A stretch of DNA of 54,137 nt, taken from contig CAIRCM010000033.1 in the NCBI GenBank assembly GCA_903877125.1, positions 1-54,137 of the forward strand. The letters are read 5' to 3'. Origin of the DNA: an uncultured Acetobacteraceae bacterium. Its GTDB lineage: Bacteria; Pseudomonadota; Alphaproteobacteria; Acetobacterales; Acetobacteraceae. Positions 1-54,137 of this stretch are shown here, piece by piece. The position numbers and the translations under genes were made by a program. Numbering within the stretch: position 1 is the stretch's first letter; every line of letters starts with the position of its first letter. The notes under the pieces were generated by a model, which saw only the letters and a program-made list of their open reading frames with translations, was not told the DNA's origin and did no database searches.

Positions 1-567
1 GGCAATTTCGACCTGACCGGCCTGCCGCCCGCCCCCCGTGGCGTGCCGCAGATCGAGGTAACGTTCGACATCGACGCCAACGGCATCGTGTCCGTCCAGG
101 CGAAGGACAAGGCCACCGGCAAGGAACAGCAGATCCGCATCCAGGCCTCCGGCGGTCTGTCGGAAGCCGACATCCAGCGCATGGTCAAGGAAGCCGAGGC
201 GAATGCCGAAGCCGACAAGAAGCGGCGCGAGATGGTGGAAACCCGTAACCACGCCGAAAGCATGGTGCATCAGGTTGAGAAAAACCTGAGCGAGCACGGC
301 GACAAGCTGGGCGCGCAGGACAAGGGTGAGGCGGAGGCCGCGCTGGCCGCCGCGAAGTCCGCCCTGGAAGGCTCCGACGCGGATGCCCTGAAACAGGCCA
401 CCGAACGCCTGAGCCAGGCCGCGATGAAGATCGGCGAGGCGATGTACAAAGCCGAAGCCGAGGCAGCGCAGGCCGGCGGTGCTCAGCCCGGTGCCGCCAA
501 CCCCGGCGAAAAGGTGGTCGACGCCGAGTTCGAGGAAGTCGACGACAAGAAGAAAAAGGCGGGCTGA
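1..567 (+). CDS. dnaK: Chaperone DnaK (Hsp70), C-terminal part, 5' end outside window
   Basis: The open frame runs from the first base and reads [20 protein letters not shown], which is the end of the Hsp70 substrate-binding beta-sandwich. About 100 residues of alpha-helical lid follow, rich in Ala, Glu and Lys, and then a low-complexity linker and the acidic tail [13 protein letters not shown] typical of alphaproteobacterial DnaK. The ATPase domain lies upstream of the window. DnaK binds exposed hydrophobic peptides in the cytosol and cycles with DnaJ, encoded 95 nt downstream on the same strand, and with GrpE. The product name is secure; only about 188 residues are visible. Confidence 0.97.
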
Positions 568-595
568 CGGTTTCGGTCCGGTTTGGATAACCGCT

Positions 596-625
596 CGCGC
601 CCGTGCTTCGATGAAGCCGGGCGCG
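596..625 (+). terminator. Intercistronic hairpin between dnaK and dnaJ (attenuator-like)
   Basis: CGCGCCCG at 596-603 pairs with CGGGCGCG at 618-625, and GCTTC at 605-609 pairs with GAAGC at 613-617. The result is a 13-bp stem with one bulged T (604) and a 3-nt loop. No clear T-run follows, so it may be a partial terminator or an RNA-stability element. In this position it would lower dnaJ output relative to dnaK, as is common in dnaKJ operons. The structure is read directly from the sequence; the role is inferred. Confidence 0.5.
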
Positions 626-662
626 ACGCATTTATGGCTTCAGTCCCGGAATTTGGTTTCAC

Positions 663-1805
663 ATGGCAAAACAGGATTATTATACCACGCTTGGCGTGGC
701 CAAGGATGCCTCGGCGGACGATCTGAAGAAGTCGTACCGCAAGCTCGCCATGCAGTTTCACCCCGACCGCAATCCGGGGAACAAGGATGCCGAGGCGAAG
801 TTCAAGGAAATCAGCGAGGCTTACGACGTCCTGAAGGACGACCAAAAGCGCGCGGCCTATGACCGTTTCGGCCACGCCGCATTCGAACAGGGCGGTGGCG
901 GTGGGCCGGGCGGATTCAGCGGCGGGTTCGACTTCGGTGCCGGCGGCGGCCTGGGCGACATATTCGAGCAGATGTTCGGCCAGATGGCCGGCAATCGCGG
1001 CCGACCGCGCCAGGGTAACGACATCCAGCAGGCAACCGAAATCACGCTGGAGGAAGCTTTCGCCGGCGTCAAAAAAACCCTCCGTGTCCCCACCCGCGTG
1101 TCCTGCGAGGCCTGCTCGGGAAGCGGGTCGGCCGATGCAAGCCGGGAGGCTGCGACCTGCGGCACCTGCCGTGGTGCGGGCAAGGTTCGCCAGCAGCAGG
1201 GCTTCTTTACCGTCGAACGGACCTGCCATACCTGCGGCGGCCAGGGCAAAACCATCCGCAATCCCTGCCGAACCTGCCGTGGTGCCGGGACTGTGCAGCG
1301 GGAACGGAGCCTTCAGGTCTCTATTCCAGCCGGTGTCGACGACGGCACCCGCATCCGCTTGACCGGCGAGGGGGAGGCTGGCGGCCAAGGGATCCGCCCC
1401 GGCGATCTCTACGTCCATGTCGCCGTGCGTCAGCACGAGTTCTTCCAACGGGAAGGCGCGCATATTCTGATGCGTGTGCCGATCCGCATGACCCAGGCGG
1501 CGTTGGGCGGCGATGTGGAGGTGCCGGTGATCGATGGCACCAAAGCCAAGGTCAAAATCCCAGCGGGGACTCAGACCGGGCAGCAGTTCCGGCTGCGCGG
1601 CAAGGGCTTCTCGGTCCTGCGCAATCCCGCGCGCGGGGACATGGTGATCGAGGTCATGGTCGAAACCCCGCAGTCCCTGACCGCGAAACAGCGCGAACTG
1701 CTGGAACAGTTCGAGGCCGAAGGCCAGAAGTCGGCCAAAGGCAGCCCCGAGCACGAAGGGTTTTTCGCTCGGATGAAGGAGTTCTTCGACGGCGGGCGCG
1801 GGTAG
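663..1805 (+). CDS. dnaJ: Chaperone DnaJ (Hsp40)
   Basis: This 380-aa type I J-protein has the standard length. The J domain covers residues 1-70 with HPD at 33-35, the motif that stimulates DnaK ATPase. A Gly/Phe-rich linker follows (about 77-105). The zinc-finger domain has four CxxCxGxG units with cysteines at 149/152, 167/170, 189/192 and 203/206. The C-terminal beta-sandwich binds client proteins. The gene follows dnaK on the same strand with a hairpin in between, so it is probably co-transcribed and heat-inducible. The ATG at 663 places DYYTTLGV at the usual distance from the start. The next gene converges after only 9 nt. Confidence 0.98.
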
Positions 1806-1814
1806 AACGACAGG

Positions 1815-2867
1815 TTATCGTGTCGGAGCGGCGGACAGGGTTTTTCGCCGCTTCACCGCAGCCAGCCGCAGAGCATAGTCGATCGCCTCGATCAGACTGT
1901 CCTCATTCGCGACCCCGGTCCCGGCGATGTCGAACGCCGTGCCGTGATCGACCGATGTGCGGATCACCGGCAAGCCCAGCGTGATGTTCACGCCGGACAA
2001 CGCCCGCCAGACGCCGGTGACCGGATCGACGTTGAAGCCCAGCAGCTTCACCGGGATGTGGCCCTGATCGTGGTACATCGCCACGACCGCATCGTACTGG
2101 CGGGCGCGCAGTTTGACGAAAACGGTATCGCCGGAAACCGGCCCCTGGATGTCCATCCCCTCGGCACGGCATTGTTCGATCACAGGCGAGGAAACCTCGA
2201 TATCCTGCCGGCCGAACAGCCCGCCCTCGCCGGCGTGCGGGTTGAGCGCGGCAATGGCGACGCGCGGCTTGTCGATGCCGAGGTCCAACATCGCCTGGTA
2301 GGTGATGTCGATCGTGCGGCGCAGGCGTTCCGGGGTCAGCAGCTTGGGCACGTCTTCCAGTGCCACATGCGTGGTGACATGGGTGACCCGCATGTCGCCA
2401 TGGGCCAGCAGCATGTAGCTGTTCGGGATACCGGTGAGGTCCGCCAGCATGTCGGTATGCCCGGCGTATTTGTACCCGGCGAGGTTCAGCGCCTCCTTGT
2501 TCAGCGGTGCCGTCACGATGCCGTCGATCTGGCCCTCGCGGGCCAGCGCCACGGCGCGTTCCATCGCCATGTAGGCGAAGCGGCCGCATTCCGGATCGAC
2601 ATGACCGAACCGAACCGGGCTGCGTTCGTCGCTGGCGGCGTGCATGGCCAAAGCGGGCAACTCCGACGCGCCATCCACATCGGGAAATTCCAGCGTTTCC
2701 TTTAGAATGCCCCGAGCGGCGTGGAGGGCGGAACGGTGGCCAATGACTAGCAGCCGCAATTCCCCCGCATCCAGCCGCGGTTTCAACCGCCGGGCGGCCT
2801 TGACGATGATCTCCGGCCCGACTCCGGCCGGATCGCCCATGGTGATGCCGAGGCAGGGCGCGGTCAT
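1815..2867 (-). CDS. PdxA-family phospho-hydroxyacid dehydrogenase, probably PdxA2 (4-phospho-D-threonate/erythronate dehydrogenase)
   Basis: A 350-aa protein opening with ITMGDPAGVGPEI. PdxA metal ligands are visible as H167 (THVAL), H211 (NPHAGE) and H266 (YHDQG). PdxA proper oxidises 4-phosphohydroxythreonine in vitamin B6 synthesis. PdxA2 proteins instead oxidise and decarboxylate 4-phospho-D-threonate or -erythronate to dihydroxyacetone phosphate, and they work with DUF1537 kinases. Two facts favour PdxA2 here: the segment YHDQGHIPVKL resembles the PdxA2 form rather than the biosynthetic form, and a DUF1537 kinase lies three genes upstream in the same operon. Its ATG overlaps the stop of the upstream gene by one base (TGATG). 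About ten extra residues appear near 279-291 (DPVTGVWRALS), ahead of the conserved GVNITLGLP. A B6 role cannot be excluded because no other pdxA is visible here. Confidence 0.85.
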   Translation of the reverse strand: MTAPCLGITMGDPAGVGPEIIVKAARRLKPRLDAGELRLLVIGHRSALHAARGILKETLEFPDVDGASELPALAMHAASDERSPVRFGHVDPECGRFAYMAMERAVALAREGQIDGIVTAPLNKEALNLAGYKYAGHTDMLADLTGIPNSYMLLAHGDMRVTHVTTHVALEDVPKLLTPERLRRTIDITYQAMLDLGIDKPRVAIAALNPHAGEGGLFGRQDIEVSSPVIEQCRAEGMDIQGPVSGDTVFVKLRARQYDAVVAMYHDQGHIPVKLLGFNVDPVTGVWRALSGVNITLGLPVIRTSVDHGTAFDIAGTGVANEDSLIEAIDYALRLAAVKRRKTLSAAPTR

Positions 2868-3766
2868 CAAAGGACCCCGGCCACCGCGTCGGCGTAGGCC
2901 TGCTGCGCGGCCAGATGATCGGCCACCGTCTTGCCCGCGATCCGACGGTGGTGCCGCCGCTGGAAGGTGTTGGTCAGCGTCAGATGGGTGGCGCCGGCGT
3001 CTTTCCAGAACCTGGCCTCCTCCCGCCATTCGGCCGGCGTGCCGGCACCGGCGGAGGTCCAAACCTCGATCCCGATGGCGTCTTTTGCCCGACCGGCCGC
3101 CGCCGTGAGGTCGTGCAGTTTCGCGAATTCGGCCAGTGCGGCGTCCCCGGGCGGGTAGGCGTTCATGATCCAACCGTCGCCAATCGTGGCGATCCGCTGC
3201 AAGGTCTGCGGTACATGGCCGCCGAACCACACCGGCACCCGGCCGGACTTGGGGCGGGGGTTGATGCCGGCATCCTCGATCTTGTGCCAGCGGCCCTCGA
3301 ACGTGACGTGATCGTCAGCCCAGAGCTTCTGCATCACCTCCACCTGTTCGGCCGACCGGCGGCCTCGGTTGGAAAAATTCTCGTTGAGGCCAGTGAATTC
3401 CACCGGGTTCCAGCCGACGCCGACGCCCAGGCGGAAGCGCCCGCCGCACAGCACGTCCAGGCTTGCCGCCTGTTTGGCCACCAGCACCGCTTGGCGCTGC
3501 GCCAGGATCAGTACCTGGGTGGAGAACTCCGTCGTCTTGCGCGCGAACCCGGCGATATAGGCGAAGCAGACGAACGGATCGTGGAACAGATCGGCGGAGG
3601 TGTTGCGATCGCCCCAGTCCGGCCTTGTCGCGACATTCACCCCCAGCACGTGATCGGCCAGGCCCAGGTTGGTGTAGCCCTGTGCCTCGGTTTCGGTCAC
3701 GAAATCGCGCATCGTGTCGGGGTCGCCGCCGATATCGTGCAAGGGAAGCATGACGCCCAATCGCAT
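2867..3766 (-). CDS. LLM-class (luciferase-like) flavin-dependent oxidoreductase
   Basis: A 299-aa TIM-barrel protein of the bacterial luciferase/F420-dependent family. It begins MRLGVMLPLHDIGG and contains LGLADHVLG, the family segment GGRFRLGVGVGWNPVEF, and VPVWFGGHVPQTLQRIATIGDGW. Members use FMNH2 or F420H2 to oxidise or reduce small substrates; cofactor and substrate cannot be read from the sequence. It starts 2 nt after the alpha/beta hydrolase and its TGA shares a base with the pdxA-like ATG, so it is translated as part of that operon. Start chosen at 3766 because the family N-terminus begins there; the open frame upstream is the shadow of the hydrolase gene. Confidence 0.88.
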   Translation of the reverse strand: MRLGVMLPLHDIGGDPDTMRDFVTETEAQGYTNLGLADHVLGVNVATRPDWGDRNTSADLFHDPFVCFAYIAGFARKTTEFSTQVLILAQRQAVLVAKQAASLDVLCGGRFRLGVGVGWNPVEFTGLNENFSNRGRRSAEQVEVMQKLWADDHVTFEGRWHKIEDAGINPRPKSGRVPVWFGGHVPQTLQRIATIGDGWIMNAYPPGDAALAEFAKLHDLTAAAGRAKDAIGIEVWTSAGAGTPAEWREEARFWKDAGATHLTLTNTFQRRHHRRIAGKTVADHLAAQQAYADAVAGVL

Positions 3767-3768
3767 GG

Positions 3769-4479
3769 TCAGTCTCCGTTCGGAACAGGGGGGCGGGCGA
3801 GGGTTTCGCCCAAGATCGTCATGACCTGCGCGTTTTGCGCGATCAGCACATGCGGGCCGGCGATCTCGATCGCCTCGGCGGTGGGGGAATCGTCGATGCA
3901 CGCGGCCCAACTCACCAGCCCGTCTTCGCGGCTGTAAAGCGCGGTGCACGGCACCGGCATGGGGTGACGCACCTCCTCCGCCATGCGGGCAAGATCGTCG
4001 CCGGCGAGCAGATGAAAAACCGGTTCGATGGGCAGCCAGAAGCTGCGCCCGGGATCGTGGATGGGGCTGCAGACCGTGACGATGCGGCGCACCCGATCCG
4101 GCATGCGCGCGGCCAGCAGCCGGGCGAACAGTCCGCCCATACTGAAACCGACGATGCTGACCGGTCCGTGCCGGTCCGATAATGCAATCAACCGTTCGGT
4201 CGCGCCCGCGATCAGATGCTCGGTGGGGCCAAAATTGACACCAAGCTCCCAACCGAACGGGTTGTAGCCGATACTGGTCAGGAATGAGCGAACGGTTGCG
4301 GTGAACGGATCGCCACGTCCGAGGCCCGGCAACGCGAGCACCGCATGGCCGTCACCGCGTGGGGCGGCGGCCACCAGATCGGCGATCGGTAACCGGGGGG
4401 ACGGCATGACAAGCGCCATCGCCTCGGCGGCGGTCAGGTGCATGCTGGGGCGCTGCGTGTCGTGGGTGGTGAAAGCCAT
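3769..4479 (-). CDS. Alpha/beta-hydrolase (esterase/lipase-like)
   Basis: A 236-aa alpha/beta-hydrolase. The nucleophile elbow is GFSMGG with Ser113; Asp186 (SREDGLVS) and His210 (GPHVL) stand at the right spacing to complete a Ser-Asp-His triad. The strand before the oxyanion region reads HAVLALPGLG. There is no signal peptide, so it is cytosolic. The substrate is unknown. It lies 10 nt after the DUF1537 kinase and 2 nt before the LLM oxidoreductase, inside the acid-sugar operon, where it could hydrolyse an ester or lactone intermediate (inference). Confidence 0.85.
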   Translation of the reverse strand: MAFTTHDTQRPSMHLTAAEAMALVMPSPRLPIADLVAAAPRGDGHAVLALPGLGRGDPFTATVRSFLTSIGYNPFGWELGVNFGPTEHLIAGATERLIALSDRHGPVSIVGFSMGGLFARLLAARMPDRVRRIVTVCSPIHDPGRSFWLPIEPVFHLLAGDDLARMAEEVRHPMPVPCTALYSREDGLVSWAACIDDSPTAEAIEIAGPHVLIAQNAQVMTILGETLARPPVPNGD

Positions 4480-4489
4480 GGCGGACAGT

Positions 4490-5440
4490 CTAACGGTCCA
4501 GCAGGCGGACCAACAGCCCCGGGTCCCCGAACCCTCCCGATTTCGACACGATGCGCTGCCCCTCCCACCTTCCGCCGCGCAGGATCGAGGTCGGGACGCC
4601 GGGTTCGATCTCGCCGTCCACGGTCAAGCCGATGGCCCCCAGCGCCTCGCACAGCGCCCGCAGCGTGGCGCCGCCCGTCACGAACAGCGTGCCGGGTCGA
4701 GGGATCGCGGTGAGCACTTGGACGAAGCGGGCGACGATCAGCGGGAGCGCGGCGTCGCGGCCAATGCCCTTGGGCAGGTCTTGCGTTACGACTCCCGGCT
4801 TCCCCGCGGCGGCAAGCACCTGGGTCGCGGTCACCGGATGATCGGACCCGATCAGCGCGAGAACCGGGGGAGGCAATGCCGGTTGGGGGACTGGCCGGCG
4901 TTCCGCCAGCGCGCCGGCCAGTCCGGCGCTGCCGACCCACAAGACGGTTTCGGGCGTCATGCGGTTCCGAGCAACGATCGCATCGAGGTCGGCGTCGGAT
5001 TCCGCGTCCTCCAACGGTACCGGGGCGCCGCAATCGCGCCATTTGTCCGCGTCACGCATCCATTGCCGCCCGCCGCGTGTCACCCGGCCCTGATCCTGGA
5101 AGGCCGGGGCTATGACGCATCTATCGAAGGCCGGGCGGCAGGCGTCGAGCTCCAGGGCGACGTGCCCGCGCAGCACACTGTCGATTTTCTTGAACGCGAT
5201 ATCCCCGCCATGCAGCGCACTGGACAGCCGACGCAGTGTCGTCGCGGCATGCTCGGCATCCATATCGCGGGTGCCGCTATCGATCGCGACGGTTCCGCTG
5301 GGGATTGGGCCTGCCCACACGACGGGTACAGGGCCAACGAGCGGCACGAACCGCGCGGCGCTGTCCAACGCGCCGGTCAGGTCGTCGGCGAGCAGGCGAA
5401 GGACCGGTCGGTCAGGCGGCGAGGGCGTTGAAGCTTGCAT
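4490..5440 (-). CDS. Four-carbon acid sugar kinase family protein (DUF1537; DtnK/OtnK-like)
   Basis: A 316-aa protein. The N-terminal sugar-binding segment has LLADDLTGALDSAARF (about 16-31) and the middle has FKKIDSVLRGHV. The nucleotide-binding part has WVGSAGLAGAL, FVTGGATL and the terminal KSGGFGDPGLL. The family phosphorylates 3-oxo-tetronates, D-threonate or D-erythronate at O4. Typical members exceed 400 residues, so this one is about 100 shorter, though both ends are present. It overlaps the preceding hypothetical gene by 29 nt and shares the operon with a PdxA2-like protein, its usual partner. The best specific guess is a D-threonate/D-erythronate-type kinase. Confidence 0.85.
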   Translation of the reverse strand: MQASTPSPPDRPVLRLLADDLTGALDSAARFVPLVGPVPVVWAGPIPSGTVAIDSGTRDMDAEHAATTLRRLSSALHGGDIAFKKIDSVLRGHVALELDACRPAFDRCVIAPAFQDQGRVTRGGRQWMRDADKWRDCGAPVPLEDAESDADLDAIVARNRMTPETVLWVGSAGLAGALAERRPVPQPALPPPVLALIGSDHPVTATQVLAAAGKPGVVTQDLPKGIGRDAALPLIVARFVQVLTAIPRPGTLFVTGGATLRALCEALGAIGLTVDGEIEPGVPTSILRGGRWEGQRIVSKSGGFGDPGLLVRLLDR

Positions 5441-5894
5441 GGGGCCATCGCAGGGTGGGGTCGCCCACCGTTCGTGGCAAGGTCATGCTTTTGATCCGCG
5501 CCTCGGCAACCCGGATGTGGGCCTGGCAGAAATCGACCGTCGAATTGCATTGCCACAGGATATGGCGGGGGTTGTTTCGCTCCAACGTCAGAAATATCCG
5601 GGCTTCCACCGGCGTGTCGGTTCGCAAGGCCGAGCGGAGCGCGACGTCCGTTTCATAAATGGCGATCCCATGATCCGCCGGCACCCCCTCGAAAAGATGG
5701 CAGATCGCTCGGACGATCTGGTGGCTGGCTTCCTGAAAAAGCTGATAGGCGGACGCATCCGGCGGAACCGTCACTGTCGAAACATACGTATTTGCTCGGG
5801 CGAGCGGCGTTACGCTTTGTGCCAGGAGGTCGGATTTTTGCGCAACATGCGCCAACCGCGGGGAGATGGTCTTCGCCGGGATCGCGATGCTCAT
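5412..5894 (-). CDS. Hypothetical protein, 160 aa, first gene of the acid-sugar block
   Basis: I do not recognise this 160-aa protein with confidence. It has no signal peptide, membrane segment or known motif. The pattern of a beta-strand (YVSTVTV), a long helix (AYQLFQEASHQIVRAICHLF) and then strands is compatible with a small alpha+beta fold; a hotdog or AfsA-like fold is one possibility and is only a guess. It is a credible gene: the ATG at 5894 is preceded by GAGGA at good spacing, and the 3' end overlaps the DUF1537 kinase by 29 nt, implying coupling. Two cysteines and a histidine cluster near WQCNSTVDFCQAH (about residues 113-125). Confidence 0.6.
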   Translation of the reverse strand: MSIAIPAKTISPRLAHVAQKSDLLAQSVTPLARANTYVSTVTVPPDASAYQLFQEASHQIVRAICHLFEGVPADHGIAIYETDVALRSALRTDTPVEARIFLTLERNNPRHILWQCNSTVDFCQAHIRVAEARIKSMTLPRTVGDPTLRWPHASFNALAA

Positions 5895-5971
5895 GATACG
5901 GGTCCTCGCATTTCAGTGGAGGCACCATATGGACCAAATGTATCATCGCGGTGTCGTGAAAAAGGCAATTT

Positions 5972-5989
5972 GTATCGTGCGTATCGTGC
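5972..5989. repeat. Tandem 9-bp direct repeat, possible operator
   Basis: GTATCGTGC at 5972-5980 is repeated immediately at 5981-5989, with the related GTGTCGTG at 5951-5958. An inverted pair, ATGATAC (5893-5899) and GTATCAT (5940-5946), flanks the start of the gene at 5894. The repeats lie in the 105-nt gap between the two coupled blocks of the operon, so they could bind a regulator of the second block. No regulator gene is nearby and no convincing -35/-10 pair is seen. Regulatory role is speculative. Confidence 0.3.
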
Positions 5990-5999
5990 CATTCAACCG

Positions 6000-6935
6000 T
6001 CACGCGACGCGATGTAAAAGCTGCCCCCCTTCGACGGCTGCATGACTGTTTTGCGCGGCAATGGCAAAACTACGATCGAACGTTCCAGTTGTGATCCAGC
6101 CTATATGCGGCGTCGCGACGACGTTCGGCAAGGTAAACAAGGGTTCCGCGCAATCGGGCGGTTCGGCGGCGAAGACATCGAGGCCGGCGCCGCCTAGGTG
6201 TCCCGAGCGGAGGGCCGCGACCAAAGCGGGCTGGTCGATCAGACCGCCGCGTGCGGTATTGATCAGGATTGCCCCTGGCTTCATGCGAGCCATCGCTTCC
6301 GCGCCAATCAAGCGGTCGGTGGCATCGGTCAGAGGCAGATGTAGACTTATGATATCGGACTCCGCCAGCAAGGCGTCGAATGATCGATATTCCCCTACCG
6401 CATCGGCAACCCGATTGCGCGCGGTGTAGAGAACCTGGCAACCCAACGCCCTGAGGACAGGTGCGAGCAGTCGTGGAATCGATCCGTAACCGACCAGACC
6501 CACCGAGCGGCCGCCGAGTTCTCCTATGCCGTCTTGTAACGATGGGTCGCTCCAAACGCCGTTGCGCAAACCGCTGTCGAAACGGAGTATGCGTCGGATC
6601 GTTGTCAGCATAAGCGTCAACGCCAATTCCGCCACCGCTCGGGAATTCGTGCCGGGCAGATTGCAAACCGGGATGCCGCGTGCCTTCGCGGCGGCGAGAT
6701 CGATGGTGTTCACGCCAACGCCGATTTTTTGGATCAGCTTCAGCCGTGGGGCGGCGGCGATCATCTCGGTGGTGCAGGGTTTCAGGACGTGCCAGAGAAC
6801 GTCGCATTCCGGCAAGAGGCGCATCAGCAGCGCGTCGTCGGTTTCAGGACAGATCGTGACGTCCAAGTTCGGAATTGCGGCAAGCCTGGAAGCCAGATCG
6901 GGGCCGGCGCAGTTATGGAAAACCACCTTGATCAT
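6000..6935 (-). CDS. D-isomer-specific 2-hydroxyacid dehydrogenase (NAD(P)-dependent)
   Basis: A 311-aa protein of the D-2-hydroxyacid/phosphoglycerate dehydrogenase family. The substrate half includes IQKIGVGVNTIDL. The Rossmann turn is VGYGSIPRLLA (about 148-158), where the third Gly of GxGxxG is Pro. The catalytic residues are all present: Arg229 (NTARGG), Glu258 (AAEPP) and His277 (TPHIGW). It interconverts 2-oxo acids and D-2-hydroxyacids with NAD(P)H; the substrate is unknown. Its ATG overlaps the stop of the enolase-like gene by 4 nt (ATGA), so the product of one may feed the other. A sequence this close to SerA in architecture but only 311 aa long lacks the ACT regulatory domain. Confidence 0.9.
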   Translation of the reverse strand: MIKVVFHNCAGPDLASRLAAIPNLDVTICPETDDALLMRLLPECDVLWHVLKPCTTEMIAAAPRLKLIQKIGVGVNTIDLAAAKARGIPVCNLPGTNSRAVAELALTLMLTTIRRILRFDSGLRNGVWSDPSLQDGIGELGGRSVGLVGYGSIPRLLAPVLRALGCQVLYTARNRVADAVGEYRSFDALLAESDIISLHLPLTDATDRLIGAEAMARMKPGAILINTARGGLIDQPALVAALRSGHLGGAGLDVFAAEPPDCAEPLFTLPNVVATPHIGWITTGTFDRSFAIAAQNSHAAVEGGQLLHRVA

Positions 6936-8218
6936 TTCGACCGACCCAAGACCGATCCACCGGCGTAGCGTGCCTTTCCGCCCAGGACTTCCTCGACGCG
7001 CAGCATTTCGTTCCACTTCGCCATGCGCTCGCTGCGGGCGAAACTGCCAACCTTCAGCTGTCCGGCACCCCAACCGACGGCGAGGTGCACGATGGTGGTA
7101 TCCTCGGTTTCGCCGGAACGGGCTGACACGATGGCGGAATAGCCGCATTCCTTCGCGGCGTTCCACGCCTCCAGCGTTTCGCTGATGGTACCGCGTTGGT
7201 TCGGTTTCAGCAGCACAGTGTTGGCCGCGCCGATTTGCGCCGCGGCACGCACACGGGATGCCTCGCTGACCAGGAAATCGTCGCCAACGATCTGCACTTT
7301 CCGGCCCACCTCGGCCGTGAAGGCCTGGAAGCCTTCCGCGTCGTCCTCGGCCAACGGGTCTTCGATCGACAGCACGGGATAGCGGGCGATCCAACCGGTC
7401 AGCAGCTTCACCATCGCCGCGGTATCGAGTTCCCGGTCTTCCAGTGCCAGTTTGTAACGGCCGTTCTTGCCGAATTCCGAGGCCGCGATGTCCAACGCGA
7501 TACCGACCTGTTCGCCGGGCCGAAAGCCCGCGCGTTCGATGGCGCGAACCAGCGTGTCCAAGGCTTCCTCGTTCGTCTTGAAGGCGGGCCACCAGCCGCC
7601 TTCGTCGGCGACGCCCTGAAGGGTCCCTGCTTCCTTCATCAGCAGACCGGCATGGCGGTAGACCTCGGCGGTCCAATCCAGAGCTTCGGCGAAATTTGCC
7701 GCGGCGGGGCACATGACCATGAAGTCCTGGATGTCGACACGCCGGCCCGCATGGGCGCCGCCGCCGAAAATCTGGATCTGCGGCAGCGGAATCAGTGTCG
7801 CGTCCGCACCGCCGATGTAGCGATAGAGCGGCAACCCAGCCTCATGCGCACAGGCGTGAAGCGCCGCCATGGAAACCGCCAGCACGGCGTTGGCCCCAAG
7901 GCGCGACTTGTTCGGCGTGCCGTCCAGGTCGATCAGCACCTTGTCCAGTGTCCCTTGATCCGCGGCGTCCAAGCCTGTGACCGCTCGGGCGATTTCCCCG
8001 TTCACATTGGCGACGGCGCGGCGGACATCGTAGCCGCCGAAGGCTGGTCCGCCATCGCGCAGATCGACCGCCTCGCCCGATCCCGTCGATGCGCCGGCGG
8101 GTGCGATGGCGCGTCCGACCGCACCGGATTCCAGCAGAACGTCCGCTTCGACTGTGGGGCGGCCTCGGCTGTCCCACACGCGTCGGCCGTGGATGAAGGC
8201 GATCTTGGTGTCGGTCAT
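6932..8218 (-). CDS. Enolase-family protein with altered active-site pocket (enolase paralogue)
   Basis: A 428-aa full-length enolase homologue. Retained (yeast numbering in brackets): Ser loop AGASTG, His156 in GGGAHA [159], general acid/base Glu206 in ADEGG [211] and Lys338 in LLKPNQ [345], metal ligands Asp243, Glu286 and Asp313 [246, 295, 320], and Lys389 [396]. Changed: the QEFM segment reads QDFM (Glu168 to Asp165), and the near-invariant SHRSGETED reads SARSGETED (His373 to Ala366). KVNQIG also reads KPNQRG. The enolisation machinery is intact but substrate-contacting residues differ, so a substrate other than 2-phosphoglycerate is plausible. It is locked by ATGA overlaps between a kinase gene and a dehydrogenase gene, an unusual setting for glycolytic eno. 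It could still be the housekeeping enzyme. Confidence 0.85.
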   Translation of the reverse strand: MTDTKIAFIHGRRVWDSRGRPTVEADVLLESGAVGRAIAPAGASTGSGEAVDLRDGGPAFGGYDVRRAVANVNGEIARAVTGLDAADQGTLDKVLIDLDGTPNKSRLGANAVLAVSMAALHACAHEAGLPLYRYIGGADATLIPLPQIQIFGGGAHAGRRVDIQDFMVMCPAAANFAEALDWTAEVYRHAGLLMKEAGTLQGVADEGGWWPAFKTNEEALDTLVRAIERAGFRPGEQVGIALDIAASEFGKNGRYKLALEDRELDTAAMVKLLTGWIARYPVLSIEDPLAEDDAEGFQAFTAEVGRKVQIVGDDFLVSEASRVRAAAQIGAANTVLLKPNQRGTISETLEAWNAAKECGYSAIVSARSGETEDTTIVHLAVGWGAGQLKVGSFARSERMAKWNEMLRVEEVLGGKARYAGGSVLGRSK

Positions 8219-9210
8219 TGGCGTAACTCCCTGGTCCAGGCCTGCCGGACCGTATCGAGGCAGTCGGGCGGTTCCGACAGCAGCGCGCATGCCACGCGGC
8301 GCACCCGGTCCTTGTCCTGTTCGGCGACGATGTACTCGACCGGCGATTTTCCATCTACCCGCGCCAGGAACAGGCCCGGCAGCAGATGGGCGGCGCGTCG
8401 TTCGAACGCCGCCGGCGCTTCCCAGGCGATCCCCGCGCGATAGGCCTCAGTCATCGTGTCGAAGCACGCGAGGAATCCGTCCCGGGCAGAGGGCGTCCAG
8501 AGGCATTTCAGCAGCAGATGATTGAGGCAGAAGGCCAGATCGAATGCCGGGTCGCCCCACCAGGCGCATTCCGCGTCCAGGAACACTGGCCCGTTTGGTC
8601 CGCACAGGATGTTCTTCGGGCTGACGTCGCCATGCACCAGGGCACGCTTGTTCGTCTGGATCATGCTCACCAGCGCCGTGAGCGCGGGCGCCATGTCGGG
8701 ATGCGCTCGGGCTGTCGCCACCAGGTACGGCTCCAGCCGGATATCGTAGAAAATGCCATCGGTGGGGAACGCGGCGGCGACCGACGGATCGGCGGCGGTG
8801 GCGGCGTGGATCCGAACCAGGGTCGTCGCGACCCCAGCGGCAAAGGCCGGGTCCGCGTGACCGTCCCGCAGTTGGGATTTCCAAAGCGGATGGTTGTCGG
8901 GCGGCAGGAACGTCATCGCGAGCACGCCGCCGGCCTCATCCTGGCCCAGAAGCGCCGGTGCAGCGCCGGGGACAGCGGCATTCGCGCGTTGCATCCAGCG
9001 GGCTTCATACAGATTGCGCTCGACCGGCGCCTGCCAGTCGGCCGCGACGCGCAGTTTTGCCAGTGCCCGTTTGACGCAGATCGGACCGGCCGCCGCATCG
9101 ATGCGCCATATGTCGGACGATACACCGCCGGTCAGCCGGTCGCCGGTCGCCGCGTCATCGACCGCGATGCCCATCCGCCGCAGTGCAGCGAGAATGTCCC
9201 CGGCGATCAC
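8215..9210 (-). CDS. APH/choline-kinase-like phosphotransferase
   Basis: A 331-aa small-molecule kinase of the aminoglycoside phosphotransferase fold. The N-terminal nucleotide lobe has GGVSSDIWRI and the lysine segment ICVKRAL. The catalytic loop is VHGDVSPKNIL (Brenner-type HGD...N) and the metal-binding segment is FLDAECAWWGDPAFDLAF. The overall pattern recalls methylthioribose or homoserine kinase-like proteins that phosphorylate a hydroxyl of a metabolite. The GTG at 9210 is chosen because it overlaps the upstream TGA (GTGA), matching the other 4-nt junctions of the operon; a GTG at 9225 would add five residues. In context it may phosphorylate the substrate of the enolase-like protein. 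Confidence 0.85.
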   Translation of the reverse strand: MIAGDILAALRRMGIAVDDAATGDRLTGGVSSDIWRIDAAAGPICVKRALAKLRVAADWQAPVERNLYEARWMQRANAAVPGAAPALLGQDEAGGVLAMTFLPPDNHPLWKSQLRDGHADPAFAAGVATTLVRIHAATAADPSVAAAFPTDGIFYDIRLEPYLVATARAHPDMAPALTALVSMIQTNKRALVHGDVSPKNILCGPNGPVFLDAECAWWGDPAFDLAFCLNHLLLKCLWTPSARDGFLACFDTMTEAYRAGIAWEAPAAFERRAAHLLPGLFLARVDGKSPVEYIVAEQDKDRVRRVACALLSEPPDCLDTVRQAWTRELRQ

Positions 9211-11363
9211 CGCGCCTTTTTCCACTCATCCAGCCAGGCGTTCAAACGCTTCCCGCCATCCTTGGGCGCGGCGTCGACGGCGTGCCAGGCGAGAAACGCG
9301 GTGCCCTCGGCGCCGATCATGACGACTCCATCCATCGCCTTGGTGCGGCGCAACGCCTCCAGCGCCTGTTCGGGGGTCTGCACGACCGGCCCGGCGACAT
9401 TCAGCGAGGTGTTGACCGAGACCTCCACCCCCACACGCCGGCCCATGGCGCACAGGTAGGCGTGGGTGAAGGGGTCCGCGTCGGGGCGGACGATCTGGAT
9501 GCGGCTGGTGTTGTCCAAATGGATCACGGCGGGGATCAGCCGATGGCTGTCGGGCCGGGGGCGCGCGGTCAGGACCATATAGTTGTAGGCGTTGTAGTCG
9601 TCGTCCGACGCGCCGTCCTGCAGGACGAACAGTTGTTGCGCGGCCGCGAGCGTCGCCATCGGGGCGAGCGGTCGGAACGGCTCGCGGAATTTCACCAGCC
9701 GGTTGATCGTTTCCAGCGACCGCGCGTTGCAGGGGTTGGCGAGGATCGAGCGATGTCCGAGTGCACGCGGTCCGGTTTCCGCGGCTCCCTGAAACAGGCC
9801 CAGCACACCGTCCCGCGCGATCACGGAGGCCATGAAATCAGCGACCCCAGTAGGATCGGAAACCGACCCCAACGCCGTCCAGCCGATTTCCTTGCTGGCA
9901 CGCAATGCGGTTTCGATCTCGGCATCGGATGGCGCCTCGCCGCAATAGAAGGCATGCCGCTGGGGCGCTCCGGGCTTGGCGCCGGCCTGCATTGCGAACT
10001 GGAAGGCCGCACCCGCCGGCACGCCGGGCTCGCCAGGGATGGGCGGCACCCAGACATGCAGGCAGGTATCCGAGCGGCCGAAATTGCGCCGGTAATACCC
10101 CGCGTCGAAATGGTCCATGAGCCGCATGTTGGCGATCGCGTTCAACGCGGTGCCGCCGGTCAAAACCAACTGTGCCGCTCCGGTCTGGCGGATGTAATGA
10201 TCGACGATGTGGAAAAGGGCATCCTCGAACACCAACTGCGTCGCGGCGGCCTTGTCGAAACGTTCCTGCGCGCTGGTGGTCTCGCCCGTTGCGTCGACCC
10301 GCATCACCGCGTCGGGGTTCCACATTTTCTCCAGCGGAATCGGCGGCCCGAGGACCTCGGCCAGTGCGGGCGTGTACGGTTCCGCCAGCAGGCGGCGAGG
10401 CCAGTTCGCCAGCGCGCGGTTCAGCCGAACGACGCCGTTGGGTGCGAAGTGAAAAATTTCACGCAATTTGCGGTAATACGGATTGGTCATCCGATCGCTG
10501 TCGCCCCAGGCGACCGCGCCCATGTATCGTCCCTCGCTGCTCAGGATCGTCCAGCCGCCCTGGCTGGAGCTGATCATGCTGTAAAATCCGCCGAGGGAGT
10601 CAAAGACGTCCTCGTTCCGGTACAGCAGTTCGAGCCGCCCTTGGCGTGCCAGGTAGACGGAAATCGCGCCGTCATCGCCGATCCCATCGATCACCGTGAT
10701 CAGCACCGGCTGGTCCGATCCGACGAACGGCGAAGCCGCATAGGAATAATAGGCGTGGTTGCCATGGTGGCGCATGCCGATGATCGGCATCGCCGCGTCA
10801 AGGCCAAGCTGGTGCCCCAATCGGGCGGGTGCCCTTGTCGCTCGACGGATGTGCTTGATGTTCATCCCGCCAAACTGCTCGGGGTCCAGCAGGATCCGGC
10901 TCGCCGGCAGTTCGGCGCAAACCGCGCCCACCAGGGTCGTGGCCAGCCGGACGTAATCCCAGCTCGCCACGCAGGCATGAATGTCCTTGGCGCTTAACCC
11001 GATGCCCGCAGCGGTTCGCATCACCGCGTCAAGGCTTTGCTTCGGGTAGTCGGTGCAGTTTTTGACGCCGGTATAGCGTTCTTCCTCATCGTTGCGGATG
11101 AGGTTGACGCCGCGTTCGGCCGAGACTTCCACCAGTGCCACGCCGCTGTTGTGGCCCGCCGGACCGATGCCGAGCAGCCATGCGGTTTCGCCGCGCCGCA
11201 GTTTCGCGGTCAGAGCAGCGGACCGTTCTCGTGCGTAGGCGCTGGTGGGCGTGAGAAAGGAACGCCTTGCCGCATAGGCTGACAGCACGGGGTAGGCCAC
11301 CTTTTGGGCGAACTGGCCGACCAGGCGGTGGGTAGGACCGAAGCGTCCGAACGTTGTCGGCAT
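9207..11363 (-). CDS. Carbamoyltransferase, NodU/CmcH/TobZ family
   Basis: A 718-aa two-domain O-carbamoyltransferase. The Kae1-like domain has the HNSGVAL strand (H71), metal-binding MRHHGNHAYY (H199, H200, H203), VIDGIGDDGA (224-233) and the nucleotide motif LTGGTALNAIAN (401-412). The C-terminal domain has ETGPRALGHRSILANP (529-544) and the NTSLN segment at 651-655. These enzymes use carbamoyl phosphate and ATP to form carbamoyl-adenylate and transfer the carbamoyl group to a hydroxyl, typically of a sugar or antibiotic. An N-terminal extension of about 60 residues precedes the core. The usual Gly-Arg before the Glu of the C-terminal motif is here Gly-Ala-Ala-Glu. It is the first gene of the coupled block and diverges from a GMC oxidoreductase gene. 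Confidence 0.9.
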   Translation of the reverse strand: MPTTFGRFGPTHRLVGQFAQKVAYPVLSAYAARRSFLTPTSAYARERSAALTAKLRRGETAWLLGIGPAGHNSGVALVEVSAERGVNLIRNDEEERYTGVKNCTDYPKQSLDAVMRTAAGIGLSAKDIHACVASWDYVRLATTLVGAVCAELPASRILLDPEQFGGMNIKHIRRATRAPARLGHQLGLDAAMPIIGMRHHGNHAYYSYAASPFVGSDQPVLITVIDGIGDDGAISVYLARQGRLELLYRNEDVFDSLGGFYSMISSSQGGWTILSSEGRYMGAVAWGDSDRMTNPYYRKLREIFHFAPNGVVRLNRALANWPRRLLAEPYTPALAEVLGPPIPLEKMWNPDAVMRVDATGETTSAQERFDKAAATQLVFEDALFHIVDHYIRQTGAAQLVLTGGTALNAIANMRLMDHFDAGYYRRNFGRSDTCLHVWVPPIPGEPGVPAGAAFQFAMQAGAKPGAPQRHAFYCGEAPSDAEIETALRASKEIGWTALGSVSDPTGVADFMASVIARDGVLGLFQGAAETGPRALGHRSILANPCNARSLETINRLVKFREPFRPLAPMATLAAAQQLFVLQDGASDDDYNAYNYMVLTARPRPDSHRLIPAVIHLDNTSRIQIVRPDADPFTHAYLCAMGRRVGVEVSVNTSLNVAGPVVQTPEQALEALRRTKAMDGVVMIGAEGTAFLAWHAVDAAPKDGGKRLNAWLDEWKKAR

Positions 11364-11391
11364 ATGAGTGATCTTGCTCCGTTGGGCAGCA

Positions 11392-11417
11392 GCCCGGCGC
11401 CGGGCCTCTTGAGGCCC
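11392..11417. promoter_or_regulatory. Two overlapping perfect palindromes in the divergent promoter region
   Basis: GCCCGGCGCCGGGC (11392-11405) is a perfect 14-bp palindrome, and GGGCCTCTTGAGGCCC (11402-11417) is a perfect 16-bp palindrome overlapping it. They lie in the 106-bp gap between the divergently transcribed carbamoyltransferase operon and the first GMC oxidoreductase. The position suits an operator shared by both transcripts, or RNA hairpins in the leaders. No regulator is encoded alongside. Confidence 0.4.
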
Positions 11418-11469
11418 ATGCAGACGCCGCGCACACTACTGGGACTAAAGAATTGGGGGAAGAAACGCC

Positions 11470-13080
11470 ATGGCTGAAATGTTGGAAACCGATTACGTCG
11501 TCGTGGGCGCCGGATCGGCCGGCTGCGTGATGGCCGCGCGCCTGACCGAAGAACCCGGCACGCAGGTTACCCTGCTGGAGGCCGGGGGCAACGACAACCA
11601 TTTCTGGATCCATGTGCCGTTGGGCTTCGGGAAAACCTTCGCCGACCCCAAGGTCAACTGGATGTTCGAAACCGAACCGGATTCCAAGGGGCGACGCATG
11701 TACTGGCCGCGCGGGAAGGTGCTGGGCGGCTCGTCGTCGATTAACGGCATGATCTACATCCGTGGGCAGCACGAGGATTTCGATCACTGGCGGCAGCTTG
11801 GAAACCCCGGTTGGTCATCGGGCGACGTGCTCCCGTATTTCCGCCGGTCGGTCAGCCAGGAACGAGGTGCCGATGAGTATCACGCGACCGATGGGCCGTT
11901 GGCGGTTTCCGATGTGCGCTACACCCATCCGCTGTGCGATGCGTTTATCGAGGCGGCGGTGGAACTCGGTTTCCCCAGGAACAACGATTTCAACGGCAAA
12001 GTGCAGGAGGGCGTCGGCTATCAGCAGACGACAACGAAGAACGGCAAACGTTGGTCCACGGCGGTTGGCTACCTGAAGCCCGCCATGGGCCGCCCCAATC
12101 TGCGGGTGATCACCCGCGTGCTGACGGACCGGGTGATCTTCGAGGGCAAGCGCGCGGTTGGGATCGCGTTCCAGGAAAACGGCGTGTCGAAAATCATTCG
12201 TGCCCGGCGGGAAGTCATCTTGTGCGCCGGCGCGATCGGTTCGCCGCATATTCTGTTGTTGTCGGGCGTCGGACCGGCGGAGCATCTGCGGGACCATGGG
12301 GTCGACGTGGTGCACCATCTGCCCGGCGTCGGGAAATCGTTGCAGGACCATTATTCCGGAGCGGTCAAGTTGCGCTGCAACCAGAAAATCACCTTTAACG
12401 ACACCATGCAGAGCCCGCTTCGGAAACTCGGCGTCGGGCTGAATTATCTGCTGCGCCGCCGCGGGCCGTTGACGATGGGTGTGGGGCCGGTTGCGCTGTT
12501 CGGGAAGACGCGGCCGGAATACGCGTCACCGGATGTGAAGTTCACCCTGTCCCCGTTCAGCGCCGACAACCCGGCGAAGGGTCTGCACGATTTCTCCGGC
12601 TTCACGCTGATCGGCTATCAGTTGCGGCCGGACAGCCGGGGCGAGCTGAAACTGCGTAGCGCCAATCCTCGCGACACCCCGGCGATGTTCCCGAATTATC
12701 TGTCCGCCGAACTGGATCAGCGGACTATCGTCGACAGTTTGAAGTGGTGCAGGCGGTTTTTGGAAACGGATCATCTGAAACGATACATCGAATCCGAATA
12801 TCTGCCCGGCACCGACGTGCGGTCGGACGACGAATTGCTGGATTACGCGCGTCGCACCGGCGGCACGACTTTCCATCAGACAAGCACCTGCCGCATGGGG
12901 CCGGACCCGATGGCGGTCGTGGATCCGGAGTTGCGGGTGCATGGGTTGGAAGGGCTGCGCGTCGTGGATGCCTCGATCATGCCGACCGTGGCATCGGGGA
13001 ACACCAACGCGCCGACGATCATGATCGCCGAAAAGGCCTCGGATATGATCCGTGGGCGGACGATGGCAGCGGCGGTTTAG
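11470..13080 (+). CDS. GMC-family FAD-dependent oxidoreductase (choline/alcohol dehydrogenase-like), copy 1
   Basis: A 536-aa flavoprotein. The FAD-binding turn is [15 protein letters not shown] near the N-terminus, followed by the GMC signatures [15 protein letters not shown] and [16 protein letters not shown]. The C-terminal catalytic region has His in [12 protein letters not shown] and Asn in SGNTNAPT. The family oxidises alcohols to aldehydes with FAD; the substrate is not determined. There is no signal peptide. GGGGGAAG about 9 nt before the ATG at 11470 supports the start. A close paralogue of nearly the same length lies 1.2 kb downstream, separated by an opposite-strand binding-protein gene. 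Confidence 0.93.
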
Positions 13081-13082
13081 CC

Positions 13083-13110
13083 GGCTGCTGAAAAACGATT
13101 TTCAACAGCC
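13083..13110. terminator. Inverted repeat between convergent genes, likely bidirectional terminator
   Basis: GGCTGCTGAAAA (13083-13094) and TTTTCAACAGCC (13099-13110) form a 12-bp stem with one mismatch and a 4-nt loop, directly after the stop of the first GMC gene. The convergent binding-protein gene ends at 13153. The A/T-rich upper stem rather than a T-run makes this an atypical but plausible two-way terminator. Confidence 0.5.
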
Positions 13111-13152
13111 TGCTGGGAGTGGTCTCGGTTTGAGGGGTTCGTCCGTGGGACG

Positions 13153-14160
13153 TCACCCCCCATCCCCGCTCAGCCCCATCGGAAGAAACAGGTCCTTCCA
13201 CGAACGCGGCATGTGCTTCAGCCGCCCCACCGTGTGCATGAACACCACGAAATCCATCAGCTTCTTCGGCACCGTCGTCCAGTGGTTGTCCGGATCGGCC
13301 ACCATCTTGGTCATTTCGGCCATCGGGTGCGTTTCCTTCGCCAGCTCGATATAAATCGCCGCCGCGTCCGCCGGATGCGCATCGATGAAAGCGTTCGCCT
13401 CCTGCTGCGCATCGAACACCGCCTGGGCGACGGTCTGGTTGCTGGTCCGGTACTTCGGCGCCGCCCCCAGCAGCCCGTTGACGTGCGGCCCGCCCAAAGT
13501 GTCGTTCGATTTCAGCACCAGATGTACGTTCGGCGACGCCAGCTCGTAATAGTAAAACGGCGAGACGGTATAATGGCTGTTCACCTGCGACTTGCCTGAT
13601 ATCACGTTCGCCGTCGCCTCCGGATGCGGCAGGGTCAGTGTTAATGGATCGAGGCGCTCGAACTGATCGTTCCCCCACAACTTCGCCGCCGCCATTTGCA
13701 GTGCGATCGCCTGTGCCGAGATTTTCGCGGTGGGCAGCGCGATGCGGTCCTTGTCGGTGAAATCGGCGATGGTCCTCACCGCCGGATTGTTCGTCGTCAG
13801 CATGAACGGCTGCAGTTGCACCGTGCTCAAGGCGCGCATTTCGCGTTCGGTGCCGACGGTCTTGTCCCACAACGTCGCCAACCCCGGCGTGCCGACGACG
13901 CCGAAATCCACGTCGCCGGTCAGCATCGCGTCGATCATCGCGCCGGGCCCGCCCAGCACCGGCCATTCCACCTTCAGCGCCGGCAAACCCAGCTTGGCGG
14001 CGTGGCGCTCGACGAGCTTCTCGTGTTCCATGACCATGAGCGGCAACGTAGGCAGCCCGTATTGCCGAACGATGCGCACGACAGAGGCGTCGGACGCGGA
14101 CGCGCGGCCTGTCACCGATGGCATCGCGAGCAGTCCCAGGCCGAAATAGCGGCGACGCAT
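13153..14160 (-). CDS. ABC-type substrate-binding protein (TauA/SsuA/NMT1-like), orphan
   Basis: A 335-aa periplasmic binding protein with an N-terminal export signal (MRRRYFGLGLLAMPSVTGRASA). The core pattern is VRIVRQYGLPTLPLMVMEHEKLVE, then GAMIDAMLTGDVDFGVVGTPGLATLW, as in nitrate/taurine/sulfonate-type SBPs. The closing segment HTVGRLKHMPRSWKDLFLP resembles the end of the SBP at 34186-35175, so the two are paralogues. No permease or ATPase gene is adjacent, so it presumably works with a transporter encoded elsewhere. It sits between two GMC oxidoreductase genes, suggesting uptake of the alcohol or acid they process (inference). Confidence 0.87.
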   Translation of the reverse strand: MRRRYFGLGLLAMPSVTGRASASDASVVRIVRQYGLPTLPLMVMEHEKLVERHAAKLGLPALKVEWPVLGGPGAMIDAMLTGDVDFGVVGTPGLATLWDKTVGTEREMRALSTVQLQPFMLTTNNPAVRTIADFTDKDRIALPTAKISAQAIALQMAAAKLWGNDQFERLDPLTLTLPHPEATANVISGKSQVNSHYTVSPFYYYELASPNVHLVLKSNDTLGGPHVNGLLGAAPKYRTSNQTVAQAVFDAQQEANAFIDAHPADAAAIYIELAKETHPMAEMTKMVADPDNHWTTVPKKLMDFVVFMHTVGRLKHMPRSWKDLFLPMGLSGDGG

Positions 14161-14243
14161 GCCTTATCCTCCCTTTTATAGAGCCGGGAGATACACCGGC
14201 CCGCCGATTTCGGCTATCGATGGGGTCAAACAGGGGAAACGCC

Positions 14244-15863
14244 ATGGCCGACACGTTGGAAGCCGATTTCGTCATCGTGGGTGCGGGCTCCGCCGGTTGC
14301 GTCCTGGCGGCACGGCTGACCGAAGACCCGAACACCAAGGTCATCCTGCTGGAGGCCGGCGGCAACGACTCCAACATGTGGATTCACATCCCCCTGGGCT
14401 TCGGCAAGACCTTCGCCGACAAGCGAGTGAACTGGTGCTTCGAGACGGAACCCGATCCGGGCGCGGGCGGGCGCAAGATCTTTTGGCCGCGTGGCAAGGT
14501 GCTGGGTGGATCGAGTTCCATCAACGGCATGGTCTACATTCGCGGCCAGAACGAGGATTTCGACCACTGGCGCCAGTTGGGGAACCCCGGCTGGTCCTCG
14601 GCCGACGTGCTGCCCTATTTCAAGCGCGCCGAACACCAGACCCGTGGCGAAGACTCGTACCACGCGACCGGCGGGCCACTTTGCGTATCGGACGTGCAGG
14701 ACGGGCATCCGTTGTGCGAGGCCTTCATCCGAGCCTCTGTCGAGGCAGGGTATAAGCGCAACGACGATTTCAACGGTGCCGACCAGGATGGCGTGGGCTA
14801 CCACCAGACGACCATCCGCGACGGCAAGCGCTGCTCGACTGCCGTCGGCTATCTCCATCCGGCGATGAAGCGGCCGAATCTACAGACCGTCACCCACGCC
14901 CATACCCAGAAGGTGCTGTTCGAAGGGACGCGCGCCACAGGCGTCGCGTTTCGCCTCAAGGGCCAGGACCGCGTCGCGCGTGCCCGCCGAGAGGTGATCC
15001 TGTGCGGCGGTGCGATCGGCTCGCCCCAAATCCTGATGTTGTCGGGCGTCGGCCCGCACGCCCATTTGCAGGAGATGGGGATTCCCGTCGTTCACCATCT
15101 GGCCGGCGTCGGTCAAAGCCTGCAGGACCACTACTCCGCGCCCATCAAGCTGCGTTGCACGCAGCCGATCACGGTTAACGATACGATGATGAGCGGGCTG
15201 AAGAAGCTGAAAACCGGGTTGGAGTATCTGATGTGGCGGCGTGGCGACCTGGCGGCCATTTCGGCTTCGGCCGCGCTGTTCGCGCGCACACGTCCGGAGC
15301 TGGCGACGCCGGACGTGAAGTTGTCGATCTCGACTTTCAGTGCCGAACGGCCCCAGGACGGCTTGCATAAATGGTCGGGGTTCACGGTGATAGCATACCA
15401 GCTGCGGCCAGAAAGCCGGGGCGAGATCACGTTGAAGTCGCCCGATCCGTTCACCGCCCCGGCGATGCGACCGAACTACCTGGCGGCCGAGACCGATCGT
15501 CGCGCGATCGTCGATGGTTTGAAGATCGCGCGCGGGTTGCTCGCGTCCCCACATATGCGCGGTTACGTGGCGTCGGAAGACAAGCCCGGCGCAGCCGTAC
15601 AGACCGACGATGACCTGCTGCAGTACGCTCGGGACAACGGCGGCACGGTGTTTCATCCCACCAGCACCTGTAAGATGGGGGTGGACCCCATGGCCGTGGT
15701 GGACCCCGAACTGCGGGTGCATGGGATCGAAGGGCTGCGGGTCGTCGACGCGTCGGTGATGCCAACAGTGGTGTCGGGGAATACCAATGCGGGCACGATC
15801 ATGATCGCCGAGAAGGCGGCAGATATGCTTGTGGGGCGGTCGGCATTGGCTCGGGCCGCGTGA
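14244..15863 (+). CDS. GMC-family FAD-dependent oxidoreductase, copy 2
   Basis: A 539-aa paralogue of the protein at 11470-13080, with near-identical landmarks: [58 protein letters not shown] and SGNTNAGT. The catalytic His and Asn are conserved. The two copies share even the start context (GGGGAAACGCCATGGC versus GGGGGAAGAAACGCCATGGC), which points to a gene duplication. I choose ATG 14244 over the in-frame upstream start at 14118 because of that ribosome-binding site and because the upstream residues overlap the opposite-strand SBP gene. Likely FAD-dependent alcohol oxidation; substrate unknown. Confidence 0.93.
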   Translation: MADTLEADFVIVGAGSAGCVLAARLTEDPNTKVILLEAGGNDSNMWIHIPLGFGKTFADKRVNWCFETEPDPGAGGRKIFWPRGKVLGGSSSINGMVYIRGQNEDFDHWRQLGNPGWSSADVLPYFKRAEHQTRGEDSYHATGGPLCVSDVQDGHPLCEAFIRASVEAGYKRNDDFNGADQDGVGYHQTTIRDGKRCSTAVGYLHPAMKRPNLQTVTHAHTQKVLFEGTRATGVAFRLKGQDRVARARREVILCGGAIGSPQILMLSGVGPHAHLQEMGIPVVHHLAGVGQSLQDHYSAPIKLRCTQPITVNDTMMSGLKKLKTGLEYLMWRRGDLAAISASAALFARTRPELATPDVKLSISTFSAERPQDGLHKWSGFTVIAYQLRPESRGEITLKSPDPFTAPAMRPNYLAAETDRRAIVDGLKIARGLLASPHMRGYVASEDKPGAAVQTDDDLLQYARDNGGTVFHPTSTCKMGVDPMAVVDPELRVHGIEGLRVVDASVMPTVVSGNTNAGTIMIAEKAADMLVGRSALARAA

Positions 15864-15891
15864 AATGAGGGAAACGCATCGGGCAACTTCC

Positions 15892-15920
15892 TTGACTCCC
15901 GAGGGCCTGATGCTTAAGAA
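15892..15920 (+). promoter_or_regulatory. Probable sigma70-type promoter of rpsT
   Basis: TTGACT at 15892-15897 is followed after 17 bp by TAAGAA at 15915-15920, about 84 nt before the rpsT ATG. The -35 matches the consensus well and the -10 is weak. The leader that follows contains CCTGGTCCCCCAGG (a small hairpin), which could contribute to S20 autoregulation. Confidence 0.45.
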
Positions 15921-16003
15921 CCGCGACCTTCCGCCGCTTCCTGGTCCCCCAGGTTGGGGCTCCATCCGTATAGACCCAATCGAACAGGCAACCTGAACAG
16001 CCC

Positions 16004-16279
16004 ATGGCCAATAACGCATCAGCGCGGAAGCGCATCCGTCAAACCGCGACCCGCACTGAGCGGAACACCGCCCGCAAGTCGCGCATGCGCACCTTTGTGA
16101 AGAAGGTCGAAGTGGCGATTGCCGCTGGCGACAAGACAGCGGCGGCCGATGCACTGCGCGCAGCGCAGCCGGAAATGCAGCGCGCGGCCGGCAAGGGCGT
16201 GACGCATATCAACACCGTCGCCCGCAAGCTGTCGCGGCTGTCCGCTCGCATCAAAGCGATTGCGACCGTTTCCGCTTAG
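16004..16279 (+). CDS. rpsT: 30S ribosomal protein S20
   Basis: A 91-aa basic protein starting [13 protein letters not shown] with the S20 hallmarks [14 protein letters not shown] and [20 protein letters not shown]20 binds 16S rRNA early in assembly of the 30S subunit. The length is normal. Placement immediately before dnaA on the same strand is typical of many alphaproteobacteria. It has its own probable promoter upstream and a hairpin terminator downstream. Confidence 0.98.
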
Positions 16280-16298
16280 TCGTTTCGATGGCACGCTT

Positions 16299-16320
16299 GA
16301 CCGAGCCTCCTGGCTCGGTC
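16299..16320 (+). terminator. Hairpin terminator after rpsT
   Basis: GACCGAGCC (16299-16307) and GGCTCGGTC (16312-16320) form a perfect 9-bp stem with a 4-nt TCCT loop, 20 nt after the rpsT stop. No T-run follows, so termination may be Rho-assisted. Confidence 0.6.
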
Positions 16321-16678
16321 ATAGTGTGGAAACGGACTAGACGAGACTTAAATCTGATAGATTGTTACACAAAATCTGGTGGTTGTATCGTTTCCTGAAT
16401 GGAAATTGGATACGGCGCTATTTCTATTGCAATTATAGAGATATACGCAAGTATATTGCGTTTGTGTTGGTTGGGCGGTCAGTCGGTCAAATTCCAATTG
16501 CCCGTGAAACATAATTGACTTAAACGAGTTTCAACAGGACGCGGGATATCAGTAAAGTTGTGGGCTACGCTCTCGGTCTACCCGAAAGCTGCTCGGGTAT
16601 ATTGTCCGACCCAAGCTGAGCTTGGAATACGCGGCGCAATTTTCGGTAAATCGCAGTGAACTCGGAGGGATCGGGGGC
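16321..16678. other. AT-rich spacer between rpsT and dnaA
   Basis: This spacer is clearly more AT-rich than the genes around it, especially 16340-16530. It holds the palindrome ATATAC-gcaa-GTATAT (16441-16456). The best DnaA-box-like matches are weak: TGTGGAAAC at 16325 matches 7/9 of the reverse consensus. I see no cluster of strong boxes, so I read it as the dnaA promoter/leader region rather than a proven origin. GGAGGG at 16663-16668 is the dnaA ribosome-binding site. Confidence 0.5.
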
Positions 16679-18106
16679 ATGCCCAGAACAGAGGCGGGAG
16701 AAGCTGTTGAATCGACGCATGCCCAATCTAAATGGGTGCGTATTCTTGAGCGCCTGCACGCCGAGGTTGGCGATGTCGAATATCGGAATTGGCTGCGCCA
16801 GATGACCCTCGCGGGTGTGGATGGCGACGAAGTCACCGTCCATATTCCGACGCGCTTCCTGCGGGATTGGGTCAGCGATCGATACGGGGCCCGACTGAAT
16901 GCGTTATGGCAGTCTGAAGATCCTTCGATCCGCCGTGTGGAACTGCGTGTAGGGGGCGTCGTCGAACCTACACAAACAATTGATCCTCCGGTGCCAGAGG
17001 ATGTAGCAGCGCCTACCGTCCCCGCCAGCGTCGCCGCCCCCGATGACCGGACTGATCCGAAATCGGATATCGCGGCCGCGCTCGACTCCCGCTTTACCTT
17101 CGAAGGATTTGTCGTCGGGAAGCCGAACGAGTTCGCCTATGCCTGCGCCCGGCGTGTCGCCGAACAGCCGTCAGCACAGGGGTTTAATCCGCTGTTCCTG
17201 TACGGCGGCGTCGGTCTGGGCAAGACCCATCTGATGCATGCCATTGCCTGGGAATTGACCAAACGGAACGAAACACCCGGGCTGGCGCCAATTGCGTTCG
17301 CATATATGTCAGCCGAAAAATTCATGTACCGGTTCATCGCCGCGATCCGGTCGCACTCGACAATGGAATTCAAGGAACAACTGCGGAACGTCGACGTCCT
17401 CATGATCGACGATCTCCAATTTCTCATCGGCAAAGACAATACGCAGGAAGAATTCTTCCATACATTCAACTATTTGGTCGAGGCCGGTAAGCAGATCGTG
17501 GTCTCCTCAGACAAATCGCCGTCCGACCTCACTGTCGAAGAGCGGCTGAAGACCCGGCTGGGCTGCGGTATGGTCGCCGATCTGCACACCACCACCTATG
17601 AGTTGCGGCTGTCGATCCTGGAAACCAAGGCCGCGCGCGCCGGCGGGTGCGTGCCGGTGAAAGTGCTTGAGTACCTCGCGCACAAAATCACATCAAACGT
17701 GCGGGAACTGGAAGGCGCGCTGAACCGCTTGGTCGCCCATTCCAATCTCTTTGGCCGACCGGTTACGCTGGAAACGACATACGAAGTTCTTCACGATTTG
17801 TTGAAGGCCCACGACCGCCGGGTGACAATCGACGAAATCCAGAAGCGCGTGGCCGAACATTACGGTATTCGCGTGTCCGACATGTCCTCAGCACGCCGGG
17901 CCCGGCAGGTCGCACGGCCCCGCCAGGTGGCGATGTATCTCGCGAAACAGCTCACCAGCCGCAGCCTGCCTGAAATCGGCAAGAAGTTCGGGAACCGCGA
18001 TCACACGACCGTGATGCACGCGGTGTCACGGGTGACCGAACTGACGGAACGCGACGGTACCTTCGCCGAGGATGTTGAACTGCTCCGGCGGCTGCTGGAG
18101 TCCTAG
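16679..18106 (+). CDS. dnaA: Chromosomal replication initiator protein DnaA
   Basis: A 475-aa AAA+ initiator. Domain I is near residues 15-90 (WVRILERLHAEVGDVEYRNWLRQ). The Walker A motif is GGVGLGKTH, Walker B is LMIDDLQFL, and the C-terminal DNA-binding helix-turn-helix carries the DnaA signature GNRDHTTVMHAVSRV. DnaA-ATP binds 9-mer boxes at oriC and melts the origin. ATG 16679 is chosen because GGAGGG precedes it at suitable spacing; a longer frame from 16622 lacks such a site. The length is normal for the class. Confidence 0.97.
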   Translation: MPRTEAGEAVESTHAQSKWVRILERLHAEVGDVEYRNWLRQMTLAGVDGDEVTVHIPTRFLRDWVSDRYGARLNALWQSEDPSIRRVELRVGGVVEPTQTIDPPVPEDVAAPTVPASVAAPDDRTDPKSDIAAALDSRFTFEGFVVGKPNEFAYACARRVAEQPSAQGFNPLFLYGGVGLGKTHLMHAIAWELTKRNETPGLAPIAFAYMSAEKFMYRFIAAIRSHSTMEFKEQLRNVDVLMIDDLQFLIGKDNTQEEFFHTFNYLVEAGKQIVVSSDKSPSDLTVEERLKTRLGCGMVADLHTTTYELRLSILETKAARAGGCVPVKVLEYLAHKITSNVRELEGALNRLVAHSNLFGRPVTLETTYEVLHDLLKAHDRRVTIDEIQKRVAEHYGIRVSDMSSARRARQVARPRQVAMYLAKQLTSRSLPEIGKKFGNRDHTTVMHAVSRVTELTERDGTFAEDVELLRRLLES

Positions 18107-18183
18107 GCGTGATGACCGAAGGTGGCGGAACGTCGCGGGTCTGAATCGCGCCAGGCAATCAATCTTTCGCGCCCAATCGTGCT

Positions 18184-19023
18184 CTAAAAGAACACCAGCA
18201 TCCGCAGTTCGATGCTCTCCCGCGGCAGCTTGTCAGCCGGCGCGGTCGGATCCTCGAACGAAGTATGCGGCATGAAACGGGCGCGTCCATCCCGCGCGGA
18301 ATCGAAGCATTTCAGCAGCAGCGCCTCATCCGTGTTCATCGCCGGCGCATAAAACCACATGTGCGACGGGTTGTAGGTCAGCGCGTAGATCTCGCCGACC
18401 CGGTCGCGATAGACGAGGTCGTGCGTCACCCAATCCGCATCCGCCACGGTCTGTGCGTGACACAACGCCAACGGCGCGTCGAGCAGCGGCCCCGTGATCG
18501 GCCGCCAAAGATTCACGATCGCGAACCGGTGCTTCAAGAGTTCTTCGGCTTCGTCACCCATGACATCGCGCACACGCTGCGGCCCCGAGTTCTCCGTATA
18601 GTCGCCATGAATACGGGCCACCGGCTGGCGGGGTACGCCGGGCATGCGGTCCTCGCCGTCCCATTGGCGCTTGCGCAATGTATGGTCGAATATGACCACC
18701 CGCTTCGCGCCGGTCGCGGCCAGCACCGCACGCTCGGTTTCGGGGTAACAGACCCGCCGAAGTTCATCCTCGTCGTAGAAATCATGTTGCTGAGTCGGGC
18801 ACCGGATCAATTCGAAGCCTTCGCGATCCAACGACAGATCGCCCGCGATCGGGCGCATGTCATGGATCGCCACGGTGTGGGATTCAGTGACGATGTTGCT
18901 CATCGGCACGCCCGGTGGCTGCGGAAAGGTGAAGGAGCTCGGCTTTTCAGCCATATGTGCGAGGTAGATCACCGGCCCGTCCACGCTCGGCAGTTGGGTC
19001 GCTGGTTCGGCTTGCATGTCCAT
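18184..19023 (-). CDS. CmcJ/NvfI-family oxidoreductase
   Basis: A 279-aa protein resembling CmcJ-type proteins, named after the cephamycin 7-alpha-hydroxylation component, and GA4-desaturase-like proteins. The pattern includes the HD-rich ESHTVAIHDMRP near residue 50, ARIHGDYTENSG with a His-x-Asp pair, IVNLWRPITGPLLDAPLALC, and the C-terminal HTSFEDPTAPADKLPRESIELRMLVFF. The HxD plus downstream residues suggest a 2-oxoglutarate/Fe(II)-type oxygenase (inference). It stands alone between dnaA, with which it converges, and the PEPC-like gene; no biosynthetic cluster surrounds it. The substrate is unknown. Confidence 0.8.
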   Translation of the reverse strand: MDMQAEPATQLPSVDGPVIYLAHMAEKPSSFTFPQPPGVPMSNIVTESHTVAIHDMRPIAGDLSLDREGFELIRCPTQQHDFYDEDELRRVCYPETERAVLAATGAKRVVIFDHTLRKRQWDGEDRMPGVPRQPVARIHGDYTENSGPQRVRDVMGDEAEELLKHRFAIVNLWRPITGPLLDAPLALCHAQTVADADWVTHDLVYRDRVGEIYALTYNPSHMWFYAPAMNTDEALLLKCFDSARDGRARFMPHTSFEDPTAPADKLPRESIELRMLVFF

Positions 19024-19094
19024 CGGTCATCCCCTCGCGGCGTTGTGCCCCAGAGAGTTAAGCCCCTCGCCCGCGATGGCAAGGGCACGCGCCA

Positions 19095-21869
19095 TCACCC
19101 AAACGCACCCACGTCATGCGTGATCGCGGTTGCGATTTCCCGCACCATGGCAAACAGGCGCTCGATCGGCGCGAAGATCTCGCGATGCTCCCGGCCATAA
19201 GCAGATGTGCCCCGTGGTGCGGCCGGTTCCCCATAGTCCAGATCGGCCGCCGGATCGGACGCCGCGGGGAATATCTCCGCGAGGATACGCAGCGACGCAT
19301 CGATATCCAGTCGCAGGATCGCAGCTTCCAGTATCGGGCGGGTCACGCCGTGCCGCGGCGAAAAATCCGGGATTTCAGTCGATAGCAGCCATATCCGATG
19401 AATCAGGGTCAACCGCAGCGCATGCAGCAGAATCTCGCGGTTCGCCATACGCGGTGCGTCGGGCCACGCGCCGCGCAATGTCAGGTGATCGGCCTGAATA
19501 CGGCGGAAGAGCGATTGCGCCTTCGCCCAGATATCCAGCCGCTCCAACGCCCGAGCGATCGCCACCAGCGCTTCCTTCCGGCCGGGACGGGTCGTTTGGG
19601 AGGCCCGATCCAACCATGTGCCGGGGTCGAGGGTTGCGATCACCGCACGCAAGACGTCGATATCGGAATGCGCCAGGGCATGCGTCGCGAGGTCCATCGC
19701 CCGGTGGAAGCGGCGGCTGTTCAAGCGCATGTCGGTGAAGGTTTCCGGATGCCGGGCCGCAGCCGCGCCGAGACCCTGCAGCGTGTTCGCGCACCAGCCA
19801 AGCTGCTGCAGGATCGCGTTGTTGGGGATCGCACGCAGTTCTCTTGGGTGGCTGATGCGGGCCGCACCGGACAGGCCGTCCGCCTGACGCGCAGCCGGCC
19901 GCGATCCCGTCCGATCGATCAGTGCTGGTCCAAATGCCCCAAGCAAAGCGCCGTATCCCGCGTCTTCCACCAGGCCGCCCATCGCGGCGCGGACGGTGCC
20001 GAAAAAATCGGCGGAGAAATCCGGATCGGCATAGACCGGATCCTCGATCGGCCCCGCCGCGGGATGGTAGGTCTGCTCGGCGATGCGCGTGACGGTCGCG
20101 AGCGCCAGTTCCGGCGTGCCGAACAGCAGATAGCCGTCGCCGCCTTGAAATGCTGCTTCTTCGCGGACCGCGAGGCCCGCTTTGTTCAATGCCTGGCGCG
20201 AGGCCGTCGGCGAAAGATATTTGAGACGATCGGCCAATGAACCGGGGTGCGCGCCTCGGCCAATGCTCTCGCCGTGGGTATCGAACAGAATCACCTCGAC
20301 ATGCGTGACCCCATGGTTTTCCAAGGTTTGCCCAATCTTCAGGCGTAGCCTTTCGATCAGGTAGCTGGCAGCAAGCTGCCCGACATAACGCCCGGAATCG
20401 GAATAACCGAACTGTAGGGCAAGGCGCCCGGTCGATTTCAGATACGCCCGGTAGTGCGGGCTTCGCAGTGCCTCGTCCAGGACCACCGCACCCTGTTCGA
20501 GCGCCTCGGCCGTTTCGAACAGCGGGCTGATTTCGATATTCTTTTCGACCCCAAACAGGCGAGCGAGCCAAAGGGCGGCGAGGAGGGTGTATCCTGTTTC
20601 GGTTTCGGCGATCAAAAAACGTACCGGTGTCGATCCGTCGACGTGCTTCACGATTTGCGCGATGGTCATCATCATGCGTGCCGCGGAGGCCTGTTCACCC
20701 AGCAGCGCCCCAAAATCGACCGGGATTGGCGTGACCGTATCCAGCGCGGCATTGATGGCGGCGAACAAAGCCCGGCGGTGGGCCGGTTCCTCGGGTGCGT
20801 CGGCGATGCCGAGGCGTTGGCGTACGACGTTGTGAATCTGGGCGGCATTCAGCCGCGTGTGGGTATGTGCCAGCGCTAATCCGTGTGACACCAATCCTGC
20901 CCGAGAAACGCACAGCGCTTGGCGGGTGTCCTCATTCGGCGCGGCCGCGATCGCAGCCTCGAACAGCGGCAGGAGCGGTTGCGGGGACGTCAGTGCCCGG
21001 TCCCGTTCCTGGATCATGACATGGGCGAATGCCGCGACCCGATCTGCGACCGGTTCAGTGGGGCAGGCGGAAATTTGGGCCTCGGTTGCCGCGAGCGCTG
21101 TCGACACGCGGTCCGCGACCTGGGTGCCGGAGACTTGGGCATGTAAGCGCACCAATTGCAGCCGTTTCATTTCCAGGCGGAGTCGCAGCGTGTCCCACCA
21201 ACCGATATCGGTACGACCATCGGTGTCATACCCGACCCAGGTCGACAGGATGACGGGGCGCGGTGTGAGTTCCGTCCAGCGATCCGGCCACGTGGTTCGG
21301 GCGACGGCAAGCAGCGCGGCGTTGAACCGATCGATGGCGTCACGCCCGTTACAGATTGCCGCGACGGATTGATCGAACTCGTCCATCAGGGTGATGGGCG
21401 GCGGACGGTGGGATGTAAAGCGCGGCGCCTGGCGGCCGCTGGCGGCCTCGGCCAGCGCCCGACCAACGGGTAATGGCAATGCGAATGTTGGATGGGCGGT
21501 GAAGACCGCGGCGGACCGGGTGCGTTCGGCCAGCGATCTGAACGCGGCCCACCGGATTGGGCTGTCATTGGGATCGGGGCGCACCAGATGCTGCGCCAAG
21601 TCGGTGAGCACGGCATCGTTGGTGTGCGTATCGACCCCGCCGACGTAGCGCGCAATCCGTTGTGAACGATCATCGAATGCCGCGTCGCGCAGATGCCGGA
21701 TCAGCCCGGCGATATCGTTTTCCTTCAGGTCGCCATTATCCATCCGCCGCGTGATGGCCAGTGCGATCAGCAGCACCGGATTGCCGAACGGATCCTGTTC
21801 CAATCGAGCGCCCAGACGGGCGGTCAGGGAGAGGAGATCATCGGCCAGCAGCGCAATATCGGTCGGCAT
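19095..21869 (-). CDS. Phosphoenolpyruvate carboxylase-like protein with degenerate active-site motifs
   Basis: A 924-aa protein collinear with PEP carboxylase, which makes oxaloacetate from PEP and bicarbonate. Landmarks are FTAHPT (catalytic His138 region of the E. coli enzyme), VGYDTDGRTDIGWWDT in place of GGDRDGNP, FGYSDSGRYVG in place of GYSDSAKDAG, and THGESIGRG in place of FHGRGGSIGRG. The late TGSRPAARQ...LRAIPNN region is retained. Thus Lys546 and Arg581 of the E. coli enzyme appear lost, while His138, His579 and Arg587 equivalents remain. The family is annotated as PEPC in related bacteria, but catalysis should not be assumed. It lies 71 nt upstream of the CmcJ-like gene, on the same strand. 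Confidence 0.8.
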   Translation of the reverse strand: MPTDIALLADDLLSLTARLGARLEQDPFGNPVLLIALAITRRMDNGDLKENDIAGLIRHLRDAAFDDRSQRIARYVGGVDTHTNDAVLTDLAQHLVRPDPNDSPIRWAAFRSLAERTRSAAVFTAHPTFALPLPVGRALAEAASGRQAPRFTSHRPPPITLMDEFDQSVAAICNGRDAIDRFNAALLAVARTTWPDRWTELTPRPVILSTWVGYDTDGRTDIGWWDTLRLRLEMKRLQLVRLHAQVSGTQVADRVSTALAATEAQISACPTEPVADRVAAFAHVMIQERDRALTSPQPLLPLFEAAIAAAPNEDTRQALCVSRAGLVSHGLALAHTHTRLNAAQIHNVVRQRLGIADAPEEPAHRRALFAAINAALDTVTPIPVDFGALLGEQASAARMMMTIAQIVKHVDGSTPVRFLIAETETGYTLLAALWLARLFGVEKNIEISPLFETAEALEQGAVVLDEALRSPHYRAYLKSTGRLALQFGYSDSGRYVGQLAASYLIERLRLKIGQTLENHGVTHVEVILFDTHGESIGRGAHPGSLADRLKYLSPTASRQALNKAGLAVREEAAFQGGDGYLLFGTPELALATVTRIAEQTYHPAAGPIEDPVYADPDFSADFFGTVRAAMGGLVEDAGYGALLGAFGPALIDRTGSRPAARQADGLSGAARISHPRELRAIPNNAILQQLGWCANTLQGLGAAAARHPETFTDMRLNSRRFHRAMDLATHALAHSDIDVLRAVIATLDPGTWLDRASQTTRPGRKEALVAIARALERLDIWAKAQSLFRRIQADHLTLRGAWPDAPRMANREILLHALRLTLIHRIWLLSTEIPDFSPRHGVTRPILEAAILRLDIDASLRILAEIFPAASDPAADLDYGEPAAPRGTSAYGREHREIFAPIERLFAMVREIATAITHDVGAFG

Positions 21870-21917
21870 CCCCGCATGCTGACGGAATTTGTGCGACGCA
21901 GCAAGGACGCTGGTGCC

Positions 21918-22916
21918 TCAGGACAGTCCAACCACCAGTTTGCCGGTATTGCCGCCGCTGAAGAGCATCGCGAGTGCCTGGGGCGCCAAGTCCAGCCCCT
22001 CCACCACATGCAGCTTCTGCCGCAAACGCCCGGCACGCAGGTGGTGCGACAGGTAGGCGCGCGCCTCCGCATAGCGGTCGTGGTAGTCAAAAACGAGAAA
22101 TCCCTGCATGCGTACCCGCTTGCCACCGAGGGCACCGAGGTTGCGGACGCCATATGGCTCCACCGCACCGGCTTGGGAGATACGGCCGCAACTGACCACA
22201 CGTGCCCCCATGCGGAGTGCCGCCAACGCCCCATCGAGGATTTCGCCGCCGACATTATCGAAATAGACATCGATGCCGCCGGGGCAGGCGCGTCGGATCG
22301 CCGCGGCAATATCGGGTTCGGCCTTGTAGTCGATGACCGCGTCCAGTTTCAGCGCATCGCGCAGATAGCCGCATTTTTCGGCACCGCCGGCGATGCCGAT
22401 GACATGGCACGCTTCGATCTGGGCGATCTGGCAAGCGATCTGTCCAACGCCGCCCGCGGCGCCCGATACCAGCACGATATCGCCAGGCCGCAATGCACCG
22501 ACGTCGCGCAACCCGAAATAGGCGGTCAATGCCGAGGTGCCCAAGGGTCCGGCCCAGTCCTCGACGGTGCCAACCGACAGGTCCAGCTTCTGGGTCTGGT
22601 CGGCGCGCAGCGTCGGGTGCGACTGCCACCCCGTCCGCCCCTGCACCCAATCCCCAACCGCGAACTCTGGTGCGCGGCTTTCCAACACCTGGCCGATACC
22701 GCCGGCACGCATAGGCTGCCCGATTTCGACCTGCCGCACATAAGACGGCCCCGCACCGATCCACGACCGCATGGCCGGATCGATGGAGATATAGCGGGTC
22801 GCCACCAGAAGCTCTCCGGCGGCGGGCGGGCGCACTGCTTCGACATCCGCGGTGAAGTGCTCCGGACCGGGAATGCCAATGGGGCGTTCCTTCAGCAGAA
22901 TGCGGTGGTTGTTCAT
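21918..22916 (-). CDS. NADP-dependent MDR-family oxidoreductase (leukotriene B4 dehydrogenase/CurA-like)
   Basis: A 332-aa medium-chain reductase without zinc ligands. The N-terminus MNNHRILLKERPIGIPGPEHF and the segment YISIDPAMRSWI are typical of the NADP-dependent alkenal/prostaglandin reductase group. The cofactor turn is VLVSGAAGGVGQIACQIAQ, and DVYFDNVGGEILD is the group-specific segment. It reduces the carbon-carbon double bond of alpha,beta-unsaturated ketones or aldehydes in this family; the actual substrate is unknown. It lies 48 nt upstream of the PEPC-like gene on the same strand and diverges from the carboxylesterase across 60 bp. Confidence 0.92.
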   Translation of the reverse strand: MNNHRILLKERPIGIPGPEHFTADVEAVRPPAAGELLVATRYISIDPAMRSWIGAGPSYVRQVEIGQPMRAGGIGQVLESRAPEFAVGDWVQGRTGWQSHPTLRADQTQKLDLSVGTVEDWAGPLGTSALTAYFGLRDVGALRPGDIVLVSGAAGGVGQIACQIAQIEACHVIGIAGGAEKCGYLRDALKLDAVIDYKAEPDIAAAIRRACPGGIDVYFDNVGGEILDGALAALRMGARVVSCGRISQAGAVEPYGVRNLGALGGKRVRMQGFLVFDYHDRYAEARAYLSHHLRAGRLRQKLHVVEGLDLAPQALAMLFSGGNTGKLVVGLS

Positions 22917-22976
22917 GGGTTGCCTCCCTTCGTCGGGTGCGGGCATGCTGCCGCGAACCGTCCAGGGGAGCAATCG

Positions 22977-24527
22977 ATGCCCGAGATCGTCGCCGAAACC
23001 ACCGCCGGAAAAGTGCGCGGCACACTCATAGAGGGCGTGGAGGCGTACAAATCGGTGCCGTACGGCGCCTCGACCGCCGGGACGAACCGATTCCTGCCGC
23101 CGAAGAAGCCGGTGGCTTGGGCCGGCGTGCGCGACGCCACGGCGTATACAAGCCGAGCACCGCAGGCCGGATTGAGGGCGGCGACGCGCCCGGAACTGGC
23201 GAATTTCTCCGGCGCGACCGACAATGCGGCGGAAACCGAGGATTGTCTGACGCTCAACGTCTGGACCCCCGGCCGGACCGGGAAGCGGCCGGTGATGGTG
23301 TGGCTGCATGGCGGCGCGTTCTCATACGGTTCGGCCAATTCGGATCGACAGCAGGGCTCCCGCCTGTGCAATCGCGGCGATGTGGTCGTGGTGACGGTCA
23401 ATCACCGGCTGAATATTTTCGCTCATTTAAATCTGGCGGAGATCTGGGGCCCGGAATACGCACGGTCGGGCAATGCCGGCGTGCTGGATCTCGTCGCGGC
23501 ATTGGAATGGGTGCGGGATAATATCGCGGCCTTCGGCGGTGACCCGGGGAATGTCACGATCTTTGGTGAATCGGGCGGCGGCGGGAAAGTGTCCACCCTG
23601 ATGACGATGCCGATGGCGCGCGGCCTGTTCCATAAGGCGATCATCCAAAGCGGCGCCGCCGTGATCCTGGGCACGCCCGGCCGTTCCGGCAAACTCGCCG
23701 ACATCGTCCTGCGCTTGCTGGGCATCGGGCGTGGCGACCTCGGTAAACTGCAAGCCGTTCCGGTTGGCGACCTGTTGGGCGTGGTCGCGCCGGCGATCAA
23801 GGAGCTCGGCCCCGCCGCGCATGCGTTGTTCGATCGCTATCCGTTCGGGCCCGTGGTCGATGGCGACGTTCTGCCAAGGCATCCGTTCGAACCCGACGCC
23901 TCGCCGGTGTCGGCCGATATTCCGCTGATTATCGGCGACATGAAGAACGAAATGACCAGCTTCACCGCGACGGTCGATGCGATCTGGAACCGCACGCTGA
24001 CGGAAGCGCAGGCCCGCGACCGCCTGTTCGCCATTGCAGGCCGTCACGCCGATGGCGTGATCGAGACCTACCGCCGCCTTTACCCCCGATCGAACCCGGC
24101 ACAGCGTTTTTTGGCCGCGACGACCGATTCCAATTTCCGTGTCCGCTCCCTCGCGGTCGCGCAGCGGAAGGCCGCACAAAAACAAGCGCCGGTCTGGATG
24201 TACTCGTTCGAGTGGGAAACGCCGCTGTTCGATGGACGTCTCGGTGCGCCACATGCGCTGGATGTCCCGTTCTGTTTCGATACGATCGACCTGACCAATG
24301 CCACCGATCTCAGTCCCGGTGCGAAAAAGGTCGCGGCAATCATGGCATCGACCTGGATCGCCTTCGCGCGATCCGGCAATCCGAATAATCAATCGATCCC
24401 GCACTGGCCGGCCTACAACACGGTGGAACGGCCGACGCTTCTTCTGGATGTCGAACCCCGAATCGAAAACGATCTGCGCGGCGACGCCCGGCGTCTTTGG
24501 CAGGGTATCGCCGGCACGGAAGCCTGA
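22977..24527 (+). CDS. Type-B carboxylesterase/lipase family protein
   Basis: A 516-aa serine esterase. The EDCLTLNVWTP signature is at about 88-98, the oxyanion HGG at 111-113, and the nucleophile Ser199 in FGESGGGG. The acidic residue and His lie in the regions IGDMKNEMTSF and LGAPHALDVPF. There is no signal peptide. It hydrolyses carboxylic esters; the natural substrate is unknown. ATG 22977 is preceded by AGGGGAG at good spacing. The next gene, an MDR oxidoreductase, begins one base after its stop, so the two are probably translated together. Confidence 0.92.
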   Translation: MPEIVAETTAGKVRGTLIEGVEAYKSVPYGASTAGTNRFLPPKKPVAWAGVRDATAYTSRAPQAGLRAATRPELANFSGATDNAAETEDCLTLNVWTPGRTGKRPVMVWLHGGAFSYGSANSDRQQGSRLCNRGDVVVVTVNHRLNIFAHLNLAEIWGPEYARSGNAGVLDLVAALEWVRDNIAAFGGDPGNVTIFGESGGGGKVSTLMTMPMARGLFHKAIIQSGAAVILGTPGRSGKLADIVLRLLGIGRGDLGKLQAVPVGDLLGVVAPAIKELGPAAHALFDRYPFGPVVDGDVLPRHPFEPDASPVSADIPLIIGDMKNEMTSFTATVDAIWNRTLTEAQARDRLFAIAGRHADGVIETYRRLYPRSNPAQRFLAATTDSNFRVRSLAVAQRKAAQKQAPVWMYSFEWETPLFDGRLGAPHALDVPFCFDTIDLTNATDLSPGAKKVAAIMASTWIAFARSGNPNNQSIPHWPAYNTVERPTLLLDVEPRIENDLRGDARRLWQGIAGTEA

Positions 24528-24528
24528 C

Positions 24529-25455
24529 GTGAAGGCGCTGCTCACAACCCTCGATCCCGCCGCACCCATGGCGGTGCGCGATGTACCGGATCCCGAACCG
24601 ACGCCGCATCAGGCGCTGGTGGCGGTCAAGGCGTTTTCGCTCAATCGCGGTGAACTCCAGTCCATCGTGCGAAATGGCGTTGGCTGGATACCGGGCCAGG
24701 ACATCGCCGGAACCGTGGTGCGGGCGGCCGCGGATGGCAGCGGGCCGCCCATGGGATCGCGCGTCGTGGCGCTGACCGACGAACTGGGATGGGCCGAAAT
24801 CGCAGCAGTCGATGGGCACCGAATGGCTGTGCTGCCCGATCATGTGACCTTCGCACAGGCCTGCACCCTCCCGGTTGCCGGTCTCACGGCGTTGCGCTGC
24901 GTGCGCCTCGGCGGGGCGATCGTCGGACGCCGGGTCCTGATCACCGGGGCGGCCGGCGGCGTTGGCACGCTGGCGGTGCAGATCGCGGCCCATTCCGGTG
25001 CCCACGTAACGGCCGTCGTCGGGCGTGCCGATCGAGCCGCCGGCCTGCGGGAGATGGGGGCAGCCGAGGTCGTCGAGGGGATCGAAAGCGCCAGCGGCCG
25101 CTGCGCGCTGATATTGGAATCCGGCGGTGGAGCATCGCTGTCCGCCGCTGTCCAACGCGTCGAACCGCACGGCACGATCGCGGTCTATGGCAATTCGTCG
25201 GCAGCTGAATCGACGATTGGTTTTGGGGATTTTCGCGGCGCCCAGAATGCCCGCATCCAAAGCTTCTTCTACTTCACCTCGGAGCCGGAGGAGCAGTTCG
25301 CACCGGACCTCGCGCTGTTGGTATCGATGGTGGCAAATGGGAGCCTAAAGCCCGTTATCGGTGCCGAGCAGAGCTGGTCGGATTTCACGACGGTGGCGGA
25401 GGCACTGCGGTCGCGTCGCATCCAAGGCAAGGCGGTTTTTCGCACCGGCCCCTAA
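24529..25455 (+). CDS. Zinc-type/quinone-oxidoreductase-like MDR protein
   Basis: A 308-aa medium-chain dehydrogenase/reductase starting at GTG (MKALLTTLDPAAPM). It has FSLNRGELQSI, PGQDIAGTVV, the catalytic-domain segment LPVAGLTALRCVRLGG and the nucleotide-binding turn VLITGAAGGVGTLAVQIAA. Structural zinc cysteines are absent, which suits quinone oxidoreductase-like enzymes. The GTG lies one base after the esterase stop. The 3' end overlaps the convergent ksgA stop by 4 nt. Confidence 0.9.
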   Translation: MKALLTTLDPAAPMAVRDVPDPEPTPHQALVAVKAFSLNRGELQSIVRNGVGWIPGQDIAGTVVRAAADGSGPPMGSRVVALTDELGWAEIAAVDGHRMAVLPDHVTFAQACTLPVAGLTALRCVRLGGAIVGRRVLITGAAGGVGTLAVQIAAHSGAHVTAVVGRADRAAGLREMGAAEVVEGIESASGRCALILESGGGASLSAAVQRVEPHGTIAVYGNSSAAESTIGFGDFRGAQNARIQSFFYFTSEPEEQFAPDLALLVSMVANGSLKPVIGAEQSWSDFTTVAEALRSRRIQGKAVFRTGP

Positions 25456-26216
25456 AGCAGCCGCACCAGCCGATCGAACTCCGCCACGCTCAACGTCTCC
25501 GCCCGGCGGTCAGCCGCGATCCCCGCGCGGTCCAGCAACGTCTGCCCCCCAAGAGGCTTGAGAGATCCACGCAGCATCTTCCGTCGCTGGCCGAAGGCCG
25601 CCGCCGTCAGACGCTCCATCCGCGAGAACAATTCGGGCTCCGGCTGATCGTCGTGCGGCGTGAAACCGACCACCGCCGACCATACTTTCGGTGGCGGGAC
25701 GAAAGCATCCGGCGGCAGCCGCACCATGATATCCACATGGCCGACCCATTGCGCCAGCACTGAAAGGCGTCCGTAAGCCTCGGTATCCGGAGCGGCGCAG
25801 ATGCGTTCCGCGACCTCTTGCTGAAACATCAGGGTCAGCCGTTCCCAGGCGCGTCCTTGCCGCAACCAACCGACCAGCAGGGGCGAGGCGATGTTGTACG
25901 GCAGGTTCGCGACAATATGCCGGGGGGCCGGAACAAGCGTGGTCAGATCCATCCGCAGCGCATCGCCCGCGACGATCCGCAGTCGATCGCCCGCCGTCGC
26001 CGCGAGTTCCTCCATGATCGCAACCGCACGGTCATCGACCTCGACGACCGTGACATCCGCGGCCGCGGTATCCAGCAACGCACGCGTCAGCCCACCCGGC
26101 CCCGGCCCCACCTCCACCACGTGCCGTCCCGCGAGGTCACCCGCTGCTCGGGCAATGCGTGCGGTGAGGTTGATGTCGAGGAGAAAGTGCTGCCCCAGCG
26201 ACCGGCGCGCATCCAA
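25452..26216 (-). CDS. ksgA: 16S rRNA dimethyladenosine transferase (KsgA/RsmA)
   Basis: A 254-aa Rossmann-fold methyltransferase that dimethylates A1518 and A1519 of 16S rRNA. Motifs are SLGQHFLLD at the N-terminus, VVEVGPGPGGLTRALL (SAM motif I), IVAGDALRMD and the catalytic IVANLPYNIASPLL. The coordinates use the first conventional start, TTG at 26216. However, the in-frame sequence upstream reads LTDRPPLREVIARHG, which matches the family N-terminus, and begins with a CTG at 26261 overlapping the surA TGA. The true product may therefore start at CTG 26261. It is the last gene of the lptF-lptG-lptD-surA-ksgA run; pdxA, often found between surA and ksgA, is missing. Confidence 0.95.
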   Translation of the reverse strand: MDARRSLGQHFLLDINLTARIARAAGDLAGRHVVEVGPGPGGLTRALLDTAAADVTVVEVDDRAVAIMEELAATAGDRLRIVAGDALRMDLTTLVPAPRHIVANLPYNIASPLLVGWLRQGRAWERLTLMFQQEVAERICAAPDTEAYGRLSVLAQWVGHVDIMVRLPPDAFVPPPKVWSAVVGFTPHDDQPEPELFSRMERLTAAAFGQRRKMLRGSLKPLGGQTLLDRAGIAADRRAETLSVAEFDRLVRLL

Positions 26217-26257
26217 TCCGTGGCGGGCAATGACCTCCCGCAGCGGCGGCCGGTCGG

Positions 26258-27622
26258 TCAGGCGCCGCCTCCACGAATGTCGATGTTCGCGCCGCGCCGA
26301 AGGTCCCGCAATATCTGACGGGACAGCAGTTCGATGCGATCGCCCTGAATCTGATTGGCGATGTCCTGCCGGCTGAGCGTGGCCATGTTCTTATGTTCAC
26401 GCGCGCAGACCATCACCATTGTGACGCCATCGGCGGCAATGAGCGGCTGACTGACCTTGCCCAGCGGCATCGTCGCGAGCAGTTGGCGCAGCGCCGGCGG
26501 ATTCACGCTTTCCAGCCGCAACTCACCGGGATTAGCAGGGTGGTTCGCGTCGTTGCTGGCTTTCGCGGTCGCCTCCATCGCATCGCAGTCATGCAAGGTG
26601 GCAGTCAGGCCACGCGCTTTCTCGACGACCTGACGCTGGGCATCGGTCGGTGCCTGTGGGTTGAGCGGGGTTGGGAACGGCATGAACAATTCCCGGACGC
26701 TCACCGCCGTCGACATATCCTGGCCAACGGAGCGTTTGCCCTGCAGCGTCACGATACTGAACCCCCCGGCGACCTTGACGGGATTGCTGACCGCGCCAGG
26801 TGGCATACTGGCCACCAGGGCGGCGATTTCCGGATCCATCTGATTGGCTTGAATCCATCCACGAGACCCACCTTCCAGCGCGCTTTGGCTCTGGCTGAAC
26901 TGGGCGGCGACCAGTGGGAATGGCGCACCCCGTCGCAATTCCGCGATCACGGTTTCGGCAAATCGCTGCGCGTCCGCGGCATGCGCGGGGTCGTCGATCG
27001 GGACGAAGATTTCGCCGATCCGATATTCCACCTGTCCGTTCGCCTGGCTGCGCAGACGAAGCTGCTCGTCGATTTCAGCCGGCGCGACTGTCACCTTGTC
27101 GGCGAGCAAACCGCGCAGGAGCTGTATCCAACCAAGCTGCGCGCGAATCTGGTCGACCAGAGTACGCTGGCTGACGCCGATCGCAGCCAGCTTCTGCCGC
27201 AGCATGCCCGGCTGCATCCCGTTCCGTTGCTCGATGTCCCGGATCGCGGCACCGATATCCTTGTCGGTCACCACCACCTTTTGATCGCGCGCTGCGTGAA
27301 TACGCAGTCTCTCGTCCACCAGTTGTCGGATGATCTGGGGCCGCAAGCGGTCGATCACGTCCTGGGTCATCCCCAAGCCGGTGGACAAGGCAAAGAATCT
27401 GGTGCGGCTTTCGACATCGTCGTTGGTAATCACATCGCCGTCCACCACCGCGACGATCCGGATTCCCGGTGGTGTTGCCTTCGCGGCCGGCGCAGCCCTT
27501 CCCGCCTGGGGGGGCGCCGCGTTGCCGTGTATCGGCAGAACCGTCAGGCCGATTGCCAGGCCGGCGAGCGCGAGGGCGCAGCCAGAGGTGAGGAAACGGG
27601 ATGCGACGAAAGCACGCGACAT
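26258..27622 (-). CDS. surA: Periplasmic chaperone/peptidyl-prolyl isomerase SurA
   Basis: A 454-aa SurA-type protein. The signal peptide covers about the first 33 residues (MSRAFVASRFLTSGCALALAGLA...). The N-terminal chaperone domain has IVAVVDGDVITNDDVESR. The first parvulin domain includes VEYRIGEIFVPID and SQSQSALEGGSRGWIQ, and a degenerate second one covers VRELFMPFP to MVCAREHK. It escorts outer-membrane proteins, including LptD, to the BAM complex. ATG 27622 is chosen; a TTG at 27637 would add five residues before the signal. It sits 34 nt after lptD. Confidence 0.93.
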   Translation of the reverse strand: MSRAFVASRFLTSGCALALAGLAIGLTVLPIHGNAAPPQAGRAAPAAKATPPGIRIVAVVDGDVITNDDVESRTRFFALSTGLGMTQDVIDRLRPQIIRQLVDERLRIHAARDQKVVVTDKDIGAAIRDIEQRNGMQPGMLRQKLAAIGVSQRTLVDQIRAQLGWIQLLRGLLADKVTVAPAEIDEQLRLRSQANGQVEYRIGEIFVPIDDPAHAADAQRFAETVIAELRRGAPFPLVAAQFSQSQSALEGGSRGWIQANQMDPEIAALVASMPPGAVSNPVKVAGGFSIVTLQGKRSVGQDMSTAVSVRELFMPFPTPLNPQAPTDAQRQVVEKARGLTATLHDCDAMEATAKASNDANHPANPGELRLESVNPPALRQLLATMPLGKVSQPLIAADGVTMVMVCAREHKNMATLSRQDIANQIQGDRIELLSRQILRDLRRGANIDIRGGGA

Positions 27623-27656
27623 GCTTGGGGTTTCCAATCTCAGGGTTGTCCCGCGG

Positions 27657-29894
27657 TCACAGGGCTCGGTATCCGAACGTCCCGACCGTCTTGAAGGTGA
27701 ATAGCAGCAACAGGCTGGTGGAGCTGGTTTGGGAGAGATAGGTCGTGTTGGTGTGAACGAGTTTCAGGTCTAACTTGAAGCACTCGTCATCGTAAACCAG
27801 GTCGCCGCCATAGCTGACCATCTGGTTGGTGGCAAGATTGCGCCGGGCGTAGGCGCTGAGCTTGTATTTACCCCAATTCGAAGTGGCCGCGAGGCTGACT
27901 TCATTGCGCGGGCTATAAAAACCGGACGTGGATGGCGGCGGGGCAGCTTGCTGGTAGTAAGTATAGGAGTTGAAGGCCGAATAAGTGTAGCCGCCGCTGA
28001 TGCGGAACCTTGGGGTGCCGAAGGAGGCGATGGCATCGGACATGCGCGTTGCCCCGGTTCGGGCGTCCAGCCGGGTCCGATAGGTAAGGTCGGCCCAGGC
28101 GGTTGGCGCGAACGTCCCGCGCGCGACGACGTCGGACACCTGATTATACAAGCCGGACGATACCGGAAAGAGATCGTCCTTGTAGGTCCGATATGACTGC
28201 CCGACCATGCCGTCGAATGTGGTGCCCCCAAGATACCAGGCGCCATGGATCGCGGCGTTCAGACGCGTGCCGCCTTCCTGCCGGTCGATGCCGGGAAAGC
28301 GGTTGAACCCGAACAGGTTTACGTCGCTGAAATCGAAATCGAAGCTGTCCTCGTTGGGGATACGGGAGAGTTGGCGCTGCCCGGCACGCGGCGCGAGAAT
28401 GAGCTGCGCCATCGGCTCGATGAGCTGGGTGCCCCAAGCGCCCGAATCACGAGCGAACGGCCACCGCCAGTCGATGGCGATTTGGGGCAGGGCTCGTCCG
28501 GTGTCGATCCGGCCCGCCCGGCCGAAATTCGGCTGGGCGTTGTTGTCGCTCGCGTCGTACGCCGCGGCGTCGCCGTGCAGGGTAACCTTCCACAGGTCGC
28601 CGTACGCGCCAGTGAACGGCCGTTCATAGTTGACGGTCAGGTTGGCGCGCCGCGTGTTCGTGCCCACGCCACGCATGATGTTGAACGCCCCCATGTCCAA
28701 TGAGAGCCGTCCACCCCAAGCGTCCGGTTGGCCAACGAAGCTGTATATGAAGCGCGGTGCGACCACCGGCAGATTGGTATCCGCGACTGTGGTCGAGAGG
28801 CTCTGATAGGAAATGACGTCGAACCGCGTGTACGACCCCTGGCCGAACCCTTCAGCATAAAGCGTGCTTGGCAGCAGGTTGAGCGAGCCCTGGAGGTCCA
28901 TCCCGGTGTGGAAGTCGCGCAGATAAATCAGCGACGATGCCCGGTTGATATCGAAACCCCAACGCCAGGTGTCGTCATAGGAGAACTGTCCGCGCGCCAC
29001 GACGGTGCCTTGAGCAGTACCGTTCAAATAGCCGCCGGACACGTTCACCAGCAGCGTGCCATCGTTGAACGCGCGCCGGTACTGCACGTCGCCCTGCGGT
29101 CCGGCTTTGGAAGTGAATGTCGGAACGAAGGTCGCGTCGGACTGCGTGTCGATTGCCCAGTAGTAGGGGACGCCGACGAACGCGCCAACGTTGGACGAAT
29201 TGCCCGCCCATGGCACCATGAACCCGCTCTGCCGGGGCGTGGAAGGATCGGGCGCCGCCAGAAAGGGGAAATACGCGACCGGCAGGCCGTCTATCTCCAG
29301 CGTCGCGTCATAATACTCGATCATCTTGTGCTCGACGTCTTGCACGCCGCTTCGCGCGCGCAACTGCCAGAGCGGCGCCTTGGTCGGATCGGCGGTGCAT
29401 AGATCGCAGGACGAATAGACGACCTTCGAAAGTTCGTTGAGCTCCCCATTGGTCCGGCGCCCGCCATTCGCGGCCATGCGCCCGTTCTGCGCCAGCAGAG
29501 CGCCCACCCCGTTGAACACGCCATCCCGCATGTTGTTCGACAGCACCGCCGAATTCGCGAACAGCATCTCGCCGTCGGGTTCAAGCAGGGCGATATGCCC
29601 GGTCGCGGTCGCGACCCCGGTATTGCGGTTGAACACCACCTGATCCGCGCGAAGAACGTGATCGTTCTGCCAAGCCTCGACCATGCCGCGCGCGATCACG
29701 AGCGAATGCTCCCGATCATAATCGACCTGGTCGGCTGAGAAAGTGACCGGTGCGTTATTCGAAGCCGTGGCATGACCGGTGGACGTCGGCAGCGCGAATT
29801 GCGCGCATGCCGGGACGAACGGCAATCCCATCAGGCCGGCCGCGAACAGCGCGGTGAAGAGGAGGGTGCGGTAAAGTTCGATCCTGCGTGGCAT
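27657..29894 (-). CDS. lptD: LPS-assembly protein LptD
   Basis: A 745-aa outer-membrane protein. The signal peptide covers about 1-32. The LptA-like beta-jellyroll follows (VTFSADQVDYDREHSLVIARG, VVFNRNTGVATATGHI) and then the large beta-barrel. The segment YFPFLAAPDPSTPRQSGFM is a family hallmark. Cysteines in SSCDLC and near the C-terminus (DDECFKLDL) are placed for the inter-domain disulfides of LptD. With LptE it inserts LPS into the outer leaflet. It begins 2 nt after lptG and is followed by surA, whose product helps fold it. Confidence 0.95.
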   Translation of the reverse strand: MPRRIELYRTLLFTALFAAGLMGLPFVPACAQFALPTSTGHATASNNAPVTFSADQVDYDREHSLVIARGMVEAWQNDHVLRADQVVFNRNTGVATATGHIALLEPDGEMLFANSAVLSNNMRDGVFNGVGALLAQNGRMAANGGRRTNGELNELSKVVYSSCDLCTADPTKAPLWQLRARSGVQDVEHKMIEYYDATLEIDGLPVAYFPFLAAPDPSTPRQSGFMVPWAGNSSNVGAFVGVPYYWAIDTQSDATFVPTFTSKAGPQGDVQYRRAFNDGTLLVNVSGGYLNGTAQGTVVARGQFSYDDTWRWGFDINRASSLIYLRDFHTGMDLQGSLNLLPSTLYAEGFGQGSYTRFDVISYQSLSTTVADTNLPVVAPRFIYSFVGQPDAWGGRLSLDMGAFNIMRGVGTNTRRANLTVNYERPFTGAYGDLWKVTLHGDAAAYDASDNNAQPNFGRAGRIDTGRALPQIAIDWRWPFARDSGAWGTQLIEPMAQLILAPRAGQRQLSRIPNEDSFDFDFSDVNLFGFNRFPGIDRQEGGTRLNAAIHGAWYLGGTTFDGMVGQSYRTYKDDLFPVSSGLYNQVSDVVARGTFAPTAWADLTYRTRLDARTGATRMSDAIASFGTPRFRISGGYTYSAFNSYTYYQQAAPPPSTSGFYSPRNEVSLAATSNWGKYKLSAYARRNLATNQMVSYGGDLVYDDECFKLDLKLVHTNTTYLSQTSSTSLLLLFTFKTVGTFGYRAL

Positions 29895-29896
29895 GG

Positions 29897-31009
29897 TCAA
29901 CCGTCTTCCGTATGCAGCAGCAGGGCAAGGGCCAGCATCATCCCGGACAAAGCAGGCGCCCAGGCAGCGAGTACCACGGGGATGGCTCCGGACTGGCCAA
30001 ACTCCGCCGCGACCTTGGAGACCATAAAGAGTGCAAAGCCGGTGGCAACGCCACCGCCGATCATCCTGGCCACACCACCGCGGCGGGCCGGCCGCATGGA
30101 AAAGCCCGCGGATACAAGCGCCATCGTCGCCGTCAGCAGCGGCAGTGCCAACAACGCCTGAAAATGCAGCCGGTGGCGGATGGACGAAAAACCTGACCGG
30201 TCCAGAAGACCGATGAAATCCGGCAAGGTCCATACCGACAAGGTATCGGGCGAAGCAAAGCTGTCCTGGACCCGACCGACCGTCAGGTCAGTCGGCAAGG
30301 ACACCAGATGCGGCGGCTCGGGCAACTGGTCGGGCCGGATCGAGCGGGCATTCTCGAGCGCCCAGCTACCTTGTTGGAGCGTGGCACGCGCGGCTTCGAT
30401 CCGGGTGATCAGATGGTCGCCGGCGTCGAGACGAAACACGCTCAGATCCCGCGCGCTGAGTTGACGGCCGTGCAACTCGACCCCATGCGCATGGATAATC
30501 GCCACCCCCTGCGGCGTCAGCGCCCTGTCGGCCTGCCGAAGCCACAACTCGCCCCCGTTCAGCGCCAGGGGGCCCCCGCCATTCTTGAGGTAGGCGTTAT
30601 CGAGTGCCTCCGCACGTGCGAGCATGACCGATGACACCGGGCTGATGCCGGCGGTGGCGACGACGCCAAGAAGCATGGCGCAAATCGTCGGGGCCGCGAG
30701 GAATTCCCACGCCGATATGCCCGCCGCCCGAGCGACGATCAGCTCCGAGGAGCGGGTAAGGCGCCAGAAGCAGAGGATACCGCCAAGCAGAATGGCGAAC
30801 GGCAGAATTTCCATGGCGATGTAGGGCAGGCGCAGCGCCGCGATCTCGCTGACCAGACCGAACGTGGCGTCCGGCCAGCTCGCGGAACGCCGGAGCAGCT
30901 CGATGAAGTCGAACATCGACACCAACCCCGACAGAGCCAGGATCATCCCGACCGTGGCGATCATGAACTGGCGGGAAATGTATATGGAAAGTGTGACCGC
31001 GACGTTCAT
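29897..31009 (-). CDS. lptG: LPS export ABC transporter permease LptG
   Basis: A 370-aa inner-membrane permease with three N-terminal membrane spans, a periplasmic beta-jellyroll and three C-terminal spans. The N-terminus MNVAVTLSIYISRQFM and the segments ILPFAILLGGILCFWRLTRSSELIVARAAGIS and WTLPDFIGLL are LptG-type. With LptF and LptB it extracts LPS from the inner membrane. ATG 31009 overlaps the lptF stop by 4 nt (ATGA), which fixes the start against the longer frame upstream. Confidence 0.94.
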   Translation of the reverse strand: MNVAVTLSIYISRQFMIATVGMILALSGLVSMFDFIELLRRSASWPDATFGLVSEIAALRLPYIAMEILPFAILLGGILCFWRLTRSSELIVARAAGISAWEFLAAPTICAMLLGVVATAGISPVSSVMLARAEALDNAYLKNGGGPLALNGGELWLRQADRALTPQGVAIIHAHGVELHGRQLSARDLSVFRLDAGDHLITRIEAARATLQQGSWALENARSIRPDQLPEPPHLVSLPTDLTVGRVQDSFASPDTLSVWTLPDFIGLLDRSGFSSIRHRLHFQALLALPLLTATMALVSAGFSMRPARRGGVARMIGGGVATGFALFMVSKVAAEFGQSGAIPVVLAAWAPALSGMMLALALLLHTEDG

Positions 31010-32145
31010 GAGGCAGCCGGCGCCATGCGTGCGGCGCGTAAGCGTTCCGCCCACCAGTCGGGTACTACCAGCATCCAAAGGCATACCAGCGCCGGTGCCA
31101 CCGCCTGTACCCACATGAGCGGGATCAGGGCGTTGTTCCGCGCGGCCAGGTTGTTAATGGCCAGCCCCAGGGCCAGCAAACCAACGACCACGCCGACCGC
31201 CACCAAAGGCCGCAGGAAGCCACCATGCCGCCGGAATGCACCCAACAACACCGAGACCAGGGCAACGAACGCGAATGACAGCGTCGACAGCGGGCTCGAC
31301 AGCCGCTTATGCCCCTCGGCGATCCATTTCGTTCGATCGCGGTCGTGCGCGAGGCTGGCATCCAGGAGTTGCCTCGTCGAAACCTCGGACATGTCAGGCG
31401 GACGCACGCCGGCGTCCGCGGCTCGGTCGCCGAGATCGATTTCATTTTGGTCGAAGGTCAGCATATTCAGCCGGCCGGTCTGGTGGTCGATTTCCTGCCG
31501 GCTGCCATTGAACAGAACCGCCCGTGGCCCGTTTGTGCCCTCGGCCAGACGACCGCTTTCGGCCAGGATCGTGGCCCGGGCATTCTGGTCGCGGTCATCC
31601 TGCACCAGGATGCCGTTGAGCGTACCGTCGGCACCGCGAGACCGCACATAGACCGTCAGTTTATCCGAAATCTGCGTGAAGACCCCTTCCTGAAGAAGGA
31701 ACGCCGCCATCCGGTTGCGAATGTCCCATTGGAACTGTCGGAACGACGCAAGCGTTGTCGGCACCACCCAGAGATTGAGGACATAGCCCAACACCGTGAC
31801 CAGGATCGCGAGCGCCAAAGCGGGGCGCGCCATGCCGAACGGGGACACCCCGGCGGAACGGATCACCGTCAACTCGCGGTCGCCGTTCAGCCGCTGATAG
31901 ATGAACTGCACCACGACATAGGTCGTGATGGGCAGGATCACCGCGACAAAGCTGGGGATCAGCAAGGACGTGAGCCGAAGGAACACCGTCATCGACAGGC
32001 CGCGATTGACCACCAACTCCACGAAACGCAGCGACTGGGTCAGCCAGATCAGAGCGGTCAGTCCACCGGTCACGGCAATCAGCGCCAGCCCAAGCTGGCG
32101 GAAGATATACTGATCGAGCCATGTGACGAGTTTGCCGGAGCGCAT
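31006..32145 (-). CDS. lptF: LPS export ABC transporter permease LptF
   Basis: A 379-aa permease, partner of LptG. The family pattern is LDQYIFRQLGLALIAVTGGLTALIWLTQSLRFVELVVNRG, then FIYQRLNGDRELTVIRSAGVSPFGMARPAL, a periplasmic domain (TLNGILVQDDRDQ), and C-terminal spans after HKRLSSPLSTLSFAFVALV. ATG 32145 is chosen because the first membrane helix follows at the normal distance; the longer open frame is not LptF-like. First gene of the LPS-transport run. Confidence 0.94.
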   Translation of the reverse strand: MRSGKLVTWLDQYIFRQLGLALIAVTGGLTALIWLTQSLRFVELVVNRGLSMTVFLRLTSLLIPSFVAVILPITTYVVVQFIYQRLNGDRELTVIRSAGVSPFGMARPALALAILVTVLGYVLNLWVVPTTLASFRQFQWDIRNRMAAFLLQEGVFTQISDKLTVYVRSRGADGTLNGILVQDDRDQNARATILAESGRLAEGTNGPRAVLFNGSRQEIDHQTGRLNMLTFDQNEIDLGDRAADAGVRPPDMSEVSTRQLLDASLAHDRDRTKWIAEGHKRLSSPLSTLSFAFVALVSVLLGAFRRHGGFLRPLVAVGVVVGLLALGLAINNLAARNNALIPLMWVQAVAPALVCLWMLVVPDWWAERLRAARMAPAAS

Positions 32146-32186
32146 GGCGGGGTTTTGCGGCACGGCGGGCGGCGATGCAACCCGAA

Positions 32187-33605
32187 CTACGGTAACACCT
32201 TCCCTGGGTTCATGATCCCCGAGGGGTCGAGCGCGGCTTTGATCCGCTGCATGATCGCCAGCTCCGCGCCGCCGCGCCAATCCGGCATCATGTAAGGCTT
32301 CAGCCGGCCAATGCCGTGTTCGGCCGAAAAGCTCCCGTCGTACTCGCGCACAACCTCATTCACCGCGTCCATGATCGGGTGGTCCTGTTCCAGGAACCAG
32401 GCGGGGTCGGCATCGACCGGCTGCTCCAGATTAAAATGAATGTTGCCGTCGCCCATGTGGCCGAAAGGCACGCAGCGCACCCCCGGGATCAATGCTTCGC
32501 AGGCTGCCGTCGCCTTTTCGATGAAGGCCGGCACCTTGGACACGGGCACGGACACGTCGTTCTTCACGCTGGCGCCCTCACGCTTTTGGGCTTCGGAGTG
32601 TTCCTCCCTTAGCCGCCAGATCGCCGCGCGCTGGGCATCCGACTCGGCGATCGCGGCATCCAGAACCACACCGTCCTCAAGCGCTTTTTCAAGGATTTCT
32701 TCCATCGCGCCGCGCATGCCCGCGTTCGGACGCGGTGTGGCGAGTTCGACCAACGCGTAGAACGGGGCTTTTTCCGCCAGCGGCAGCACGGCGTTGGGGA
32801 TGTGCTTCAGCACGAAATCGGTTCCCAGGCCGGACATCAGTTCGAACGCGCTGATCGAGGCCGCGTCGTAGGCCTGGACCCGGGCGAACAACTCCAATGC
32901 CTTGTGGGCGTTTTCCAGGCTGCAAAAGGCGACGGCGACATCCTTCGGCGCCGGTGCCAGCTTCAGCACGGCGGCGGTGATAATGCCAAGCGTGCCTTCG
33001 GACCCAACGAAAAGCTGGCGGAGGCAGTAGCCGGTATTGTCCTTGCGCAGACGCCGCAGCCCGTTCCAGATCGTGCCGTCGGGCAGAACGACCTCCAGCC
33101 CCAGAACCAGATCGCGGGCATTGCCGTAGCGCACGGTGTTGTTGCCGCCGGCGTTGACGGCAAGCACGCCGCCGATCTGCGCCGTGCCTTCCGACGAGAT
33201 GGAAAGCGGCAGCAGGCAGCCCTTGTCCGCCGCGGCAAGCTGGGCGGCTTTCAGTGTCACCCCCGCCTCGATTGTCAGGGTCATGTCGACAGGGTCGAGG
33301 TCGCGGATTCGGTTCAACCGAACGGTGCTGAGCACCAGTTCGGAATTGTCCTCGTTCGGCACCGCGCCGCCGACCATCGACGTGTTGCCGCCTTGCGGCA
33401 CGATCGGTGCGCCGGCTTCGGCGCAGAGCCTGACGACATCCGCCAATTCCTGGGTCGTCCCCGGCCGGATCACCGCCTGCGTGCGTCCGGAATATAGCTT
33501 GCGCCAGTCCTGCGCGTAGGCGGCGGTATCCGATGCCTCGGTCAGCAGGCCGCGATCCCCCACGATCGCGCGGATACGGTCAAGCAAAGCGGCGGTGTTG
33601 GGCAT
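32187..33605 (-). CDS. FAD-binding oxidoreductase, GlcD/D-2-hydroxyacid dehydrogenase family
   Basis: A 472-aa VAO-type flavoprotein. The FAD-binding part has IRPGTTQELADVV, PQGGNTSMVGGAVP, SSEGTAQIGGVLAVNAGG and FVGSEGTLGIIT. The C-terminal cap has PFGHMGDGNIHFN and FSAEHGIGRLK, the metal/substrate region of D-2-hydroxyglutarate and D-lactate dehydrogenases. It would oxidise a D-2-hydroxyacid to the 2-oxo acid, passing electrons to a quinone or ETF (family knowledge). It lies 41 nt upstream of lptF and 13 nt after the cupin gene, all on the minus strand. Confidence 0.92.
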   Translation of the reverse strand: MPNTAALLDRIRAIVGDRGLLTEASDTAAYAQDWRKLYSGRTQAVIRPGTTQELADVVRLCAEAGAPIVPQGGNTSMVGGAVPNEDNSELVLSTVRLNRIRDLDPVDMTLTIEAGVTLKAAQLAAADKGCLLPLSISSEGTAQIGGVLAVNAGGNNTVRYGNARDLVLGLEVVLPDGTIWNGLRRLRKDNTGYCLRQLFVGSEGTLGIITAAVLKLAPAPKDVAVAFCSLENAHKALELFARVQAYDAASISAFELMSGLGTDFVLKHIPNAVLPLAEKAPFYALVELATPRPNAGMRGAMEEILEKALEDGVVLDAAIAESDAQRAAIWRLREEHSEAQKREGASVKNDVSVPVSKVPAFIEKATAACEALIPGVRCVPFGHMGDGNIHFNLEQPVDADPAWFLEQDHPIMDAVNEVVREYDGSFSAEHGIGRLKPYMMPDWRGGAELAIMQRIKAALDPSGIMNPGKVLP

Positions 33606-33618
33606 CGATTGTCAGTCC

Positions 33619-34062
33619 TTAAATCACAAATTCGGTTTCGAACGTCTTGCTGGTCGCCACGATGCTCTCGGGGTTGAGTTCGCCTTTGGCAGCCAGGGCG
33701 TCGATCGCCTCGAAATACCGTTCCTGGCCGCCCGGCAGGCCCCATTCCAGGATTTTACCGCGGGCGGCGCCAATATTCTTGAACGCGTGCACGGTTTCCT
33801 TGGGGACATAGACCATCGTACCCGGACCGGCGGTGACGTCCCTGCCTCCGACAGATAGCGCGAACGTGCCTTCGAGGATGAAGAAATACTCGTCGTGGTC
33901 GTGGTGGAAATGCGGCGGTGGTCCCTGGCCGGGATCGAGGTCCGCGACCAGCGCGGCAAAAGAGCCGCCGGTATCGTCGGCGCGCAGCATGACGTTCATG
34001 GCAATGCCGAAGGGTTTGATGTCGCTACCCTCGCCGGGTCCGACGATTTTGGGGGCGGGCAT
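33619..34062 (-). CDS. Cupin-domain protein
   Basis: A 147-aa single-domain cupin. Motif 1 is PPPHFHHDHDEYFFILEGTF, with the His, His and Glu metal ligands; motif 2 is GTMVYVPKETVHAFKNIG, with the last His. Function could be enzymatic or regulatory and is not defined. AGGAG directly upstream of ATG 34062 supports the start. It is 13 nt upstream of the FAD oxidoreductase and probably co-transcribed. Confidence 0.88.
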   Translation of the reverse strand: MPAPKIVGPGEGSDIKPFGIAMNVMLRADDTGGSFAALVADLDPGQGPPPHFHHDHDEYFFILEGTFALSVGGRDVTAGPGTMVYVPKETVHAFKNIGAARGKILEWGLPGGQERYFEAIDALAAKGELNPESIVATSKTFETEFVI

Positions 34063-34185
34063 GATGGCTCCTGGTTCACGTAGTGCCGCAATGATGCCTC
34101 TCGCGCTGCCCATGGGAAAGAGGGCGCGCTTGCGGCGGACGCGGCGTCGGGCAACGATGGGGACGGAATTCAAGGATCGAAATCG

Positions 34186-35175
34186 ATGCAGACCCGCCGT
34201 ACCATCCTCGGCGCGCTCGTGGCCGCGCCCGTTCTGGGCACCAGGCTGGCGCGCGCCGACGCCCAGACCATTCGCATCGCCGTTCAACCCGGCATGACCT
34301 ATCTCGCGCTGAACGTGATGCAGCACCGATCGCTGCTGGAAAAGCACGCGCCTGGGGTGAAGGCCGAGTTCGTGCGGCTGGCCGCTGGGAACAACGTCAA
34401 CGACGCGGTGTTGTCAGGCGCGGTCGATGTCGGCGCCACCGGCGTGCCGGCCTTCCTGCTGATGTGGGCAAAAACCCGCGGCTCGGCGAACGTGATGGCC
34501 ATCGCCCCGTTCAACAACATGCCCTTGGTGCTGATCACCCGGAACCCGGCCATCCACTCGGTCAAGGACATCGGCCCCAACGACCGTATCGCGCTGCCGG
34601 GTGTGGGCGTGTCCAGCCAGTCGATCATGCTGCGGATGGAGGCCGCGCGACTCTACGGCGACGCGAATTTCCAAAAATTCGAGCCGATGGAGGTCAATCG
34701 CGGCCACCCCGACGCCATGGCCGCCCTGCTCGGCAATACCGAGATCAACTGCCATTTCTCCGCCGCCCCCTACCTGCAACGGGAACTCGCGGTGCCCGGC
34801 ATCCACGCGATCCTGTCGTCGAGCGACGTCTATGGCGGGTCGGGCACGATCGGCGTCCTCTTCGCGATGAAGAAATTTCGCGATGCCAATCCCGCCTTGA
34901 TGGCCGCGTTCATCGCCGCGACCGAGGAGGCAATGGGGGTGATCAAAAACGATCTGCATGGGGCGGCGGACGCCTACATGGCGGTCTCCGGCGACAATGC
35001 AAGCCGGGAGGAGGTGGAGAAGGTGCTCGCCGATCCCACGACCGTGTTCGACATCCAGCCGCGTGGCACGATGAAGGTGGCCGAGTTCATGCACCGCACC
35101 GGCTCGATCAAGGTCATGCCAGAGAACTGGCAGGCGATGTTCGTGCCGGAGCTGCACGGAAAGGCGGGGAGTTAA
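34186..35175 (+). CDS. ABC-type substrate-binding protein (NMT1/TauA-like), orphan, Tat-type signal
   Basis: A 329-aa periplasmic binding protein. The N-terminus MQTRRTILGALVAAPVLG has a twin-arginine-like signal ending near RADA. The core pattern is IRIAVQPGMTYLALNVMQHRSLLEKH, then LSGAVDVGATGVPAFLLMWAKT and DRIALPGVGVSSQSIMLRM. It ends HRTGSIKVMPENWQAMFVPEL, like the SBP at 13153-14160. No transporter permease or ATPase is adjacent. It diverges from the cupin gene across 123 bp. The ligand is unknown; nitrate, sulfonate or aromatic acid are family possibilities. Confidence 0.87.
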   Translation: MQTRRTILGALVAAPVLGTRLARADAQTIRIAVQPGMTYLALNVMQHRSLLEKHAPGVKAEFVRLAAGNNVNDAVLSGAVDVGATGVPAFLLMWAKTRGSANVMAIAPFNNMPLVLITRNPAIHSVKDIGPNDRIALPGVGVSSQSIMLRMEAARLYGDANFQKFEPMEVNRGHPDAMAALLGNTEINCHFSAAPYLQRELAVPGIHAILSSSDVYGGSGTIGVLFAMKKFRDANPALMAAFIAATEEAMGVIKNDLHGAADAYMAVSGDNASREEVEKVLADPTTVFDIQPRGTMKVAEFMHRTGSIKVMPENWQAMFVPELHGKAGS

Positions 35176-35187
35176 ACTCCCCGCCTT
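35161..35187. terminator. Bidirectional terminator with the SBP stop codon as its loop
   Basis: AAGGCGGGGAGT (35161-35172) and ACTCCCCGCCTT (35176-35187) form a perfect 12-bp stem. The 3-nt loop TAA (35173-35175) is the stop codon of the SBP gene. TT follows on the plus strand and the clpB stop lies 4 nt further, so the hairpin can end both convergent transcripts. Confidence 0.8.
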
Positions 35188-35191
35188 TTAC

Positions 35192-37777
<2,586 letters not shown>

Positions 37778-37817
37778 TTGTCCCTATGCTCAGGCGACAG
37801 GCCTAGTGGAATCCCAA

Positions 37818-37845
37818 ATATGGCAACGTCCACGCGGCCTTCAGG
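37818..37845 (-). promoter_or_regulatory. Possible sigma32 (heat-shock) promoter for clpB
   Basis: On the minus strand CCTGAA (37845-37840) is followed after 16 bp by CCATAT (37823-37818) and TT. This is close to the heat-shock pattern CTTGAA-N13-17-CCCATnT. It lies about 40 bp upstream of the clpB start in the divergent gap with the MOSC gene. Assigned from consensus knowledge only. Confidence 0.4.
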
Positions 37846-37890
37846 CTTCAAGTAGGTGGTGGCAGGCACGCACTCAAGGGGGACCGATCC

Positions 37891-38652
37891 ATGCGTATCG
37901 AATATCTGTATCGCTTTCCGGTCAAAGGCCTTACCGCGGAAGCGCTTGACGACGCGACGGTGGACGTCGGCGGCACGATCCCGTGGGACAGGGCTTTTGC
38001 TCTGGCGCAAGGGGACTCGGGCTTCGATCCGGCCAATCCGGTCTGGCTGCCCAAGCGGAATTTCATGTGCCTTGCCTTCAACGCACGCGCGGCGAAGCTG
38101 GCGGCCTTCTTCGAGCCGTCTTCGGGCGCGATGACACTGCGCGGACCGGACGGCGCCGAAATCTGCGAAAATGCCCTGCGTCCGGAGGGGCGGGCAAAGC
38201 TGGGTTCTTTCCTCACCTCCTATCTTGACGAGGAGGCACGCGGCACCCCGCAATTCGTCTGTGCGGAGGGGCATACCTTCGCAGACGGCCGCGGCAAGAC
38301 GCTCAGCCTGATCAACATGGCAAGCCTGCATGATTTTGAATCGAAAGTCGGTGCCCGGCGTCATCGCCGCCGGTTCAGAGCCAACGTCTGGTTCAGCGGC
38401 GCGCCGCCCTGGGCTGAACGGGAATGGATCGGGCAGGAGATGCAGATCGGCGGGGCGGTGGTGAAAATCGTGAAAAACATCCCCCGCTGCCCGGCCACGC
38501 AGGTCAACCCGATCACGGCCGAGCGCGATGCCGATCTGGTTTCAGAACTACAGAATTTCTATGGTCACAAGGATATGGGCGTCTACGCCGAAGTCGTCGA
38601 AGCAGGCCGTTTCGCGGTCGGCGATGCCATGGAGGTATTTGCGGCGAGATAG
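37891..38652 (+). CDS. MOSC-domain protein (molybdenum-cofactor sulfurase C-terminal type)
   Basis: A 253-aa protein with an N-terminal MOSC beta-barrel (MRIEYLYRFPVKGLTAEAL) and a MOSC domain containing LINMASLHDFE, RRFRANVWFSG and the conserved cysteine in IPRCPATQVNP. MOSC proteins bind molybdenum cofactor and act in cofactor transfer or reduction of N-hydroxylated compounds (YcbX, mARC). The substrate is not predictable here. It is divergent from clpB, single-gene, and followed by a hairpin. Confidence 0.92.
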   Translation: MRIEYLYRFPVKGLTAEALDDATVDVGGTIPWDRAFALAQGDSGFDPANPVWLPKRNFMCLAFNARAAKLAAFFEPSSGAMTLRGPDGAEICENALRPEGRAKLGSFLTSYLDEEARGTPQFVCAEGHTFADGRGKTLSLINMASLHDFESKVGARRHRRRFRANVWFSGAPPWAEREWIGQEMQIGGAVVKIVKNIPRCPATQVNPITAERDADLVSELQNFYGHKDMGVYAEVVEAGRFAVGDAMEVFAAR

Positions 38653-38662
38653 AAACCGGGTC

Positions 38663-38698
38663 GCCGGCTTCGCTAGGGGATCATAGCGCGAAGCCGGC
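38663..38698 (+). terminator. Hairpin terminator after the MOSC gene
   Basis: GCCGGCTTCGCT (38663-38674) pairs with AGCGCGAAGCCGGC (38685-38698) with a two-base bulge and a 10-nt loop. It starts 11 nt after the MOSC stop. A separate perfect palindrome, CCGCGGTACCGCGG, follows at 38707-38720. The remaining spacer to 38856 shows no gene. Confidence 0.5.
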
Positions 38699-38856
38699 TG
38701 ACGCCGCCGCGGTACCGCGGCCGAGATGTGGGGAGCATCTCGTGTAACGGTATGTAATGCCGCCTATTTTCGGATTCAAGCGTGAATTTTCGTCTCAAAT
38801 GTAATCGCAAACGCACGATGTGGTCGATCAGGGGGTTTCGTAACCAATCGACAGTA

Positions 38857-41802
38857 TCAGTGGTCGCGGCGCGGTTCACCCAGAATGCCTAGAAGAGCCG
38901 CGGTATAGGCCGCCTGATCGTTCTCCCGCGCCAGCCGTGCCAGAGCGGATTCGCGCAATCGGCGCCACAGTTCTTCATCGCGATGAAGCGCGATGATATG
39001 CGCGGCGAATGCCGAGGGATCGCTTGGGTCTGCCGCCAACAGGTCCTGGCCTTCAATCCAATCCAGTTGATGCCGCAACAACGCCGTGGCCACAACCGGC
39101 AGACCGAATGACGCCGCTTCGTGAACCTTGTAGGGAGCGCCCGCCGCGAAACGTGTGGGAGCGATAAAGACCCGGTGGGATGAATACAGCGATGCGAGGT
39201 TGGCGACAGCGCCCCGTAACGTTATCCGAGGGTGATGCGCGAACCGCTCCAAACTGACCCCGGGCGCGGTATAGCCAGCGATCGTCAGGCGCGTTTCCCA
39301 CCGCAATTCCTGTTCCACAATCGGCATAACACTGTCGACGAACCAGCAAAGACTGTCGTAGTTTGGACTGTCCATGCGATGAATGGCGCCGACGAACAGC
39401 ATCCCGGCGCGCTGCGCGAACGGACGTGGCGACGGGCGCGGCGATCGCACATGGCCGAGAACATGCACATCGCGGAATCCCGCATCGCGTATCACCGCGG
39501 CTTCGGCGTCGCTCACCGCGACAATGGCTTGGCAGATCGGCGCGTTGGACAGTTCACGCCGCGCGGCCCCGCCGATATCGTAACCGCGTCCCTCCAACCG
39601 AGCCAAGGCGGCCTCCCGTTCGGATGCGAGGGCTTCGGTATCCAGAACGATGGCGGGCGGCTTCGGATCGGTGGCGAAAACCTCATCCAAAATGGACCGA
39701 ATACGATCCAGATTGTGCGTGCGGGCAATCCAGACCGTGTCGTAGACACCTTGGCGCAACCGCAGGAATTCCGCCAGGCGCGATACGTTCCAATCGTGCA
39801 TGACCTCCACGGTGTCGGGCATGTCGGCATAGACGCTCGCGAGACCGAACCGGCAGCCGTTCACAGGGAAGATCGTGACGGCGAAACCGGTCGCGGCCAT
39901 GATCGAAACCAGATCGTTGCCACGCACGAAGCCCGAACCGATGCCGCGCAGCGGGATCGTGTCGTCAATATAAAGCACCCGTCGCCGCTCGGCATCGGCG
40001 TATCGTGCGATCGGGATCACCCGCCCATCGGCGTCATGACAGGCGTTCAAAAACATGGCGTGCGCTTCGGCATCGATCGTCGGCGTACCGGCCGGATCCG
40101 GATCGCGCCAGACGGTGACCATTGCCGCGGGATCATAGACAACTCGAAGCCCTGCCTCGATCGCGCGCACGCAAAGTGCGGCCGCTGCATGATCGGTCGC
40201 CGGCGGCCGCCCGCCATGTTCAATCGATGTCTGGAGCACCGACGTTCGCACCGCCAAAATCGCGGCACCGCAAAAATGAACATCGCGCACGAAATTCGCT
40301 TCAGCTGCGAGAGGTGACCTGCCTTGGAGGTAGGCGTGGGTCTGTCCATTCCGCCAAACGATATAGCTGGCGGAGGTCAGCAGCCCGTCGGCATCCAGAA
40401 CTTTGCCACCCACTGCGGCGATGCCGACATCCGACCGCAGCCGCCGTGCAAGCGCACCGATCGTGCCGGGCGCGATCTCGATGCCATCGCTCAACACAAT
40501 GGTTGCCTCGCCGCGTGCGAAGCCAACACCCGCGGCGATCGCCGCTTCGTCCCCAACGGATGCGTCGAGGTACTGCAGGATCGCGCCGACGACGAAGCGC
40601 CCGATGTCGCTGTCGCCCAATACCATGAGGACCAGCTCGATATCTTCGGGCGTGTTGTTGCGCAGCGACGACAGCGTCGCCAGGGTCGCGGTCAGATCGC
40701 CCCGCACGGCCATGACGATACTGACGATAGGATCCCCGGCGCAGGCGAACGTCAGCGGCGCGCGACCGATGGCAGGTAACAGCGCCATTGCCTTGCGGCG
40801 GTACAGCGTGCGGGCACGTGCGCGCTCGATCTGTTCAACCTCCGGCGGGCTGGCCGGCAGTCCGCTCGCCTTGCCGATGCTGAGCCAATGGGTAAAAGCA
40901 TCCGGCGCTTCCCCCTGAAGGATGCTGTCCCGGACCGAATCCCTGGACGCATACCACTCCAAATCGATGTGTGGCGCTGGTGTTCGTAGCTCCACACTGC
41001 CATATCGCAGAAAATGCGCATAGCCGTTTCGGAAAGACCGAGCCTCGACAGCTAGAGACAGCCCGGGGTCGCGGGACAGATACCAGTCCTCAGAAAAATC
41101 CGGGTTGGGATCGAATGCGGTCGGAGTATCGTTGCAGAGATAGTGTTCCAGTGCCGACCGGAACGTATTGCGCGCGACTCCCGAATAGCGATCCAAATAC
41201 CATGATGCATCAAAATGACGACTTGTCTCCCAAGGGGGGCTGCCGCGCTCCAGGCCGATCAGATAGTGCTGAAACGGCCCGATTTTCTCGGCCGCCTCCC
41301 GTTCGACCGAACCGAGGTGATCCAGATAATAGAGCGGGTCGAACAGCGGGTGCCCCATCCGACCCTCATGAGCACCATGCCGCAGGAAATGATCGTAACC
41401 ATTAGCCAGTTGCGCATCGGCAAGAACGCCATCGGTCAGATCGGGATGCCGCCGGCGGTACTCAAGCTCATCGAACAGCCAATGCGGCGATCGGTCCTGA
41501 TTGCCGATGCGGCAGTAGGCGTCGAAGGCCGAGGAGTACATGCCGTTCGCGACCGCCTCGGCGATGTTGGGATATGCGCCCAGATGCCACTTTTCATCGA
41601 AATACCGATTGGGCGAGTGACCGACCGTCTGTCCAATTTCGATATAATACCCGAGCAGCGCATCGTCCGACGGATCGTTCAGCGATGTGACGACATCCTG
41701 GTATTGGGCGCGGTACCATGCGGCGTCGAATATTGCCCAGACAACGGTCGTCGCACCCGGAAGGCGCAGCGCTTCCCGCACCGGCAAATCGAACGGCCAC
41801 AT
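38857..41802 (-). CDS. Large multidomain glycosyltransferase with N-terminal tandem repeats
   Basis: A 981-aa protein. Residues about 25-330 hold roughly seven degenerate repeats of about 45-50 aa with the pattern FDxxWYxxxYxDV...HYLxxGxxEGR (for example FDPLYYLDHLGSV and FDASWYLDRYSGV). The middle resembles a GT2 domain (DPIVSIVMAVRGDLTATLATLSSL), but the DxD segment reads LSDGIEI. The C-terminal third is GT4-like: MLFVGAIHRMDSPNYDSLCWFVD and APYKVHEAASFGLPVVAT. It probably transfers sugars onto a surface glycan or protein. ATG 41802 is chosen; a GTG at 41826 overlapping the upstream stop is possible. It ends the ODC/CaiB/GT run. Confidence 0.85.
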   Translation of the reverse strand: MWPFDLPVREALRLPGATTVVWAIFDAAWYRAQYQDVVTSLNDPSDDALLGYYIEIGQTVGHSPNRYFDEKWHLGAYPNIAEAVANGMYSSAFDAYCRIGNQDRSPHWLFDELEYRRRHPDLTDGVLADAQLANGYDHFLRHGAHEGRMGHPLFDPLYYLDHLGSVEREAAEKIGPFQHYLIGLERGSPPWETSRHFDASWYLDRYSGVARNTFRSALEHYLCNDTPTAFDPNPDFSEDWYLSRDPGLSLAVEARSFRNGYAHFLRYGSVELRTPAPHIDLEWYASRDSVRDSILQGEAPDAFTHWLSIGKASGLPASPPEVEQIERARARTLYRRKAMALLPAIGRAPLTFACAGDPIVSIVMAVRGDLTATLATLSSLRNNTPEDIELVLMVLGDSDIGRFVVGAILQYLDASVGDEAAIAAGVGFARGEATIVLSDGIEIAPGTIGALARRLRSDVGIAAVGGKVLDADGLLTSASYIVWRNGQTHAYLQGRSPLAAEANFVRDVHFCGAAILAVRTSVLQTSIEHGGRPPATDHAAAALCVRAIEAGLRVVYDPAAMVTVWRDPDPAGTPTIDAEAHAMFLNACHDADGRVIPIARYADAERRRVLYIDDTIPLRGIGSGFVRGNDLVSIMAATGFAVTIFPVNGCRFGLASVYADMPDTVEVMHDWNVSRLAEFLRLRQGVYDTVWIARTHNLDRIRSILDEVFATDPKPPAIVLDTEALASEREAALARLEGRGYDIGGAARRELSNAPICQAIVAVSDAEAAVIRDAGFRDVHVLGHVRSPRPSPRPFAQRAGMLFVGAIHRMDSPNYDSLCWFVDSVMPIVEQELRWETRLTIAGYTAPGVSLERFAHHPRITLRGAVANLASLYSSHRVFIAPTRFAAGAPYKVHEAASFGLPVVATALLRHQLDWIEGQDLLAADPSDPSAFAAHIIALHRDEELWRRLRESALARLARENDQAAYTAALLGILGEPRRDH

Positions 41803-41818
41803 GGTATCTGCCCCGGCG

Positions 41819-43033
41819 TCAGACACGCCGCTTGGTATGGACGACGCCGCTTTGCTCCAACGCCGCGATCTCGTCGGCGGTGTAGCCGAGCTGCTCCAGA
41901 ATCGCGGACCCGTCCTGGGCGAATTTCGGCGGTGGACGCCTCGTCCCGCCCTGCGTCCGGCTGAACTTGATGGGCGTGCCGATGCCGCGGTACCAGTCGA
42001 GTTCCGTCACCATTTCGCGATGCGCCGTATGCGGCGCCGCCGTCGCCTCATCCACCGCCAGCACCGGCCCGGCCGGCACACCGGCACGGATCAGGCGCAG
42101 CGCCAGTTCCTTGCCATCCTCCTTGGCGAAGGCGGCCGCGAGAGCTTGGGTCAAGGCCGCGCGATTGACGTTACGTTCGCCATTGTTGGCAAAGCGCGGA
42201 TCGTCGGCCATCGCCGGCAGCCCGATCAATTCGCACAGTTTGCGGAATTGCCCGTTGTTGCCGCTGGCAATGAAAATCTCACACGTCGCGGTGGGGTATT
42301 TGTCGTAAGGAACCAGATTCGGATGCGGATTCCCGGTACCCTTCGGGCGCGAACCATTGAGGAAATAATTGGGCGCCTGCGGATGGAGCAGGGCCATCCC
42401 GCAGTCGTACAAAGTCATGTCGATGTACTGGCCCAGCCCGGAGCTTTTTCGTTCATGCAGCGCCATCAGTATCCCGATGGCGGAATAAAGGCCGGTTCCC
42501 ATGTCGACGATCGCCGTGCCCAGCCGCATCGGACCGGTGGTCTGATCGCCGTTGACGCTCATGAGGCCCGTCATCGCCTGAAGAATGGCATCGTAGCCGG
42601 GCAGGCCGCCCAATGGCCCATCCGGACCGAAGCCGGAGATACGGCAATGGATCAGGCCGGGGAACTTCTTGGACAGCACGTCCTCATAGCCCAATCCCCA
42701 TTTTTCCATGGAGCCCGGTTTGAAGTTCTCGATCAACACGTCCGCGCCGTCCAGCAGCTTCAGCAGGATCGCCTTGCCCTCTGCCTTCCCGATGTCCAGC
42801 GCGATCGCCCGCTTGTTGCGATTGACGCCGATGAAGTAGCTGGCATCGCCTTCATGGAAGGGCGGACCCCAGTCACGCACCTCATCGCCCTGAGGCGGTT
42901 CGACCTTGATCACCTCCGCGCCGTGGTCCGACAACACCATCGTGCAATACGGTCCGCCGAGGACCCGCGTCAGGTCCACAACCTTGATGCCGGCCAAGGC
43001 GCCAGCCGTACGAGCCAATCCTTTACCATCCAT
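41819..43033 (-). CDS. CaiB/BaiF family CoA-transferase (class III)
   Basis: A 404-aa class III CoA-transferase. It has KVVDLTRVLGGPYCTMVLSDHGAEVIKVEPP, the catalytic Asp in AIVDMGTGLYSAIGIL, and the late GVPAGPVLAVDEA region. These enzymes move CoA between carboxylates (formyl/oxalate, carnitine, succinate and others); the pair here is unknown. It lies 78 nt after the decarboxylase gene and its stop is close to or overlaps the glycosyltransferase start. Confidence 0.93.
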   Translation of the reverse strand: MDGKGLARTAGALAGIKVVDLTRVLGGPYCTMVLSDHGAEVIKVEPPQGDEVRDWGPPFHEGDASYFIGVNRNKRAIALDIGKAEGKAILLKLLDGADVLIENFKPGSMEKWGLGYEDVLSKKFPGLIHCRISGFGPDGPLGGLPGYDAILQAMTGLMSVNGDQTTGPMRLGTAIVDMGTGLYSAIGILMALHERKSSGLGQYIDMTLYDCGMALLHPQAPNYFLNGSRPKGTGNPHPNLVPYDKYPTATCEIFIASGNNGQFRKLCELIGLPAMADDPRFANNGERNVNRAALTQALAAAFAKEDGKELALRLIRAGVPAGPVLAVDEATAAPHTAHREMVTELDWYRGIGTPIKFSRTQGGTRRPPPKFAQDGSAILEQLGYTADEIAALEQSGVVHTKRRV

Positions 43034-43111
43034 GGGGCGGTAATCTCCTTTATGGATGGGAGTTTACGCCGGATGGTGCATCGCTGCCAACGTCACCACC
43101 CGGCGCGGTAG

Positions 43112-44242
43112 TCAGATGTAGTGCTCGGCCAGCGGGGCGAACCCGTTGAACCGTTGGCTGGCATAGGTCGTCACGTAGGCGCCGGTCGACTTCAACTCGA
43201 TCCGGTCGCCGGAACGCAGCGCCAAGGGCAGGCGATAGTTAGACTTCTCATACAGAATGTCCGCACCGTCGCACGTCGGCCCAGCGATGCAGACCGGGCC
43301 GGTCGCGCCGCCGTCGTGTTCCGTGACGATGGTGTACTTGATCGCTTCGCCCTCGGTCTCCGCGAGGCCGCCGAAGCGGCCGATGTCGAGGTAAACCCAG
43401 CGCACCGGATCAGCCTTGTCGCGCTGGCTGACCAATACGACTTCCGCCGACACGACGCCCGCGTCGCCCACGATGAACCGACCGGGCTCGATCACCATTT
43501 CCGGCAGGTTGTTGCCAAAATGGGCAATCATCGCGTCCATGATGGCGTTGCCGAACTGATCGATCTCCGGAACCGCGTCGCGATACCGCGTCGGGAAACC
43601 GCCGCCCAGGTTCATCATGCGCAGTTTCACCCCGGCATCGGCCAGATCGGTGAACAGCATGCCAACCTTTGCGATCGCGACTTCGTAGGCGCGGGTCGAG
43701 GTCTGTTGGCTGCCGACGTGGAACGAGAGACCAAACGGGTCAAGGCCCAGATCGCTGGCTTGCAGCATCAGGGTTTTGGCATTCTCGATCGTCGTGCCGA
43801 ATTTCCGCGAAAGCGGCCAATCGGCGCCTTCGTTTTCGACCAGGATGCGGCAGTACACACGGGCACCCGGGGCGTGCTGCGCCAGCTTCAGCAGTTCTTC
43901 TTCGGAATCGAAGGCGAACATGCTGACCCCGGCGGCATGGGCACGTTGAATCGCCGACACCTTCTTAATGGTGTTGCCGAAGCTGATCGCCGCCGGGCGA
44001 GCGCCAGCATCCAGGCAGTACTGGATTTCTTCGATGCTCGCGGCATCGAAGTAGCTGTCCAGCCCAACCAGCCGTTCCAGAATCGGAGCGGCCGGATTGG
44101 CTTTCACAGCGTAATAGATACGCGCCAGCGGCAGCGTACGGCTCAGCGCGCGGAAATTGGCTTCCACACGATCTACGTCGAGCACCAAGCACGGCGTAGC
44201 CGGTTGGTGGTCAGCAAGAAACTGGGCGATTTTGTATGTCAT
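43112..44242 (-). CDS. Type III PLP-dependent decarboxylase (ornithine/lysine decarboxylase)
   Basis: A 376-aa fold-III enzyme (alanine racemase-like barrel plus beta domain). The PLP lysine is Lys47 in YYAVKANP. Other landmarks are FHVGSQ, MNLGGGFPTRY, VIEPGRFIVG and the substrate/dimer motif CDGAD (324-328) near the C-terminus. It decarboxylates ornithine to putrescine (or lysine to cadaverine), the entry to polyamines in bacteria lacking the arginine route. ATG 44242 is chosen from the family N-terminus. The leader upstream contains hairpins and a short ORF that may regulate it. Confidence 0.93.
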   Translation of the reverse strand: MTYKIAQFLADHQPATPCLVLDVDRVEANFRALSRTLPLARIYYAVKANPAAPILERLVGLDSYFDAASIEEIQYCLDAGARPAAISFGNTIKKVSAIQRAHAAGVSMFAFDSEEELLKLAQHAPGARVYCRILVENEGADWPLSRKFGTTIENAKTLMLQASDLGLDPFGLSFHVGSQQTSTRAYEVAIAKVGMLFTDLADAGVKLRMMNLGGGFPTRYRDAVPEIDQFGNAIMDAMIAHFGNNLPEMVIEPGRFIVGDAGVVSAEVVLVSQRDKADPVRWVYLDIGRFGGLAETEGEAIKYTIVTEHDGGATGPVCIAGPTCDGADILYEKSNYRLPLALRSGDRIELKSTGAYVTTYASQRFNGFAPLAEHYI

Positions 44243-44361
44243 CGCACCATGCCCCCCGGTTGGACGCCCGCCTGAGTGAGGCGACGGGCGTAGTTGACGA
44301 AACGGTCGAACGAACCAGCGACCAAACGATTGCCAGAACGCTTGACGTCGTTGCGTAACCA

Positions 44362-44400
44362 CTAGGGCCAGAGGCACGTGCGTTGCTGCGTGGGGGCCAT
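44362..44400 (-). promoter_or_regulatory. Possible 12-codon upstream ORF in the decarboxylase leader
   Basis: On the minus strand ATG at 44400 opens a short frame, MAPTQQRTCLWP, ending with TAG at 44362. A G-rich tract (complement of C9 at 44412-44420) precedes it at ribosome-binding distance. Downstream, CGCCCGCCT (44265-44273) and AGG...CGGGCG (44279-44290) can form a hairpin near the decarboxylase start. This is compatible with leader-peptide control, which exists for other ornithine decarboxylases; it is speculative here. Confidence 0.25.
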
Positions 44401-44496
44401 CTAAGACCCCACCCCCCCCCTTGCAATACCTAAATCGCCCCGGGGCTGTTTTTTTTTGGCGATTGGCCCAAAAAGCCTATTCAACCTGCTCCCAAC

Positions 44497-44502
44497 AGGA
44501 GG
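44497..44502 (+). promoter_or_regulatory. Ribosome-binding site deciding the YihY start
   Basis: AGGAGG at 44497-44502, 5 nt before GTG 44508, is the best Shine-Dalgarno match in the window. It fixes the start of the YihY-family gene downstream of the longer open frame. T9 at 44449-44457 and C9 at 44412-44420 lie upstream in the same spacer. Confidence 0.7.
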
Positions 44503-44507
44503 ATTCG

Positions 44508-45383
44508 GTGCGCGCGCCCCGCTTACGGCATCCACGCCTGTCGATGTTCGCCGATCCGAAGGACGTCGTCGTGGCAACCCTGCGGGCGTGCGCCAGCGAT
44601 CGCGTCTCCCTCGCCGCCGCCGGCTGCGCCTTTTGGGCGACGACGGCGGTGTTTCCCGCCATCAGCGCGCTGGTCGCGATTTATGGGCTGGTGTCGAGTC
44701 CGTACACCGTTCTGCGCCAGGTCGCGCTGCTGTCCGATCTGCTGCCGGCCCCGGCCTACGAGCTGATCCATGAACGGGTGCTGGAACTTGCCCGCCAGCC
44801 GCATCAGAACCTCAGCTGGCATCTCGCCATCGGGATTCTCATTGCCGTATGGAGCGCGGCTACAGGCACCAAGGCGATGCAATCGGCATTGAACGTCGTC
44901 TATGAAGCAACCGAAACCCGCGGCATCCTGCGGTTCCAGCTCACCGGCCTGGCGCTGACCGGCCTCGCGGTGATCGGTGCCGCCCTGGCGATCGCCGGCG
45001 TGGTGCTGCTGCCCGCGGTGCTGGCCTTCGTTGGCCTGTCCCGATTCGATGTGGTCGTCGTGCATGCGATCAGCCTTTCGCTGCTCGTCCTGCTGTTCGC
45101 CGCCGCGGTCGCCCTGCTGTACCGGGTCGGACCGAGCCGCGAGCGCCCCGCCCACGCCCTGACACTGCCGGGGGCCGGCGCCGCGACCGCGATTTGGCTG
45201 CTCGCCTCGGGCGCCTTGTCCTTCTACATCTCTCATTTGTCGACCTTCGGTGCGACTTATGGCTCCCTCGGCGCGGTGGTCGGCATCATGCTGTGGTTCT
45301 ACATCTCCGCCTATGCGGCGCTCTTTGGGGCCGAACTGAACGCCCGCCTGGAAATGCGAGTGGCCAATCCCGAACCCGGCTGA
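44508..45383 (+). CDS. YihY/BrkB-family inner-membrane protein
   Basis: A 291-aa polytopic membrane protein with about six hydrophobic spans. Family segments are GCAFWATTAVFPAISALVAIYGLV, WSAATGTKAMQSALNVVYE, TLPGAGAATAIWLLASGALSFYISH and YGSLGAVVGIMLWFYISAYAALFGAELNA. Its function is not firmly established; members are linked to envelope integrity and, historically by a mis-assignment, to RNase BN. GTG 44508 is chosen because of the AGGAGG directly upstream. The PKMT-like gene follows after 37 nt. Confidence 0.93.
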   Translation: MRAPRLRHPRLSMFADPKDVVVATLRACASDRVSLAAAGCAFWATTAVFPAISALVAIYGLVSSPYTVLRQVALLSDLLPAPAYELIHERVLELARQPHQNLSWHLAIGILIAVWSAATGTKAMQSALNVVYEATETRGILRFQLTGLALTGLAVIGAALAIAGVVLLPAVLAFVGLSRFDVVVVHAISLSLLVLLFAAAVALLYRVGPSRERPAHALTLPGAGAATAIWLLASGALSFYISHLSTFGATYGSLGAVVGIMLWFYISAYAALFGAELNARLEMRVANPEPG

Positions 45384-45420
45384 TACGCACGCACACAGCT
45401 TCACGCGAAGGATGCGATCC

Positions 45421-46974
45421 ATGGAACGGTGGGACGATGGCTACGTGACCGACGTGCCGTATACGAACGCCGTCTATCGCGAGACCACGCCCGCCTGGCT
45501 CGCCATGGCCACCCTCCTGCTCGGGCATCGTCCGCCCGATTTGGCGCAGCCCTTCCGCTATGCCGACCTCGGCTGCGGCAACGGCGTCTCGGCACTGACC
45601 GTTGCCGCGACATCGCCGCATGCCGAAGTCGAGGCCTTCGATTTCAACCCCGCGCATATCGAGTTCGCCCGCGATCTCGCGAATCGAGCCGGGCTGACCA
45701 ACATCCGATTCCACGAAGCGTCCTTCGCCGACATCGCCGCGATGCCGGCCGACGCCTTGCCGCCCTTCGACATCATCGTCTCGCATGGCGTGCTGAGCTG
45801 GATCACGCCGGCCAATCGCGCACTTGTGATGGACATCATCGGGCAACGCCTGCGCGCGGGCGGCCTGGCCTATGTCAGCTATAACGTCGCAACCGGCTGG
45901 GCCGGCATGGTGCCGGTGCGGGCGCTGATGCGCATGCTGTCCGCCGCGAGCCGCGAACGATCCGACATGTCGGTAAACGCGATCTGGGCCACCCTCGACC
46001 GGTTGAAAGAGGGCGACGCCGGCTTCTTCGCCGCGAATCCGGCGCTGGAGGCGCGGCTGGCGAATCTGCGTGCGCAGGACCCGCGCTACCTGGCTCACGA
46101 ATTGTTGAACCAGGACTGGCACCCGCTGATGTTCGCCGACATCGCCGACGCCATGGCCAGCGTCAAATGCACCTACATCGGCAGCGCGACGCTGACGGAG
46201 AATATCGACGCCATCGGCACCCCACCGGGCGTGCAGCCACTCCTCGCGGAGGCGCACGACATCCGCCTGCGCGAAACCCTGCGGGATTTCGGCGCCAACC
46301 AGGCGTTCCGCCGGGACATCTACCGCCGGGGCACGCCTGCGCTGCCAATGTCCGAACACCACCGGTTGCTGAATGCGGTGGTGCTGCATTGGACCGGTCA
46401 GCCCGCACCCGGCGACATCGTCTTCAACACCCCGCTCGGCGCGATGACCGGCAACGCCGCGGTGTACCGCCCGTTGCTGGATGCGCTGGAGGCAGGGCCG
46501 CTCACAATCGCCGAGGCGAAAGCCATTCCGCCGTTCGCCGGCCGGCCGATGGTGGAACTGTTGCAGGCCCTGGCGCTGATGATCGCCGGCGGCTTCGTCC
46601 ACCCGGGTCTGCCGTTGGGCGATTCGGCCGCGGCCCGATCCGCGACAGCGGGACTGAACCGGGCGGTGGCGGCGCTGAATGCCGATGGAGCGGATATGCC
46701 GCGCCTCACCGCCTCCACGCTCGGCACGGCCTTGACGGTCGACATGACGGAGACCCTGCTGGCCGGTGCGTTGCTGGATGGTCAAACGGCTGAAGTCATG
46801 TCCCTGACCACCGAACTGCAGACGCTGTTGCGGCGCGGGAACCGCAGCCTGCAGAAGGAGGGCAAGCCGGTGGCCGATCCGGTGGAGGCGACGAACATCG
46901 CGACAGCAATCGTGCGCCATGCGCTTGACCGGCGCATCCCGTTGCTGCGTCGGTTAGGGGTGTTGGGAGTGTAG
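45421..46974 (+). CDS. SAM-dependent methyltransferase with PKMT-type regulatory domain
   Basis: A 517-aa protein. Motif I of the class I methyltransferase is YADLGCGNGVSAL (48-59), followed by VEAFDFNP and FDIIVSHGVLSWI. The region after about residue 215 corresponds to the methyltransferase regulatory domain (Methyltransf_Reg/PKMT), and a C-terminal winged-helix-like part follows. Architecture and length match rickettsial protein-lysine methyltransferases that modify outer-membrane proteins; many free-living bacteria carry homologues of unknown target. GAAGGA 8 nt before ATG 45421 supports the start. It is probably co-transcribed with the YihY-like gene. Confidence 0.88.
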   Translation: MERWDDGYVTDVPYTNAVYRETTPAWLAMATLLLGHRPPDLAQPFRYADLGCGNGVSALTVAATSPHAEVEAFDFNPAHIEFARDLANRAGLTNIRFHEASFADIAAMPADALPPFDIIVSHGVLSWITPANRALVMDIIGQRLRAGGLAYVSYNVATGWAGMVPVRALMRMLSAASRERSDMSVNAIWATLDRLKEGDAGFFAANPALEARLANLRAQDPRYLAHELLNQDWHPLMFADIADAMASVKCTYIGSATLTENIDAIGTPPGVQPLLAEAHDIRLRETLRDFGANQAFRRDIYRRGTPALPMSEHHRLLNAVVLHWTGQPAPGDIVFNTPLGAMTGNAAVYRPLLDALEAGPLTIAEAKAIPPFAGRPMVELLQALALMIAGGFVHPGLPLGDSAAARSATAGLNRAVAALNADGADMPRLTASTLGTALTVDMTETLLAGALLDGQTAEVMSLTTELQTLLRRGNRSLQKEGKPVADPVEATNIATAIVRHALDRRIPLLRRLGVLGV

Positions 46975-47280
46975 GGCGTGCCAGCCTGTAAAGAATTCCG
47001 ACAGTGGTGTGTCACTGGAGGTCGCGACCCAGCGCAGCCATGATCGATCCCGGGACTTTCCGGTGCGCTCTAGGATTCAGCGCGCCGACAGCGGCCTTTT
47101 GAGGCAGCGCCCATGATCATGGACCGGCGCGTCGGATTTGATCTCTTGCGGTCACATATCCGGGACCGCGCCGGATACACGAAATACCATCCAGCCTGTC
47201 GGGCCGGATGGTATTGTCACTGAAACCTCACCTCGAATCGGTCCGGGGCCCTGCGACAGGCCCCGGATAGTATCGCGGAT
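46975..47280. other. Gene-free spacer with two hairpins
   Basis: No gene is seen. AATACCATCC (47183-47192) and GGATGGTATT (47206-47215) form a perfect 10-bp stem with a 13-nt loop. TCCGGGGCC (47242-47250) and GGCCCCGGA (47259-47267) form a 9-bp stem with an 8-nt loop. The latter is 14 nt beyond the stop of the minus-strand PEP-CTERM gene and could terminate it; the former could end the plus-strand methyltransferase transcript. Confidence 0.5.
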
Positions 47281-47943
47281 TTAGGCTTTGCGCGCGCTGC
47301 GGCGACTGCGGACCCAGCCGAGACCGACAAGACCGACGCCCATCAGTGCCAGCGTCGCGGGCTCCGGCGCGGGCGCCGTGGTCGAGTCGATTTCGGTAAC
47401 CATCATCAGGTAGGGATCAGGTGTATTGGCGTTGAAAGCACTGCCATTGCTGTTCAACGCGGGAGTCGCGCTGGCGCTCACACCCGTGCCAACGAACCCG
47501 CTGCTTGTATAAGCCCACTCAGCGTTCGATGCGGCAGTGCCCGACAGCACGACCCAGTACTGCGTGTTGGCCGATAGAGCCAATGAGAGGCCTGTGAAAC
47601 TGATGGTATTATTCGCCAAAACGGCGGCATTCGTAGTCGGTCCCAGATTGACGAGAACGCTGCCCGGGGTGGTTCCACCGGCCCGCACCGTTACGGCGAA
47701 CGCGGTAGCGGAGTCAGCGGAGCCGCCAAGCATGTCCAGTGTAATGCTGTTCAGGCTCACGGCGTTCGAGTCGGTTACGAAACTCTGCGCCAGAGGCGCT
47801 CTGTTGCCCGTGACGAGCGGCGAATTATTCGTCGTTGGCTGACTGGTGGTGTCGAACACCGTGGTGACAACGTTGGCGAACGCGCCGGAGGTGGAAAGTC
47901 CGGCGAACAACGCGCCAACGGCGAGGGTGCGGATGAAAGACAT
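47281..47943 (-). CDS. PEP-CTERM sorting-domain protein, secreted
   Basis: A 220-aa exported protein. The signal peptide is residues 1-23 (MSFIRTLAVGALFAGLSTSGAFA). The body is Thr/Ser/Asn-rich and beta-strand-like, similar to choice-of-anchor domains. The C-terminus has PEP followed by a hydrophobic helix and a basic tail (APEPATLALMGVGLVGLGW, then RSRRSARKA), the classic PEP-CTERM sorting signal handled by exosortase EpsH/XrtA. It is likely tied to exopolysaccharide or surface display. Exosortase is not encoded in this window. AAAGGA precedes the ATG. Confidence 0.93.
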   Translation of the reverse strand: MSFIRTLAVGALFAGLSTSGAFANVVTTVFDTTSQPTTNNSPLVTGNRAPLAQSFVTDSNAVSLNSITLDMLGGSADSATAFAVTVRAGGTTPGSVLVNLGPTTNAAVLANNTISFTGLSLALSANTQYWVVLSGTAASNAEWAYTSSGFVGTGVSASATPALNSNGSAFNANTPDPYLMMVTEIDSTTAPAPEPATLALMGVGLVGLGWVRSRRSARKA

Positions 47944-48482
47944 GACAGGATAGTCCTTTACGAGGTGGGCTATATAACTCGGACATCAGAGGTTAAGCAA
48001 ACCCCGTGCCATTCAGTTTATCGTAGTGTTTTCAATCTGTTGTCTGGGATCCCGGTCACGCCTGAGGCGCAAATGTAAAATTCTCCGACTCTGGCGTTCC
48101 TTTGGAGCGTGATCGTCTGGGGTTGACGTGTCCGCGACCGGACCGCCTCCCGTAGCAGGCTTGCGCGGGCCATGGCGTACGGAGCGATTCGCGCGCGTCA
48201 GGCTTAAACGGTCATACGCCAATAAGTATGGGTCGGGGAGACTGCGGGCGTCCGACCGCCGCGATCGTTCCATGCGGCCGCATGTCGTCGATCGGGCGCC
48301 GGAGCGGTTGTGTCGCGCCAAGAGATCATTTTGCGCGCATTGTCGCAATTTCATTGTCAGTTGCGGCTGACGAAAACATTTAGCGTTGACATTCCTCCGC
48401 CCCAACGCGATGAATGCCTATTATATGGTGGAACGTCAGCTACCTTAAATCCGAGCTGATACGACGCAGGAGCACGACAGCG
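47944..48482. other. Long spacer between PEP-CTERM and Hint-domain genes
   Basis: This 539-bp divergent spacer holds no supportable gene; a minus-strand frame at 48013-48405 is Arg-rich and looks like chance. It has the element GGAGCGTGATCG (48104-48115), whose core GAGCGTGATCG recurs at 51101-51111 on the far side of the Hint gene. CAGGAG at 48467-48472 precedes the Hint start at 48483. Promoters for both genes must lie here but I cannot place them reliably. Confidence 0.4.
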
Positions 48483-50976
48483 ATGCCTTTAACCTACACT
48501 TGGGGTGGAAGCGCCGGCCTTTGGAGCTCGGGGGGGGGGCTGGGTTGGCGGAATAACACCAGGCGGCGCGACCAGCGACGTGATCCTGTTCGACGGGTCG
48601 AATACGTTCGTCTCGGTCTTCAATACCTCCCTCAATCACACTTCCGATCAGTTGATTGTCACCGATCCCAACGCGACGATTAACTGGGCGGATGGCGAAC
48701 GGCTTAGGATCACCTCGTTCGGCACCAGCGGTGTGCAGCAAAGCGCCGGCACGATAGTCGTTTCGAGCGGCGGTGCCTTTGGCTCCCTACTGCAAATGAA
48801 CACCGGGACCATCGGTGGCCAGTTCAATATTGCGGGCAAAGCCGAAGTTGACGTCCTGAACAGCGGTACTCTGACGCTGGTCAGTGGCGGCAATATCAAC
48901 TTGACTGGTGGCGAGCTCGATATCGGGCACGCGACCAATCTCGACGGCTCCTCACCCACTGGTTTCAGCTATCCGGCCGGTCTACTCTATATCGACGGTG
49001 GCGTGGATCTGATCACGGGCGGCACCGTTATCGCCAAGGCGCTGATCTCCGACAATGGCGCCCGTTACAATGCCTACTCATACTATTATAACTACACCAC
49101 ATATACCCACCCCACGCTGGTTACCAATACCGGGGTATTCAATCAGTCAGGCGGTGTCGTAGATATCTCCGGGGTCGCGAGCTTCACGGCTGGTGTCAAC
49201 CTCATATCCGGGAACGCGCTGCTTGAGGCCGGCACGGTCGTCATCGGCACGAATTTCGCGATCAACGGCGGCACGGTCGACGCGCTCGCCGGCGGCGCCG
49301 GCATCACGATCTCCGCGACAAAGACCGTTACGATGGGCACGGGCGCGACAACCGCGACGCTGAACGGTCTCAACGGAGGGATCACCAATCTCGGCGCGAT
49401 CGCGGGCCAGGGCGTGGTGAACGGAACCATCACCGGCGGCGGTTCAGTCCTCGCGACCGGCGGTGTCCTTGATATCACCAACTCCCAATCCAGCGATAAC
49501 TTCACCATCGACAAGGTCGCGGGATCGGAAGCAAAATTCGATGGAGCTTCGGTCACCGGGGGTACAGTCGCGTTTGCCGCCGCAACGATCGGCGTGCTCG
49601 GCCTCGGCAACGCCGCCGCCCTGACTGGATTTACCGAGAAAGTCGCAAACCTCGGCATCGCCTCTTCCGCGACATCGGTCGCCGGCGATAACTTCATCAA
49701 CGTCAACAGCGCCGTCACGATCGGCGACATCAAGGTTGTCGGCGGTACCAATAACCAGTTCGGCACCGGCGACACCCAGTTCATTCTCTATACCGACACA
49801 ACCGATACCGTCTCCGTCGGCACCATCACCCTTGCCTCTGCCCCCACCGCGGGCACCTTCGTCGACTGGCGACCGGATGCCACCGCCAACGGCGGCGCCT
49901 TGGGCGGCACCGATGTGTTCCTCGCGAACATGGTCTGCTATGCCGCCGGTACGCTCATCCGCACCGACCGCGGCGATGTGGCGATCGAAGACCTGGCCGC
50001 CGGTGACACGGTCGTAACACTCCAGAACGGTCAGCCGGTCTCCATGCCCATCCAGTGGATGGGCGTGCGCAAACTCGACATCGCCGCGCACCCGTATCCC
50101 CATCTCGCCGCGCCGGTCCGCATCCGCGCCGGTGCCTTCGGGGACGATCTGCCCCGTCGCGACCTGCTGGTCTCCCCCGCGCATGCGATCCTCGTGGATG
50201 GCAAGCTGGTGCCCGCCAACCTGCTGATCAACAACATGACGATCTCGCAGGACACCGCGATCAAGGCGATCACCTACTACCATATCGAACTCGAACACCA
50301 CGCGATCGTCCTGGCCGAGGGGCTGCCGGCCGAATCCTACCTCGACGTCGGCAATCGCAACTTCTTCAGCAACGCCGGCCTCGCGACGGCGCTGCATCCG
50401 GAATTCCATGCCAATGCCGGCATGAAGGTCTGGGAAGAAAAAGGCTGCGCGCCGCTGGCCATCGACGTCGAAGACGTCGCGCCGATCTGGCAGAGCCTCG
50501 CGAACCGAGCCGAGAACCTGGGCTACACGCCGCCGCGCTTCACGACGACCCGCGATGCCGATCTGTATGTGGAGGCCAATGGCCGCCGCCTGCGCCCGGT
50601 CGCGGTCGCCAAAGGAAAGCACACGTTCATGCTGCCCGCCGGCGCGTCGGACATCGTGTTGCACTCCCGCACGTCTGCCCCAGCCGATCTCGATCCGCTG
50701 ACCGGCGATTGGCGTGCCCTGGGCGTGGCGGTACGGTCCATGACCGTGCGGTCAGGCGAAGAACACCTCGTAATCCCGGCCGATCACCCCGCACTCGCGC
50801 AGGGCTGGCACACGCCGGAAACCGGGAACGGCGCGATCTGGCGCTGGACGGCGGGAAATGCCGCCATCCCGATGGTCAGCACCGCCGGGCCGGTGATGCT
50901 GGATATCGATGTCGCGGAAATGGGCACCTACATCCTGGCCCGCTCGGATCGGGATGATCAGCGCTTGGCGGCTTAG
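48483..50976 (+). CDS. Hint-domain secreted/surface protein with 5' frameshift at a G10 tract
   Basis: The natural start is ATG 48483, reading MPLTYTWGGSAGLWSSGGG. At the G10 run (48530-48539) the continuing sense frame shifts: GWVGGITPGGATSDVILFDGSN and everything after belong to the frame open from 48505 to 50976. Removing one G would join them into one protein of about 830 aa. The body has beta-helix-like repeats (NTGTIGGQFNIAGKAEVDVL, TLTLVSGGNINLTGGELDIG). A Hint_2 domain follows, beginning at the likely splicing/cleavage Cys (TGC 49936, VCYAAGTLIRTDRGDVAIEDL) with SPAHAILVDGKLVPANLL. Such proteins are autoprocessed surface or secreted proteins. Frameshift by phase variation, sequencing error or mutation cannot be distinguished. 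Confidence 0.85.
48530..48539 (+). repeat. G10 homopolymer causing the frameshift
   Basis: Ten consecutive G residues sit 48 nt into the Hint gene. A length of 9 (or 12) G would keep MPLTYTWGG... in frame with the remaining gene; 10 does not. Such tracts slip in replication and also in sequencing. Confidence 0.9.
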
Positions 50977-51021
50977 GCAACGCGCAAAAATGACCGCTCC
51001 AAGTCGCGGCGGTCTCGTTAC

Positions 51022-51056
51022 ATCGTCATGGCCCGGACGAGCCGGGCCATGACGAT
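51022..51056 (+). terminator. Long perfect hairpin after the Hint gene (terminator or REP-like)
   Basis: ATCGTCATGGCCCGG (51022-51036) and CCGGGCCATGACGAT (51042-51056) form a perfect 15-bp stem with a 5-nt loop, 46 nt after the Hint stop, followed by TT. Similar CGTCATGGCCCGG elements occur as dispersed intergenic repeats in alphaproteobacteria (family memory). A small stem GACCGC/GCGGTC lies at 50992-51014. The rest of the spacer to 51203 contains the GAGCGTGATCG element and no gene. Confidence 0.65.
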
Positions 51057-51203
51057 TTGGGAGTAGTCGGCCGACTCATTTGATTTTGGGCGTCGCCTTA
51101 GAGCGTGATCGCCAGAGGTGGAACCACACGGCGGCGGGGGTGTATCGCCCGTCCCCAAAGCGCGATCCTAAGCTGCGATCCGTAACATCGGCGCGAGGCA
51201 GAG

Positions 51204-51779
51204 TCAGTGCGGATCGGCATCCCGCCGCGTCGGCTCCGCCGTCGACAGACGCTCGATCGGGTCCCAGACATAAGCGGTCTGAACGATCGGACGACCCGCG
51301 ATCTCGATCGGCATATCCATCGCCGCCCGCCCACCCAGCCGTTCGTAAAACCAGCGGCTCGGGTTATCCCGCAGCACCCACAGAAAGCCCGATTCGCAGC
51401 CCAGCCCACGCAGATGCTCGGCCGCCGCCCGGACCAACGCCCGGCCGATTCCCCGGTCGCGCCAATCGTCCAGGACATAGAGCGTCTCGATCTCCCCCTG
51501 CGCCAGCGTCCCGCCGGTGCCTCGGGCACGACCCGCTGTCGTGAAACCCACCACGCGCGGGCCGCCACCAGAGGGTATGTCCTCCCCGCTCACCGTCGCC
51601 ACGAACACCCCCGCGCCGCCCCGGATTCCCGCGCCATAATGCGAGGCATGCCGCGTGACCGACATGCGGGCGAGGTAGGAATCGGGCAGAATCCCCGCAT
51701 AGGCCGTCCGCCAGACCGCGACATGCACCGCGGCGATCGCCACCGCGTCTGCAGGCTGGGCCGGACGAACCTGGATCAC
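51204..51779 (-). CDS. GNAT-family N-acetyltransferase
   Basis: A 191-aa acetyltransferase. It begins MIQVRPAQPADAVAIAAVHVAVWRTAYAGILP, a typical GNAT opening. The acetyl-CoA-binding motif A is IETLYVLDDWRDRGIGRALVRAAAEHL, and motif B is FLWVLRDNPSRWFYERLGG. The acceptor amine is unknown. GTG 51779 overlaps the rsmB stop (GTGA), fixing the start in a much longer open frame that shadows rsmB. Confidence 0.9.
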   Translation of the reverse strand: MIQVRPAQPADAVAIAAVHVAVWRTAYAGILPDSYLARMSVTRHASHYGAGIRGGAGVFVATVSGEDIPSGGGPRVVGFTTAGRARGTGGTLAQGEIETLYVLDDWRDRGIGRALVRAAAEHLRGLGCESGFLWVLRDNPSRWFYERLGGRAAMDMPIEIAGRPIVQTAYVWDPIERLSTAEPTRRDADPH

Positions 51780-53065
51780 GACACCCGTTCGAGCACGGCC
51801 GCGAAGAAGCCGTCGGTCCCATGCCGGGCGGGCGTCAACGACAGATAGTCGCCGCCGCAGGGCACGGGCTGCTCCAGCGGCCAGGCACGCTCCAGCGGTA
51901 CCAACGCGAAACTGGGATGCCGAACCAGGAAGGACGCAATCTGCTGCTGGTCTTCCTCCAGCAGCAGCGAGCAGGTGGCGTAAATGAGCCGCCCGCCTTT
52001 GCGCACCAATGTCTGCGCATCGTCGAGGATCGCCGCCTGCTTCACCACCAGTTCGGCAAGATCGGTCTCCGTCAGGCGCAGCCGGGCGTCCGGGTTCCGC
52101 CGCCACGTGCCGGTGCCGGTGCAGGGCGCATCCACCAGCACCTTGTCGAATGACCCGGCGCGGCGCTTCAGCCACTTGTCGCCAGGCTCGACCAGATGCC
52201 GCTCGACATTGTGTACCCCGGCACGCCGCAGCCGTGGCACCGCACCCTCCAGTCGGGAGCGGGAGACGTCGCAGGCGACGATCTGGCCCTTGTTGCGCAT
52301 GCGACTTGCCATCGCGAGCGTCTTGCCGCCGGCCCCGGCGCACCAATCCACGACCCGCATACCGGGATGGGCATCCACCATGATCGCGATGAGCTGACTG
52401 CCCTCGTCCTGGATCTCGACAAGGCCGTTTTGAAAAGCCGGCCCGCTGGTGACCGGACGTCGACCGTCGATTCGCAAACCCCAGGGTGAATACGGTGTCG
52501 GCAGCGCTTCCCACCCCTCCGCCGCGAGGGCGGCCTGCGCTTCCTCGCGCGTGGCTTTCAACAGATTGGCGCGCAGATCCAACGGCGCCTCGGTCGACAG
52601 CGCTGACAGCTCGGCCGGGGTCGCGGTGCCGAACCGCGCCGTGAGCAACGGCAGAATCCAGTCCGGCACTTCCGCGCGCACTTCGTCCGGCATATCCGGA
52701 TGATCGATCGTGTGGCCCTCGATTTTCCCGAGCACGGCTTTTTCGGCGCCATTCAACGCAGCCGCGGCGTATTGCCCGCCGGAATAGGTCTGCACCACGC
52801 CCGGCAATGCCCACCCCTCGGTGAGCAACGACGCGGCAATCAGCAGCCGCCCACTGACCGGCGTGTCCCTCAACCACCACCCCAGCCGGCGGCGCGCCCG
52901 CAACACGGACCAGACCCGCTCCGAGATGGCGCGCCGATCCCCTGACCCGATGAAGCGGCGTGCTCTGAAATAGTCGTTGGCGACGGCATCGGCTGGCCGT
53001 TTGCTGGCGCTTTCGATGATGTCGAGCAGCTCGATGGCAGCGGCGATGCGCCCGGCGGTCATCAT
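51776..53065 (-). CDS. rsmB: 16S rRNA m5C methyltransferase, RsmB/Sun (NOL1/NOP2) family
   Basis: A 429-aa enzyme. The N-terminal NusB-like RNA-binding part covers about 1-140. The SAM-binding motif is VVDWCAGAGGKTLAMASRM. Both family cysteines are present: Cys in VDAPCTGTGTWRRNP (release) and Cys in YATCSLLLEE (nucleophile). RsmB methylates C967 of 16S rRNA in E. coli. The ATG at 53065 overlaps the dehalogenase TGA (ATGA); a second ATG at 53062 is adjacent. It is coupled to both neighbours. Confidence 0.9.
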   Translation of the reverse strand: MMTAGRIAAAIELLDIIESASKRPADAVANDYFRARRFIGSGDRRAISERVWSVLRARRRLGWWLRDTPVSGRLLIAASLLTEGWALPGVVQTYSGGQYAAAALNGAEKAVLGKIEGHTIDHPDMPDEVRAEVPDWILPLLTARFGTATPAELSALSTEAPLDLRANLLKATREEAQAALAAEGWEALPTPYSPWGLRIDGRRPVTSGPAFQNGLVEIQDEGSQLIAIMVDAHPGMRVVDWCAGAGGKTLAMASRMRNKGQIVACDVSRSRLEGAVPRLRRAGVHNVERHLVEPGDKWLKRRAGSFDKVLVDAPCTGTGTWRRNPDARLRLTETDLAELVVKQAAILDDAQTLVRKGGRLIYATCSLLLEEDQQQIASFLVRHPSFALVPLERAWPLEQPVPCGGDYLSLTPARHGTDGFFAAVLERVS

Positions 53066-53738
53066 AGCCCGAGCAGCCCGGTCAGTGCGGTGAGATCCTT
53101 CACCTCGGTCACCTTGCCATGCAGGTCGTACTCCGCCCGCTGGCCGGTGCGGTTGACCCAAACGACCTTGAAACCGAACGCGTGCGCGCCGAATGCGTCC
53201 CAGGGGTTGGACGATATGAACGCCATCTGACTGGCCGCGAGGCCGAAATGCGCCCCGGCGAGCTGGTACACGCGCGGATCGGGCTTGAACACGCCCACGG
53301 ACTCGACGCTGAAGACCGCGTTCAACAGGTCGGTCAGGCCGGCGGTCTGGACCGCATCGCGCAACATCCCCGGCTCCCCGTTCGACAGGATGGCGCGTGG
53401 CAATCCCTTGTCGCGCAACTGGCGCAGGATCACCGGTACCTCGGGATACGCGTCGAGATGCCGATAGGCCATCAGGATTTCGGCCAGCAGTTCGGCGTCG
53501 TGGATGTCATGCCGGGCAGCCGCCCAAACCAGCGCTTCCTCGGTCAAACGCCAGAAATCGCGGTGATGGGTGGCCCCGGCGAGGGACCGGACCCACGAGT
53601 ACTCGACCTGCTTCATCCGCCAGTCGGCGCTGATCTGTTGCCAGTCTGGCCCAAGGCGGCCGGCGTAGCGCCGCATGGCCGCGTGCAGGTCCAGCAGCGT
53701 GCCGTAGGCGTCGAAGACGACGGCACGGACGTGTTGCA

Positions 53739-53739
<1 letters not shown>
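53062..53739 (-). CDS. (S)-2-haloacid dehalogenase, type II (HAD superfamily)
   Basis: A 225-aa HAD hydrolase. The nucleophile is Asp10 in VVFDAYGTLLD. Other class II dehalogenase markers are LSNGEP, VGVFKPDPRVY (Lys) and the diagnostic SSNPWDAFGAHAFGF near the C-terminus. The enzyme would convert L-2-haloacids to D-2-hydroxyacids. The ATG shares a base with the guaB stop (TGATG) and the TGA overlaps rsmB, so it is translated within this operon. Confidence 0.9.

Positions 53740-54137
<398 letters not shown>

Follow-up and report, generated by a model that had tools for sequence, protein, structure and literature searches.

Gene content and layout of the nine-gene run

The window, the whole 54,137-nucleotide stretch of DNA that was analysed, contained nine open reading frames between positions 1815 and 11363, all of them on the minus strand according to both the ORF coordinates and a codon-model gene finder, whose start codons are estimates. 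The host of this run is a relative of the acetic-acid bacteria. The first block, read on the minus strand, was comprised of four genes: an O-carbamoyltransferase of the NodU/TobZ type (9207..11363; 718 aa), an APH-fold kinase (8215..9210; 331 aa from a GTG at 9210; PF01636), a divergent enolase paralogue (6932..8218; 428 aa; Enolase_N/C) and a D-2-hydroxyacid dehydrogenase family reductase (6000..6935; 311 aa; PF02826/PF00389). The second block held five genes: an AfsA-type hotdog domain protein (5412..5894; 160 aa), a short DUF1537-family kinase (4490..5440; 316 aa; PF07005/PF17042), an alpha/beta hydrolase that is possibly a lactonase or esterase (3769..4479; PF00561), an LLM oxidoreductase of the F420-type family TIGR03619 (2867..3766) and a PdxA-family dehydrogenase (1815..2867; 350 aa; PF04166).

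By coordinates, 4-nt overlaps joined carbamoyltransferase to kinase, kinase to enolase paralogue, and paralogue to reductase; the first of these is 4 nt if the kinase starts at the GTG at 9210 and 19 nt with the alternative in-frame GTG at 9225, the choice of the gene finder. In the second block the hotdog and DUF1537 genes overlapped by 29 nt, the DUF1537 and hydrolase genes lay 10 nt apart, the hydrolase and LLM genes 2 nt apart, and the LLM and PdxA genes overlapped by 1 nt. This layout and the family assignments had been proposed in an earlier note; the former was borne out by the ORF coordinates and the latter by Pfam and NCBIfam profile matches, and the protein that the note had called unknown was present and could be refined to a single hotdog domain, apparently of AfsA type.

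A 105-nt gap (5895..5999) separated the two blocks. A promoter or terminator within it was considered and dropped: a consensus scan matched nothing promoter-like or terminator-like, a weak negative as other promoter types lie outside the scan, and the RNA fold was not unusual (z -0.29).

A remodelled enolase and its kinase partner

The enolase paralogue scored 506.9 bits against TIGR01060 (cut-off 300) and shared with enolases of that model the fold family, the Mg ligands, the catalytic Lys and the phosphate site. It differed in its own branch on the tree, in the residues at the leaving hydroxyl, in its kinase partner and in coexisting with an ordinary enolase. A branch with support of 100 split the paralogues, a set defined by at least 54% identity to the query, from ordinary enolases. 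The host genome also encodes an ordinary enolase with 50% identity to the paralogue, and six other genomes of the phylum with a paralogue each had two enolase matches.

The two residues that touch the leaving 3-hydroxyl were replaced in 96 of 96 paralogues, Glu by Asp (165) and His by Ala (366), whereas ordinary enolases retained both (24/24). The replaced residues are the Glu of QEFM and the His of SHRSG, and the full active-site set is thus incomplete in the paralogues. The corresponding residues of human ENO2, Glu167 and His371, bind the 5'-hydroxyl of an inhibitor (PMC6651268). Loss of two active-site residues might suggest a catalytically dead protein serving as a regulator or binding protein, but the Lys that serves as base, the other acid residue (Glu211 in the yeast enzyme), all three metal ligands, the phosphate Arg/Ser and the loop residues were invariant in all 96, and we regard a dead paralogue as barely credible. 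The paralogue would be a changed enolase, probably one that acts on a larger acid.

The kinase had MTR kinase as its best NCBIfam match, at 47 of the 275 bits required, and the His, Asp and Asn of one motif and the Asp and Glu of another were conserved in 102/102 aligned relatives. In 77 of 80 species loci, as in 24 of 25 genus loci, its gene lay upstream of the paralogue at a distance of no more than 400 nt; the species loci were the best 80 of 181, those most like the query, and the near-universal pairing therefore holds for close relatives. No kinase gene stood beside an ordinary enolase in 28 loci (flanks of about 1.5 kb). In three of six plasmid loci and two of five phylum loci the kinase was not directly upstream and was found within about 10 kb. 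The G331 paralogue fell below the threshold of the upstream-kinase count, and a kinase-like gene (41%) overlaps it. Three of the best 80 of 181 species loci were labelled Acidobacteriota or Binatota. On this sequence evidence, the APH-fold kinase and the divergent enolase form the core of the run and travel together in Alpha- and Betaproteobacteria, often with a 2-oxoacid/2-hydroxyacid reductase alongside.

The neighbours of the pair varied widely between loci. A D-2-hydroxyacid dehydrogenase gene lay directly downstream in 33 of the best 80 of 181 species loci and not in the other 47, and no reductase was seen beside the pair in many betaproteobacterial loci; the pair may therefore serve several pathways. 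Two unrelated reductase families occurred beside it: D-2-hydroxyacid dehydrogenase and PanE/ApbA (loci L063, L087, L092 and L231). In Paracoccus and Roseibium the stretch around the pair also held LacI, transporters, a FAH-family hydrolase and an SDR, and no aldonate dehydratase was among the annotated genes shown there.

The reductase of the window retained its Arg, Glu and His motif residues (56/56 aligned), and it had sub-cut-off matches to the models of hydroxypyruvate/glyoxylate reductase and of phosphoglycerate dehydrogenase. These matches would suit a three-carbon route resembling the serine cycle, in which the reductase converts hydroxypyruvate to D-glycerate, the APH-fold protein acts as a new glycerate 2-kinase, and phosphoenolpyruvate is formed by the paralogue, as its high TIGR01060 score would allow. 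A PEP carboxylase gene adjoins those of the kinase and the reductase in the Rhizobium loci L113 and L227, an arrangement consistent with ordinary PEP as the product. Against this route stand the alteration of both leaving-hydroxyl residues throughout the paralogues and the ordinary enolase already present in the host genome; in the open-licence PMC literature searched, no paper joined 'glycerate 2-kinase' with 'aminoglycoside phosphotransferase', which is weak evidence. We consider the three-carbon route possible but doubtful.

Modularity of the run in related genomes

The complete nine-gene order was found in 2 of 33 genus genomes, the host's own and G009. Adjacent blocks were seen in three of these genomes; G028, in which contig ends intervene, is a probable fourth. 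Block order was repeated in G009, in G003 (which keeps seven of the nine genes) and probably in G028, and because the arrangement recurs whole in the first and in large part in the other two, it is more than chance. Both blocks were also found singly: G021 had DUF1537-LLM-PdxA without the enolase paralogue, and several genomes (e.g., G001, G006, G007, G010 and G024, 99-100% complete) had the paralogue without a close DUF1537 relative. Of the observations that the earlier note said would count against its reading, separate conservation of the genes is thus partly borne out, and a failure of the two blocks to occur together in any other genome is not.

The carbamoyltransferase contained both Carbam_trans domains (N and C) and the motif His residues, as in NodU/TobZ O-carbamoyltransferases, and it matched TobZ and GdmN chains. 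It differed from them in scoring far under the NodU cut-off (93.8 bits against 1000) and in being optional among relatives. In G028, G001 and G011 a GMC gene was followed directly by the kinase and paralogue genes, the carbamoyltransferase being missing at this place; the G028 and G001 genomes yielded no match at all, G011 has one elsewhere in its genome, and the G003 copy is internally deleted. No nodulation or antibiotic genes were recognised beside the window copy. From these comparisons the carbamoyltransferase is, by all indications, an optional insert.

Comparison of gene order thus points to a nine-gene set that is several joined modules and not one conserved pathway. The earlier note had read the run as a single pathway with a carbamoylated intermediate or product, and a route of nine steps by way of such an intermediate is favoured by the same-strand overlapping genes and by the whole set in G009. 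A single pathway of all nine genes was rejected because its parts come apart in relatives, the carbamoyltransferase and both blocks being separable, and the carbamoylated intermediate found no support; we rate the nine-step route as very unlikely. What survives of that reading is chemistry of the acid type, in which a kinase and an enolase-like step take part, together with the DUF1537/PdxA module.

That module was supported by Pfam matches and by the sharing of one operon by the DUF1537 kinase and PdxA-family genes, here and in relatives. Together, DUF1537 and PdxA proteins are known to convert four-carbon acid sugars to dihydroxyacetone phosphate, and the motifs that we take to be characteristic of both families were kept. 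The best solved relatives of the PdxA protein include PdxA2 and D-threonate 4-phosphate dehydrogenase. In common with the DUF1537/PdxA2 pathways for D-threonate and D-erythronate, both families are encoded in one operon; the window differs in its short DUF1537 protein, the intervening LLM and hydrolase genes and the attached kinase-enolase block. The DUF1537 kinase matched both Pfam domains (SBD_N/NBD_C), each partially, lacked the middle segments of the longer form when aligned with longer relatives, and had GGAT in place of GGET. Among the loci compared, hydrolase orthologues occurred in G009 and G028 only. The LLM protein scored 225.2 bits against TIGR03619 (cut-off 166.9), and CofD, the sole F420-synthesis gene checked, was above cut-off elsewhere in the genome.

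The 160-aa protein is classed, from profile and predicted fold, as an apparent AfsA-type hotdog protein. Against the Pfam AfsA cut-off of 24, the G009 orthologue alone passed (36.1 bits; window, 19.6; G028, 21.1). A single-sequence structure model was poor (mean pLDDT 45.1); the model from a three-sequence alignment, of moderate confidence (mean pLDDT 64.7, with 50 of 160 residues below 50), matched hotdog proteins. A hotdog domain match and the predicted fold are shared with the AfsA/ScbA butenolide synthases, from which the window protein differs in being one short domain that scores under the cut-off.

This protein bears on another explanation, that the window is a small-molecule biosynthesis cluster in which the hotdog protein condenses dihydroxyacetone phosphate from DUF1537/PdxA with a 3-ketoacyl thioester to give a butenolide, which the F420-type LLM enzyme reduces and the carbamoyltransferase decorates. 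The hotdog gene adjoins the module predicted to form dihydroxyacetone phosphate, AfsA-family enzymes including one from Burkholderia use that compound (PMC7756379), and CofD is present. However, the hotdog protein, which consists of one fast-evolving domain, occurs in 3 of 33 genus genomes and not in the seven-gene G003 locus, G028 has it without the carbamoyltransferase, and a scan of ten further proteins of the window showed no polyketide or fatty-acid synthesis genes. A biosynthesis cluster is unlikely.

Proposed chemistry of the composite operon

The preferred reading, to which we give roughly even confidence, treats the run as a composite operon, probably a catabolic one, in which the kinase and remodelled enolase would convert a C3-substituted 2,3-dihydroxy acid to an enol phosphate. 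We infer the substrate and chemistry of the pair from sequence as follows. The reductase would make or receive a 2-hydroxy acid, whose 2-hydroxyl the kinase would phosphorylate; the conserved Lys of the enolase would then take the C2 proton, and with the 3-hydroxyl expelled a 2-oxo-3-deoxy acid would be left as its enol phosphate. Once Glu and His are gone from the surroundings of the leaving hydroxyl, the pocket may accommodate a C3 substituent, and the substrate would therefore be larger than glycerate, e.g., an aldonic acid of four or more carbons. In this lineage DUF1537-LLM-PdxA, one form of the four-carbon acid-sugar route, would have become attached to the core, with the hydrolase, the hotdog protein and the carbamoyltransferase as lineage-specific additions.

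Known dehydratases yield a free 2-keto-3-deoxy acid. More tentatively, the pair may represent a widespread and undescribed form of sugar-acid dehydration, in which the 2-hydroxyl is phosphorylated and an enolase with a rebuilt pocket removes water to leave a high-energy enol phosphate, from which ATP would be recoverable. The earlier note had named no described pathway with this set; within the open-licence PMC literature no description was found, and no paper was recognisably on the kinase-enolase pair (judged by titles and abstract starts). If the paralogues act on another substrate, a fold that is among the oldest in glycolysis would have a new and directly testable use, and many 'phosphopyruvate hydratase' labels would be wrong. 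That annotation is carried by paralogues in plasmid records of Rhizobium, Paracoccus and Roseibium.

Modular composition of the nine-gene run

The nine ORFs of the run (1815..11363, minus strand) consisted of two blocks, CT-APH-ENO-HADH (carbamoyltransferase, APH-fold kinase, enolase paralogue and 2-hydroxyacid dehydrogenase) and HOT-DUF1537-hydrolase-LLM-PdxA (HOT being an AfsA-type hotdog protein). The ORFs, strand and junctions described in an earlier note agreed with coordinates and gene calls, the CT/APH overlap being 4 nt only with the kinase start as chosen, and its family assignments were borne out by Pfam and NCBIfam. The window corresponds to G000:C33, from a genome of 5.15 Mb in 231 contigs. 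Two GMC oxidoreductase genes were located at 11470-13080 and 14244-15863, the first divergent from the carbamoyltransferase; several relatives likewise had a GMC gene divergent to the block. Between both GMC genes, a 335-aa protein (13153-14160, minus strand) had no Pfam match at 1e-5.

The gene set was modular across relatives (G, compared genomes; L, individual loci). The complete nine genes occurred in order in the window's own genome and G009. Identities between these two were 92% for ENO and LLM, 91% for PdxA, 87% for CT, 85% for APH, 80% for HADH, 71% for the hydrolase, 66% for DUF1537 and 47% for the hotdog protein. G003 contained seven of the nine genes, without hotdog and hydrolase, and its carbamoyltransferase (L122:4856-6409) was missing roughly 180 internal residues with a single frame kept. 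In G028, HADH to PdxA followed by dnaJ were on one contig and GMC-APH-ENO were at the end of another; no carbamoyltransferase match was found in this genome. DUF1537 followed APH-ENO-HADH in G032 and G016, preceded in G016 by a pyridoxal-type decarboxylase gene, and PdxA was not found within the stretch examined in either. Other arrangements included: APH-ENO-HADH-DUF1537-PdxA (L096); DUF1537-LLM-PdxA without the paralogue (G021); both blocks on separate contigs (G011); and DUF1537-PdxA without this LLM (eight further genus loci).

Active site and distribution of the divergent enolase

The enolase alignment took in rows spanning some 380 residues or more, comprising 96 paralogues (at least 54% to the query, window included) and 24 ordinary enolases. 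The active site of the paralogue (6932..8218) was changed clade-wide. The Glu of QEFM was Asp and the His of SHRSG was Ala in 96/96 paralogues; Glu and His were both kept in 24/24 ordinary enolases. Ala41, Gln149, Gly152 and Trp210 of the window protein were invariant in the 96 paralogues, the ordinary enolases having Ser, Asn, Asn and Ala. Identical in all 120 were the positions that we take to be, in yeast numbering, Lys345, Glu211, Ser39, His159, Arg374, Ser375 and Lys396, plus three metal ligands. Glu167 of human ENO2 is presumably the Glu of QEFM, and its His371-Arg372 correspond to the HR of SHRSG because the residue order matches. An excerpt of PMC6651268 describes an ENO2 inhibitor whose 5'-hydroxyl is hydrogen-bonded by Glu167 and His371 and whose phosphonate is held by Arg372. 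On a quick-method, midpoint-rooted tree the paralogues formed one side of a branch (SH-aLRT support 100), the G331 member having a very long branch.

In the phylum sample, 285 of 299 genomes had an enolase match. Among the places listed and the best-E-value table, the paralogue occurred in seven genomes: the window's own and G357, G219, G156, G091, G370 and G331, the latter six having two enolase matches each. In the genus set, 25 of 33 genomes contained the paralogue at 76% or more (one end of the copy missing in G028 and in G018); G026 had a partial paralogue and G020 a 29-residue fragment. Ordinary enolase was not found in four of these 25, namely G014, G002, G023 and G016, which are 64-84% complete, and was present as fragments only in G015. 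Loci L037 and L036 are labelled Nitrosovibrio and Asaia; their enolase rows exactly matched those of two genomes from the window's genus, G032 and G016 respectively, and the species labels of these assembled genomes look wrong.

Kinase-enolase pairing and its neighbours

A scan of genome_contigs with the paralogue as query confirmed 181 stretches. We retained the best 80, and the closest named loci among these were uncultured Acetobacteraceae and Rhodopila/Acidisphaera. The kinase (8215..9210 in the window) was paired with the paralogue among close relatives. In the best 80 of 181, a kinase gene in the same orientation preceded the paralogue by at most 400 nt in 77/80 loci, a hydroxyacid dehydrogenase directly downstream in 33/80, and the paralogue start was ATGA or GTGA in 58/80, which allows a 4-nt overlap and does not prove it. 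The loci without a kinase in that place were L074, L086 and L111, with a more distant kinase in L074 and L111. Frequencies for kinase and dehydrogenase were, respectively, 24/25 and 21/25 in the genus set, where the sole locus without a kinase (G026) begins at a contig end; 3/5 and 1/5 in the phylum set, with G331 left out of the count; and 3/6 and 0/6 in the plasmid set, six loci selected among 40 matches listed from 1120 records. These sets overlap, several genus genomes being the same organism as species records (identical tree rows). At 28 ordinary enolase control loci (flanks about 1.5 kb) this kinase occurred at 0/28 and an LLM match at 2/28. Kinase motif residues were intact in 102/102 aligned sequences; for the reductase, Arg, Glu and His were intact in 56/56. 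An acid substrate, the order of the reactions and a catabolic role are inferred for the pair.

On Paracoccus and Roseibium plasmids the kinase and enolase genes lay in a stretch with LacI, an FAH-family hydrolase, an SDR and transporters of the sugar-type ABC importer and tricarboxylate types; no aldonate dehydratase was found among the annotated genes shown for it, the gene table being incomplete. Known routes for 2-keto-3-deoxy acids end in an SDR and an FAH hydrolase, a context that would fit the paralogue standing in place of the dehydratase. A PanE/ApbA reductase was ahead of the kinase in L063, L087, L092 and L231. The three-carbon alternative, from hydroxypyruvate through D-glycerate and 2-phosphoglycerate to phosphoenolpyruvate, is favoured by Rhizobium loci L113 and L227, where a reductase and PEP carboxylase were beside the kinase; in L113:17898-22728 (Rhizobium indicum) kinase, reductase and plasmid-borne PEP carboxylase were in a row. 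In ten betaproteobacterial loci a gene belonging to one cluster came after the enolase, one member of which, taken from another locus, was an EamA transporter.

Hotdog, LLM, DUF1537 and PdxA proteins

The match of the hotdog protein to Pfam AfsA was above the cut-off for the G009 orthologue and below it for the window copy; its fold resembled hotdog proteins, FabZ and thioesterases among them. According to an excerpt of PMC7756379, AfsA enzymes catalyse the condensation of dihydroxyacetone phosphate with 3-ketothioesters. CofD was encoded elsewhere in the own genome, which makes an F420-type LLM enzyme plausible.

An excerpt of PMC10580937 links DUF1537 to four-carbon acid sugars, and one of PMC12540250 states that bacteria break L-threonate down to dihydroxyacetone phosphate. 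In the alignment the window DUF1537 protein was without the middle segments of longer relatives and had Ala at a site where 12 aligned relatives had Glu (eight) or Ala (four). GGAT was present in the DUF1537 of the window (4490-5440), L119, L122, L172 and L175, all next to an LLM gene, and other aligned relatives had GGET; L176 had an LLM gene, yet retained GGET. Among solved structures, PdxA came closest to enzymes of PdxA2 type, including one that bears the name D-threonate 4-phosphate dehydrogenase. Relative to solved PdxA2-type chains, the window protein (1815-2867, minus strand) carried roughly 11 extra residues following LLGF.
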